Below, one piece after another: positions 1 through 31,570 of a stretch of 31,570 nt of DNA (position 1 is its first letter; each line of letters begins with the position of its first letter). Under the pieces are notes generated by a model that was given only the letters and a program-made list of their open reading frames with translations, was not told the DNA's origin and made no database searches. The DNA lies in the IMG/VR virus record IMGVR_UViG_3300043444_000170, positions 1 through 31,570 of that record; one strand, 5' to 3'. Position numbers and translations under genes: made by a program. This stretch comes from a virus.

Positions 1-13
1 CAAACCCCTATAG

Positions 14-118
14 ACCCCCCTCCCCTAGATACGGGGGGTGGGTGATTCACACAGCAGCACAACGAAGAACACCCCGACCGCAGTTTCTCGCACCTATCCG
101 CAGTTGGAACCGTTTGAA
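14..118. other. Candidate cos / packaging-initiation region
   Basis: Spacer between the HNH endonuclease gene (31045-31377 in the other copy) and the small terminase gene. It opens with a C-run (about 15-26) and a G-run (34-39, then GGG 41-43) flanking TAGATA, an imperfect GC-rich dyad with no T-tract, so it does not look like an intrinsic terminator. A 6-bp inverted repeat CCCGAC (73-78) / GTCGGG (119-124) lies further right. Cohesive-end sites commonly sit beside terS in phages with an HNH-terminase pair; the exact cut site cannot be read from sequence. Confidence 0.35.
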
Positions 119-145
119 GTCGGGCGGTTTTGTTAGGCTGGTTGT
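119..145 (+). promoter_or_regulatory. Candidate leaderless promoter of the packaging operon
   Basis: GTCG (119-122), 11 nt, TAGGCT (134-139), 6 nt, then ATG at 146. There is no Shine-Dalgarno sequence before this start. The arrangement matches a TANNNT -10 box placed for a transcript beginning at the start codon, as is common in actinobacteria. The same spacing is seen before the genes at 8187, 25246, 25513 and 27596. Confidence 0.55.
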
Positions 146-586
146 ATGGGTAATCCACCGAAGCCAGCTGAGCTAAAGATTTTGCAGGGCAATCCTGGTA
201 AGCGTGCTATGCCGCGTAATGATGCGCTTGCGCCTTTGGAGTATGGGTACGCTGAGCCGTTGCGTGAGTTGGGGCCGGTTGGCCGCCAGTTTTGGGATTC
301 GATTTTCGGGGCTGGCGAATTGTGGATTTCGGTGCGTACTGATACGGCTTTGGTGCAGATGGTTTGTGAACTTATGGATAGGCGTGAGTTGTTGCGTCTG
401 GAGTTTGTGGCTGATCCTGCTAGCCGCCCGGTGAATATGAGTTTGTTGGAAACTGAGAAGCAGATTGTTTCGGGGTTGTCGTTGCTTGGGTTTACGCCAG
501 CGGATCGTACGCGGTTGGGTTTGGTGTCGGCTAAGACTAAGTCGAAGCTTGAAGAGTTGTTGGCTGCTAAGGGTGCGCGTGGCTAG
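146..586 (+). CDS. terS: Terminase small subunit (P27 family)
   Basis: 146 aa. It recognises packaging-site DNA and loads the large terminase. Family hallmarks of P27-type small terminases are visible: an N-terminal GNPPKPAELKILQGNPGKR segment and a C-terminal LLGFTPADRTRLGL segment before a basic tail. The start is the ATG six bases after a TAGGCT box; no ribosome binding site is seen, consistent with leaderless translation. The gene overlaps the large terminase by 8 nt, giving the usual terS-terL order. The HNH endonuclease just upstream across the circular junction completes an HNH-terS-terL-portal cassette. Its first 61 bases are present again at the window end. Confidence 0.93.
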   Translation: MGNPPKPAELKILQGNPGKRAMPRNDALAPLEYGYAEPLRELGPVGRQFWDSIFGAGELWISVRTDTALVQMVCELMDRRELLRLEFVADPASRPVNMSLLETEKQIVSGLSLLGFTPADRTRLGLVSAKTKSKLEELLAAKGARG

Positions 587-2093
587 TTGGCCTCCTGCGT
601 GGCTTACACCGGCTAGCGCGGCTGAGATAGCGGCTGGTGATGGCGCGTATGCTGCGGCGTTTGCTGAGATGTTTGGCACTATCGGTAAGGATGGTGTCGC
701 TGGTCGTGCTGGTGAGCCGTTGGTGTTGCGTGATTGGCAGCGGTCACTTCTTGACCATATGTACGCGCGTGACGAGTCTGGCGGCTACAAGTTTCAGACT
801 TTGCTCGTGGGCCAGCCCCGGAAAAACGGCAAGTCCGCCTTGACAAGCGCGGCCGTGGCTCTCTACAAAACGTACGGCGAGGGCGTGCAGGGTGGCGAAG
901 TAATCGTGGCTGCTGCTGAAAAGGAACAGGCGCGCATCGTGTTCGGTGAGTGCCGTCGCATGGTTGAGAACAGCGAACTATCTGACCTGTCAACTATCTA
1001 TAAAGACTCTATCTATGTGCCGTCTACGAACTCGGTGCTAAAGGTTGTATCTGCCGAGGCTTATTCCAAAGAGGGTTATGGGCCGCACGCCGTGGTACTC
1101 GACGAGTTGCACGCTCACCAGAATCGCGACCTATTCGACGTGTTCAGCCTTTCTATGGGAAACCGTGGCAAAATAGCGCAACTTATCGCTATCACTACTG
1201 CCGGTGTGAAAACCGATATTACGGGGCAGGACTCTATCGCCTACCAGTTGTATCAGTACGGGCAGCGTGTAGCGCGCGGTGAAATAGATGATCCGAATTT
1301 CTTTATGGCGTGGTGGGAGGCGGCGCAAGAGGCTGACCATAAAGACCCGGCTGCGTGGGCTATCGCTAATCCTGGCTTTAATGATCTTGTGGCTGAAGCG
1401 GATTTTGTTTCGGCGGTTCGCCGTACGCCTGAAGCCGAGTTTCGTACTAAGCGTTTGAACCAATGGGTGAATACGCAAATGAGTTGGCTGCCTACTGGCA
1501 CTTGGGAGGCTTTGGCTGTACCGCGTGACCTTGACCCCGAGGCCGAGTATGTTGTGGGCTTTGACGGGTCGTTTAGTGGCGATACGACGGTGTTGGTGGG
1601 TTGTTCTATTCCTAAGCCTGACGAGAAGCCGTACCTGTTTTTAATTCAGGCGTGGGAGCGGCCGCCTAGTGCCGATGATTCGTGGCGTGTTGAAATTCAA
1701 GAAGTTGAAGATGCTATTGCTAACTTTTGTGCCAGGTATCGGGTGCGTGAGGTTGTTTGTGACCCGTACCGCTGGCAAAGGTCTATGGAGGTACTAGCCG
1801 ATAAGGGTATCCCTATCGTGGAGTATCCGACCACTAGCGCGCGACGTATGGTGTCTGCTTGCGCGAAATTCTATGACGCGGTAACTGAACAACGGCTAGA
1901 AACTGATGGTGATCCGTTGGTGACACGTCACTTTATGAACGCGGTAACTAAGTCCGATAATTTGGGTGTACGTATTGTGAAAGAGAACCGTGCTTCTTCT
2001 CGCCGTATTGACGCTGCGGTAGCGGCCGTGGCGGCTTATGATAGGGCTAGCGGTAGACTTGAAACACAGGTTATTCCTGAATTCTTTTTCTAG
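579..2093 (+). CDS. terL: Terminase large subunit
   Basis: 504 aa from GTG 579, chosen because AAGGG lies five bases upstream. It is the ATP-driven motor and nuclease that cuts concatemers and fills the prohead. The ATPase half has a Walker A-like GQPRKNGKS (about residues 78-86) and Walker B-like VVLDELHAH (about 171-179). The nuclease half has FDGSFSGDTT (about 328) and the acidic VVCDPYRWQ motif (about 392-400), as in phage Terminase_1 proteins. Base composition shifts from G/T-rich to more A/C-rich between roughly 820 and 1220 and back, without a frame break. It is translationally coupled to terS and followed by the portal gene after 12 nt. Confidence 0.95.
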   Translation: MASWPPAWLTPASAAEIAAGDGAYAAAFAEMFGTIGKDGVAGRAGEPLVLRDWQRSLLDHMYARDESGGYKFQTLLVGQPRKNGKSALTSAAVALYKTYGEGVQGGEVIVAAAEKEQARIVFGECRRMVENSELSDLSTIYKDSIYVPSTNSVLKVVSAEAYSKEGYGPHAVVLDELHAHQNRDLFDVFSLSMGNRGKIAQLIAITTAGVKTDITGQDSIAYQLYQYGQRVARGEIDDPNFFMAWWEAAQEADHKDPAAWAIANPGFNDLVAEADFVSAVRRTPEAEFRTKRLNQWVNTQMSWLPTGTWEALAVPRDLDPEAEYVVGFDGSFSGDTTVLVGCSIPKPDEKPYLFLIQAWERPPSADDSWRVEIQEVEDAIANFCARYRVREVVCDPYRWQRSMEVLADKGIPIVEYPTTSARRMVSACAKFYDAVTEQRLETDGDPLVTRHFMNAVTKSDNLGVRIVKENRASSRRIDAAVAAVAAYDRASGRLETQVIPEFFF

Positions 2094-2105
2094 GCAGGTT
2101 TATTC

Positions 2106-3416
2106 GTGGGACTATTTGACTTCCTGAAGCGTGAGGAACGCGCTATCTCTTTCCAAACCTTGTGGGGTTCGGGCGCAGAACTGGAGCTAGGTACTCAGTC
2201 TGGCACGCTAATCAACAAACAAACAGCGTTTGAGATTGTTGCCTTCTTCTCGGCCGTATCGCTGATCAGCGACACCATCAGTACCCTGCCTGTAGACGCG
2301 TTTATCCGTATTGACGGCAACCGTAAACCGTACCGCCCTAAGCCAGCTTGGATTGACCAGCCTGACGTAGATATTTTCACGCGTTCCGGCCACTATCAGC
2401 AGGTGCTAGTTTCGCTGCTGGTTTCAGGTAATGCTTATGTGCGTGTTTATCGTGACCGCGCTGGCGATGTTGTAAACCTAGTTTGTTTGAACCCTGACAA
2501 GGTTGAAGTAAAGCGGTCTGGTTTGGGCCGAAAGATGTTTGTGGTTTCGGGCGAGGAAAAGCCGCTGACCGCTGAAGAAGTAATGCACTTGACTGACCTG
2601 CTTGAGCCGGGTGCGTTGACTGGCGTTAGCCGTGTTGAGAAGCTGCGTGACGCGCTCGGTGTTGCGTCTGCGTTGCAGTCGTATGCTGCACGCTTCTTTG
2701 GTCAGGGTGCGACTACTGCCGGCATTATTGAGTATCCTGGCAACCTCACCCCTGATCAGGCTAAGAACCTGCGTGAAGGTTTTGATTCAGCGCACCGTGG
2801 TTTCCGTAAAGCGCACCGTACTGGCATCCTTTCGGGTGGCGCAACCTATAAGCCGACCAGCGTACCTAACGACTCGGCTCAATTCTTGGAGTCGCGCCGG
2901 TTTGCGGTGGAAGAGATTGCGCGTGTGTTCAACATTCCGCTTTCGATGATGGGTATTCCTGGTACGCAGTCGTATGCCAGCGTGGAACAAAACGCTATCC
3001 AGTTTGTGACTCACACGCTGCGCCCGTACATTGAGAAACTGGAAGCCGCCTATAGCCGTCTGCTGCCTAACACGGCGTTTATCAAATTCAACATTGACGG
3101 CCTGTTGCGCGGTGACTTTAACAGCCGCGTTACCGCTTACGCGTCTGCGTTGCAGACTGGTTGGATGAGCGTGAACGATATTCGCCGTATCGAAGACCTG
3201 ACCCCTGTTGACGGTGGCGATCAGTACCGTGTACCGCTAGCAAACGTTAACCTATCGGCCGCTAACTTGACTGAGGATGAAACTAAGGTTGGTATGGCTG
3301 CCCGTCTGATTCAGATTGGTTTTGACCCGGCTGCGACTATGACCGCGCTCGGTTTGCCACCTATTCAGCATGATGGCGGTATCCCTGTGAGCTTGCAGGT
3401 TGATACTGGTGCTTAG
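2106..3416 (+). CDS. Portal protein (HK97-like)
   Basis: 436 aa from GTG 2106, preceded by AGGCAGG. It forms the dodecameric ring at the capsid vertex through which DNA enters and to which the connector binds. The N-terminus MGLFDFLKRE and the segment FFSAVSLISDTISTLPVDAF are typical of HK97-type portals, as are GNAYVRVYRDRAG and the stem/wing region with PLSMMGIPGTQSYASVEQNA near residues 278-300. Length fits the family. It lies directly after terL, the standard order. The next gene starts inside its last codons (8-nt overlap), so the two are co-translated. Confidence 0.93.
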   Translation: MGLFDFLKREERAISFQTLWGSGAELELGTQSGTLINKQTAFEIVAFFSAVSLISDTISTLPVDAFIRIDGNRKPYRPKPAWIDQPDVDIFTRSGHYQQVLVSLLVSGNAYVRVYRDRAGDVVNLVCLNPDKVEVKRSGLGRKMFVVSGEEKPLTAEEVMHLTDLLEPGALTGVSRVEKLRDALGVASALQSYAARFFGQGATTAGIIEYPGNLTPDQAKNLREGFDSAHRGFRKAHRTGILSGGATYKPTSVPNDSAQFLESRRFAVEEIARVFNIPLSMMGIPGTQSYASVEQNAIQFVTHTLRPYIEKLEAAYSRLLPNTAFIKFNIDGLLRGDFNSRVTAYASALQTGWMSVNDIRRIEDLTPVDGGDQYRVPLANVNLSAANLTEDETKVGMAARLIQIGFDPAATMTALGLPPIQHDGGIPVSLQVDTGA

Positions 3417-4113
3417 TCAAACCGTTTATTCGGTTGGTACGGCTACACAGACGGTTGTAGCCCCTACGCATGACTTCGCTGAATATGTGTTGAAGAATAT
3501 TCAACCGGCTAATTCTTCCGAGTATGCACGTGACGGCCATATTTATTTGTTGGCTGCTAAGTTTTCTGTGACTGCTGGGGCTGCAACGTCATTTAGCGTT
3601 ATGACCGGCCCTTATGGGGCGCAACTAGATTTTTACGAAATTGTTTCTGACGTTTCTTCTATTTACGCGCAACTAATTGAGGGTGCTACGGTCGTTACTA
3701 CGGGTAGCCCTATCGCCGCCTACAACTTGAACCGTAATGTAAGCGACTCGCACGCCGCCGTACTTAAGGCAACTACAAGCGTTACGGGTGGCACGGTTAT
3801 TTCTGCCGAACTTGCTACCGCAACTAACCAGGCTGGTGGTGCGATCAGCAGCAATAAGGTACACACTTTAGAAGCCAACACCGAATACGTTATGAAGTTT
3901 GAGAATGTGGGCAATCAGACCACTAACGTTTTCTTCCAGCTTGGGTTTAGTGAACAATACAACGGTTTAAATAGTGTCTGGTTGGGTACGCCTGACGCTT
4001 CGTTTGTGTTGCGTGCCGGGGAAGAATTGAAGTTGACGTTGCCACCTAACGCGACGATTAACGCAACCGCAAAACACGACGGCTGCAAGTTGGCTGTTAT
4101 TAGGCAGGAGTAG
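3409..4113 (+). CDS. Beta-rich putative virion protein of unknown function
   Basis: 234 aa from GTG 3409, which sits nine bases after GCAGG inside the end of the portal gene; a TTG at 3400 is the alternative. No enzyme motif is visible. The sequence is rich in Thr, Ser, Val, Ala and Gly with alternating hydrophobic residues, suggesting a beta-sandwich. The central YNLNRNVSDSHAAVLKATT and the later HTLEANTEYVMKFENVGN resemble a recurrent uncharacterised protein type of aquatic phages (from memory, not searched). The position between portal and protease argues for a head-associated role such as decoration or portal accessory. It ends two bases before the protease start. Confidence 0.6.
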   Translation: MLSQTVYSVGTATQTVVAPTHDFAEYVLKNIQPANSSEYARDGHIYLLAAKFSVTAGAATSFSVMTGPYGAQLDFYEIVSDVSSIYAQLIEGATVVTTGSPIAAYNLNRNVSDSHAAVLKATTSVTGGTVISAELATATNQAGGAISSNKVHTLEANTEYVMKFENVGNQTTNVFFQLGFSEQYNGLNSVWLGTPDASFVLRAGEELKLTLPPNATINATAKHDGCKLAVIRQE

Positions 4114-4115
4114 AG

Positions 4116-5675
4116 ATGCCGTATTACATTACTGATAAGGCCGCTGACTGTTCGGGTTGGGCTGTTGTTGACGATGCTGGCGAAGCGTACGGTTGTCACA
4201 CCACTAAGCAGGGTGCTATAGATCAGGCGGTGGCGATTAGCTTGAACGATGATGAACCGTTTGAGGGTGAGCGTGCTGCGGTTGATTCGCTAGCGGTTGG
4301 CGATTATGTTTCATGGAATGTACTTGACCCTGAAATTTTGGCTGAGGTTATTGCGGTTGATGGCCAGTACGCTATCTTGCGTTTATACGATTACGAAGAT
4401 GGCGTGTTTGAGCCGACCGATAAGCTCATGGTTCTCAATATTTTCAAACTTGAAAAGGTGACGCGACCTGAAATGGTTGTGGAAGATGAAAAGTATGAGC
4501 CGTTGCCTGTAGTTGAGCCGGTCGTTGAACCTGTACTTGATCCTGTAGACGATTCACGTGCTATCAACCAGGAAGCCCCTGCGTATATGCGTGCTGCTGC
4601 ACGTCGCGGTCTGGAGTATTACGAGCAGGGTCTAGGCGGTGATGGTTTGGTGGAGCAGACTATTCGCGAGGCGCGTGAGATGGCTGACGGTAAGGTTTCT
4701 GACGATAAGTGGGTGCGTATCGCTGCTTGGATTGCTAGACACCTAGACGATTTGGATTCGCCTGACGCTAACCCTGAGTCTGACGGCTACCCTTCTGCTG
4801 GTGTTGTTGCTCACCTGCTTTGGGGTTCTGGGCCGTCTAAACGTGCTGCCGAACGTACTTTAGCGTTTGCTGTAGGCGTGGTTGATAGAATTAGGGAAGA
4901 AGAAAGTAAGGCTATGACAACTACTACTGAAGCACGCGATAAGTGGCTTAGTGTCGCTTGGGCTATCAAGTCGCGCCTTGACGGTGGTGAAGCCCGTTCG
5001 GTTGGCGGTATTGAAACTCGCCGCAACCATATCACGCTAGAAGTGCGTGAGGGTTCTGACGGTATGACTTTTGAGGGTTATGCTGCCGTGTTTAATAGCC
5101 CTAGTGAGCCGTTGCCGTTTACTGAGGTTATTGCGCCGGGTGCGTTTAAGCGTTCGTTGCAGGGCCGTCACCGTATGATGCTGCTGTGGAATCATGACGC
5201 TAGCCAGCCACTTGCTAGCAACCGTAACGGATCGCTACGCATGACTGAAGACGCGTACGGCCTAAAGGTTGAAGCAACGTTGCCTAACACGCAGTTGGGC
5301 CGCGATATCGCTGAGATGGTTCGTACTGGTCTAATTGACGCTATGAGCTTTGGCTTCCAGGTGAAAAAGGATTCGTGGAGCGCAGACGGTTCGACCCGCA
5401 CCCTTCACGAGGTGGCTATTCACGAAACTAGCCTTGTTTCGTTCCCTGCTTATGAGGGTACTGCCGGTAGCGTTTCGGTACGTTCGATTGACGCAGACGT
5501 GCTAGCCGACGGTCTACTGCGTTTGGAGTCGGGCGAGGAACTTTCAGCAGATCAGGCAGCAACCATTAAGGAAGTTGTTGACAAGCTGGCCGCTACCGAG
5601 GAAGTACAGGCGGTTGACGGTGACGTGCTAGCGTTGAAGAAGAAGAAACTAGACCTACTTTTGAAGGGTATGTAA
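4116..5675 (+). CDS. Prohead protease with two N-terminal accessory domains
   Basis: 519 aa, more than twice a bare HK97-type protease. Residues about 1-55 form a small domain (CSGWAVVDDAGEAYGCHTTK) like those preceding some actinophage proteases. Residues about 149-264 form a helical domain with RRGLEYYEQGLGGDGLVEQT, VRIAAWIARHLDDLD and VVAHLLWGSGPSKRAAERT. An acidic Val/Glu/Pro linker joins them. The C-terminal third is the protease: FEGYAAVFNSPSEP, His360 in WNHD, Ser411 in AMSFGF and Glu432 in EVAIHETSLVSFPA fit the U35 catalytic pattern. It matures the capsid by cleaving the delta domain of the major capsid protein. Internal ATGs, for example at 4914, could yield a shorter protease-only form; that is inference. 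Confidence 0.88.
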   Translation: MPYYITDKAADCSGWAVVDDAGEAYGCHTTKQGAIDQAVAISLNDDEPFEGERAAVDSLAVGDYVSWNVLDPEILAEVIAVDGQYAILRLYDYEDGVFEPTDKLMVLNIFKLEKVTRPEMVVEDEKYEPLPVVEPVVEPVLDPVDDSRAINQEAPAYMRAAARRGLEYYEQGLGGDGLVEQTIREAREMADGKVSDDKWVRIAAWIARHLDDLDSPDANPESDGYPSAGVVAHLLWGSGPSKRAAERTLAFAVGVVDRIREEESKAMTTTTEARDKWLSVAWAIKSRLDGGEARSVGGIETRRNHITLEVREGSDGMTFEGYAAVFNSPSEPLPFTEVIAPGAFKRSLQGRHRMMLLWNHDASQPLASNRNGSLRMTEDAYGLKVEATLPNTQLGRDIAEMVRTGLIDAMSFGFQVKKDSWSADGSTRTLHEVAIHETSLVSFPAYEGTAGSVSVRSIDADVLADGLLRLESGEELSADQAATIKEVVDKLAATEEVQAVDGDVLALKKKKLDLLLKGM

Positions 5676-5833
5676 TGGCTACTAAAGATGAGATTGCTAC
5701 CGCGATTGCGGTTGTGACCGAGGTTGCTGGTGCGCCTGAGTCGGGTGCTATTGCTGACCTGATCAAGTTGCTTAAGGATTCGGCTGACGCGCCCAAAGAA
5801 GTGCGTGTGATTGAGCCGAAAGAAAAACGCTAA
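5675..5833 (+). CDS. 52-aa protein of the head operon, unknown
   Basis: Starts in a TAATG overlap with the protease stop, so it is translationally coupled. The protein (MATKDEIATAIAVVTEVAG...) is predicted helical, hydrophobic in the middle (AIADLIKLL) and ends in a charged tail (VRVIEPKEKR). I recognise no family. It is the last gene before a strong terminator and directly upstream of the capsid unit, so a scaffold-like or assembly role is possible but unsupported by motif. Confidence 0.7.
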   Translation: MATKDEIATAIAVVTEVAGAPESGAIADLIKLLKDSADAPKEVRVIEPKEKR

Positions 5834-5848
5834 TTCCCTAAGCGTTAG

Positions 5849-5890
5849 CCCGGCAGGTTTTTCCCCCTTTCCCCTGCCGGGTTTTTCTTT
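5849..5890 (+). terminator. Intrinsic terminator of the head operon
   Basis: Perfect 9-bp stem CCCGGCAGG (5849-5857) / CCTGCCGGG (5873-5881) followed by TTTTTCTTT. It separates the packaging/protease operon from the capsid gene, so the capsid needs its own promoter. Confidence 0.9.
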
Positions 5891-5904
5891 ACCCAAAATC
5901 GTGT

Positions 5905-5930
5905 GTCACCACGCCTAGTAAAATTAGGGT
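5905..5930 (+). promoter_or_regulatory. Candidate capsid-unit promoter
   Basis: GTCA (5905-5908), 10 nt, TAAAAT (5919-5924), 6 nt, then ATG 5931. It lies directly after the terminator and is the only promoter-like sequence I see before the capsid gene. It resembles the leaderless class in this genome, but with a 10- instead of 11-nt spacing. Confidence 0.45.
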
Positions 5931-5984
5931 ATGGTTCGGCGTGTTCGCGGCCTGTATCTGTTCAGCGTGTTCGCGGCAGGATAA
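5931..5984 (+). CDS. Possible 17-aa leader peptide upstream of the capsid gene
   Basis: ATG 5931 to TAA 5984 encodes MVRRVRGLYLFSVFAAG. The ATG is placed six bases after TAAAAT, as for leaderless starts elsewhere in this genome. It ends 29 nt before the capsid start and 18 nt before its ribosome binding site. Two 18-bp direct repeats lie inside it. It could be chance, a translated leader controlling capsid expression, or simply 5' UTR. Confidence 0.3.
   Translation: MVRRVRGLYLFSVFAAG
5934..5977 (+). repeat. Pair of 18-bp direct repeats in the capsid leader
   Basis: GTTCGGCGTGTTCGCGGC at 5934-5951 and GTTCAGCGTGTTCGCGGC at 5960-5977 differ at one base and are spaced 26 bp start to start. They lie between the candidate promoter and the capsid ribosome binding site, so they could be a protein- or RNA-level control element. 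Nothing identifies a binding factor. Confidence 0.8.
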
Positions 5985-6013
5985 CTATTCAAAATCTATT
6001 TAAGGAAACTACT

Positions 6014-7189
6014 TTGTCTGAATTTGTAAAGATTCAGTCGGAGGCACGTGCAAACCTTATTGCTCAGATGCGTGACGTTATTGACACCGCTGAAGCAGAG
6101 AAGCGCGGCCTTACCGCTGAAGACACCCAGAAGATCGAGCGTATCGAAGCTGACATTGAGCAGCGCGACAACGCTATCGCTACCGCCCAGAAGGTTGCCG
6201 AGCGTGAGGCTCGTGCTGCTGAGGCTGCTGGTTCGTTCGTACCTGCTGCTGAGATGAAGACCGGGGACGCTGACCTGCTCCGCGCTATCGCTCGTGGCGA
6301 GGTTCGTGGTCACGAGTTTGCTCGTGAGTCGCGTGCTGCCCTTGTTCCTTCGTCGAACACCGTTGGCCAGTCGTTCTACGACCAGGTTTTCGGTGTAGCA
6401 CGTCTGATTGGCCCTATGCTGAACACCTCAGAGATCATTTCGACCGCTTCGGGCGAAACCCTCGTTCTGCCTACCACCACCGCCTATTCGACTGCTGCCG
6501 CTGTTTCGGCTGGTTCGGCTATCTCGGAAAGCAACCCGACCTTCAGCAGCCTTTCGCTGGGCGCTTTCAAGATCGGTGCGCTGGTTTCAATCTCGAACGA
6601 GCTTATTGCTGACGCTGGCTTCGATATCTCGGCCTACATCGCTCAGCAGCTTGGTGAGTCGCTTGGCTACCAGGCTAACTCGCTGCTGACTGTTGGTACT
6701 GGTACTGTCCAGCCAAACGGTATCGCTAACTCGGCTGGTTCGGTTGTAACTGGTGGAACTGGCGTTTCGGGTGCGTTCACTTACGAGAACCTGATTGACC
6801 TTGTTTACGGTATCGCTGACGGCGCACGTGTTCTTCCTGGTCTGGGCTTCCAGATGAGCAAGACCGGTATTGCTACCGCTCGTAAGCTCAAGGATGGTGC
6901 AGGTAACTACATCTGGACTAACTCGGCCGTTGACGGTCAGCCTGGTTCGCTTCTTGGCTACAACGTTTACGAGAACCCTGCTGTTGCTGCTGTTGCTACT
7001 GGCGCAAAGTCGGTTCTGTTCGGCCACCTGCCATCGTACAAGGTTCGCCTTGCTGGGGGCCTTCAGGTTGCACAGTCGGCAGATTACGCTTTCGACACCG
7101 ACGTAACCACCTTCCGCGGTACTCTCCGCCTCGACGGTGGTCTAACCCACGCAACCCACGTGGGCTTCTTTAAGGGAGCTGCTAGCTAA
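6014..7189 (+). CDS. Major capsid protein (HK97 fold)
   Basis: 391 aa from TTG 6014, chosen because AAGGA (6002-6006) lies seven bases upstream and the protein then begins directly with the helical delta domain; upstream in-frame codons read poorly as protein. Residues about 1-80 are coiled-coil-like (scaffold domain), followed by a linker around VPSSNTVGQSFYDQVFGVA where cleavage is likely. The rest reads as an HK97 shell domain (LVSISNELIADAGFDISAYI, LLGYNVYENPAV, FRGTLRLDGGL). Codons are visibly more C-ending (ACC, GCC, TTC, GAC) than in neighbouring genes, as expected for a very highly expressed gene. Flanked by terminators on both sides. Confidence 0.93.
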   Translation: MSEFVKIQSEARANLIAQMRDVIDTAEAEKRGLTAEDTQKIERIEADIEQRDNAIATAQKVAEREARAAEAAGSFVPAAEMKTGDADLLRAIARGEVRGHEFARESRAALVPSSNTVGQSFYDQVFGVARLIGPMLNTSEIISTASGETLVLPTTTAYSTAAAVSAGSAISESNPTFSSLSLGAFKIGALVSISNELIADAGFDISAYIAQQLGESLGYQANSLLTVGTGTVQPNGIANSAGSVVTGGTGVSGAFTYENLIDLVYGIADGARVLPGLGFQMSKTGIATARKLKDGAGNYIWTNSAVDGQPGSLLGYNVYENPAVAAVATGAKSVLFGHLPSYKVRLAGGLQVAQSADYAFDTDVTTFRGTLRLDGGLTHATHVGFFKGAAS

Positions 7190-7201
7190 TAACTAGCTCT
7201 C

Positions 7202-7217
7202 GCTTAGAAAACTAAGC
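7202..7217 (+). repeat. Short hairpin preceding the capsid terminator
   Basis: GCTTAG-AAAA-CTAAGC, a perfect 6-bp stem with a tetraloop, just after the capsid stop codon and immediately 5' of the terminator stem. It may protect the 3' end of the abundant capsid mRNA. Confidence 0.7.
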
Positions 7218-7218
7218 T

Positions 7219-7263
7219 GAGAGGGTCGGTAGATGCGTAGGTCTATCGGCCCTCTCTTTTTTT
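7219..7263 (+). terminator. Intrinsic terminator after the capsid gene
   Basis: 14-bp stem 7219-7232 / 7243-7256 with two G-U type pairs, followed by seven T residues. The right arm overlaps the last codons and stop codon of the antisense HNH gene, so the hairpin is partly built from its coding sequence. Confidence 0.9.
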
Positions 7264-7794
7264 ACGCCATTCAGTAATGAGCAGATCGCGTTTTTGACTG
7301 TTACACGATTTGCAAGCTGGCACTAAGTTACCAATAGAATCTGCGCCACCTCGTGCGATTGGCACTACATGATCTACGGTTATGCGTTCGTGATTTCCGC
7401 AATAAAAACAGGGCTTAGAAAGTAAGTCGCGCAATTCTTTTTTCGTAATTAGAAAGATGCCGTTTGCCCTTAGTCTGGCTCGTCTTCTGCGTGAATCTGC
7501 CGCAATTTTCAAATGATTACGCTTCCGCGAAATGGCCATATATTTTTTGTGCAATTCGGGATTTTGTTGAATTCGTTTTGTGGCATAGTCAATACGACTT
7601 TCGCGGTTTTTTAGGTATTGTTCACGCTGTTCAATCTTTATTGCTTCCCTGTTTTTTGCACGGTATTCAGCACGTTGGAAACGGCGGCACTCAAGGCATT
7701 GACTATCTAAGCCCATTGACTTAGTGCGATTTTTGCCAAACTGATCTGTTGGCTTGGTTTGCTTGCACCGGCTACAAGCTTTATACTCGGTCAT
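7243..7794 (-). CDS. HNH endonuclease, free-standing (homing-type)
   Basis: 183 aa on the minus strand, between the capsid gene and the next unit. The N-terminus has a zinc finger (Cys7, Cys10, Cys33, Cys36); a long Lys/Arg-rich helical middle follows; the C-terminus is an HNH domain with CFYC (129-132), VDHVVPIARGG (140-150), Asn156 and CKSCN (161-165). Such isolated, antisense, A/T-richer nuclease genes are usually selfish homing elements; a second HNH gene at 21106 shares its leader. AGGAAGG upstream supports the ATG at 7794. An 8-codon upstream ORF overlaps the start as ATGA. Target and activity are unknown. Confidence 0.88.
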   Translation of the reverse strand: MTEYKACSRCKQTKPTDQFGKNRTKSMGLDSQCLECRRFQRAEYRAKNREAIKIEQREQYLKNRESRIDYATKRIQQNPELHKKYMAISRKRNHLKIAADSRRRRARLRANGIFLITKKELRDLLSKPCFYCGNHERITVDHVVPIARGGADSIGNLVPACKSCNSQKRDLLITEWRKKREGR

Positions 7795-7853
7795 ATCGAA
7801 CCTTCCTGTTCGGTCATGCCCCTGGATGTTTCCGCATCGCAGGGGTTTCTTCT
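7791..7853 (-). promoter_or_regulatory. Structured leader of HNH gene 1 with upstream mini-ORF
   Basis: Read on the minus strand: ATAGAAGAAA, then a hairpin CCCCTG-C-GATG-CGGAAA-CATC-CAGGGG (7845 down to 7819), then C, then a mini-ORF encoding MTEQEGSI (7817 down to 7791). Its TGA overlaps the HNH ATG as ATGA and contains the AGGAAGG ribosome binding site. The same layout with compensatory stem changes occurs at 21046-21109 before the second HNH gene. No T-run follows, so it is not an intrinsic terminator. Confidence 0.8.
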
Positions 7854-7895
7854 ATTCTATTCCCGACACGCCAGAAAAAAAGTTTTGTAAAAGTG

Positions 7896-7926
7896 TTGAC
7901 GTGATCCGCGAAAGTGTGCAATACTA
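7896..7926 (+). promoter_or_regulatory. Sigma70-like promoter of the 44-aa gene
   Basis: TTGACG (7896-7901), 18 nt, AATACT (7920-7925). TTGAC and ATAC are 20 nt apart, exactly as in the promoters I assign to the minus-strand gene ending at 12340 and to whiB. The gene starts about 40 nt downstream with a good ribosome binding site. Confidence 0.7.
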
Positions 7927-7967
7927 AATACACGGCAAGGGAAAAGCCGGGAAAGAAAAGGGAAAAA

Positions 7968-8102
7968 ATGTTCTTCAAGACCGAAACTGTTTTCAAGGTT
8001 CTAGCAACTCAGGCAGCTGCTGAAAAGTATGTGGCACGCTGGTTCGCTAACGGTGGCGTTCGTATCGAAGCCATCAACGGAAAGTTTTTTGTAGTCGCAT
8101 AA
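7968..8102 (+). CDS. 44-aa protein, independent transcription unit, unknown
   Basis: ATG 7968 is preceded by AAAGGGAAAAA, a purine-rich ribosome binding site. The protein (MFFKTETVFKVLATQAAAEK...) looks like a compact alpha/beta unit: a hydrophobic first strand, an Ala-rich helix, then two short strands ending GKFFVVA. It has its own TTGACG/AATACT promoter and is followed by two hairpins, the second an intrinsic terminator. A tiny gene with private promoter and terminator within the structural region looks like a moron expressed outside the late programme. No family recognised. Confidence 0.8.
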   Translation: MFFKTETVFKVLATQAAAEKYVARWFANGGVRIEAINGKFFVVA

Positions 8103-8104
8103 GA

Positions 8105-8133
8105 CTTCCCCACTCCCCCTATCTCTGGGGAAG
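8105..8133 (+). repeat. Hairpin after the 44-aa gene
   Basis: CTTCCCC (8105-8111) / GGGGAAG (8127-8133), a perfect 7-bp stem with a 15-nt loop, two bases after the stop codon and just before the terminator. There is no T-tract, so it may be an mRNA 3' structure or auxiliary to the terminator. Confidence 0.65.
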
Positions 8134-8139
8134 ACAGAA

Positions 8140-8170
8140 CCCCGGCACAAACCCCCTGTGTCGGGGTTTT
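8140..8170 (+). terminator. Intrinsic terminator of the 44-aa unit
   Basis: Stem CCCCGGCACA (8140-8149) / TGTGTCGGGG (8157-8166) with one G-U pair, followed by TTTT. It lies 17 nt before the glycosyltransferase start, leaving only about 20 nt for the next promoter. Confidence 0.85.
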
Positions 8171-8186
8171 CTGCTATCGTGAAACC
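8160..8186 (+). promoter_or_regulatory. Candidate leaderless promoter of the glycosyltransferase operon
   Basis: GTCG (8160-8163, inside the terminator right arm), 11 nt, TATCGT (8175-8180), 6 nt, ATG 8187. No ribosome binding site precedes this ATG. Same spacing as at 119, 25218, 25486 and 27569. Confidence 0.5.
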
Positions 8187-9377
8187 ATGAAACCTACGCT
8201 AAACGGTATTTTCACGGTCTGGTCTAATTCACCTGGTACGCCTACCGGCTACGGTGAGCAAGCGAAACTTCTTGTGGATCGTCTAGCGCGTGACGCTAAA
8301 GGTGTTGCCGCTATCTCTAACTATGGGCTTGAAGGCAACGTTGGGGAATACAAAACCCCGTATGGTGTTTTGCCGCATTATCCGCGTGGCCTTGACCCTT
8401 ATTCGCAGGATGTTGGCCCTATGCATCATGCCCACTTCGTTAGCCAACACAAGAAAACCCCTAACGCCATGATTGGCCTTTATGATTCGTGGGTTATCAA
8501 GGGTTCAGCTTGGGATAAGTTGAATTTGGGTTGGTGGACTCCACTAGATCATATTTCGTTGCCGCCGTTGGTGGAAAAGTTTTTGCGCCGTAAGAATGTG
8601 ACCCCTATTGCTATGGCGAAGCATGGCGTTGAGCAAATGAACGCTAAGGGTATTGAGTGTGAGTATGTGCCTCACGGCATTGACACGAAGATTTTTAAGC
8701 CGACTATGGATATTCAGGGCATGAATATTCGCGACTATATGGGTACGAAAGATAATTTCGTGGTTGGTATGGTTGCCGCGAATAAGGCTTCGGGGTTGTT
8801 GCACCGTAAGGCGTTTAGCGAAAATATTTTGGCGTTTAGTATTTTTTGGAAGAAGCACCCGGAAGCGCGCCTGTATTTGCACACCGATCCTTTGGGGTCG
8901 GCGCAGGGCTGGAATTTGTTGACGTTGATTGAGTCGCTGGGTATCCCTAAAGATGTGGTTTTGTTTCCGCCGTTTGTTGACTACAAGTATGGGATTGCTC
9001 AGCAGGATTTGGCTGCGTTCTATTCTGGTATTGACGTGCTGTTAGCGGCCGGTTATGGCGAGGGTTTTGGTGTGCCTACGGTTGAAGCTCAGGCGTGTGG
9101 TACGCGTGTTATTGGTTCTTCGTGGGCGGCCACTAAGGATTTGGTTGCTGATGATGGTTGGCTGGTTGAGGGGCAACCTACGTGGGATGCTGGGCAGAAC
9201 GCTTGGTGGTCTACGCCGCTTGTGCCGTCTATTGTGTCGGCGTTAGAGGAGGCGTTTGCTGTGGGTATTTCGCGTTCTAAGGTGGCGCAGGATTTTGCGG
9301 CTGGCTTTGATGCTGACCTGGTGTGGGAACGTGACTGGCTGCCTGTGTTGGGCCGTCTGCTTGAGAAGTCCAAGTGA
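8187..9377 (+). CDS. Glycosyltransferase, GT-B fold (GT4-like)
   Basis: 396 aa. The C-terminal half carries the GT4-type motif GYGEGFGVPTVEAQACG (about residues 289-305) with the E-x7-E pattern that binds the nucleotide-sugar; YVPHGIDTKIFKP (about 162-174) is the usual inter-domain segment. The N-terminus (VWSNSPGTPTGYGEQAKLL) resembles the acceptor side of this family. It would transfer a sugar from an activated donor to an unknown acceptor in the cytoplasm. It is first of three overlapping genes with a second transferase and a nucleotidyltransferase. Candidate targets are virion proteins or host surface glycan; sequence does not decide. It overlaps the next gene as GTGA. Confidence 0.9.
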   Translation: MKPTLNGIFTVWSNSPGTPTGYGEQAKLLVDRLARDAKGVAAISNYGLEGNVGEYKTPYGVLPHYPRGLDPYSQDVGPMHHAHFVSQHKKTPNAMIGLYDSWVIKGSAWDKLNLGWWTPLDHISLPPLVEKFLRRKNVTPIAMAKHGVEQMNAKGIECEYVPHGIDTKIFKPTMDIQGMNIRDYMGTKDNFVVGMVAANKASGLLHRKAFSENILAFSIFWKKHPEARLYLHTDPLGSAQGWNLLTLIESLGIPKDVVLFPPFVDYKYGIAQQDLAAFYSGIDVLLAAGYGEGFGVPTVEAQACGTRVIGSSWAATKDLVADDGWLVEGQPTWDAGQNAWWSTPLVPSIVSALEEAFAVGISRSKVAQDFAAGFDADLVWERDWLPVLGRLLEKSK

Positions 9378-10021
9378 TTCCCGTATTAGGGTTCGCTACC
9401 CTCACAAAGTTTGATTTGGCTGACCGCCTGTTAGCGTCTATAGATTATCCGGTGCAACACCTGGTTATCGTGAATAACAGCGGTAAGAGAAGCTGGACTC
9501 CGACTAAACCTGATCTGGTTGAAAACCTTTGGCATATTGAAGTACCGTATGGCCTCGGTTTGGTGGGCGCATGGAATCTAATTATCAAGTCAACGCCGTA
9601 CGCACCATATTGGGTTTTGGTGAATGACGATGCGTGGTTTGAGCCGGGTGCGTTAGCGACGATTGCGGCCGAGGTGGATACTGACGCACTCAACTTCCTA
9701 AAGTGTTCGCCTGAATGGTCTGCGCCGGTATTTGGGCAGGGCATGGTTGAAAAGGTGGGGTTGTATGACGAACGTTTTTATCCTCTCTACTTTGACGATA
9801 ACGATCTTGAGCGACGTGTTGAACGGGCTGACGTGCCTATTAAACGGTTGTCTGCGGTTGTTCACCACAACAATTCTTCAACGTTGGCTAGTGGCTTCCA
9901 GGAGGCTAATAACCGTACGTATGTGGCGAACATGAACCTACATAATCAGAAGATAAACACGAATGACTTTTCGCAGGGTGAATGGTCGTTGAAGATCAGG
10001 AGGGCTAACCGTTGGGACTAG
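9374..10021 (+). CDS. Glycosyltransferase, GT-A fold (GT2-like)
   Basis: 215 aa from GTG 9374, coupled to the preceding stop (GTGA). The N-terminus MIPVLGFATLTKFDLADRLL and VIVNNSG are the nucleotide-binding start of GT-A enzymes. VNDDAWF (about 83-89) is the DxD-like metal site, and YDERFYPLYFDDNDLERRV (about 134-152) supplies the later acidic residues. The C-terminal portion is shorter than in many GT2 enzymes. It probably works with the GT-B enzyme on the same glycan. Its last ten bases overlap the nucleotidyltransferase gene. Confidence 0.87.
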   Translation: MIPVLGFATLTKFDLADRLLASIDYPVQHLVIVNNSGKRSWTPTKPDLVENLWHIEVPYGLGLVGAWNLIIKSTPYAPYWVLVNDDAWFEPGALATIAAEVDTDALNFLKCSPEWSAPVFGQGMVEKVGLYDERFYPLYFDDNDLERRVERADVPIKRLSAVVHHNNSSTLASGFQEANNRTYVANMNLHNQKINTNDFSQGEWSLKIRRANRWD

Positions 10022-10440
10022 TTGTGTATACCGGTGGAACGTTTGACCTGTACCACGAGGGCCACGCTGCGTTTCTTGAACGATGCGCCCAATTCGGGCG
10101 GGTTTTTGTTTCGTTGAATACTGACGAATTTATTTCCGCCTATAAGGGGCGGCCGCCGGTCATGACGTATCGTGAACGCGAGGCCGTGTTGCGGTCGTGT
10201 CGTTGGGTTGCTGATGTTGTACCTAACCGGGGTGGCGCAGATTCGACGATTTCGATTGAGGATGTAGCTCCTGATTTGATTGTGGTTGGTTCGGATTGGG
10301 CGCGACGTGACTATTACGCGCAGATGGGCTTTGACCAGGATTGGCTAGACGCGCGTGGTATCGGTTTAATGTATTTGCCGTATACGCAGGGGATCAGTAC
10401 GACCGACATTAAAACGCGTATGCGCTTCGGGGTAAACTAA
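10012..10440 (+). CDS. Cytidylyltransferase-like nucleotidyltransferase (TagD/RfaE type)
   Basis: 142 aa from TTG 10012, set by an AGGAGGG ribosome binding site (9998-10004) seven bases upstream. GGTFDLYHEGH (8-18) contains the HxGH nucleotide-binding motif, and ISTTDIKTRM (128-137) the C-terminal signature of this family; TYREREAVLRSCRWVADVV is also typical. Members activate glycerol-3-phosphate, sugar-1-phosphates or ethanolamine phosphate as CDP or ADP derivatives. Length is close to glycerol-3-phosphate cytidylyltransferases. Context suggests it makes the donor used by one of the adjacent transferases; the substrate is undetermined. Confidence 0.9.
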   Translation: MGLVVYTGGTFDLYHEGHAAFLERCAQFGRVFVSLNTDEFISAYKGRPPVMTYREREAVLRSCRWVADVVPNRGGADSTISIEDVAPDLIVVGSDWARRDYYAQMGFDQDWLDARGIGLMYLPYTQGISTTDIKTRMRFGVN

Positions 10441-10444
10441 TAGC

Positions 10445-11044
10445 ATGGCTATTTCAAATGGGTACGCGACGCTTGCCGAGGTAAAGGCTGCGCTTCGTAT
10501 TGGCGATACTGTTGACGATGCGCTATTAGAGATGGCGATTGAATCGGCTAGCCGTTTGATTGACGGCTACACTAACCGTTCGTTCTACAACGCAGGTACG
10601 GCAACCCGTTATTTCGTGGCACAGTCTGACCTGTATTCGCCGCTAGACGATGCGGTCAGCATTAGCTCGGTTGAAACTTCTAGCAACCTTGACGGCACTT
10701 ATGACGTGACGTGGGCTACGACCGATTACCAGACTGAGCCGCTGAATGGGATTGTTGACGGGCTTTCGTGGCCTATCAACGCGTTGCGTGCTATTGAAAA
10801 CTATGTGTTCCCGGTTGCTTACGGTCAGGCTGGGGTAAAGGTTACTGGCGTTTGGGGTTGGTCGGCTGTACCTATCACCGTGAAACAGGCTTGTATCATT
10901 CAGGCTAGCCGTATCTTTAAACGCCTTGACTCGCCGCTAGGTGTTTTGTCTGCCCCTGATCTTGGCTTTATTCGTGTCGGGTCACGCCTTGACCCGGATG
11001 TGGCGCAACTGGTTGACCCATATAAAAAGGTGTTGATGGCGTAG
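10445..11044 (+). CDS. Head-tail connector (gp6-like adaptor)
   Basis: 199 aa. MAISNGYATLAEVKAALRI with DALLEMAIESASRLIDGYTNRSFY is the helical N-terminus of gp6/gp15-type adaptors, which bind below the portal. The middle (YFVAQSDLYSPLDDAVSISSVETS, DGLSWPINALRAIENYVFP) fits longer actinophage versions. The glycosylation genes separate it from the capsid gene. I see no separate stopper gene before the tail terminator. Confidence 0.85.
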   Translation: MAISNGYATLAEVKAALRIGDTVDDALLEMAIESASRLIDGYTNRSFYNAGTATRYFVAQSDLYSPLDDAVSISSVETSSNLDGTYDVTWATTDYQTEPLNGIVDGLSWPINALRAIENYVFPVAYGQAGVKVTGVWGWSAVPITVKQACIIQASRIFKRLDSPLGVLSAPDLGFIRVGSRLDPDVAQLVDPYKKVLMA

Positions 11045-11451
11045 TGGCTAGCATTACGGCTATTCGTACTGGTATTGCCACTAACCTGGCTACCATTAGC
11101 GGTCTGCGTACTGCGTCTACGATTCCTGACAACGTTAATCCGCCGTACGCTATCGTGATCCCTAACGGCGTTGACTACCATAAGGCGTTTGCTAACGGGC
11201 TGAATACTTATACGTTTACGGTGACTGTTGTTGTCGGGCGTGTATCTGAGCGTACTGCTCAAAACCTTCTTGATTCGTATTGTTCCCCTACTGGGTCTGC
11301 CAGTATCAAGGGTGCGATAGAATCAGATAGAACACTTTCAGGCACAGCGTTTGATTGTGTTGTTACCGGCATGAGAAACTACGGCTCTACGGTGATTGGC
11401 GAAAATACCTATTTGGCTGCCGAATTTGATTTGGTTGTCCAAGCTAACTAA
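11044..11451 (+). CDS. Tail terminator protein
   Basis: 135 aa from GTG 11044, overlapping the connector TAG by one base. Helical N-terminus (SITAIRTGIATNLATISGLRT), then IPDNVNPPYAIVIPNGVDYH and a beta section ending YLAAEFDLVVQAN, the pattern of actinophage tail-terminator proteins that cap the tail tube for joining to the head. Position between connector and tail tube supports this. Confidence 0.75.
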   Translation: MASITAIRTGIATNLATISGLRTASTIPDNVNPPYAIVIPNGVDYHKAFANGLNTYTFTVTVVVGRVSERTAQNLLDSYCSPTGSASIKGAIESDRTLSGTAFDCVVTGMRNYGSTVIGENTYLAAEFDLVVQAN

Positions 11452-11463
11452 TAAGGAAAACAA

Positions 11464-11871
11464 ATGGCAAAGTATGTTGCTACTGATCACAAGATCACTA
11501 TTAACGGAACTGACTTTTCTTCTTCGCTTCAGTCGGTAGACCTTACCGTTTCGGCTGACGAGGTTGAAACTACCGCGTTCGGTGGCGCATGGCGTACCCG
11601 TACTGCTGGTCTGAAGTCGGCTTCGGTCACTCTTAACTTCTTCCAGGACTTCGGTGCAAGCTCGGTTGACGCAACTCTTTCGGGCCTGTTTGGTTCGAAC
11701 GCTACTGTTGTTGTCACTCCAACCAGCACCGCAGTTTCGGCTACCAATCCCTCATGGTCCGGAGTCTTTTTGGTTTCTTCCTACCAGCCATTTGCGGCAG
11801 CAGTCGGCGATATCGCGACCCTTAGCGTCACTTGGCCTTCGGCTGGCACTATCAGCCGCGCAACCGCCTAA
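11464..11871 (+). CDS. Major tail tube protein
   Basis: 135 aa with AAGGAAAACAA before the ATG. It is almost entirely beta (Ser/Thr/Val-rich), with TDHKITINGTDFSSSLQSVD at the N-terminus and FGGAWRTRTAGLKSASVTL, both characteristic of short siphophage tail tube subunits. Codons are biased toward C-ending forms, as in the capsid gene, fitting high expression. It sits between the tail terminator and the frameshifted chaperone gene. Confidence 0.88.
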   Translation: MAKYVATDHKITINGTDFSSSLQSVDLTVSADEVETTAFGGAWRTRTAGLKSASVTLNFFQDFGASSVDATLSGLFGSNATVVVTPTSTAVSATNPSWSGVFLVSSYQPFAAAVGDIATLSVTWPSAGTISRATA

Positions 11872-11895
11872 ACAAAATAACAAGAAAGTAAACAA

Positions 11896-12293
11896 ATGAA
11901 GATCAGCCTACGCATTGACTTCGCCGACGGAAGCACGAAAGACGTGGTGTGTTCAGCACCAGATTTCGTAGCGTTTGAAGACCGATTCAATCTGAGCATC
12001 ACTCGTCTTGATAAAGAGATGAAGTTTACGCACCTGCTGTTTTTGGGTTGGACTGCTTCGCGCCGTCAGAAGTTGACCACGCTTGATTTTGAGCCGTGGG
12101 TTGAAACTGTTGACTCGGCCGGGGCTGTTGATTTCCCAAAATAGAGGGTCTGGGCGATTCAAGCCAGCATTGGTATATCGCCTGGTTAGCTTGTGAAACT
12201 GGTATTGCTCCTAGTGTGCTGTTGGCTGAGTCTGACCGTATGTTGTGGACTATGGGCCGGTATCTGATTTCCAAGAACCAGCCAAATAGGTAA
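11896..12293 (+). CDS. Tail assembly chaperone, -1 frameshift fusion (G and GT)
   Basis: Frame 0 runs 11896-12144 (82 aa, ending DFPK). The canonical slippery heptamer C CCA AAA at 12135-12141 sits right before the TAG stop. A -1 slip continues through 12293, giving a 132-aa fusion whose added part begins PKIEGLGDSSQHWYIAWL and ends ISKNQPNR. The added segment resembles the second half of actinophage tail chaperones (helical, Trp-rich, LLAESDRMLW). These proteins coat the tape measure during tail assembly. The order tube - chaperone is standard, although here an antisense gene and a gp10-like gene intervene before the tape measure. A terminator follows four bases after the fusion stop. Confidence 0.88.
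12135..12141 (+). promoter_or_regulatory. -1 programmed ribosomal frameshift site
   Basis: CCCAAAA read as C CCA AAA in frame 0, immediately followed by TAG. It matches X XXY YYZ. The -1 frame is open for 50 further codons and encodes a sensible chaperone C-terminus. Confidence 0.88.
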
Positions 12294-12296
12294 GTG

Positions 12297-12335
12297 AAAA
12301 CCCCCGGTCGTTTGACTCGGGGGTTTTCCTTTTGC
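12297..12335 (+). terminator. Terminator after the tail chaperone, probably bidirectional
   Basis: Perfect 10-bp inverted repeat AAAACCCCCG (12297-12306) / CGGGGGTTTT (12318-12327). Poly-T follows on the plus strand (TTTTCCTTTT), and the A-tract makes a T-tract on the minus strand. It lies between convergent genes and can serve both. Confidence 0.92.
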
Positions 12336-12339
12336 CGTG

Positions 12340-12741
12340 TTAGGCGGTGATTGTGTTGAAGCCGTTGAGCTTGAAGTTGCCGTGTGCGATGATCTGGAAC
12401 ATGGCAAGGTCAATAGCCTTTTGCACTTCGGCTTCGGTGCGGCTGGTGTGTGCCAAATAGTATTCTGCCCAGTCGCTGTTTTGAATCATGTTGTATGCGA
12501 TACCAACTACTAGACTCTGCCAGGTTGGGTTTGCGTGTGGGATTTTGCCGTTTTCGATTGCATAGCAGACGGCTTCCATAGCGTATACGTCGGTGAGTGT
12601 GTCTGCTAGGTCGTAGTGGACTGATCCGATTTCTGCCCAGATGCGCTTTTCGGGGTTGCTGGTGAAGTTGCTGTTTACGTATTCGGCAACAATTTCCTGA
12701 TAGGTAATGTCTAGGTCTGACATTGAGGTGATGGTTGACAT
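12340..12741 (-). CDS. Antisense orphan in the tail region, unknown
   Basis: 133 aa on the minus strand within otherwise plus-strand tail genes. The ATG at 12741 has AAAAGGGAAACC upstream. The protein is mostly helical and acidic (ITYQEIVAEYVNSNF, VYAMEAVCYAIENGKIPHANP, SDWAEYYLAHTSRTEAEVQK) with no signal peptide, membrane segment or motif I recognise. It has its own TTGACT promoter and shares the bidirectional terminator, so it can be made independently of the late operon. Typical of a moron; functions such as host takeover or exclusion are only guesses. Confidence 0.8.
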   Translation of the reverse strand: MSTITSMSDLDITYQEIVAEYVNSNFTSNPEKRIWAEIGSVHYDLADTLTDVYAMEAVCYAIENGKIPHANPTWQSLVVGIAYNMIQNSDWAEYYLAHTSRTEAEVQKAIDLAMFQIIAHGNFKLNGFNTITA

Positions 12742-12778
12742 GGTTTCCCTTTTCTGCCGTTTTCCCTTCGGCTGTTTC

Positions 12779-12808
12779 AGTATGGCATAAACACGGTTGG
12801 CTAGTCAA
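12779..12808 (-). promoter_or_regulatory. Sigma70-like promoter of the antisense orphan
   Basis: Minus strand: TTGACT (12808-12803), 18 nt, CATACT (12784-12779). TTGAC and ATAC are separated by 20 nt, identical to the promoters at 7896 and upstream of whiB. Confidence 0.65.
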
Positions 12809-12820
12809 TTCTTTTTTGGC

Positions 12821-12848
12821 GTGTTGCGTGGTTGGTAGACTTGTAGGC
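12821..12848 (+). promoter_or_regulatory. Candidate leaderless promoter of the tail/lysis operon
   Basis: TAGACT (12836-12841) lies seven bases before ATG 12849. GT at 12821-12822 matches the first two bases of the upstream box, but the GTC[A/G] core is not complete (GTGT). Only a weak GTAGG, too close to the ATG, could act as a ribosome binding site. Confidence 0.35.
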
Positions 12849-13490
12849 ATGGCCGGTTTGAATCTGATTATCCCTAAGTTTGTGGGATCGTTGGGCCGTG
12901 CCGGTGTCGGTGTTGGTGATTATTCGGTGGGGGATATTCGTAAGCTTCAGCGTGCGTTGAAGGCGATTGACCCTAAGTTGCGTACTCAGTTGTTGCGTGA
13001 GGCGAAAGCCCCTGCGAAGCCTGTTCAGGCGGCGGTTAAGTCTGCTATTCCTGCGGTTGCTCCGTTGTCGGGTATGACTCAGGGGCGTTTGAATTGGGCT
13101 GGTTCGGTTGACGCTAAGGGCCGTAGTCATAACCCTAAAGATGTGAAGATTCAGTTTCGTACGTCTATGAGCGGTAAGAGCCTTACGACTAGCCTGGTGC
13201 GTGTTCGTGTGGCTAGCCCGGCGGTTGTGGTTGCTGATATGGCTGGTAAGTCTGGGCGGTTTATTGACGCTGGCTATAAGGGGTCTGGTCGTACTCGCCC
13301 GTATCCGTATAAGGGTGGGCAGCGTACTCACCGTGTGAACGGTCAGGGCAAGGCGATGATTAAGGCGTTAGGTCGTACGCCGTCGCGTTATGTTTGGCCA
13401 GCGGCCGAACGTTCGATTCCTGCGGCGCGTGACGCGGTTGACAAGGTTATTACTAAGTTTGCACAGATCATTAACCAGAAGGGCTTCTGA
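12849..13490 (+). CDS. HK97 gp10-like head-tail joining / minor tail protein
   Basis: 213 aa from ATG 12849 (MAGLNLIIPKFVGSLGRAG); codons upstream do not read as protein. It is basic. The helical DIRKLQRALKAIDPKLRTQL followed by LREAKAPAKPVQAAVKSAIP and APLSGMTQGRLNWAG is typical of gp10-like proteins placed near head-tail joining genes in actinophages. Its position here, after the chaperone rather than before the tail tube, is displaced. It begins the long tail operon and overlaps the tape measure as TGATG. Confidence 0.65.
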   Translation: MAGLNLIIPKFVGSLGRAGVGVGDYSVGDIRKLQRALKAIDPKLRTQLLREAKAPAKPVQAAVKSAIPAVAPLSGMTQGRLNWAGSVDAKGRSHNPKDVKIQFRTSMSGKSLTTSLVRVRVASPAVVVADMAGKSGRFIDAGYKGSGRTRPYPYKGGQRTHRVNGQGKAMIKALGRTPSRYVWPAAERSIPAARDAVDKVITKFAQIINQKGF

Positions 13491-16108
13491 TGGCTTCTAG
13501 CATTATTCTTCCTATTAAAACGGTCTTTGATGATAAGGGCCTAAAGAACGCACAGCAGCAGTTTGGCCAGTTTGGCGGCTCAATGAAGAAGCTGGTTGGT
13601 GGCGTTGCTGCCGCGGTTTCTATTGGTGCTATTGTTTCGACTTTGACTAATGCGGCCAAGGCTGCGTCTGAGGATGCTAAGAGCCAGGCGCTTCTTGCTA
13701 CCCAGTTGCGTAATACTGCTGGGGCTAGTGACGAAGTTATTTCTTCGGTGGAATCGCAGGTACAAGCCTTATCCAACATGGCCGGGGTCGTGGATGATGA
13801 GATCCGCCCGGCGTTTGCCCAGTTGGTTCGTGCTACTGGCGATGTTGGTACTGCGTCTGACCTGACGGCTACCGCCCTAGATATTGCGGCGGCTAAGGGC
13901 ATTAGTGTTAGTGCTGCTGCTACGGCTCTAGGTAAGGCCGCACAGGGTTCGACTGGTGCGCTGGCAAAGCTTGGTATTAACGTCAAGGGGCTGGCTGATC
14001 CGTTGGCTAGTGTTCAGGAGCAGTTTAAGGGTGCTGCTGCGGCGGCCGCTAACGCTAACCCGTTCCAGCGTCTAACGATTATTTTGGATAACCTGAAGGA
14101 AACTTTGGGCGCGGCTGTGTTGCCGCTTGTATCTTCGTTGGCTGACGCAATCATTTCGGCACAGCCAGCTATTGAATCGTTTTTTGGTGCGCTCAAGCCG
14201 GTGTTTGATGCTATCAAGCCGTTGATTGAGAAGCTTACGCCGCTGTTTACGCGCATTATGGGTACGGTTGGCCGTCTGCTTTCGTCGCTGCTACCGCCGA
14301 TTATGAAGGTGCTTGACGCGGTTTTGGTGGCGTTGACTCCGTTTGTTGACCTGATCTTGAACCTGGTTGACACTATTTTGCCGCCGTTGACTGAAATTCT
14401 GAATAAGTATCTTGTGCCAGCGTTTGACGCTTTGGCTAAGGCGATGGCTAACCCGAATAGTTATATTTCGCAGTTGTCTACTGCTCTCGGTGACACCCTG
14501 TATTTGGCGTTGCAGTTGGTTGTTGAGTATCTGGGTTATCTGAAAACTGCTTTTGATGCGATTATGACGGCGTTGCAGCCGGTCATTCAGGGTTTTAATG
14601 ATTGGGCTAAGTCTATGGGCATTGACCCTAGCAAGCTGATCGCGGCCCTGAATCCGTTGATGGTTGCGCTTACGTCGCTTCAGGTGATGTTGGCTACCGC
14701 TATTTGGTCGTTCAAGTTGCTTGATGCGGCTATGCACCTTGACTTTGCTACGTTTGGTAAGTTGATGGCTGCCGGGCCGTTGGCTGTTTTGACTGAACTG
14801 AAAAATAAAGCTAAGGGTGCGGTTGACGAAACGCAACGTTTGTTGAATCGTCAGGCTAATAAGGCGGTTCAACCGCTTACGCCTGGTGGCGGTACGCCTA
14901 CTCCGCCTACGACTCAGGCTAAGGCGGCTGCTGATGCTGCTAAGAAGTATGCTGACGCGTACGCGAAGATTCTTGAAACTGAGAAGGCTATTCGTGAGGC
15001 GGCTACTGCTGCCGCTATGGAGTCGCGTTCGGCTACGTTGGCTATGCGTGACGCGTTCGTTAAGTTGCTTGATGGTGTGAAGCCGTTGCAGCGTGCTGGT
15101 GCTGAAATTGGCGAGTTTGAGCAGCAGGTTGTTGATTCGTTTGAGGCTATTGAAGAGCAGATCACTTCTTCGCTGGCTGACGGTACTTTGTTGGCTGATG
15201 CGGCCGCTAATCTGCGTGCGTATGCTGCGACTGAAAAGATGGCGTTGGCTTCGATTGCCCGGCAACGTGACGCGCTCACTAAGAAGCTTGATATTGCTAA
15301 GGCTATTAGTGCTGACGTGTTGGCGTTCGGCAACATTAACGGGTTGCTTGAGAAGCAAACTAATACGGTTACGGAAACGTTTACTCGTATGGTTGACGGC
15401 ATCCAGGTCGCGACTACACGCAGTTTCGAGCAGGTCACTTCTGGCGGTCTAGTAGACAACTTCAAAAAGGTTATTGACAAAACTAAGGCGTTTGCTAAAA
15501 ACCTGATTGAGTTGAAACGTCTCGGGCTAAACGGGCAACTGTTTAAGCAGATTGTTGAGGCTGGTGTTGATGCTGGTGGCGATACTGCTCAGGCTATCGC
15601 TGAGGGCGGTTCGGCTACTGTTGGTGAACTGAATGACCTGTTTGGGCAGTTGAATGATTTGGGCGGTCAGGTTGCTGCCGCGTCAACTGATGTTATGTAT
15701 CAGGCTGGCGAAGATGTAATGAACAGCTTTATTCAGTCGTTGCTTGATCAGGATTCGGCTTTGCGTGCTACGGCGGTGACGTTGGCGGAGTCGTTTGCTA
15801 ACGCGTTCCGTAATTCGTTGGTGAGCCTTGCGCCGTTGATGGCGTTGCCTACGAAAACTAGCGAGATTTCGTTGAGTGACGCGTTGACTGGTTATGTGTC
15901 TGACGAGTTGGGGCGTTCGTTTACTGGCCCGTACAACTATTACGGGCAGCAGATGGTTGGCGGTTTGGGTGCTAACTACAACATTACGATTAACGCTGGT
16001 GCGGTTGCTGAAAAGGCTTCGCTTCCTGGTTTGATTGTTGATGCTCTTGCTACTTACACACGTCAGTCTGGTTCGGGTGCTTTGAATAGGGTTCTAAATA
16101 TCGCATGA
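13490..16108 (+). CDS. Tape measure protein
   Basis: 872 aa, the longest gene, in the expected place after chaperone genes. The N-terminus IILPIKTVFDDKGLKNAQQQ with GGSMKKLVGGVAAAVSIGAI is typical. Long Ala/Leu-rich helices dominate, with a hydrophobic stretch at about 205-310 (LLPPIMKVLDAVLVALTPFV, then DLILNLVDTILPPLTEIL) that could insert in the host membrane during DNA entry. A Thr/Pro-rich hinge TPGGGTPTPPTTQ is near 465. At about 0.15 nm per residue the length predicts a flexible tail of roughly 130 nm, the usual rule for siphophages. Confidence 0.93.
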   Translation: MASSIILPIKTVFDDKGLKNAQQQFGQFGGSMKKLVGGVAAAVSIGAIVSTLTNAAKAASEDAKSQALLATQLRNTAGASDEVISSVESQVQALSNMAGVVDDEIRPAFAQLVRATGDVGTASDLTATALDIAAAKGISVSAAATALGKAAQGSTGALAKLGINVKGLADPLASVQEQFKGAAAAAANANPFQRLTIILDNLKETLGAAVLPLVSSLADAIISAQPAIESFFGALKPVFDAIKPLIEKLTPLFTRIMGTVGRLLSSLLPPIMKVLDAVLVALTPFVDLILNLVDTILPPLTEILNKYLVPAFDALAKAMANPNSYISQLSTALGDTLYLALQLVVEYLGYLKTAFDAIMTALQPVIQGFNDWAKSMGIDPSKLIAALNPLMVALTSLQVMLATAIWSFKLLDAAMHLDFATFGKLMAAGPLAVLTELKNKAKGAVDETQRLLNRQANKAVQPLTPGGGTPTPPTTQAKAAADAAKKYADAYAKILETEKAIREAATAAAMESRSATLAMRDAFVKLLDGVKPLQRAGAEIGEFEQQVVDSFEAIEEQITSSLADGTLLADAAANLRAYAATEKMALASIARQRDALTKKLDIAKAISADVLAFGNINGLLEKQTNTVTETFTRMVDGIQVATTRSFEQVTSGGLVDNFKKVIDKTKAFAKNLIELKRLGLNGQLFKQIVEAGVDAGGDTAQAIAEGGSATVGELNDLFGQLNDLGGQVAAASTDVMYQAGEDVMNSFIQSLLDQDSALRATAVTLAESFANAFRNSLVSLAPLMALPTKTSEISLSDALTGYVSDELGRSFTGPYNYYGQQMVGGLGANYNITINAGAVAEKASLPGLIVDALATYTRQSGSGALNRVLNIA

Positions 16109-17328
16109 TTACTGAGTTAGTTGAGATTGGTTTTGACCTTACCGCGAATAATAGCGGCCCGTTTCTGACGCTTGATGATCCTGTGGCTGGCCGGTTGGAT
16201 GATGCTGACTGGACTTTGGGCGGCGAGATTTTTTATGATGTGACTGACCGGGTGCGTTCGTGGTCTAGTAATCGTGGTAAGTCGCGTGCTTTGGATGCGT
16301 TTAACGCCGGTAATGCGTCTATTGTGTTAGACAATAACACGCGTGATTTTGACCCTACGTATGCGGCTAGCCCGTTTTATGGGCAGATTATTCCTAAACG
16401 CCAGATTCGTATTTCGTCTAATGGTGTTGTGCAGTTTTATGGGTTGATTGACGATTGGAATTTGGATTATGCGCCTCAAGGGGATTCTACTGCTGGTGTT
16501 GTATGTAGTGATGGCTTTGCCCAGCTTGCTAACCAGACGTTAACGGGGGCTACGGCTACTAGTCAGCTTTCGGGTGCGCGTGTTAACGCAATTTTGGATA
16601 GTGCTGACGTGAATTGGCCTAGCGATAAGCGTGCGGTTGATTCGGGTGAGGTGTTGTTGGGGGCGGATGTTATTCCTGATAACGGTAATGCGCTCACTTA
16701 TTTGCAGTTGGTGGAAGCGTCGGAGGGTGGCCGCCTGTTCATTAGCAAGGCTGGCAACCTTGTGTTTAAGGATCAGAACGGCGTTCAGCCTGATGGTTCT
16801 AGTATTGTGACGTTTGCTGATGATGGTAGCGGCGTGAAATATACGGGTATGCAGGTCGTTTATGGGTCTGAGCTGCTGTATAACCAGGCTGTTGTTTCGC
16901 GTGTTGGTGGGTCTACTACGACCGCTAATGATACGGATAGTCAACAGGCGTACGGTATCTACACAATCACGAAGACCGATCTGCTGATGGCTAACGATGC
17001 TGACGTGGATGCGTTGGCTGTGTCGCTGGTGAAACAGTACAGCGAACCTGAGTTTCGTTTTGAGGCGTTGACGGTTGACCTGAACCAGATTACTGAGGTT
17101 CAGCAGACGGCGGTTTTGGGGCTTGAAATTGGTGACGTTGCGCTGATCAAGTTTACGCCGAACAACATTAGCCCGGCTATTGAAAAGTATGTTGAGGTTT
17201 TGGGTGTTGCTCAATCGTCTGACCCTAACCGGCGCACGGTGACTTTGAACTTTGGAACACTTGACTATATTTCGTTTATTTTGGATGACGTGGCCTTTGG
17301 TAAACTTGACTCAGCCACTCTTGGCTAA
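16105..17328 (+). CDS. Minor tail protein (tail tip / hub)
   Basis: 407 aa, overlapping the tape measure as ATGA. Beta-rich, with DRVRSWSSNRGKSRALDAFN and ASIVLDNNTRDFDPTYAASP near the N-terminus, as in actinophage minor tail proteins that follow the tape measure (they carry a duplicated tail-tip domain). The C-terminal part (LEIGDVALIKFTPN, YVEVLGVAQSSDPNRRTVTL) fits the same class. Probably part of the distal tail ring or hub. No enzymatic motif is seen. Confidence 0.85.
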   Translation: MITELVEIGFDLTANNSGPFLTLDDPVAGRLDDADWTLGGEIFYDVTDRVRSWSSNRGKSRALDAFNAGNASIVLDNNTRDFDPTYAASPFYGQIIPKRQIRISSNGVVQFYGLIDDWNLDYAPQGDSTAGVVCSDGFAQLANQTLTGATATSQLSGARVNAILDSADVNWPSDKRAVDSGEVLLGADVIPDNGNALTYLQLVEASEGGRLFISKAGNLVFKDQNGVQPDGSSIVTFADDGSGVKYTGMQVVYGSELLYNQAVVSRVGGSTTTANDTDSQQAYGIYTITKTDLLMANDADVDALAVSLVKQYSEPEFRFEALTVDLNQITEVQQTAVLGLEIGDVALIKFTPNNISPAIEKYVEVLGVAQSSDPNRRTVTLNFGTLDYISFILDDVAFGKLDSATLG

Positions 17329-17344
17329 ATAAGGAGCTTTTGTT

Positions 17345-17881
17345 ATGGCTGGTTTGGGTCGTAAGGTTTGGACTGCCGGTGATGTGTTGTCGGCGGCTAA
17401 CTTGAATGGTTATGTGGCTGATCAGGTTGTCCAGGTTTATGCTGGTACGGCGGCGCGTGGCACGGTTTTGAATGGATCTGCTACTGAGGGTATGGTTACT
17501 TACCTGAGTGACTATAACTTGCTGGATGTCTATACCGGCAGCACGACCACTATGGGTTTGAATTATCGTACGGTTACTAGCATGACTGCTACCGCGTATA
17601 CGGCTACTGTTGCTGACGCTAATAGCCTAATTTTTGCTAGTAATGCTTCGGCGCAGACGATTACTATTCCTGACGTGTTTGCTATCGGTCAGGGTTTTGA
17701 GGTTATTCGTGAGGGTGCTGGCACGGTTATTTTGGCGGCTGGTACGGGTTCGACTTCGTGGGCTGGTGCTGGTACTGCTGGTACTGCGGTGACGTTTAAG
17801 GTTGATCAGCAGTATAACGGCGCGCAGGTTATTAAGACTGCTGCTAATTCGTATCGTGTGATTGGTAAGGTCACGGCTTAG
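17345..17881 (+). CDS. Minor tail / tail-tip protein
   Basis: 178 aa, with AAGGAGC before the ATG. MAGLGRKVWTAGDVLSAANL followed by NGYVADQVVQVYAGTAARGT is a recurrent start of actinophage minor structural proteins. The second half is Thr/Ala/Gly-rich beta (SNASAQTITIPDVFAIGQGF), as in fibre shafts or trimeric tip proteins. It lies directly upstream of three paralogous tail-tip genes and ends one base before the next gene. Confidence 0.75.
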   Translation: MAGLGRKVWTAGDVLSAANLNGYVADQVVQVYAGTAARGTVLNGSATEGMVTYLSDYNLLDVYTGSTTTMGLNYRTVTSMTATAYTATVADANSLIFASNASAQTITIPDVFAIGQGFEVIREGAGTVILAAGTGSTSWAGAGTAGTAVTFKVDQQYNGAQVIKTAANSYRVIGKVTA

Positions 17882-17882
17882 T

Positions 17883-18455
17883 ATGCCTTTTAGTTTGGGC
17901 TTTTGGGCGGCCGCTGGTGGCGGTGCTGCCGGCGGTGACGCGATGGAGTTGATTAGTACTACAATTCTTGGCACGTCATCGGCATCGGTAACTTTGTCGG
18001 GGATACCTGCTACCTACAAACACTTGCAAGTACGTTTTACCGTTAGAGATGATTATTCTGGTGGCACGCAGGCCCCGTTCCGCATGGTCGTAAATGCTGA
18101 TACGGGAGCTAATTATTCTCGCCATTGGTTACGTGGTGATGGATCTTCTGTGCAGTCAAATTCTGGCAGCTCAGAAAATTCGGCTTGGCTAAATTACACT
18201 TTGTCAGCCGGGTCGGGAACTAATTATTTTACTGGTGGCGTGCTTGATATTTTGGATTATGCGAGTACTAGCAAGAACAAAACCACTCGTGTTTTGATTG
18301 GTTCTTATGGTTATGCTGGTGGCCACACCCAAATTAGTTTGTCTTCGTCTGGCTGGTTTAGCACTTCGGCTATTACTAGCTTGCAGTTTTATAGCACTTT
18401 GGGCAACTTAGTGGCTGGCACTCGCTTTTCACTTTACGGAATTAAGGGGGCGTAA
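17883..18455 (+). CDS. Tail-tip paralogue 1 (putative receptor-binding protein)
   Basis: 190 aa. MPFSLGFWAAAGGGAAGG is a short, Gly/Ala-rich virion-anchor-like start. From ELISTTILGTSSASVTLSGI onward it matches the pattern of the next two proteins: an IPATYKHLQVRFTVRD segment, an aligned N-A-D-T-G-A-N-Y segment, LDILDYASTS, and a closing SLYGIKG. Probably beta-sandwich, at the host-contacting tip. Only this copy has the Gly-rich N-terminus; an internal ATG at 17943 would give a copy-like form. Confidence 0.7.
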   Translation: MPFSLGFWAAAGGGAAGGDAMELISTTILGTSSASVTLSGIPATYKHLQVRFTVRDDYSGGTQAPFRMVVNADTGANYSRHWLRGDGSSVQSNSGSSENSAWLNYTLSAGSGTNYFTGGVLDILDYASTSKNKTTRVLIGSYGYAGGHTQISLSSSGWFSTSAITSLQFYSTLGNLVAGTRFSLYGIKGA

Positions 18456-18946
18456 TGGCTACTGCAATAACCGCCCTAGCAAATATCACTCTTAGCACTA
18501 CTGCTAATAGCATCACTTTCAGCAGTATCAGTAGCGCATACCGTGACCTGTATTTTGTGTTTACACAGCCAGCGCAGGGCAACCACGTGCGGCCGTTGAT
18601 CCGGTTGAATGCCGATAGCAGCTCGGCTAACTATTCCGAAATACGTGCCGTTGGTAATGGTTCGACCGCTTCAGCGGCAAGCCTATCTAATGCCGGGTTT
18701 GATCCGGTTGGCTTTTTTAGCAGTTACTTGGACGCGTTCCAAATCGTCGGTCATGTTATGGATTATTCGGCTACTGATAAGCACAAGTCTGCTTTGTTTA
18801 GGGCTGACGGTTATTCTCAGGCTACGATTATGGAGGCTGGCCGTTGGGCTAATACGTCTGCGGTTAATACGTTGACGTTTCAGGTTGCTGGTGCTAATCC
18901 GTTTGTTGCTGGTGTTTCGGTTGCTTTGTATGGGGTGGCTTCGTAA
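18455..18946 (+). CDS. Tail-tip paralogue 2
   Basis: 163 aa, TAATG-coupled to paralogue 1. Same scaffold: ITLSTTANSITFSSISSAYR, then RPLIRLNADSSSANYSEIR, then AGRWANTSAVNTLTFQV and a final VSVALYGVAS. The middle and loop regions differ strongly from its neighbours, as expected for receptor-binding surfaces under diversifying selection. Probably a beta-sandwich tip or decoration subunit; exact role unknown. Confidence 0.68.
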   Translation: MATAITALANITLSTTANSITFSSISSAYRDLYFVFTQPAQGNHVRPLIRLNADSSSANYSEIRAVGNGSTASAASLSNAGFDPVGFFSSYLDAFQIVGHVMDYSATDKHKSALFRADGYSQATIMEAGRWANTSAVNTLTFQVAGANPFVAGVSVALYGVAS

Positions 18947-19470
18947 TGGCTATGACTTTGATTAGCACTACTACCGTTGGTGCAGGTGGCTCTAGCTCAG
19001 TAAGTTTTTCTGCCATCCCTGGCACGTACACAGACCTGCTTTTAGTCGTGTCTGGCCGTGCAACCGCCGCTGGAAATCCGTCGCAACAGCGTATCAGATT
19101 CAACGGCGATACAGCAGCAAACTACACAACCCGAACCCTACAAGGTACTGGATCAAGTGCAAACTCGGTAACTTATACCACTACTTATTATGGTGGCCCA
19201 AATATCGTAGATTCGTCTTTTACCGCTAACACTTTTGGCAACGCTTCTATATATATATCCAACTATGCCTCGGCAATTGCTAAAACTTTGTCAGTTGATT
19301 CGGTGCAAGAAAATAACTCCACAACTTCTTATAGTGAGATTAGTGCTGGTCGATGGAACAATACGGCAGCTATTACTTCTATTGAAATCTATAACTACAC
19401 TTTTGCCCAATATTCGACGCTATCCCTGTATGGAATCCTGAAGGGTAGCGGCGGAGCAACCGTAAGCTAA
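18946..19470 (+). CDS. Tail-tip paralogue 3
   Basis: 174 aa, TAATG-coupled. MAMTLISTTTVGAGGSSSVS and FSAIPGTYTDLLLVVSGRAT align with paralogue 1; RIRFNGDTAANYTTR, SAGRWNNTAAITSIEIYNY and LSLYGILKG align with both. Most of this gene is more A/C-rich on the coding strand than paralogues 1 and 2, suggesting separate acquisition of the segment. Variable central region, conserved ends. Confidence 0.68.
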   Translation: MAMTLISTTTVGAGGSSSVSFSAIPGTYTDLLLVVSGRATAAGNPSQQRIRFNGDTAANYTTRTLQGTGSSANSVTYTTTYYGGPNIVDSSFTANTFGNASIYISNYASAIAKTLSVDSVQENNSTTSYSEISAGRWNNTAAITSIEIYNYTFAQYSTLSLYGILKGSGGATVS

Positions 19471-19484
19471 CAAGAAAGAAGAAA

Positions 19485-19715
19485 ATGACTATCCTAACGA
19501 AGATAATTGTTGACTGCACCGATGGTACGGAGCAGGTCGTTCCCCTGACTGCTGACGAAATTGCACAACTTGAGGCGGATCGTGTTGCTGCCGAGGCGGC
19601 CCGTGCCGAACAGGAAGCCGCAGACCAAGCTAAAGCGGCCGCTAAAGCATCTGCTGAAGCAAAGCTAGCCGGGCTAGGTCTAACCGTTGAAGAAGTCGCT
19701 GCGCTTCTAAAGTAA
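19485..19715 (+). CDS. Small coiled-coil protein after tail-tip genes
   Basis: 76 aa, with AAGAAAGAAGAAA before the ATG. It has a short beta N-terminus (MTILTKIIVDCTDGTEQVVP), then an Ala/Glu-rich helix (LEADRVAAEAARAEQEAADQ) and a C-terminal LAGLGLTVEEVAALLK. Similar tiny proteins follow tail-fibre genes in many siphophages and may help assembly. No firm function. Confidence 0.65.
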   Translation: MTILTKIIVDCTDGTEQVVPLTADEIAQLEADRVAAEAARAEQEAADQAKAAAKASAEAKLAGLGLTVEEVAALLK

Positions 19716-19761
19716 ACTAGTATTGCCGCTACGCACGGCGTGATTTAGAAAGAGTATCCCC

Positions 19762-19968
19762 GTGCCTGATAACGCTGACAAACTACTACTTCAGATTGTT
19801 GCTGACCTTGCCGAAATTAAAGCAACGGTTAAAAACTATGCTGACCTTGAGTTGCGTGTTCGTGATCTTGAAAAAGCCCGGTGGTCTAGTGCGTGGCTGA
19901 CTGGTATTTTGTCGGCTGCTGTTTCGTCTGGTGTTGTTGCTTTGATTATGAAAGTGTTGGTGGCATAA
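19762..19968 (+). CDS. Small membrane protein, holin-like (coiled coil plus one TM)
   Basis: 68 aa from GTG 19762. Residues 1-40 are an amphipathic coiled coil (LLQIVADLAEIKATVKNYAD), then WLTGILSAAVSSGVVALIMK is one membrane segment near the C-terminus. The arrangement resembles XhlA-type lysis accessory proteins or single-span holins. It directly precedes the M23 endolysin, supporting a lysis role. Confidence 0.7.
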   Translation: MPDNADKLLLQIVADLAEIKATVKNYADLELRVRDLEKARWSSAWLTGILSAAVSSGVVALIMKVLVA

Positions 19969-19969
19969 A

Positions 19970-20443
19970 GTGGCTGAATATTTTGACCCGACTTCTGGTG
20001 AGCGTCGTGATGAATTGGGTAAAACCACTATCGGCAACACCGGGCAGAAGCGTAAGAATCCACACCGCGGTAACGATTACGGCGGTAAAACGATTACGGC
20101 GGTCACTACAGGTCGTGTAACTAAAGTTTGGTGGAGTGATGAACTAGGTAACTGCCTAGAACATAAAACCGCTGACGGTTTGTGGATTACTTACTCCCAC
20201 ATGAAAAACCCTTCTAGCCGCAAGGTTGGTGAGCTAGTTGTTGGTGGTCAGACCGCTATCGGGTTGGTTGGCAATACTGGAAAATATAGTTTCGGCGATC
20301 ACCTACACATTGTGTTTAGCAAGGTAGCTAATGGCCCGATGGCTGCGTTTAGCAAACTGGTAGACGCGTTTACTCACATTGACGCTAACCGCCCTAAGCC
20401 TATCCCTCAAACCGGCGCGAACAGCGAGGGCGCACGTGGTTAA
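19970..20443 (+). CDS. Endolysin, M23 family metallopeptidase
   Basis: 157 aa from GTG 19970. Zinc ligands of the LytM/M23 fold are visible: His32 and Asp36 in HRGNDYGG, and the H-x-H of GDHLHIVFS (His111, His113), with catalytic-type SHM at 76-78. It would cut peptide cross-links of host peptidoglycan. There is no signal peptide, so export depends on the adjacent holin candidates. The first 30 residues are basic and may bind the wall. No separate wall-binding domain is seen. Confidence 0.9.
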   Translation: MAEYFDPTSGERRDELGKTTIGNTGQKRKNPHRGNDYGGKTITAVTTGRVTKVWWSDELGNCLEHKTADGLWITYSHMKNPSSRKVGELVVGGQTAIGLVGNTGKYSFGDHLHIVFSKVANGPMAAFSKLVDAFTHIDANRPKPIPQTGANSEGARG

Positions 20444-20717
20444 GATACGTAAGATTGCGCGTGTTATCGGTGAAATCGCGTGGCGTTCTTTTGGGTTGGG
20501 TCTTGTGGCTTTCCCTGGTGGTGCTGTGGCAGGTACTCTTATTCCTGGCGGTGACGCTATTAGCGGTGGCTGGATTGCGTTTGTCTCTACTTTTGTCATT
20601 GTCTGCACGGTGCTTGGTATCGCTATTGCTACTACGGGCAAAGTTACTGAAACAGACATTAACACCGCGTTCTCGCAAGCGGTTCAAAAGGCGATGGAAA
20701 AGGATAAGAAAAACTAG
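20436..20717 (+). CDS. Holin candidate, two TM segments
   Basis: 93 aa from GTG 20436, set by GAGGG five bases upstream; it overlaps the endolysin end by 8 nt. A basic N-terminus is followed by FGLGLVAFPGGAVAGTLIPG and IAFVSTFVIVCTVLGIAIAT (two membrane spans), then a charged tail ending KAMEKDKKN. Size, topology and position next to the endolysin fit a holin. Its TAG stop shares the palindrome CTAG (20714-20717) with the stop of whiB on the other strand. Confidence 0.72.
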   Translation: MVKIRKIARVIGEIAWRSFGLGLVAFPGGAVAGTLIPGGDAISGGWIAFVSTFVIVCTVLGIAIATTGKVTETDINTAFSQAVQKAMEKDKKN

Positions 20718-21004
20718 CGGATAGGCCGCCGGTTTTTCAATAGCTCTTTTCTTTCTTCTGGGGTTGTGCCAGCCCAAATCCCGTATTCTTCTCGCGCTTC
20801 TAACGCGTAGTCTAGGCACGCTGCCGCGAACGGGCATTGTTCGCACACGCTTTTCGCTAGCATTTGTGTAATTTTTTGGGCGTATTCAAAGCCTTCCGCA
20901 AAAAATAATTCTGGGCGTGCTTCGCAGGGTGGTTTGTTTCCTGTTTCGCGAATTTGGTGCGATAGTGTCCGGTATTTCATGGCGGCACGATCTGTAACAA
21001 ACAT
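20714..21004 (-). CDS. whiB: WhiB-family transcriptional regulator
   Basis: 96 aa with the WhiB signature: Cys27, Cys54, Cys57 and Cys63 as Fe-S ligands (CEQC, then PFAAAC), the GIWAG turn (75-79), TTPEER, and a basic C-terminus KELLKNRRPIR. AAAGGAGAACC precedes the ATG. WhiB proteins act by binding the primary sigma factor in actinobacteria; phage copies such as that of mycobacteriophage TM4 can repress host whiB genes and cause superinfection exclusion. It is the clearest evidence for an actinobacterial host. The promoter overlaps the leader of the divergent HNH gene. Confidence 0.93.
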   Translation of the reverse strand: MFVTDRAAMKYRTLSHQIRETGNKPPCEARPELFFAEGFEYAQKITQMLAKSVCEQCPFAAACLDYALEAREEYGIWAGTTPEERKELLKNRRPIR

Positions 21005-21041
21005 GGTTCTCCTTTATTTAACGACTGATGCCGTCTAGACT

Positions 21042-21071
21042 TGTATAGCAGAAACCCCCGCGTTGCGTCAA
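21042..21071 (-). promoter_or_regulatory. whiB promoter, overlapping the HNH 2 leader
   Basis: Minus strand TTGACG (21071-21066), 18 nt, TATACA (21047-21042). TTGAC-N20-ATAC matches the promoters at 7896 and 12808. The -35 is exactly the hexaloop (CGTCAA on the plus strand) of the HNH 2 leader hairpin, so divergent transcripts compete for the same DNA. Confidence 0.65.
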
Positions 21072-21109
21072 CAACCGGGGGCATGACCGAACAGGAAGGT
21101 TCGATATGA
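21046..21109 (+). promoter_or_regulatory. Structured leader of HNH gene 2 with upstream mini-ORF
   Basis: ATAGCAGAAA, then the hairpin CCCCCG-C-GTTG-CGTCAA-CAAC-CGGGGG (21055-21081), C, then a mini-ORF encoding MTEQEGSI (21083-21109) whose TGA overlaps the HNH ATG as ATGA. From the mini-ORF through the ATGA it is base-for-base identical to the leader at 7791-7817 (minus). Stem differences from that copy (C-G for T-A, T-A for A-T) keep pairing. Confidence 0.82.
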
Positions 21110-21594
21110 GAAAGTATAGACTCCAACACGCCAACATTCAGGATTTGTTGCGGTTCACAAAACGCGATGCAAATGGCTGTTTCATATGGCAGAAAAACTT
21201 AGACAAAGATGGCTACCCCTATTTGTGGATTGACAGCCATTCAACACGCGCACATAGTTACGTATGCGCTCTCATAAATGGGCCACGGCCTGAAAAAGCT
21301 GTCACCTTACATTCTTGCGATAATCCTTCTTGCATTAACCCCGATCACCTTAGTTGGGGGTCGCAACGCCAAAACATTCTGGATAAATTCGCTCGTGGTC
21401 GCGCCAATCTGCCAACTGGCTCTAATCATGCCTCCGCAAAATTGACTGAACGGATTGTGTCACATATGCGTACGGCGCATTACGGTCAAGGTCAATCCAT
21501 AAATAGCCTGGCGAAACAGTATTGCGTCAGTTACGGTACAGCGTATGAGGCAGTTAAAGGTACTACGTGGAAAAATGTAGGTGGTCTACCGTAA
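21106..21594 (+). CDS. HNH endonuclease with C-terminal HTH (HNH_3 type)
   Basis: 162 aa. An N-terminal FIWQKNLDKDGYPYLWIDSH segment, then VTLHSCDNPSCINPDHLSWG with the HNH_3 pattern C-x4-C-x4-H, followed by NLPTGSNHASAKLT and a helix-turn-helix (INSLAKQYCVSYGTAYEAVK). It is typical of free-standing homing endonucleases. It is not homologous in overall architecture to the HNH at 7243 yet shares its leader. The gene is more A-rich than its neighbours. Its TAA stop forms the TAA of the TAAATT box before the next gene. Confidence 0.88.
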   Translation: MRKYRLQHANIQDLLRFTKRDANGCFIWQKNLDKDGYPYLWIDSHSTRAHSYVCALINGPRPEKAVTLHSCDNPSCINPDHLSWGSQRQNILDKFARGRANLPTGSNHASAKLTERIVSHMRTAHYGQGQSINSLAKQYCVSYGTAYEAVKGTTWKNVGGLP

Positions 21595-21603
21595 ATTGCA
21601 GTT
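21577..21603 (+). promoter_or_regulatory. Candidate leaderless promoter of the recombination operon
   Basis: TAAATT (21592-21597), including the HNH stop codon, then 6 nt and ATG 21604. No ribosome binding site. The upstream box is incomplete (GTAG at 21577-21580 instead of GTC[A/G]). Confidence 0.35.
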
Positions 21604-22482
21604 ATGGATTATTGGGAAAAAACCGAAACCGAAACTGCTGCTCTACTAGGCGTATTTGAGTCTGGCTCACCCGAATGGCACGAGGCCCGTAGTGGTCACA
21701 AAGTCACCGGATCAACTATTGGTGCGATATTGAATTGCAATCCGTGGGAAAGTGCCGTTACGCGCTTCTATAAGGCTGCAGGGCGTGTGTCTGACCATGT
21801 TGAACCGAATGTGTCTATGCGTATCGGGTCGCTGATTGAACAGCCGCTATTGGATTTGTTCCAGGAGCAGCATCCTGAACTTACCGTGTATAAAACAGGC
21901 ACTTGGGTTAGCAAAGCGAACCCGGCGTTTCTGGCTAATCCTGATGCGATCTTTGTTGACGGTGATGGTGTGCCGGGCATTATTGAGGTGAAGTTTGCGC
22001 GGTCGTATTGGTCTGACGGTGTACCGCTTCACTATCAACTTCAGTTGAACTGGTATTTGGGGTTGTTGGGGTTCACTAAGGGCCGGTTTGTGGCTTTGGC
22101 TGGTTCGACGTGGACTGACTTGCCGTACGAGTTTGACCAGTTTTTGTTTGATACGCAGGTGGCTGCTGCCGAGGACTTTTTGGAGCGGTTGGCTGAGGAT
22201 CGTGCGCCTGACTGGGATGGGGCAGCGAACACGTTAGAAACCGTACGCAAGTTGAATCCTGATATTGACGGTAGTGAGGTTGAGCTTGGCCCGTTGGCGG
22301 CCGAATACCTTGATTTGTGCCGTCAACAGTCTGAGATTGAATACGACTTGAACACGACTAAGTCGGAAATGCTTGCGTGGATGGGGTCGGCTAAGTATGG
22401 TTTGTATTCGGGGCAGCGTATTGTTGCCCGTCAAAGTAGGTCGGGCGGTACGCCTTACCTGGTGAATGTAAAGGAAAAGTAA
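21604..22482 (+). CDS. YqaJ-type recombination exonuclease (lambda Exo-like)
   Basis: 292 aa. PEWHEARSGHKVTGSTIGAI at the N-terminus, Asp114 in NPDAIFVD, Glu128 and Lys130 in GIIEVKFAR and QLQLNWYLG form the D-ExK-Q active site of YqaJ/lambda exonucleases. It would resect double-stranded ends to give single strands for annealing by the protein encoded at 22625. The C-terminal 80 residues (LAAEYLDLCRQQSEIEYDLN, TTKSEMLAWMG) are a helical extension common in this group. First gene of the recombination cluster. Confidence 0.92.
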   Translation: MDYWEKTETETAALLGVFESGSPEWHEARSGHKVTGSTIGAILNCNPWESAVTRFYKAAGRVSDHVEPNVSMRIGSLIEQPLLDLFQEQHPELTVYKTGTWVSKANPAFLANPDAIFVDGDGVPGIIEVKFARSYWSDGVPLHYQLQLNWYLGLLGFTKGRFVALAGSTWTDLPYEFDQFLFDTQVAAAEDFLERLAEDRAPDWDGAANTLETVRKLNPDIDGSEVELGPLAAEYLDLCRQQSEIEYDLNTTKSEMLAWMGSAKYGLYSGQRIVARQSRSGGTPYLVNVKEK

Positions 22483-22625
22483 TGGCTGATAAAGCACCGA
22501 ACATTTATGAAGTGGTGACGCGTCATAATCAGGCAATTGTTGATTTGGTTGAGGCGGTCAAGGCGTTGACGGGGATTCTTGAGGAACTGGTTGACGATGT
22601 GGCGAAGTTGAAGGGTGAAAAGTAA
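22482..22625 (+). CDS. 47-aa helical protein in the recombination operon
   Basis: ATG 22482 overlaps the exonuclease stop (TAATG), and its own stop overlaps the next start in the same way. The protein (MADKAPNIYEVVTRHNQAIV...) is one amphipathic helix, probably a coiled coil. It sits between exonuclease and annealing protein and may bridge or regulate them; unrecognised. Confidence 0.75.
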   Translation: MADKAPNIYEVVTRHNQAIVDLVEAVKALTGILEELVDDVAKLKGEK

Positions 22626-23140
22626 TGGCTAACTTTAATTTGGCAGATTACGAAACCGTAGAGGAACGTATTAAGCGTTTTTATACTGACCATCCTGACG
22701 GCCGTATCATTACCAAAAACATGACCACGCTACAGGATCGGCAAGCTGCGACTTGGGTTGTCAAAGCCACAATTTATTTCGATGAGGGTTCGTTGGCGGC
22801 ACGTCTACCAAAGGCTACAGGTTTAGCGTTTGAGGTTGATAGTGCGCGCGGCCCACAGGCAACGTCGGCTTTAGAGGTATGTGAGACGTCTGCGATTGGG
22901 CGTGCTTTGGCTAACGCCGGATATTCGGGCAATAAGCGCGCGTCACGTGAGGAAATGGAAAAAGTACAGCGTGGTATCACCCCTGTAAAGGCACGTGATT
23001 GGCAGCGTGAACTAACCGACCTGCTGTTTAATAAAGACGCTGACGGTATCCGTAAACTGTATGTGGCAGCCGTATCAGGCAAAGCTGATCCTGCCATGAT
23101 TGAAAAGATTAAAGATGCCGGAATTAAAATCACCAACTGA
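22625..23140 (+). CDS. Erf/Rad52-like single-strand annealing protein (probable)
   Basis: 171 aa. The core ALEVCETSAIGRALANAGYSG (about 80-100) is the hallmark of Erf/Sak3-type phage recombinases, preceded by DRQAATWVVKATIYFDEG and TGLAFEVDS. A C-terminal segment WQRELTDLLFNKDADGIRKL and AAVSGKADPAMIEKIKDAGI may contact partners. Next to an exonuclease this makes a two-gene recombination system able to circularise or concatenate phage DNA. It is short compared with some Erf proteins. Confidence 0.72.
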   Translation: MANFNLADYETVEERIKRFYTDHPDGRIITKNMTTLQDRQAATWVVKATIYFDEGSLAARLPKATGLAFEVDSARGPQATSALEVCETSAIGRALANAGYSGNKRASREEMEKVQRGITPVKARDWQRELTDLLFNKDADGIRKLYVAAVSGKADPAMIEKIKDAGIKITN

Positions 23141-23300
23141 ACGCGTTTTGTGGGCGGCCATCCAGGAGCAGTCTGAACTTATTTTGGAGTTGTGTGCTTG
23201 GGATGAAGATAAGTGGATGGTCAGCCGGGCTATTGACTGGCGTGACGGTTTGATTAGGAAACTTAATGGATGTGCTGACACCGGCGCAAGTGGTCGCTGA
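23115..23300 (+). CDS. 61-aa protein, unknown, overlapping the annealing gene
   Basis: ATG 23115 lies 26 nt before the end of the annealing protein gene. The protein (MPELKSPTERVLWAAIQEQS...) is acidic and Trp-rich with LILELCAWDEDKWMVSRAI. It overlaps the next gene by 35 nt. The overlap and intact frame suggest a translated gene, but the weak ribosome binding site makes it less certain. Confidence 0.6.
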   Translation: MPELKSPTERVLWAAIQEQSELILELCAWDEDKWMVSRAIDWRDGLIRKLNGCADTGASGR

Positions 23301-23604
23301 ACAGAATAGGTTGATGGCGGAAGCCCAGAAGGGTATTCAGGCTTTGTATAAAGCTGAAATTGCGGTGGCCGAGGCTGATTTGGCTTATGAACGTGAACTG
23401 GCTTTGTCGTTTGTGAATAGTGATGGGTCTGTGGCTGATCGTCAGGCGGTTGCTAAGTTGCAAGCTGGTGAAAAGAAGTTGGCTTTGGATTTTGCTAAGG
23501 CTGAGTTGAATCGTGTGAAGGCTAAACTGCGTGCTAATGATTCGGCGCAGGTTGCTGTTTCGGTTATTGCCCGTCAGGTTGAAAATGAGTTTCGTCGTGG
23601 ATAA
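23266..23604 (+). CDS. Helical coiled-coil protein of the recombination cluster
   Basis: 112 aa, TAGGA before the ATG. Almost wholly helical with Ala, Glu, Leu and Lys (EQNRLMAEAQKGIQALYKAE, AYERELALSFVNSDGSVADR). Similar proteins are common beside phage annealing genes; the specific function is unknown. It overlaps the HNH gene by 20 nt. Confidence 0.7.
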   Translation: MDVLTPAQVVAEQNRLMAEAQKGIQALYKAEIAVAEADLAYERELALSFVNSDGSVADRQAVAKLQAGEKKLALDFAKAELNRVKAKLRANDSAQVAVSVIARQVENEFRRG

Positions 23605-23932
23605 GAAAAGTTTGAAGAAGTTGTTTGCGCGTGATGCTGGTTGCTGGCATTGTGGGGTCAATGATGAAACGCTTGTGCCCCACCATCGTTTGAATCGGGG
23701 TATGGGCGGTAGCCCTAGTCGTGACACGTTGGCGAATGTGATTTTGATTTGTAGCCGCTATAACGGGCAGGTTGAGGATTCTAGTTTTTGGGCGGATCGT
23801 GCTAGGTTGCATGGCCACAAGCTGCGTATGGGTGCTGACCCGGCTAGCGTGCCGGTGTTCAACGTGCCTGAACAAACCTGGTATGTTATTGACGATGCTG
23901 GCGGTAAGAAGCCGGTGACACACTTAGAGTAA
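23585..23932 (+). CDS. HNH endonuclease of the recombination module
   Basis: 115 aa from ATG 23585. The zinc-type CWHC (about 18-21), LVPHHRLNRGMGGSPSRDTL and NVILICSRYNGQVED give an HNH core. It is compact, in the same strand and operon as the recombination genes, and lacks the special leader seen on the two selfish HNH genes, so it is more likely part of the phage's recombination/repair apparatus. Stop at 23932, followed by the hairpin-rich spacer. Confidence 0.82.
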   Translation: MSFVVDKKSLKKLFARDAGCWHCGVNDETLVPHHRLNRGMGGSPSRDTLANVILICSRYNGQVEDSSFWADRARLHGHKLRMGADPASVPVFNVPEQTWYVIDDAGGKKPVTHLE

Positions 23933-23939
23933 AATAGAC

Positions 23940-24034
23940 GTAGGCCGCAGGTCACACAAACCCACGGCCTACTAAACCAATAACCGAACTATTGGCAAGA
24001 CCAGTTTACTGGATACTGCCGAAGATAGGCAGTA
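23940..24034 (+). repeat. Cluster of four inverted repeats before the initiator gene
   Basis: GTAGGCCG/CGGCCTAC (23940-23972, 8-bp arms), CCAATA/TATTGG (23977-23995), CCAGT/ACTGG (24001-24012) and TACTGCC/GGCAGTA (24014-24034). All arms are perfect. None is followed by a T-tract. The last one contains the AGG that would serve as ribosome binding site of the initiator gene (ATG 24038), so folding would block translation. They could be operators, origin elements or translational control. Confidence 0.75.
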
Positions 24035-24037
24035 AAA

Positions 24038-24796
24038 ATGAGCATTGTTCGCAAACATCGACCAGCAGCCGATAACTACACCGTTATTTCTAACGCCTGG
24101 GTACGCGACGAAAACCTAAGTTACCAAGCCATTGGGCTTCTGACGCAACTTATGAGCCACCGCGAGGGCTGGCAAGTTTCCATTCGATCACTAGCTGGCA
24201 AACATCGTGCCGGCCGTGACGCTATCCGCTCCATCGTGGCCGAACTAGAAGCAGCCGGTTATCTGGTACGCGCACAGCCACGAGATGCCGCTACACAGCG
24301 TTTCAGCGAAGCCCTATGGGAAACACGTGAACCCGAATCTCAGCCAGTTGTTGAGCCGTCTACGGGTGAGCCGCGTACGGCTGAGCCGACCACGGCTAGC
24401 CCAACCACAAAGAAGAACAATCTAAAAGAAGAACAATTAGAAAAAGACCAGTGTAAGAACTCTAGTGCGATTTCACAGCCAGATTTGTTCGATGAATTTT
24501 GGGCAGCGTATCCTCGCAAGGAGGATAAGAAGCCGGCACAGCGCGTATTTGAACGGTTGCCGTATGAAGATCAGGTGGCTGCCGTCGCTGGGGCTAAACG
24601 TTATGCGGCTGACCCTAATTTGCCTACGTCGAAATTTCAGAAGCTTGCTAAAACGTGGTTAAACGCCGAATCGTGGAATAATCCGCCGTTACCTGAACGA
24701 CCTAAGTCTGCTGATGAAAAGTTGGCTGATCGTGAACGCGAGAACGCTGAACGTCGCGCACGCTACGCACTAGAAGAAGGGCTAACAAATGAATAA
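24038..24796 (+). CDS. Replication initiator (lambda O-like) with winged helix
   Basis: 252 aa. Residues 1-95 form a winged-helix domain (WVRDENLSYQAIGLLTQLMS, WQVSIRSLAGKHRAGRDAIR) as in phage initiators. Residues 106-125 are a Pro/Thr linker of pentapeptide repeats EPSTG, EPRTA, EPTTA, SPTTK, encoded by 15-bp DNA iterons. The C-terminal domain (FDEFWAAYPRKEDKKPAQRV, KFQKLAKTWLNAESWNN) is shared by many phage replication proteins. It would bind the iterons inside its own gene and recruit the helicase loader encoded next, with which it overlaps by 8 nt. Confidence 0.82.
   Translation: MSIVRKHRPAADNYTVISNAWVRDENLSYQAIGLLTQLMSHREGWQVSIRSLAGKHRAGRDAIRSIVAELEAAGYLVRAQPRDAATQRFSEALWETREPESQPVVEPSTGEPRTAEPTTASPTTKKNNLKEEQLEKDQCKNSSAISQPDLFDEFWAAYPRKEDKKPAQRVFERLPYEDQVAAVAGAKRYAADPNLPTSKFQKLAKTWLNAESWNNPPLPERPKSADEKLADRERENAERRARYALEEGLTNE
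24353..24397 (+). repeat. Three 15-bp dyad iterons, probable replication origin
   Basis: GAGCCGTCTACGGGT, GAGCCGCGTACGGCT and GAGCCGACCACGGCT run head to tail at 24353, 24368 and 24383. Units 2 and 3 contain a perfect dyad AGCCG-N4-CGGCT; unit 1 has one change in it. A degenerate fourth unit (AGCC-CAACCAC) follows. Lambda's origin likewise lies within the O gene as dyad iterons followed by an A/T-rich stretch. Confidence 0.72.
24398..24450 (+). other. A-rich candidate unwinding element beside the iterons
   Basis: Directly after the iterons the strand becomes strongly A-rich. It contains a perfect 13-bp direct repeat AAAGAAGAACAAT at 24409-24421 and 24425-24437 (16-bp period). Placement and asymmetry fit a DNA unwinding element. 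In protein it encodes only a charged, low-complexity linker. Confidence 0.6.
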
Positions 24797-25235
24797 AGCT
24801 GAGATTTCGCTGCTGCTGGAATACGCGCAAAACTTTGATAACCGGAAGATTACTGACGGTATGGTTATCGCCTGGCAGGAAGTTTTAGGCGGTGTACCGT
24901 TTGAGATTGCCCGTGAATCGGTTGTGAAAGCGTTTCAGGCTGACGATGTGAAGTGGCTAGAACCGAAACACGTGTTCAGGTATGCGCGCCCGGCTATGGA
25001 TCGTGCCAAAGCCCTCGCACAGTCAGAAGCCGAAGCTGAAGAATCACGCCGCAACAAGGAAGCATCAACACCACCGCCACTATGCAACCACGGTAAACGC
25101 CTCGTAGACTGTGGGCCATGCTGTAAATGGTTCGCTAAGAACCACGAAACACACCCCGTCACCGATATTCGTATGTGCCAAAAATGTTTAGATGTGATGC
25201 GAAACAAAAAAATTCCTGTCACTAACCGCCCATAG
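24789..25235 (+). CDS. Helicase loader-like replication protein (lambda P-like position)
   Basis: 148 aa. The N-terminal ISLLLEYAQNFDNRKITDGM and WQEVLGGVPFEIARESVVKA, with KWLEPKHVFRYARPAM, form a helical domain common to phage loader/replisome-organiser proteins. The C-terminus carries two cysteine pairs: CNHGKRLVDCGPCCKW and MCQKCLDVM, probably one zinc finger. It overlaps the initiator gene by 8 nt, giving the O-P order. With no phage helicase in the genome it probably delivers the host helicase. Its TAG stop is part of the TAGGCT box of the next gene. Confidence 0.72.
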   Translation: MNKAEISLLLEYAQNFDNRKITDGMVIAWQEVLGGVPFEIARESVVKAFQADDVKWLEPKHVFRYARPAMDRAKALAQSEAEAEESRRNKEASTPPPLCNHGKRLVDCGPCCKWFAKNHETHPVTDIRMCQKCLDVMRNKKIPVTNRP

Positions 25236-25245
25236 GCTAGATGAT
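25218..25245 (+). promoter_or_regulatory. Candidate leaderless promoter
   Basis: GTCA (25218-25221), 11 nt, TAGGCT (25233-25238, containing the upstream stop codon), 7 nt, GTG 25246. No ribosome binding site before the GTG. Confidence 0.5.
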
Positions 25246-25503
25246 GTGCAAAAGATTATTTGTGAACGATGCGGCTACGTGTGGTATCAGCAGCGCGCAC
25301 GTGAAATCTATTGCCAGTCGTGCCGGGCTAAACCAGCTAAAACGATCCGTGACGGATTTATTACCCCGTGTTTGCCGTGGCATGGCCCATTTGATGAACT
25401 TGACCGGCCTATCAACGGTAACGCTTTGCTTTATCCTGGTGTTCGTATGTGCCGTAATAGTGATTGTGTAGAACCGACCCATATTGTCGGTGCAGAAAGG
25501 TAG
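25246..25503 (+). CDS. Small zinc protein with degenerate HNH_3-like half
   Basis: 85 aa. A rubredoxin-like pair CERC (6-9) and CQSC (23-26) begins the protein. The second half (CLPWHGPFDELDRPINGNAL, then YPGVRMCRNSDCVEPTHIVG) has the C-x4-C-x4-H spacing of the HNH gene at 21106 (CDNPSCINPDH). The N-terminal half of the protein at 29018 has the same order of parts. Catalytic competence is doubtful. A DNA-binding or nuclease-derived role is inferred. Stop TAG overlaps the next promoter box. Confidence 0.7.
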   Translation: MQKIICERCGYVWYQQRAREIYCQSCRAKPAKTIRDGFITPCLPWHGPFDELDRPINGNALLYPGVRMCRNSDCVEPTHIVGAER

Positions 25504-25512
25504 AGTACGTGT
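25486..25512 (+). promoter_or_regulatory. Candidate leaderless promoter of the SSB gene
   Basis: GTCG (25486-25489), 11 nt, TAGAGT (25501-25506, starting with the upstream stop codon), 6 nt, ATG 25513. No ribosome binding site. Confidence 0.5.
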
Positions 25513-25863
25513 ATGGCTATTAACGTTGAATTTACGGGTTATGTTCAGGAAACAAAGGTTTTCTCGTGGGGTGTTATCGCTAAGGTGACACACAACCAGG
25601 TTAAGAAGGGTGCTGACGGCAACTGGGAAACGGTCGGCTATGACCGATTTGATGTGATTTTGCCGGATGGTGTGACTGTTCAGGCTAAGGATCGTGTAAC
25701 GGTTGTTGGTCGTTTGAAGTCGAAGGAGTTTGACCGCAAGGATGGCAGCAAGGGCATGAGCCTTGAAGTTAAGGGCCTGAAGGTTGAACTAGCTTCTAAC
25801 ACACGTAACGAAACTCAGGCGTACAACATGGAACGCGCCGCAGATGTTGAACTGCCATTCTGA
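25513..25863 (+). CDS. Single-stranded DNA-binding protein-like (OB fold)
   Basis: 116 aa. Alternating beta strands (VEFTGYVQETKVFSWGVIAK, YDRFDVILPDGVTVQAKDRV, TVVGRLKSKEFDRKDGSKG) resemble an OB-fold; the acidic-hydrophobic end ADVELPF recalls the C-terminal tip by which SSBs bind partners. It lies between replication and resolvase genes. It is shorter and more diverged than bacterial SSB. It overlaps the resolvase by 20 nt. Confidence 0.72.
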   Translation: MAINVEFTGYVQETKVFSWGVIAKVTHNQVKKGADGNWETVGYDRFDVILPDGVTVQAKDRVTVVGRLKSKEFDRKDGSKGMSLEVKGLKVELASNTRNETQAYNMERAADVELPF

Positions 25864-26278
25864 TCTAACTTTTTTTGTTGGCGGCACGCCTATCCCACAA
25901 GGGTCTAAAAGGGCTTTTGTTCGGGGTGGGCGTGTTTCGCTTGTGGAGGCTAACCCTAAACTGCCTGTGTGGCGTGCGGCCGTGAAGTTGGCGTGTCAAC
26001 AGGCGATGTTGGATGTTCAAGCGTCACCTGGTCAAGATGTGCCGTTTGTGGTTGAGCTTGATTTTGTGTTGCCGCGCCCTAAAACGGTGAAGCGTGCTGT
26101 GCCGTCGGTGAAACCTGACGTAGACAAACTGATTCGCGCCGTATTGGATTCTGTGACTCACGCCGGGTTTTGGACTGGTGATGAACTGGTGGTGGAGGTT
26201 ACGGCTAAGAAACGGTATGCGCCTACCGAATACGATGTGGGTGCGTGGATCAGGTTGCGACACGCCGAAAACAAATAG
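25844..26278 (+). CDS. rusA: RusA-type Holliday junction resolvase
   Basis: 144 aa. FVGGTPIPQGSKRAFVRGG is the typical RusA N-terminus, and VKPDVDKLIRAVLDSVTHAG followed by FWTGDELVVEVTAKKRY carries the catalytic aspartates. It resolves branched recombination and replication intermediates before packaging. The start at ATG 25844 overlaps the SSB gene; later in-frame starts are possible because the family usually starts near the FFVGGTP strand. Confidence 0.9.
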   Translation: MLNCHSDLTFFVGGTPIPQGSKRAFVRGGRVSLVEANPKLPVWRAAVKLACQQAMLDVQASPGQDVPFVVELDFVLPRPKTVKRAVPSVKPDVDKLIRAVLDSVTHAGFWTGDELVVEVTAKKRYAPTEYDVGAWIRLRHAENK

Positions 26279-26283
26279 TTGCG

Positions 26284-26319
26284 TTGACTTGACCTTATGT
26301 GTCACTATAGACACATACC
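26284..26319 (+). promoter_or_regulatory. Promoter with palindromic operator
   Basis: TTGACT (26284-26289) and an overlapping TTGACC (26289-26294) are followed by TATAGA (26306-26311; 16-nt spacer) or CATACC (26314-26319; 19-nt spacer from TTGACC). A perfect 8-bp inverted repeat TATGTGTC-ACTATA-GACACATA spans 26296-26317 over the -10. A repressor dimer bound here would block the promoter. A small ACCAG/CTGGT inverted repeat follows (about 26317-26333). Confidence 0.65.
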
Positions 26320-26347
26320 AGCAAACGACTGGTCAAAGGGAAAGGGA

Positions 26348-26530
26348 ATGAAGATGCGTGACTTCTTCAAAGTTGTAGCATTTTTCGCAGTCCTATTCGG
26401 TGTCATGTGTCTGCCTGATCTGGCAGTCAAGTATCTACCTGAATGGGTTTTGTTTGTAATGATGGCTGGCACGTTTACCGGGCTTATCGCTGCTTTGGTT
26501 TGGGTGGTGAAGCAGATTGCTCAGGACTAA
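26348..26530 (+). CDS. 60-aa membrane protein, unknown
   Basis: ATG 26348 preceded by AAAGGGAAAGGGA. Two hydrophobic segments: FFKVVAFFAVLFGVMCLPDL and WVLFVMMAGTFTGLIAALVW, with short charged ends. It is expressed from the palindrome-bearing promoter, away from the lysis genes, so an envelope role in early infection (exclusion, host membrane modification) is more plausible than lysis; this is inference. Confidence 0.75.
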   Translation: MKMRDFFKVVAFFAVLFGVMCLPDLAVKYLPEWVLFVMMAGTFTGLIAALVWVVKQIAQD

Positions 26531-26729
26531 ACGGCAGGAAACTGAACGCCTGGTGGCGGCTGCTCGTGAACGCAAATCGGAATACATGAAGGTTATTGCT
26601 TCGGGTAAGACGGCCACGATTATTTCGGCGGCTCACGCCTACCACGATGCGTTTGACGATTTGAAAGCGCACACGCGTTGGTCGTTGTCTAAGTTGTTTG
26701 ATGTTGTGAACGAAGGGGCTGATTTCTAA
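26517..26729 (+). CDS. 70-aa charged helical protein
   Basis: TTG 26517 within the end of the membrane protein gene; GTG 26553 is an alternative start. Highly charged helix (ETERLVAAARERKSEYMKVI) followed by SAAHAYHDAFDDLKAHTRWS. It ends in a TAATG overlap with the next gene. Family not recognised. Confidence 0.65.
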   Translation: MLRTKRQETERLVAAARERKSEYMKVIASGKTATIISAAHAYHDAFDDLKAHTRWSLSKLFDVVNEGADF

Positions 26730-27037
26730 TGGGTTGGTTTAAGGCTAGGGCGCGTAAGAGCGATCCGGTTACGTCGGTTGAAGCTGCCGCGTCGGTGAAG
26801 AACATAACTGCTACGCAGGAGCGTGTGCTTTTTATTTTGTCTACGTTTGGCCCGGCGAATGATGAAGCGATTTTGGCTGAGTGGAACATGATGGGGCTGC
26901 CTGTTATTTCTGCTTCGGGGTTGCGTTCGCGTCGTAAAGAGCTGGTTTATGTTGGGCTGGTTGAGGATTCTGGGGCGCGTGTCAAGATGGCTTCTGGCCG
27001 TAATTCAATTGTTTGGCAAGTCAAGAAAGGCAAGTAA
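26729..27037 (+). CDS. Winged helix-turn-helix protein
   Basis: 102 aa. SDPVTSVEAAASVKNITATQ, VLFILSTFGPANDEAILAEW and ISASGLRSRRKELVYVGLVE form a winged helix, with a beta wing at the C-terminus (MASGRNSIVWQV). Such proteins are common in actinophage early regions and are presumed DNA binders. It could be the factor acting at the upstream palindrome, but nothing in the sequence proves this. Confidence 0.75.
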   Translation: MGWFKARARKSDPVTSVEAAASVKNITATQERVLFILSTFGPANDEAILAEWNMMGLPVISASGLRSRRKELVYVGLVEDSGARVKMASGRNSIVWQVKKGK

Positions 27038-27217
27038 ATGAGTAATACACCTATTTGGGATGAAACCAGCACAAACCTGCTACTGCTACAAAAGTCTGCT
27101 TATGAGCGTGGCCGTATCGAAACCCGGTTGGCTATCGTCGACAAGCTAAAGGCTGCCACTAAGAAGCCGCCTGTTTATATTGTCAAACTGATCAAGGAAC
27201 TAGAGTCAAATGCCTAG
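27038..27217 (+). CDS. 59-aa helical protein, recurring small family
   Basis: Runs ATG 27038 to TAG 27217. The central YERGRIETRLAIVDKLKAA and the end YIVKLIKELESNA match the pattern of the small proteins at 29560 and 29769 (Arg-rich start of a helix ending in a Leu-rich stretch, then a second helix L/I-IK-E). It overlaps the next gene by 8 nt. Confidence 0.7.
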   Translation: MSNTPIWDETSTNLLLLQKSAYERGRIETRLAIVDKLKAATKKPPVYIVKLIKELESNA

Positions 27218-27404
27218 CCAGGATGTTGAGAAGTGGGCGGAACAAACCGAAAAGCTGGTCGTTGACGCTTTCCACCGCGGTATCGCGCTCGGCCGTCAAA
27301 TGGCTGAACTGCGCCCAAAGGTTGTTATTGACGAACTGAAGGCACAACTGCCGGCAGAAAACCACGTGTTCCTAGACACGATACTGAAAAGGTTACAGGC
27401 ATGA
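27210..27404 (+). CDS. 64-aa helical protein
   Basis: ATG 27210 overlaps the previous gene. AFHRGIALGRQMAELRPKVV and FLDTILKRLQ form two helices, loosely like the neighbouring small-protein family. Overlap with the next gene is 4 nt (ATGA). Confidence 0.68.
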   Translation: MPSQDVEKWAEQTEKLVVDAFHRGIALGRQMAELRPKVVIDELKAQLPAENHVFLDTILKRLQA

Positions 27405-27586
27405 CACCGGGCGAGGGTACACGCAACTTTTACCGTCAGCAAGGCTATCTACAGGCCGTGACCGTAACCACGTCACTTATTGAGTCGCGTCAATGCTTCG
27501 ATTTCAAAACTAAAGGTAACTGTGATCACGGTGGCTGTTGGGCGTTGTATGAGTTGGCAAAAACTCTTGTCAAGGGAACTAACTAG
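27401..27586 (+). CDS. 61-aa cysteine-containing protein
   Basis: ATG 27401. RQQGYLQAVTVTTSLIESRQ then CFDFKTKGNCDHGGCWALYE with Cys, His and Cys that could bind zinc, and a helical end. It resembles the 29769 protein in having a small Cys/His cluster and a helix. Its TAG stop starts the TAGGCT box of the next gene. Confidence 0.68.
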   Translation: MTPGEGTRNFYRQQGYLQAVTVTTSLIESRQCFDFKTKGNCDHGGCWALYELAKTLVKGTN

Positions 27587-27595
27587 GCTAAGGTT
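27569..27595 (+). promoter_or_regulatory. Candidate leaderless promoter
   Basis: GTCA (27569-27572, within TTGTCA), 11 nt, TAGGCT (27584-27589, containing the upstream stop codon), 6 nt, ATG 27596. TAGGCT and the spacings equal those before the small terminase. A short AAGG lies only two bases from the ATG. Confidence 0.5.
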
Positions 27596-27841
27596 ATGGG
27601 ATTTTTTGACGGCCTTACTATGCCACAACCTGCTAAACGTGACTGCTACCTGCTAACGAAAGCTAACCAGCTCGGTCTATCTGACGCAGACAAGAAACAA
27701 TTGTTTGCGTTGGCTGACGATCTTGCGTGGTCGGCTTCTGCTTTGTGTGACGCTTTGAACCAGCGTGGTTTTGTTATTTCACGTGGTGTTATTGACCGTC
27801 ACCGTAAGCACGCTTGCCCGTGTTTCGATAAGGCGGCCTAA
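27596..27841 (+). CDS. Small helix-turn-helix protein with C-terminal zinc motif
   Basis: 81 aa. LTKANQLGLSDADKKQLFAL and SASALCDALNQRGFVISRGV form a helical DNA-binding-like domain; IDRHRKHACPCFDKAA ends with His and CxC. Similar proteins often precede a metallophosphoesterase in actinophages (from memory). It abuts the phosphoesterase gene (stop at 27841 overlaps its ATG). Confidence 0.7.
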   Translation: MGFFDGLTMPQPAKRDCYLLTKANQLGLSDADKKQLFALADDLAWSASALCDALNQRGFVISRGVIDRHRKHACPCFDKAA

Positions 27842-28998
27842 TGTTTGACAATATGTTGCCTCCTGCCCCGAAGGTTGAACCGCCGAAGGGTTGGCGGCCA
27901 GCCGTTGAGTTGGATGGTGACGAGGGTTGGGCGGTCACGCCTGGTATTCCGGCAGACGATAAACCTGATTTTGACGCGTTTCTGCTTGATGCTGGGTTTG
28001 ACCCGTCTGAGGTTGAGATTGTGGGTACGCCACGTACTTCGCGTTGGCAACGTTATGACGGGTCGTGGCTCACCTCGTATCGTTTCAACTTCCGCAAGCT
28101 CGGTACGGTCGTTGACCTGCCAGCGTTGCTGCAAGAAGTAAAGAAAACAAAGAAACCTACCCCTAAGCCGGTCGTATCTGATAAGGCTTTGGTTGTGTTG
28201 GTTGCTGACTTGCAGATTGGTAAGGGCGATCATCGTGGCGGCACTAAGGAACTGGTTGAGCGTGTGTATGCGGCGTTTGACCGTGTAGAGGCACAGGTGA
28301 AGTCTGGCCGCTATGAGCAGGTAATTGTTGCTGATATGGGTGATGTTGTTGAGTCGTTTACTAATAAGGCGGATCAGCAGCAGACTTTCACTAACGACCT
28401 TTCGATTATGCAGCAGGTTGATTTGGCTACTAGCTTGCTGTGGGATTTGTTGAAGCGTGTTACGCGCCTGTGTGACAACGTGACTTATGCGACGATTGCC
28501 AGTAATCATTGCCAGTTTCGGTTGCAGAAACAAACGGTGGGCCGACCTGGTGTAGACGATTGGGGCGTGGTTATAGCCCAACAGTTGGCCCGTCTAACAC
28601 GTGAAGTTGGTTTGCCGGTTCGTGTGCTTGTACCTGAACCGCATGACGAGTCGCTAGCGTTTGACGTATTCGGTGACGGCTTCCATGTTCTCGGCTTGTG
28701 GCATGGACACCAAAGCGGCCGACCTGATCAAGTGCCTGAATGGTGGCGTAAACAGGCTTTCGGGCAGCAACCTGTAGCCGGGGCAACTATCGGGCTTACA
28801 GGCCACTTTCATCACTTGCGTGTACAGGAACTAGGGCAAGCCCCGAATGGTGGTTCGCGCTGGTGGATTCAAGCCCCGACCCTAGACAACGGTTCTAATT
28901 GGTGGCGGTTGAACGCTGGCGAGGATTCAACACCTGGTTTAGCGGTATTTGAATTGGAGCGCGGAAAACACTACGCTGGAACAGTATTCAAGCTGTAG
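27841..28998 (+). CDS. Metallophosphoesterase-like nuclease/phosphatase
   Basis: 385 aa. A basic N-terminal region (EIVGTPRTSRWQRYDGSWLT, FNFRKLG) precedes a calcineurin-like core: VADLQIGKGDHRGG (first metal motif), IVADMGDVVES (second, GD), TIASNHCQFR (third, NH), LWHGHQSG (fourth, GH) and TGHFHHLRV (fifth, GHxH). The order matches SbcD/Mre11-like and phage phosphoesterases. Substrate could be DNA, a nucleotide or a host signal; unknown. It pairs with the HTH gene in one unit. Confidence 0.83.
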   Translation: MFDNMLPPAPKVEPPKGWRPAVELDGDEGWAVTPGIPADDKPDFDAFLLDAGFDPSEVEIVGTPRTSRWQRYDGSWLTSYRFNFRKLGTVVDLPALLQEVKKTKKPTPKPVVSDKALVVLVADLQIGKGDHRGGTKELVERVYAAFDRVEAQVKSGRYEQVIVADMGDVVESFTNKADQQQTFTNDLSIMQQVDLATSLLWDLLKRVTRLCDNVTYATIASNHCQFRLQKQTVGRPGVDDWGVVIAQQLARLTREVGLPVRVLVPEPHDESLAFDVFGDGFHVLGLWHGHQSGRPDQVPEWWRKQAFGQQPVAGATIGLTGHFHHLRVQELGQAPNGGSRWWIQAPTLDNGSNWWRLNAGEDSTPGLAVFELERGKHYAGTVFKL

Positions 28999-29017
28999 CC
29001 AGCAAGAAAGGGAAAAA

Positions 29018-29560
29018 TTGAAGGCTATAACCTGCGATCGTTGTGGTATCCAATTTGAAGTTAGCGACGATGCCTATACGCAACGCTTAACGCGTGGCGT
29101 TACTAATCCTGACTGGTGTTCGGATTGTCGCGGCTATAACCCGTCTACTGGTTGCCGTGGCTGGTCTGGTGATGTTGACGATAACTTTATGCCGTTGAAG
29201 AATGGCAAACCGTATCTGCCGGGTTTGCGTACTTGTGGTCGTGTTGATTGTGTTGTGAAAGCCCATATTGTTGGGCAGATACCTGACCGGCTACCTGTTG
29301 ACGTGCGTGGCTGTTGCGTGGAGGGTTGCGAACGGCCTCATAATGCGCGCGGTAAGTGCATGATGCATTACCGGCAGGATCACCGTACAGGCTTTCTTCA
29401 GCGTCGCGATGCGGCGATTAGTGAGGCTTTACAGTTTTTTACGGATACGCCTACTAAGAATTATTGTGCTGTGCCGTTGTGTGGGCAAAAGTTTCACGCT
29501 AAGGGGTTGTGTTTTCAACATTACCGCGCTGCCGTGTCTGCTATTGAAAGGGTGGCTTAA
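29018..29560 (+). CDS. Four-module zinc protein
   Basis: 180 aa from TTG 29018, preceded by AAAGGGAAAAA. Module 1: CDRC (6-9) and CSDC (34-37). Module 2: CGRVDCVVKAHIVG (73-86) with the C-x4-C-x4-H spacing shared with the protein at 25246. Modules 3 and 4: C-x4-C-x9-C-x2-HY at 99-118 and 150-169. The last motif also appears twice in the 29971 product. Probably a DNA- or RNA-binding or nuclease-derived accessory protein; function not recognised. Confidence 0.72.
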   Translation: MKAITCDRCGIQFEVSDDAYTQRLTRGVTNPDWCSDCRGYNPSTGCRGWSGDVDDNFMPLKNGKPYLPGLRTCGRVDCVVKAHIVGQIPDRLPVDVRGCCVEGCERPHNARGKCMMHYRQDHRTGFLQRRDAAISEALQFFTDTPTKNYCAVPLCGQKFHAKGLCFQHYRAAVSAIERVA

Positions 29561-29772
29561 TGCCTGATTGTACGATGTGCCTGGATTGTTTCGGGCATGA
29601 TAACGACACCGAATATACGGCTGGGTTTCGTGCTGGGGCAGCTTCTGAGCGTGAACGCATACTCAAACTGTTAGAACCTTATGTAGGTTGCCGAGATGAA
29701 CTCTGCTACCCGTATTGCTCGTGCCGACGCTCAGAATTTGCCATCGCTCTTATCAAGGAAGAGAACAAGTGA
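29560..29772 (+). CDS. 70-aa small protein, Cys-rich with RxRI helix
   Basis: ATG 29560 in a TAATG overlap. CTMCLDCFGHDNDTEY, then TAGFRAGAASERERILKLLE, then a second Cys cluster CRDELCYPYCSC and IALIKEENK. Same family as 27038 and 29769. Probably zinc-binding; unknown role. Confidence 0.7.
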   Translation: MPDCTMCLDCFGHDNDTEYTAGFRAGAASERERILKLLEPYVGCRDELCYPYCSCRRSEFAIALIKEENK

Positions 29773-29978
29773 CCGCGCTTGACTTCTACTACGAGAAACG
29801 TGACTGCCCTGAATGTGTCGGCTATCAAAAAAACTGTGACCACTTTTGGGCTGGTCATGTTGTCGGCCGAGAGGTTGGCAGGTTACGCGAACAGGAACGC
29901 ATTATCAAACTGTTAGAAGTCAACGATCACTACAGCGTAGATTGGCTAATCGAACTTATTAAGGGCGCTAATGAGTAA
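29769..29978 (+). CDS. 69-aa small protein, Cys/His cluster with RxRI helix
   Basis: GTG 29769, GTGA-coupled to the previous stop. CPECVGYQKNCDHFW may bind zinc; GREVGRLREQERIIKLLEV and WLIELIKGANE are the family helices. Overlaps the next gene by 8 nt. Confidence 0.7.
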   Translation: MTALDFYYEKRDCPECVGYQKNCDHFWAGHVVGREVGRLREQERIIKLLEVNDHYSVDWLIELIKGANE

Positions 29979-30348
29979 GCGACTCACCGCCTCGCCAGCA
30001 ACCATAAACGAACTGTTAGCGGTATCCCGCATGGTTGACCGCCGTAACCCACCCGAATACTGCGGCCTACCCAAATGCGCCCGTACCCGTGTCGGCCGTA
30101 ACCTATGCCGCGCACACTATCTACAGTTATGGCGGTGGGCTAAAGAAACCGGTACAGACCTAAACCGCGACTATACGTTTACTGATCTACGCGGCATGGA
30201 ACGACCAGCTAGAGGTAACGCGTTGCGGTCTGCCGAATTGAATTGTGTTGTGTGTGGGTTGCGCGTGTATGCGCGAGGTTTCTGCCAACACCACTACAAC
30301 GCCTGGTACAAAACCGTGCTACGCGGCAAGAAAGAAAAAGAAAACTAA
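29971..30348 (+). CDS. Double C-C-C-H zinc-finger protein
   Basis: 125 aa. CGLPKCARTRVGRNLCRAHY (28-47 approximately) and CVVCGLRVYARGFCQHHY (near residue 92) are two copies of the C-x2/4-C-x9-C-x2-HY motif found in the 29018 protein. A linker with LWRWAKETGTDLNRDYTFTD separates them. The coding strand is A/C-rich, unlike most of the genome. Likely nucleic-acid binding; unrecognised. Confidence 0.72.
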   Translation: MSKRLTASPATINELLAVSRMVDRRNPPEYCGLPKCARTRVGRNLCRAHYLQLWRWAKETGTDLNRDYTFTDLRGMERPARGNALRSAELNCVVCGLRVYARGFCQHHYNAWYKTVLRGKKEKEN

Positions 30349-30521
30349 TGCCAACCTATGACTTTCGCTGTAATACCTGTGACGCTACTGCTACGGTCGC
30401 TACACGCCTAACAGAAACCCTTACTAGCCCGGTGTGTGTGAAGTGTGCGTTAGAGATGGTTCGTGTCTACGGTGTGGGTGCTGTGACGTTTAAAGGAACT
30501 GGTTGGGGTAAAGACCGATGA
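30348..30521 (+). CDS. FmdB-type zinc-ribbon protein
   Basis: 57 aa from ATG 30348 (TAATG). MPTYDFRCNTCDATATVAT, then PVCVKCALEMVRVYGVGAV and a terminal TFKGTGWGKDR match the FmdB zinc-ribbon pattern (MPxYxYxC..C, C..C, F.G.GW). Often called regulatory; biochemical role unproven. Confidence 0.8.
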   Translation: MPTYDFRCNTCDATATVATRLTETLTSPVCVKCALEMVRVYGVGAVTFKGTGWGKDR

Positions 30522-30769
30522 GTTATGCAAGATGGGGTAATGATTCAAGCGTGTACGTCTTTGAGTCCTGTAGCGGTGGGCTTGAATGTTGTGGCTGTTT
30601 CTTAAGCGGAGTATCCGGCCCTAGCCCAAGGTTCGCTACGTCGGGTGAAATGATTGCTCACCTAAACGAACACCGAGCTGCCGGTGATCTAGTCCCCGAA
30701 TACTGTATTGAACAAATCCTTGAAGATCACCCAGACCAAACCGCAACAATTCAAGGTGAACCAAAGTGA
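30518..30769 (+). CDS. Small conserved actinophage-type protein
   Basis: 83 aa, ATGA-coupled. MSYARWGNDSSVYVFESCSG, GGLECCGCFLSG, FATSGEMIAHLNEHRAAGDL and VPEYCIEQILED follow a pattern common in small actinophage proteins: an N-terminal MSY.RW segment, a Cys-rich hairpin and a helix with HL..H. Function unknown; possible zinc binding. Confidence 0.72.
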   Translation: MSYARWGNDSSVYVFESCSGGLECCGCFLSGVSGPSPRFATSGEMIAHLNEHRAAGDLVPEYCIEQILEDHPDQTATIQGEPK

Positions 30770-30936
30770 GGTTATGCGTCTGCCCTATCTGTGGCACAAC
30801 AGGCAAAGCCACCTACCCGTACACCACTTTTACCAGCCAACACCTACACCCGATACGCCGCTACCTTAAAGGGATACGGTATGCCCGACACTATCAAGCA
30901 TGGCTAACCGACTACTGGAAAACCGTAGACCGATAG
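30766..30936 (+). CDS. 56-aa basic protein, possible zinc ligand
   Basis: GTG 30766 in a GTGA overlap; stop TAG 30936. MRLCVCPICGTTGKATYPYT has C-x-C-x2-C, then a basic Tyr-rich tail (LHPIRRYLKGIRYARHYQAW). Too small for confident family assignment. Coupling to the preceding gene supports translation. Confidence 0.55.
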   Translation: MRLCVCPICGTTGKATYPYTTFTSQHLHPIRRYLKGIRYARHYQAWLTDYWKTVDR

Positions 30937-31044
30937 CCCTCGCCAAACAGCTACACAGTCAGCAGGGACTTCACTAACCGGAACGCAACCAAACCAGGTC
31001 ACTAACCAAACGGCTACAGCCAGCCTACAAGACGAAAGAAAACA
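30937..31044 (+). other. 108-bp spacer before the HNH gene
   Basis: No gene seen. A/C-rich, with TCACTAACC repeated at 30971-30979 and 30999-31007. No clear promoter. The next gene has a purine-rich GACGAAAGAAAA ribosome binding site. Confidence 0.6.
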
Positions 31045-31377
31045 ATGAAGTTTCGCCGACCCTGCCTAGACTGCGGACAACTAGGCGAACCAGGCGAATC
31101 ACGCTGCCCTACACACCAGCAACGTATAGACGGCCTCAACGCATTACGACGAGAACAAATAAAGAAACAGTCAGGGCAATACTCAGGCAGCTATCAACGT
31201 CTAGCCCGAATAATCCGTGCCACCGCACAAACCTGCCATTTATGTGGCGAAGGGCCACGCTACGGCGATCCATGGGAAGCCGACCACCTCAACCCCGGCA
31301 CACCAGTCACCTCACTATCAGACCTCGCACCAGCACACCGATCCTGCAACGGTGCTAGAGGCAACAAACCCCTATAG
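31045..31377 (+). CDS. HNH endonuclease of the packaging cassette
   Basis: 110 aa. An N-terminal zinc motif CLDCGQLGEPGESRCPTH, then CHLCGEGPRYGDPWEADHL and LAPAHRSCNGARGNKP form the HNH core (CxxC, DH, H, CN). Such HNH genes beside terS-terL-portal are required for cos cleavage in phages such as HK97 (gp74). On the circular genome it lies about 130 bp upstream of the small terminase, so it belongs to packaging, not to the selfish HNH genes. Strongly A/C-rich coding strand. Confidence 0.88.
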   Translation: MKFRRPCLDCGQLGEPGESRCPTHQQRIDGLNALRREQIKKQSGQYSGSYQRLARIIRATAQTCHLCGEGPRYGDPWEADHLNPGTPVTSLSDLAPAHRSCNGARGNKPL

Positions 31378-31570
31378 ACCCCCCTCCCCTAGATACGGGG
31401 GGTGGGTGATTCACACAGCAGCACAACGAAGAACACCCCGACCGCACTTTCTCGCACCTATCCGCGGTTGAAACCGTTTGAAGTCGGGCGGTTTTGTTAG
31501 GCTGGTTGTATGGGTAATCCACCGAAGCCAGCTGAGCTAAAGATTTTGCAGGGCAATCCTGGTAAGCGTG
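31365..31570. repeat. Terminal redundancy, copy 2
   Basis: Matches 1-206 with differences at 31447 (C), 31466 (G) and 31471 (A). In this copy CGGTT-GA-AACCG (31465-31476) is a perfect inverted repeat that copy 1 lacks. Confidence 0.95.
31510..31570 (+). CDS. terS: Terminase small subunit, 5' part (same gene as 146-586)
   Basis: First 20 codons of the small terminase gene, cut by the window end. They are identical to 146-206. This is the second view of the same circular locus, not a truncated duplicate. Confidence 0.9.
   Translation, partial: MGNPPKPAELKILQGNPGKR

Follow-up and report, generated by a model that had tools for sequence, protein, structure and literature searches.

The window, that is, the whole 31.6-kb virus record analysed (31,570 nucleotides), carries a 206-bp terminal direct repeat (positions 1-206 and 31365-31570, 99% identical). 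Judging from this repeat, the record probably corresponds to a complete genome of about 31.4 kb. Two HNH genes lie on opposite strands, with a leader common to both. HNH1 (21106-21594, + strand) encodes a homing-type endonuclease of 162 amino acids belonging to the HNH_3 family (PF13392). HNH2 (7243-7794, - strand) encodes an HNH/endonuclease VII-like protein of 183 amino acids (PF01844, phrog_1035). These protein family matches bear out the original prediction that the two nucleases are unrelated. A repeat search of the window returned both leaders as a single 86-nt inverted pair, 83% complementary, and a 32-nt block extending from GGGGC to the HNH start is base-identical in the two copies.

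Folding of both leaders gave two hairpins. P1 is located at 21055-21081 (+) in copy A, upstream of HNH1, and at 7845-7819 (-) in copy B, upstream of HNH2. Its geometry is the one that had been described, with 6 bp, an unpaired C, 4 bp and a 6-nt loop, and the compensatory stem changes reported between the two copies proved real on inspection. P1 of copy A is a 5′ UTR hairpin on the gene strand, and on the antisense strand it reads as a terminator hairpin followed by TTTCTGCTA. With copy B, P1 is followed on the + strand by TTTCTTCTATTCT, which is also terminator-like. P2 is identical in copy A (21088-21103) and copy B (7797-7812). Its gene strand reads CGAAC-AGGAAG-GTTCG, with the Shine-Dalgarno sequence in the loop; on the antisense strand, P2 of copy A is extended by an A-U and a G.U pair. 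Sense -10 boxes resembling those of relatives (see below) were found upstream of P1, TAGACT in copy A (21036-21041, +, 13 nt upstream) and TAGAAT in copy B (7854-7859, -, 8 nt upstream). Within codons 3-5 of each nuclease gene, the opposite strand carries the -10 box TATACT (21113-21118, -, in HNH1; 7782-7787, +, in HNH2). A third look-alike of the ATAG(C)AGAAA-hairpin arrangement, at 8154-8177, was rejected as a family member; it is the + strand terminator (a hairpin, then TTTTCTGCTAT) of a small gene ending near 8102.

The occurrence of the leader was surveyed with a covariance model built from 14 viral elements, none of them from the window. This model matched the window leaders with 55.9 and 56.9 bits (E = 3.9e-17 and 1.8e-17) and gave 102 matches in 99 sources in the viral/phage set. 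A structural pattern search had a yield of nine viral loci, and a wider pattern of 106 viral stretches. When genome contigs were scanned with a pattern, the matches listed were mostly due to chance, so our conclusions rest on the covariance model. By this model, 26 of the 41 sampled Streptomyces genomes contain the element, with up to 11 copies each. In the order of Microbacterium it was found in 5 of 59 genomes. In the order of Acinetobacter, one of 57 genomes had a match, that one being the seed, and the other 56 had none. An Acinetobacter locus (L448, E = 2e-7) and an isolate phage (L007) show P1-like hairpins, then CATGACC, before a gene starting MNTK; each may be a distant relative or a chance resemblance outside actinobacteria. 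Named phages carrying the element are Arthrobacter ArV2, Bauer, Persistence and Pitbull, Gordonia Getalong, and Microbacterium Footloose and vB_MoxS-R1, in none of which it is annotated as an RNA. Altogether, about 150 divergent and covarying relatives were obtained, and the leader is clearly not limited to two copies without covariation.

Other searches were negative within their scope. Megablast of the first 25 kb of the window against phages gave no match, and blastn of PLSDB plasmids with one query did not retrieve the element. No Rfam 15 family reached its curated score in window positions 20900-21300 or in seven related loci. HNH-associated RNA-guided families (HEARO/omega RNA) gave no Rfam match for the element, and rdlD scored only 14.9 bits against it, for a gathering score of 50.

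The covariance-model search had been proposed together with a list of the genes downstream, and this list shows diverse nucleases and Streptomyces small proteins. Among 64 representative downstream proteins, most are HNH nucleases (HNH, 26; HNH_5, 25; HNH_3, 10; the counts overlap), and the others include T5orf172/GIY-YIG, RusA, DNA methylase and DUF6221 proteins. The leader was present in 20 of 20 close HNH2 homologues (loci L092-L111). An association with HNH_3 as such was rejected, since none of 80 HNH1-homologue loci from other phages carries the element. On Streptomyces chromosomes (L440-L487), multi-copy elements precede small unrelated proteins. Several of these Streptomyces loci, identified by eye, adjoin XRE-DUF397 pairs; a paper rich in mentions of such pairs deals with bidirectional terminators.

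The relatives define a conserved order on the gene strand: a sense -10 box, an A-rich tract, P1, CRTGACC, P2 and the start codon. The P1 consensus consists of CCCCNG, an unpaired C, 4-5 bp, a loop of about 6 nt and CNGGGG, and P2 has 4-6 bp with the Shine-Dalgarno sequence in its loop. In the viral set, 278 cells of the stems have both sides changed as compared to 64 in shuffles; none of 500 shuffles reached this value and slid controls gave at most 40. The CCCC/GGGG core was preset by the search patterns, so these counts concern only the remaining pairs, several positions of which show all four Watson-Crick pairs. The covariation was replicated (126 as compared to 37) in a second set dominated by Streptomyces chromosomes, selected mostly by the covariance model alone. 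The mini-ORF encoding MTEQEGSI, which had been considered a shared part of the leader, is present in the window but did not hold in the family. Within 74 non-redundant relatives, the corresponding codon is ATG in 26 and GTG in 48, all three frames with respect to the gene are represented (33/28/13), and 11 have the ATGA overlap. Control by a leader peptide was rejected on these counts: the mini-ORF is incidental and P2 is the conserved part of this region.

We then considered which strand folds. The mismatches in gene-strand stems are nearly all A.C, with 59 cells as compared to 6 for G.U in the viral set, and hardly any other mismatch was observed. The chromosome-dominated set behaved similarly (44 A.C and 5 G.U). 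Counted per element over the interior pairs of 56 non-redundant elements, A.C occurred in 18 and G.U in 1 (sign test, p = 8e-5); over the P1 interior of 53 elements of the chromosome-dominated set, the numbers were 17 and 1. These counts score related elements separately, after reduction to representatives at 45% protein identity, and the covariance model was made on the gene strand, a bias against the antisense result. Since an A.C on one strand is a G.U on the opposite one, the selected fold belongs to the opposite strand, and it is most likely the antisense strand that is structured. Raw folding energies, not matched for composition, favor the antisense strand in 61 of 75 elements. For the two window copies the values, likewise not matched, are -26.0 and -24.9 kcal/mol on the antisense strand as compared to -22.5 and -21.4 kcal/mol on the gene strand. 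P1 also resembles an iron-responsive element, of which an unpaired C, 5 bp and a 6-nt loop are features; this candidate was set aside, the conserved strand being the other one.

Beyond the start codon, coding-sequence positions A8, T12 and A13 are kept whatever amino acid is encoded. Read on the other strand they form TANNNT, a bacterial -10 box. In the viral set, 57 of 75 elements have this backward box at a single register within codons 3-5 (background mean 0.35, maximum 5), which leaves about a quarter of them without an exact TANNNT at the expected place; in the chromosome-dominated set, 35 of 53 have it there (background 0.04, maximum 1). The box was found across unrelated proteins and leaves a mark on their N-termini, with residue 3 mostly E/D/Q/K/N/H and residue 5 mostly T/K/S/I. 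In two families in which the start codon has moved (L348/L362/L291; L367), the distance between the box and P2 has shifted by no more than 1 nt. The antisense -35 region is weak, with a mean of 2.91 matches out of 6 as compared to at most 2.81 at shifted positions. The conserved box points to a putative promoter, on the opposite strand, of the antisense RNA's own. At the other end, the A-rich tract corresponds on the antisense strand to a pyrimidine/U tail after P1 (positions +1 to +4: T 95%, Y 92%, Y 97%, T 71%). A P1 hairpin with such a tail is a candidate intrinsic terminator for the predicted 3′ end, the U tail being short in GC-rich members. On the gene strand, 41 of 72 elements have a TANNNT at a distance of 7-16 nt upstream of P1 (controls, 2-10), and 18 of 72 have TAGA[AC]T (controls, 0-1).

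Overall, the data suggest that the element, which extends over the leader and codons 1-5, is most likely a gene for an antisense RNA and not primarily a structured mRNA leader. From wobble polarity, folding and the promoter and terminator signals, antisense RNAs of about 60 nt are predicted at 21046-21105 on the - strand (gene A; 5′ end near 21105, 3′ end near 21046) and at 7795-7853 on the + strand (gene B). We consider it likely that the element is a portable module in which face-to-face promoters produce an mRNA and a two-hairpin antisense RNA of about 60 nt, the latter covering the ribosome-binding site and start codon and repressing the gene. The nuclease mRNA would start near P1, from a sense promoter whose -10 box lies 7-16 nt upstream of this hairpin. 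The opposing promoter, with TANNNT within codons 3-5, would start the antisense RNA near the start codon. This RNA would form both hairpins. In P2, the loop is complementary to the Shine-Dalgarno sequence; P1, together with the pyrimidine/U-rich tail, would end antisense transcription. The P2 loops of the mRNA and of the antisense RNA are complementary and exposed and are therefore a natural starting point for pairing. Pairing, presumably beginning there, would block ribosome entry and keep the nuclease rare. The module would move with the nuclease gene, and other actinobacterial genes would use the same module. In this scheme the conserved structure, the strand polarity, both promoter-like boxes, the tail and the presence or absence of the cassettes are read from the sequence; antisense transcription, pairing and repression are deduced from them, and the RNA ends are predicted.

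More tentatively, the antisense RNAs may also work in trans, dividing mobile nucleases into compatibility groups, with P2 as a specificity code. The two window antisense RNAs have an identical 5′ part, comprising P2 and the anti-Shine-Dalgarno loop, so that each would silence both nuclease genes as well as those of any incoming phage carrying an identical P2. If so, unrelated homing nucleases would be linked by cross-regulation and immunity.

Several features could also be accommodated by a structured 5′ leader of the nuclease mRNA, in which gene-strand hairpins regulate translation in the manner of T4 leaders or riboswitches. The hairpins form on the gene strand too, the Shine-Dalgarno sequence sits in P2, the sense promoters start near P1, and mRNA hairpins are known for T4 homing endonucleases (PMC2988022). 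We regard this explanation as unlikely, however. The near absence of G.U on the gene strand together with tolerance of A.C is the opposite of the pattern required for an RNA folding on that strand, the Shine-Dalgarno sequence lies open in a loop instead of being buried in a stem, and both the backward -10 box in the coding region and the tail beyond P1 are left unexplained. It is slightly more conceivable, though still doubtful, that the antisense RNA exists but works chiefly through transcriptional interference or termination of opposing transcription, P1 shielding the neighbours and pairing exerting little control. Indeed, HNH2 of the window opposes the late operon, P1 points the operon's way, and a relative has a terminator there. 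In Microbacterium phage Footloose, by contrast, the gene runs with the operon, so that P1 points against it. Moreover, a simple terminator would not require P2 and its anti-Shine-Dalgarno loop to be maintained, yet they are conserved and show covariation.

Wobble polarity alone is insufficient against a DNA-level element, for instance a homing or recombination site formed by a bottom-strand single-stranded DNA hairpin, because DNA tolerates G.T pairs too, and the elements do lie at one edge of mobile cassettes. Such a site appears highly improbable, since fixed -10 boxes on both strands and a terminator tail are transcription signals and since the element also precedes Streptomyces genes of small unrelated proteins. 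A further possibility is that this phage recently duplicated one of its leaders, with no broader significance; the 32-nt identical block would agree with this. An exact 28-mer of the leader was likewise absent outside the window in an IMG/VR search, which taken alone would suggest local duplication. Given relatives so numerous and divergent, with strong covariation, we attach practically no weight to this explanation.

An antisense RNA repressing a nuclease gene would have its closest counterpart in IS10, where the 69-nt RNA-OUT keeps ribosomes from binding the transposase mRNA (PMC5006887). Like RNA-OUT (PMC5006887), the predicted RNA is about 60-70 nt long, comes from the opposite strand and would cover the region where translation of a mobile-element enzyme begins, and the promoters oppose each other in both systems. 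As for RNA-OUT, the predicted RNA is encoded opposite its target's translation initiation region, spanning the Shine-Dalgarno sequence and the start codon, and by analogy with IS10 it most likely acts through translational repression. In contrast, the element lacks the RNA-OUT fold and has two hairpins, one of which carries the anti-Shine-Dalgarno sequence in its loop, while the other holds the putative terminator. Its predicted targets are many nuclease families and other genes, in actinobacteria and their phages, and it has no Rfam match. Hairpins control the leaders of T4-like homing endonucleases I-TevI, segB, mobE and seg43(25) (PMC2988022). There, a gene-strand hairpin buries the ribosome-binding site, with the exception of seg43(25), whose hairpin is just upstream of the site (PMC2988022). 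In the present element, conservation favors the antisense strand, and the ribosome-binding site lies in the P2 loop, outside any gene-strand stem, so that membership in the T4 type was rejected. Plasmid and type I toxin-antitoxin antisense RNAs such as CopA, Sok and rdlD are short and structured, as is the predicted RNA, and start pairing between loops, but they act on replication or toxin mRNAs. SAS/ESAS of cluster K mycobacteriophages is, like the element, a motif repeated directly before the start codons of several phage genes; unlike the element, it is described as a short sequence motif.

Homing endonucleases need to be kept rare yet available. To our knowledge, how free-standing ones are restrained outside T4-like phages is largely open, and none of the open-licence papers searched links an antisense RNA to homing nuclease genes of actinophages. 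As judged from its conserved sequence, the element is an unannotated RNA family, absent from Rfam 15 and from these papers. For many nuclease families of actinobacterial viruses, one answer to the problem of restraint may thus be a small cassette-borne antisense RNA whose promoter lies in the first five codons. The presence of the element in named culturable phages and many Streptomyces chromosomes makes this proposal directly testable, and the element offers a compact regulator part for actinobacterial hosts.

The mobility of the two copies was examined by comparison with a phage 94-96% identical to the window (L127/G164), which lacks both cassettes. The HNH2 cassette (7190-7866, -), consisting of the gene and its antisense element, is replaced at the capsid-gene site of this relative by a short terminator, the position of which is occupied by P1 of copy B. 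The HNH1 cassette (21019-21603, +), of the same composition, lies at the WhiB/exonuclease site, where the relative has about 89 nt. With both cassettes absent from the relative, the element lies inside what comes and goes. The proposal of a portable regulatory module traveling with selfish nucleases is therefore retained as regards portability, with many nuclease families and both copies inside a mobile cassette. It is not retained as regards restriction to selfish nucleases or phages (Streptomyces genes have the element too), the mini-ORF, or a structure acting primarily as an mRNA leader. At the capsid-gene site, a terminator follows the stop codon of the major capsid gene by about 20-110 nt in L127-L202 (window 7219-7256). 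Its loop, GCGTAGG and variants, is conserved while the stems change, and the same loop occurs in HNH-occupied loci. Many relatives have a CCTACG-like complement just before the ribosome-binding site of the next gene; the complementarity is slightly above that of shuffles (8.0 as compared to 7.1 bp overall) and reaches 10-11 bp in some.
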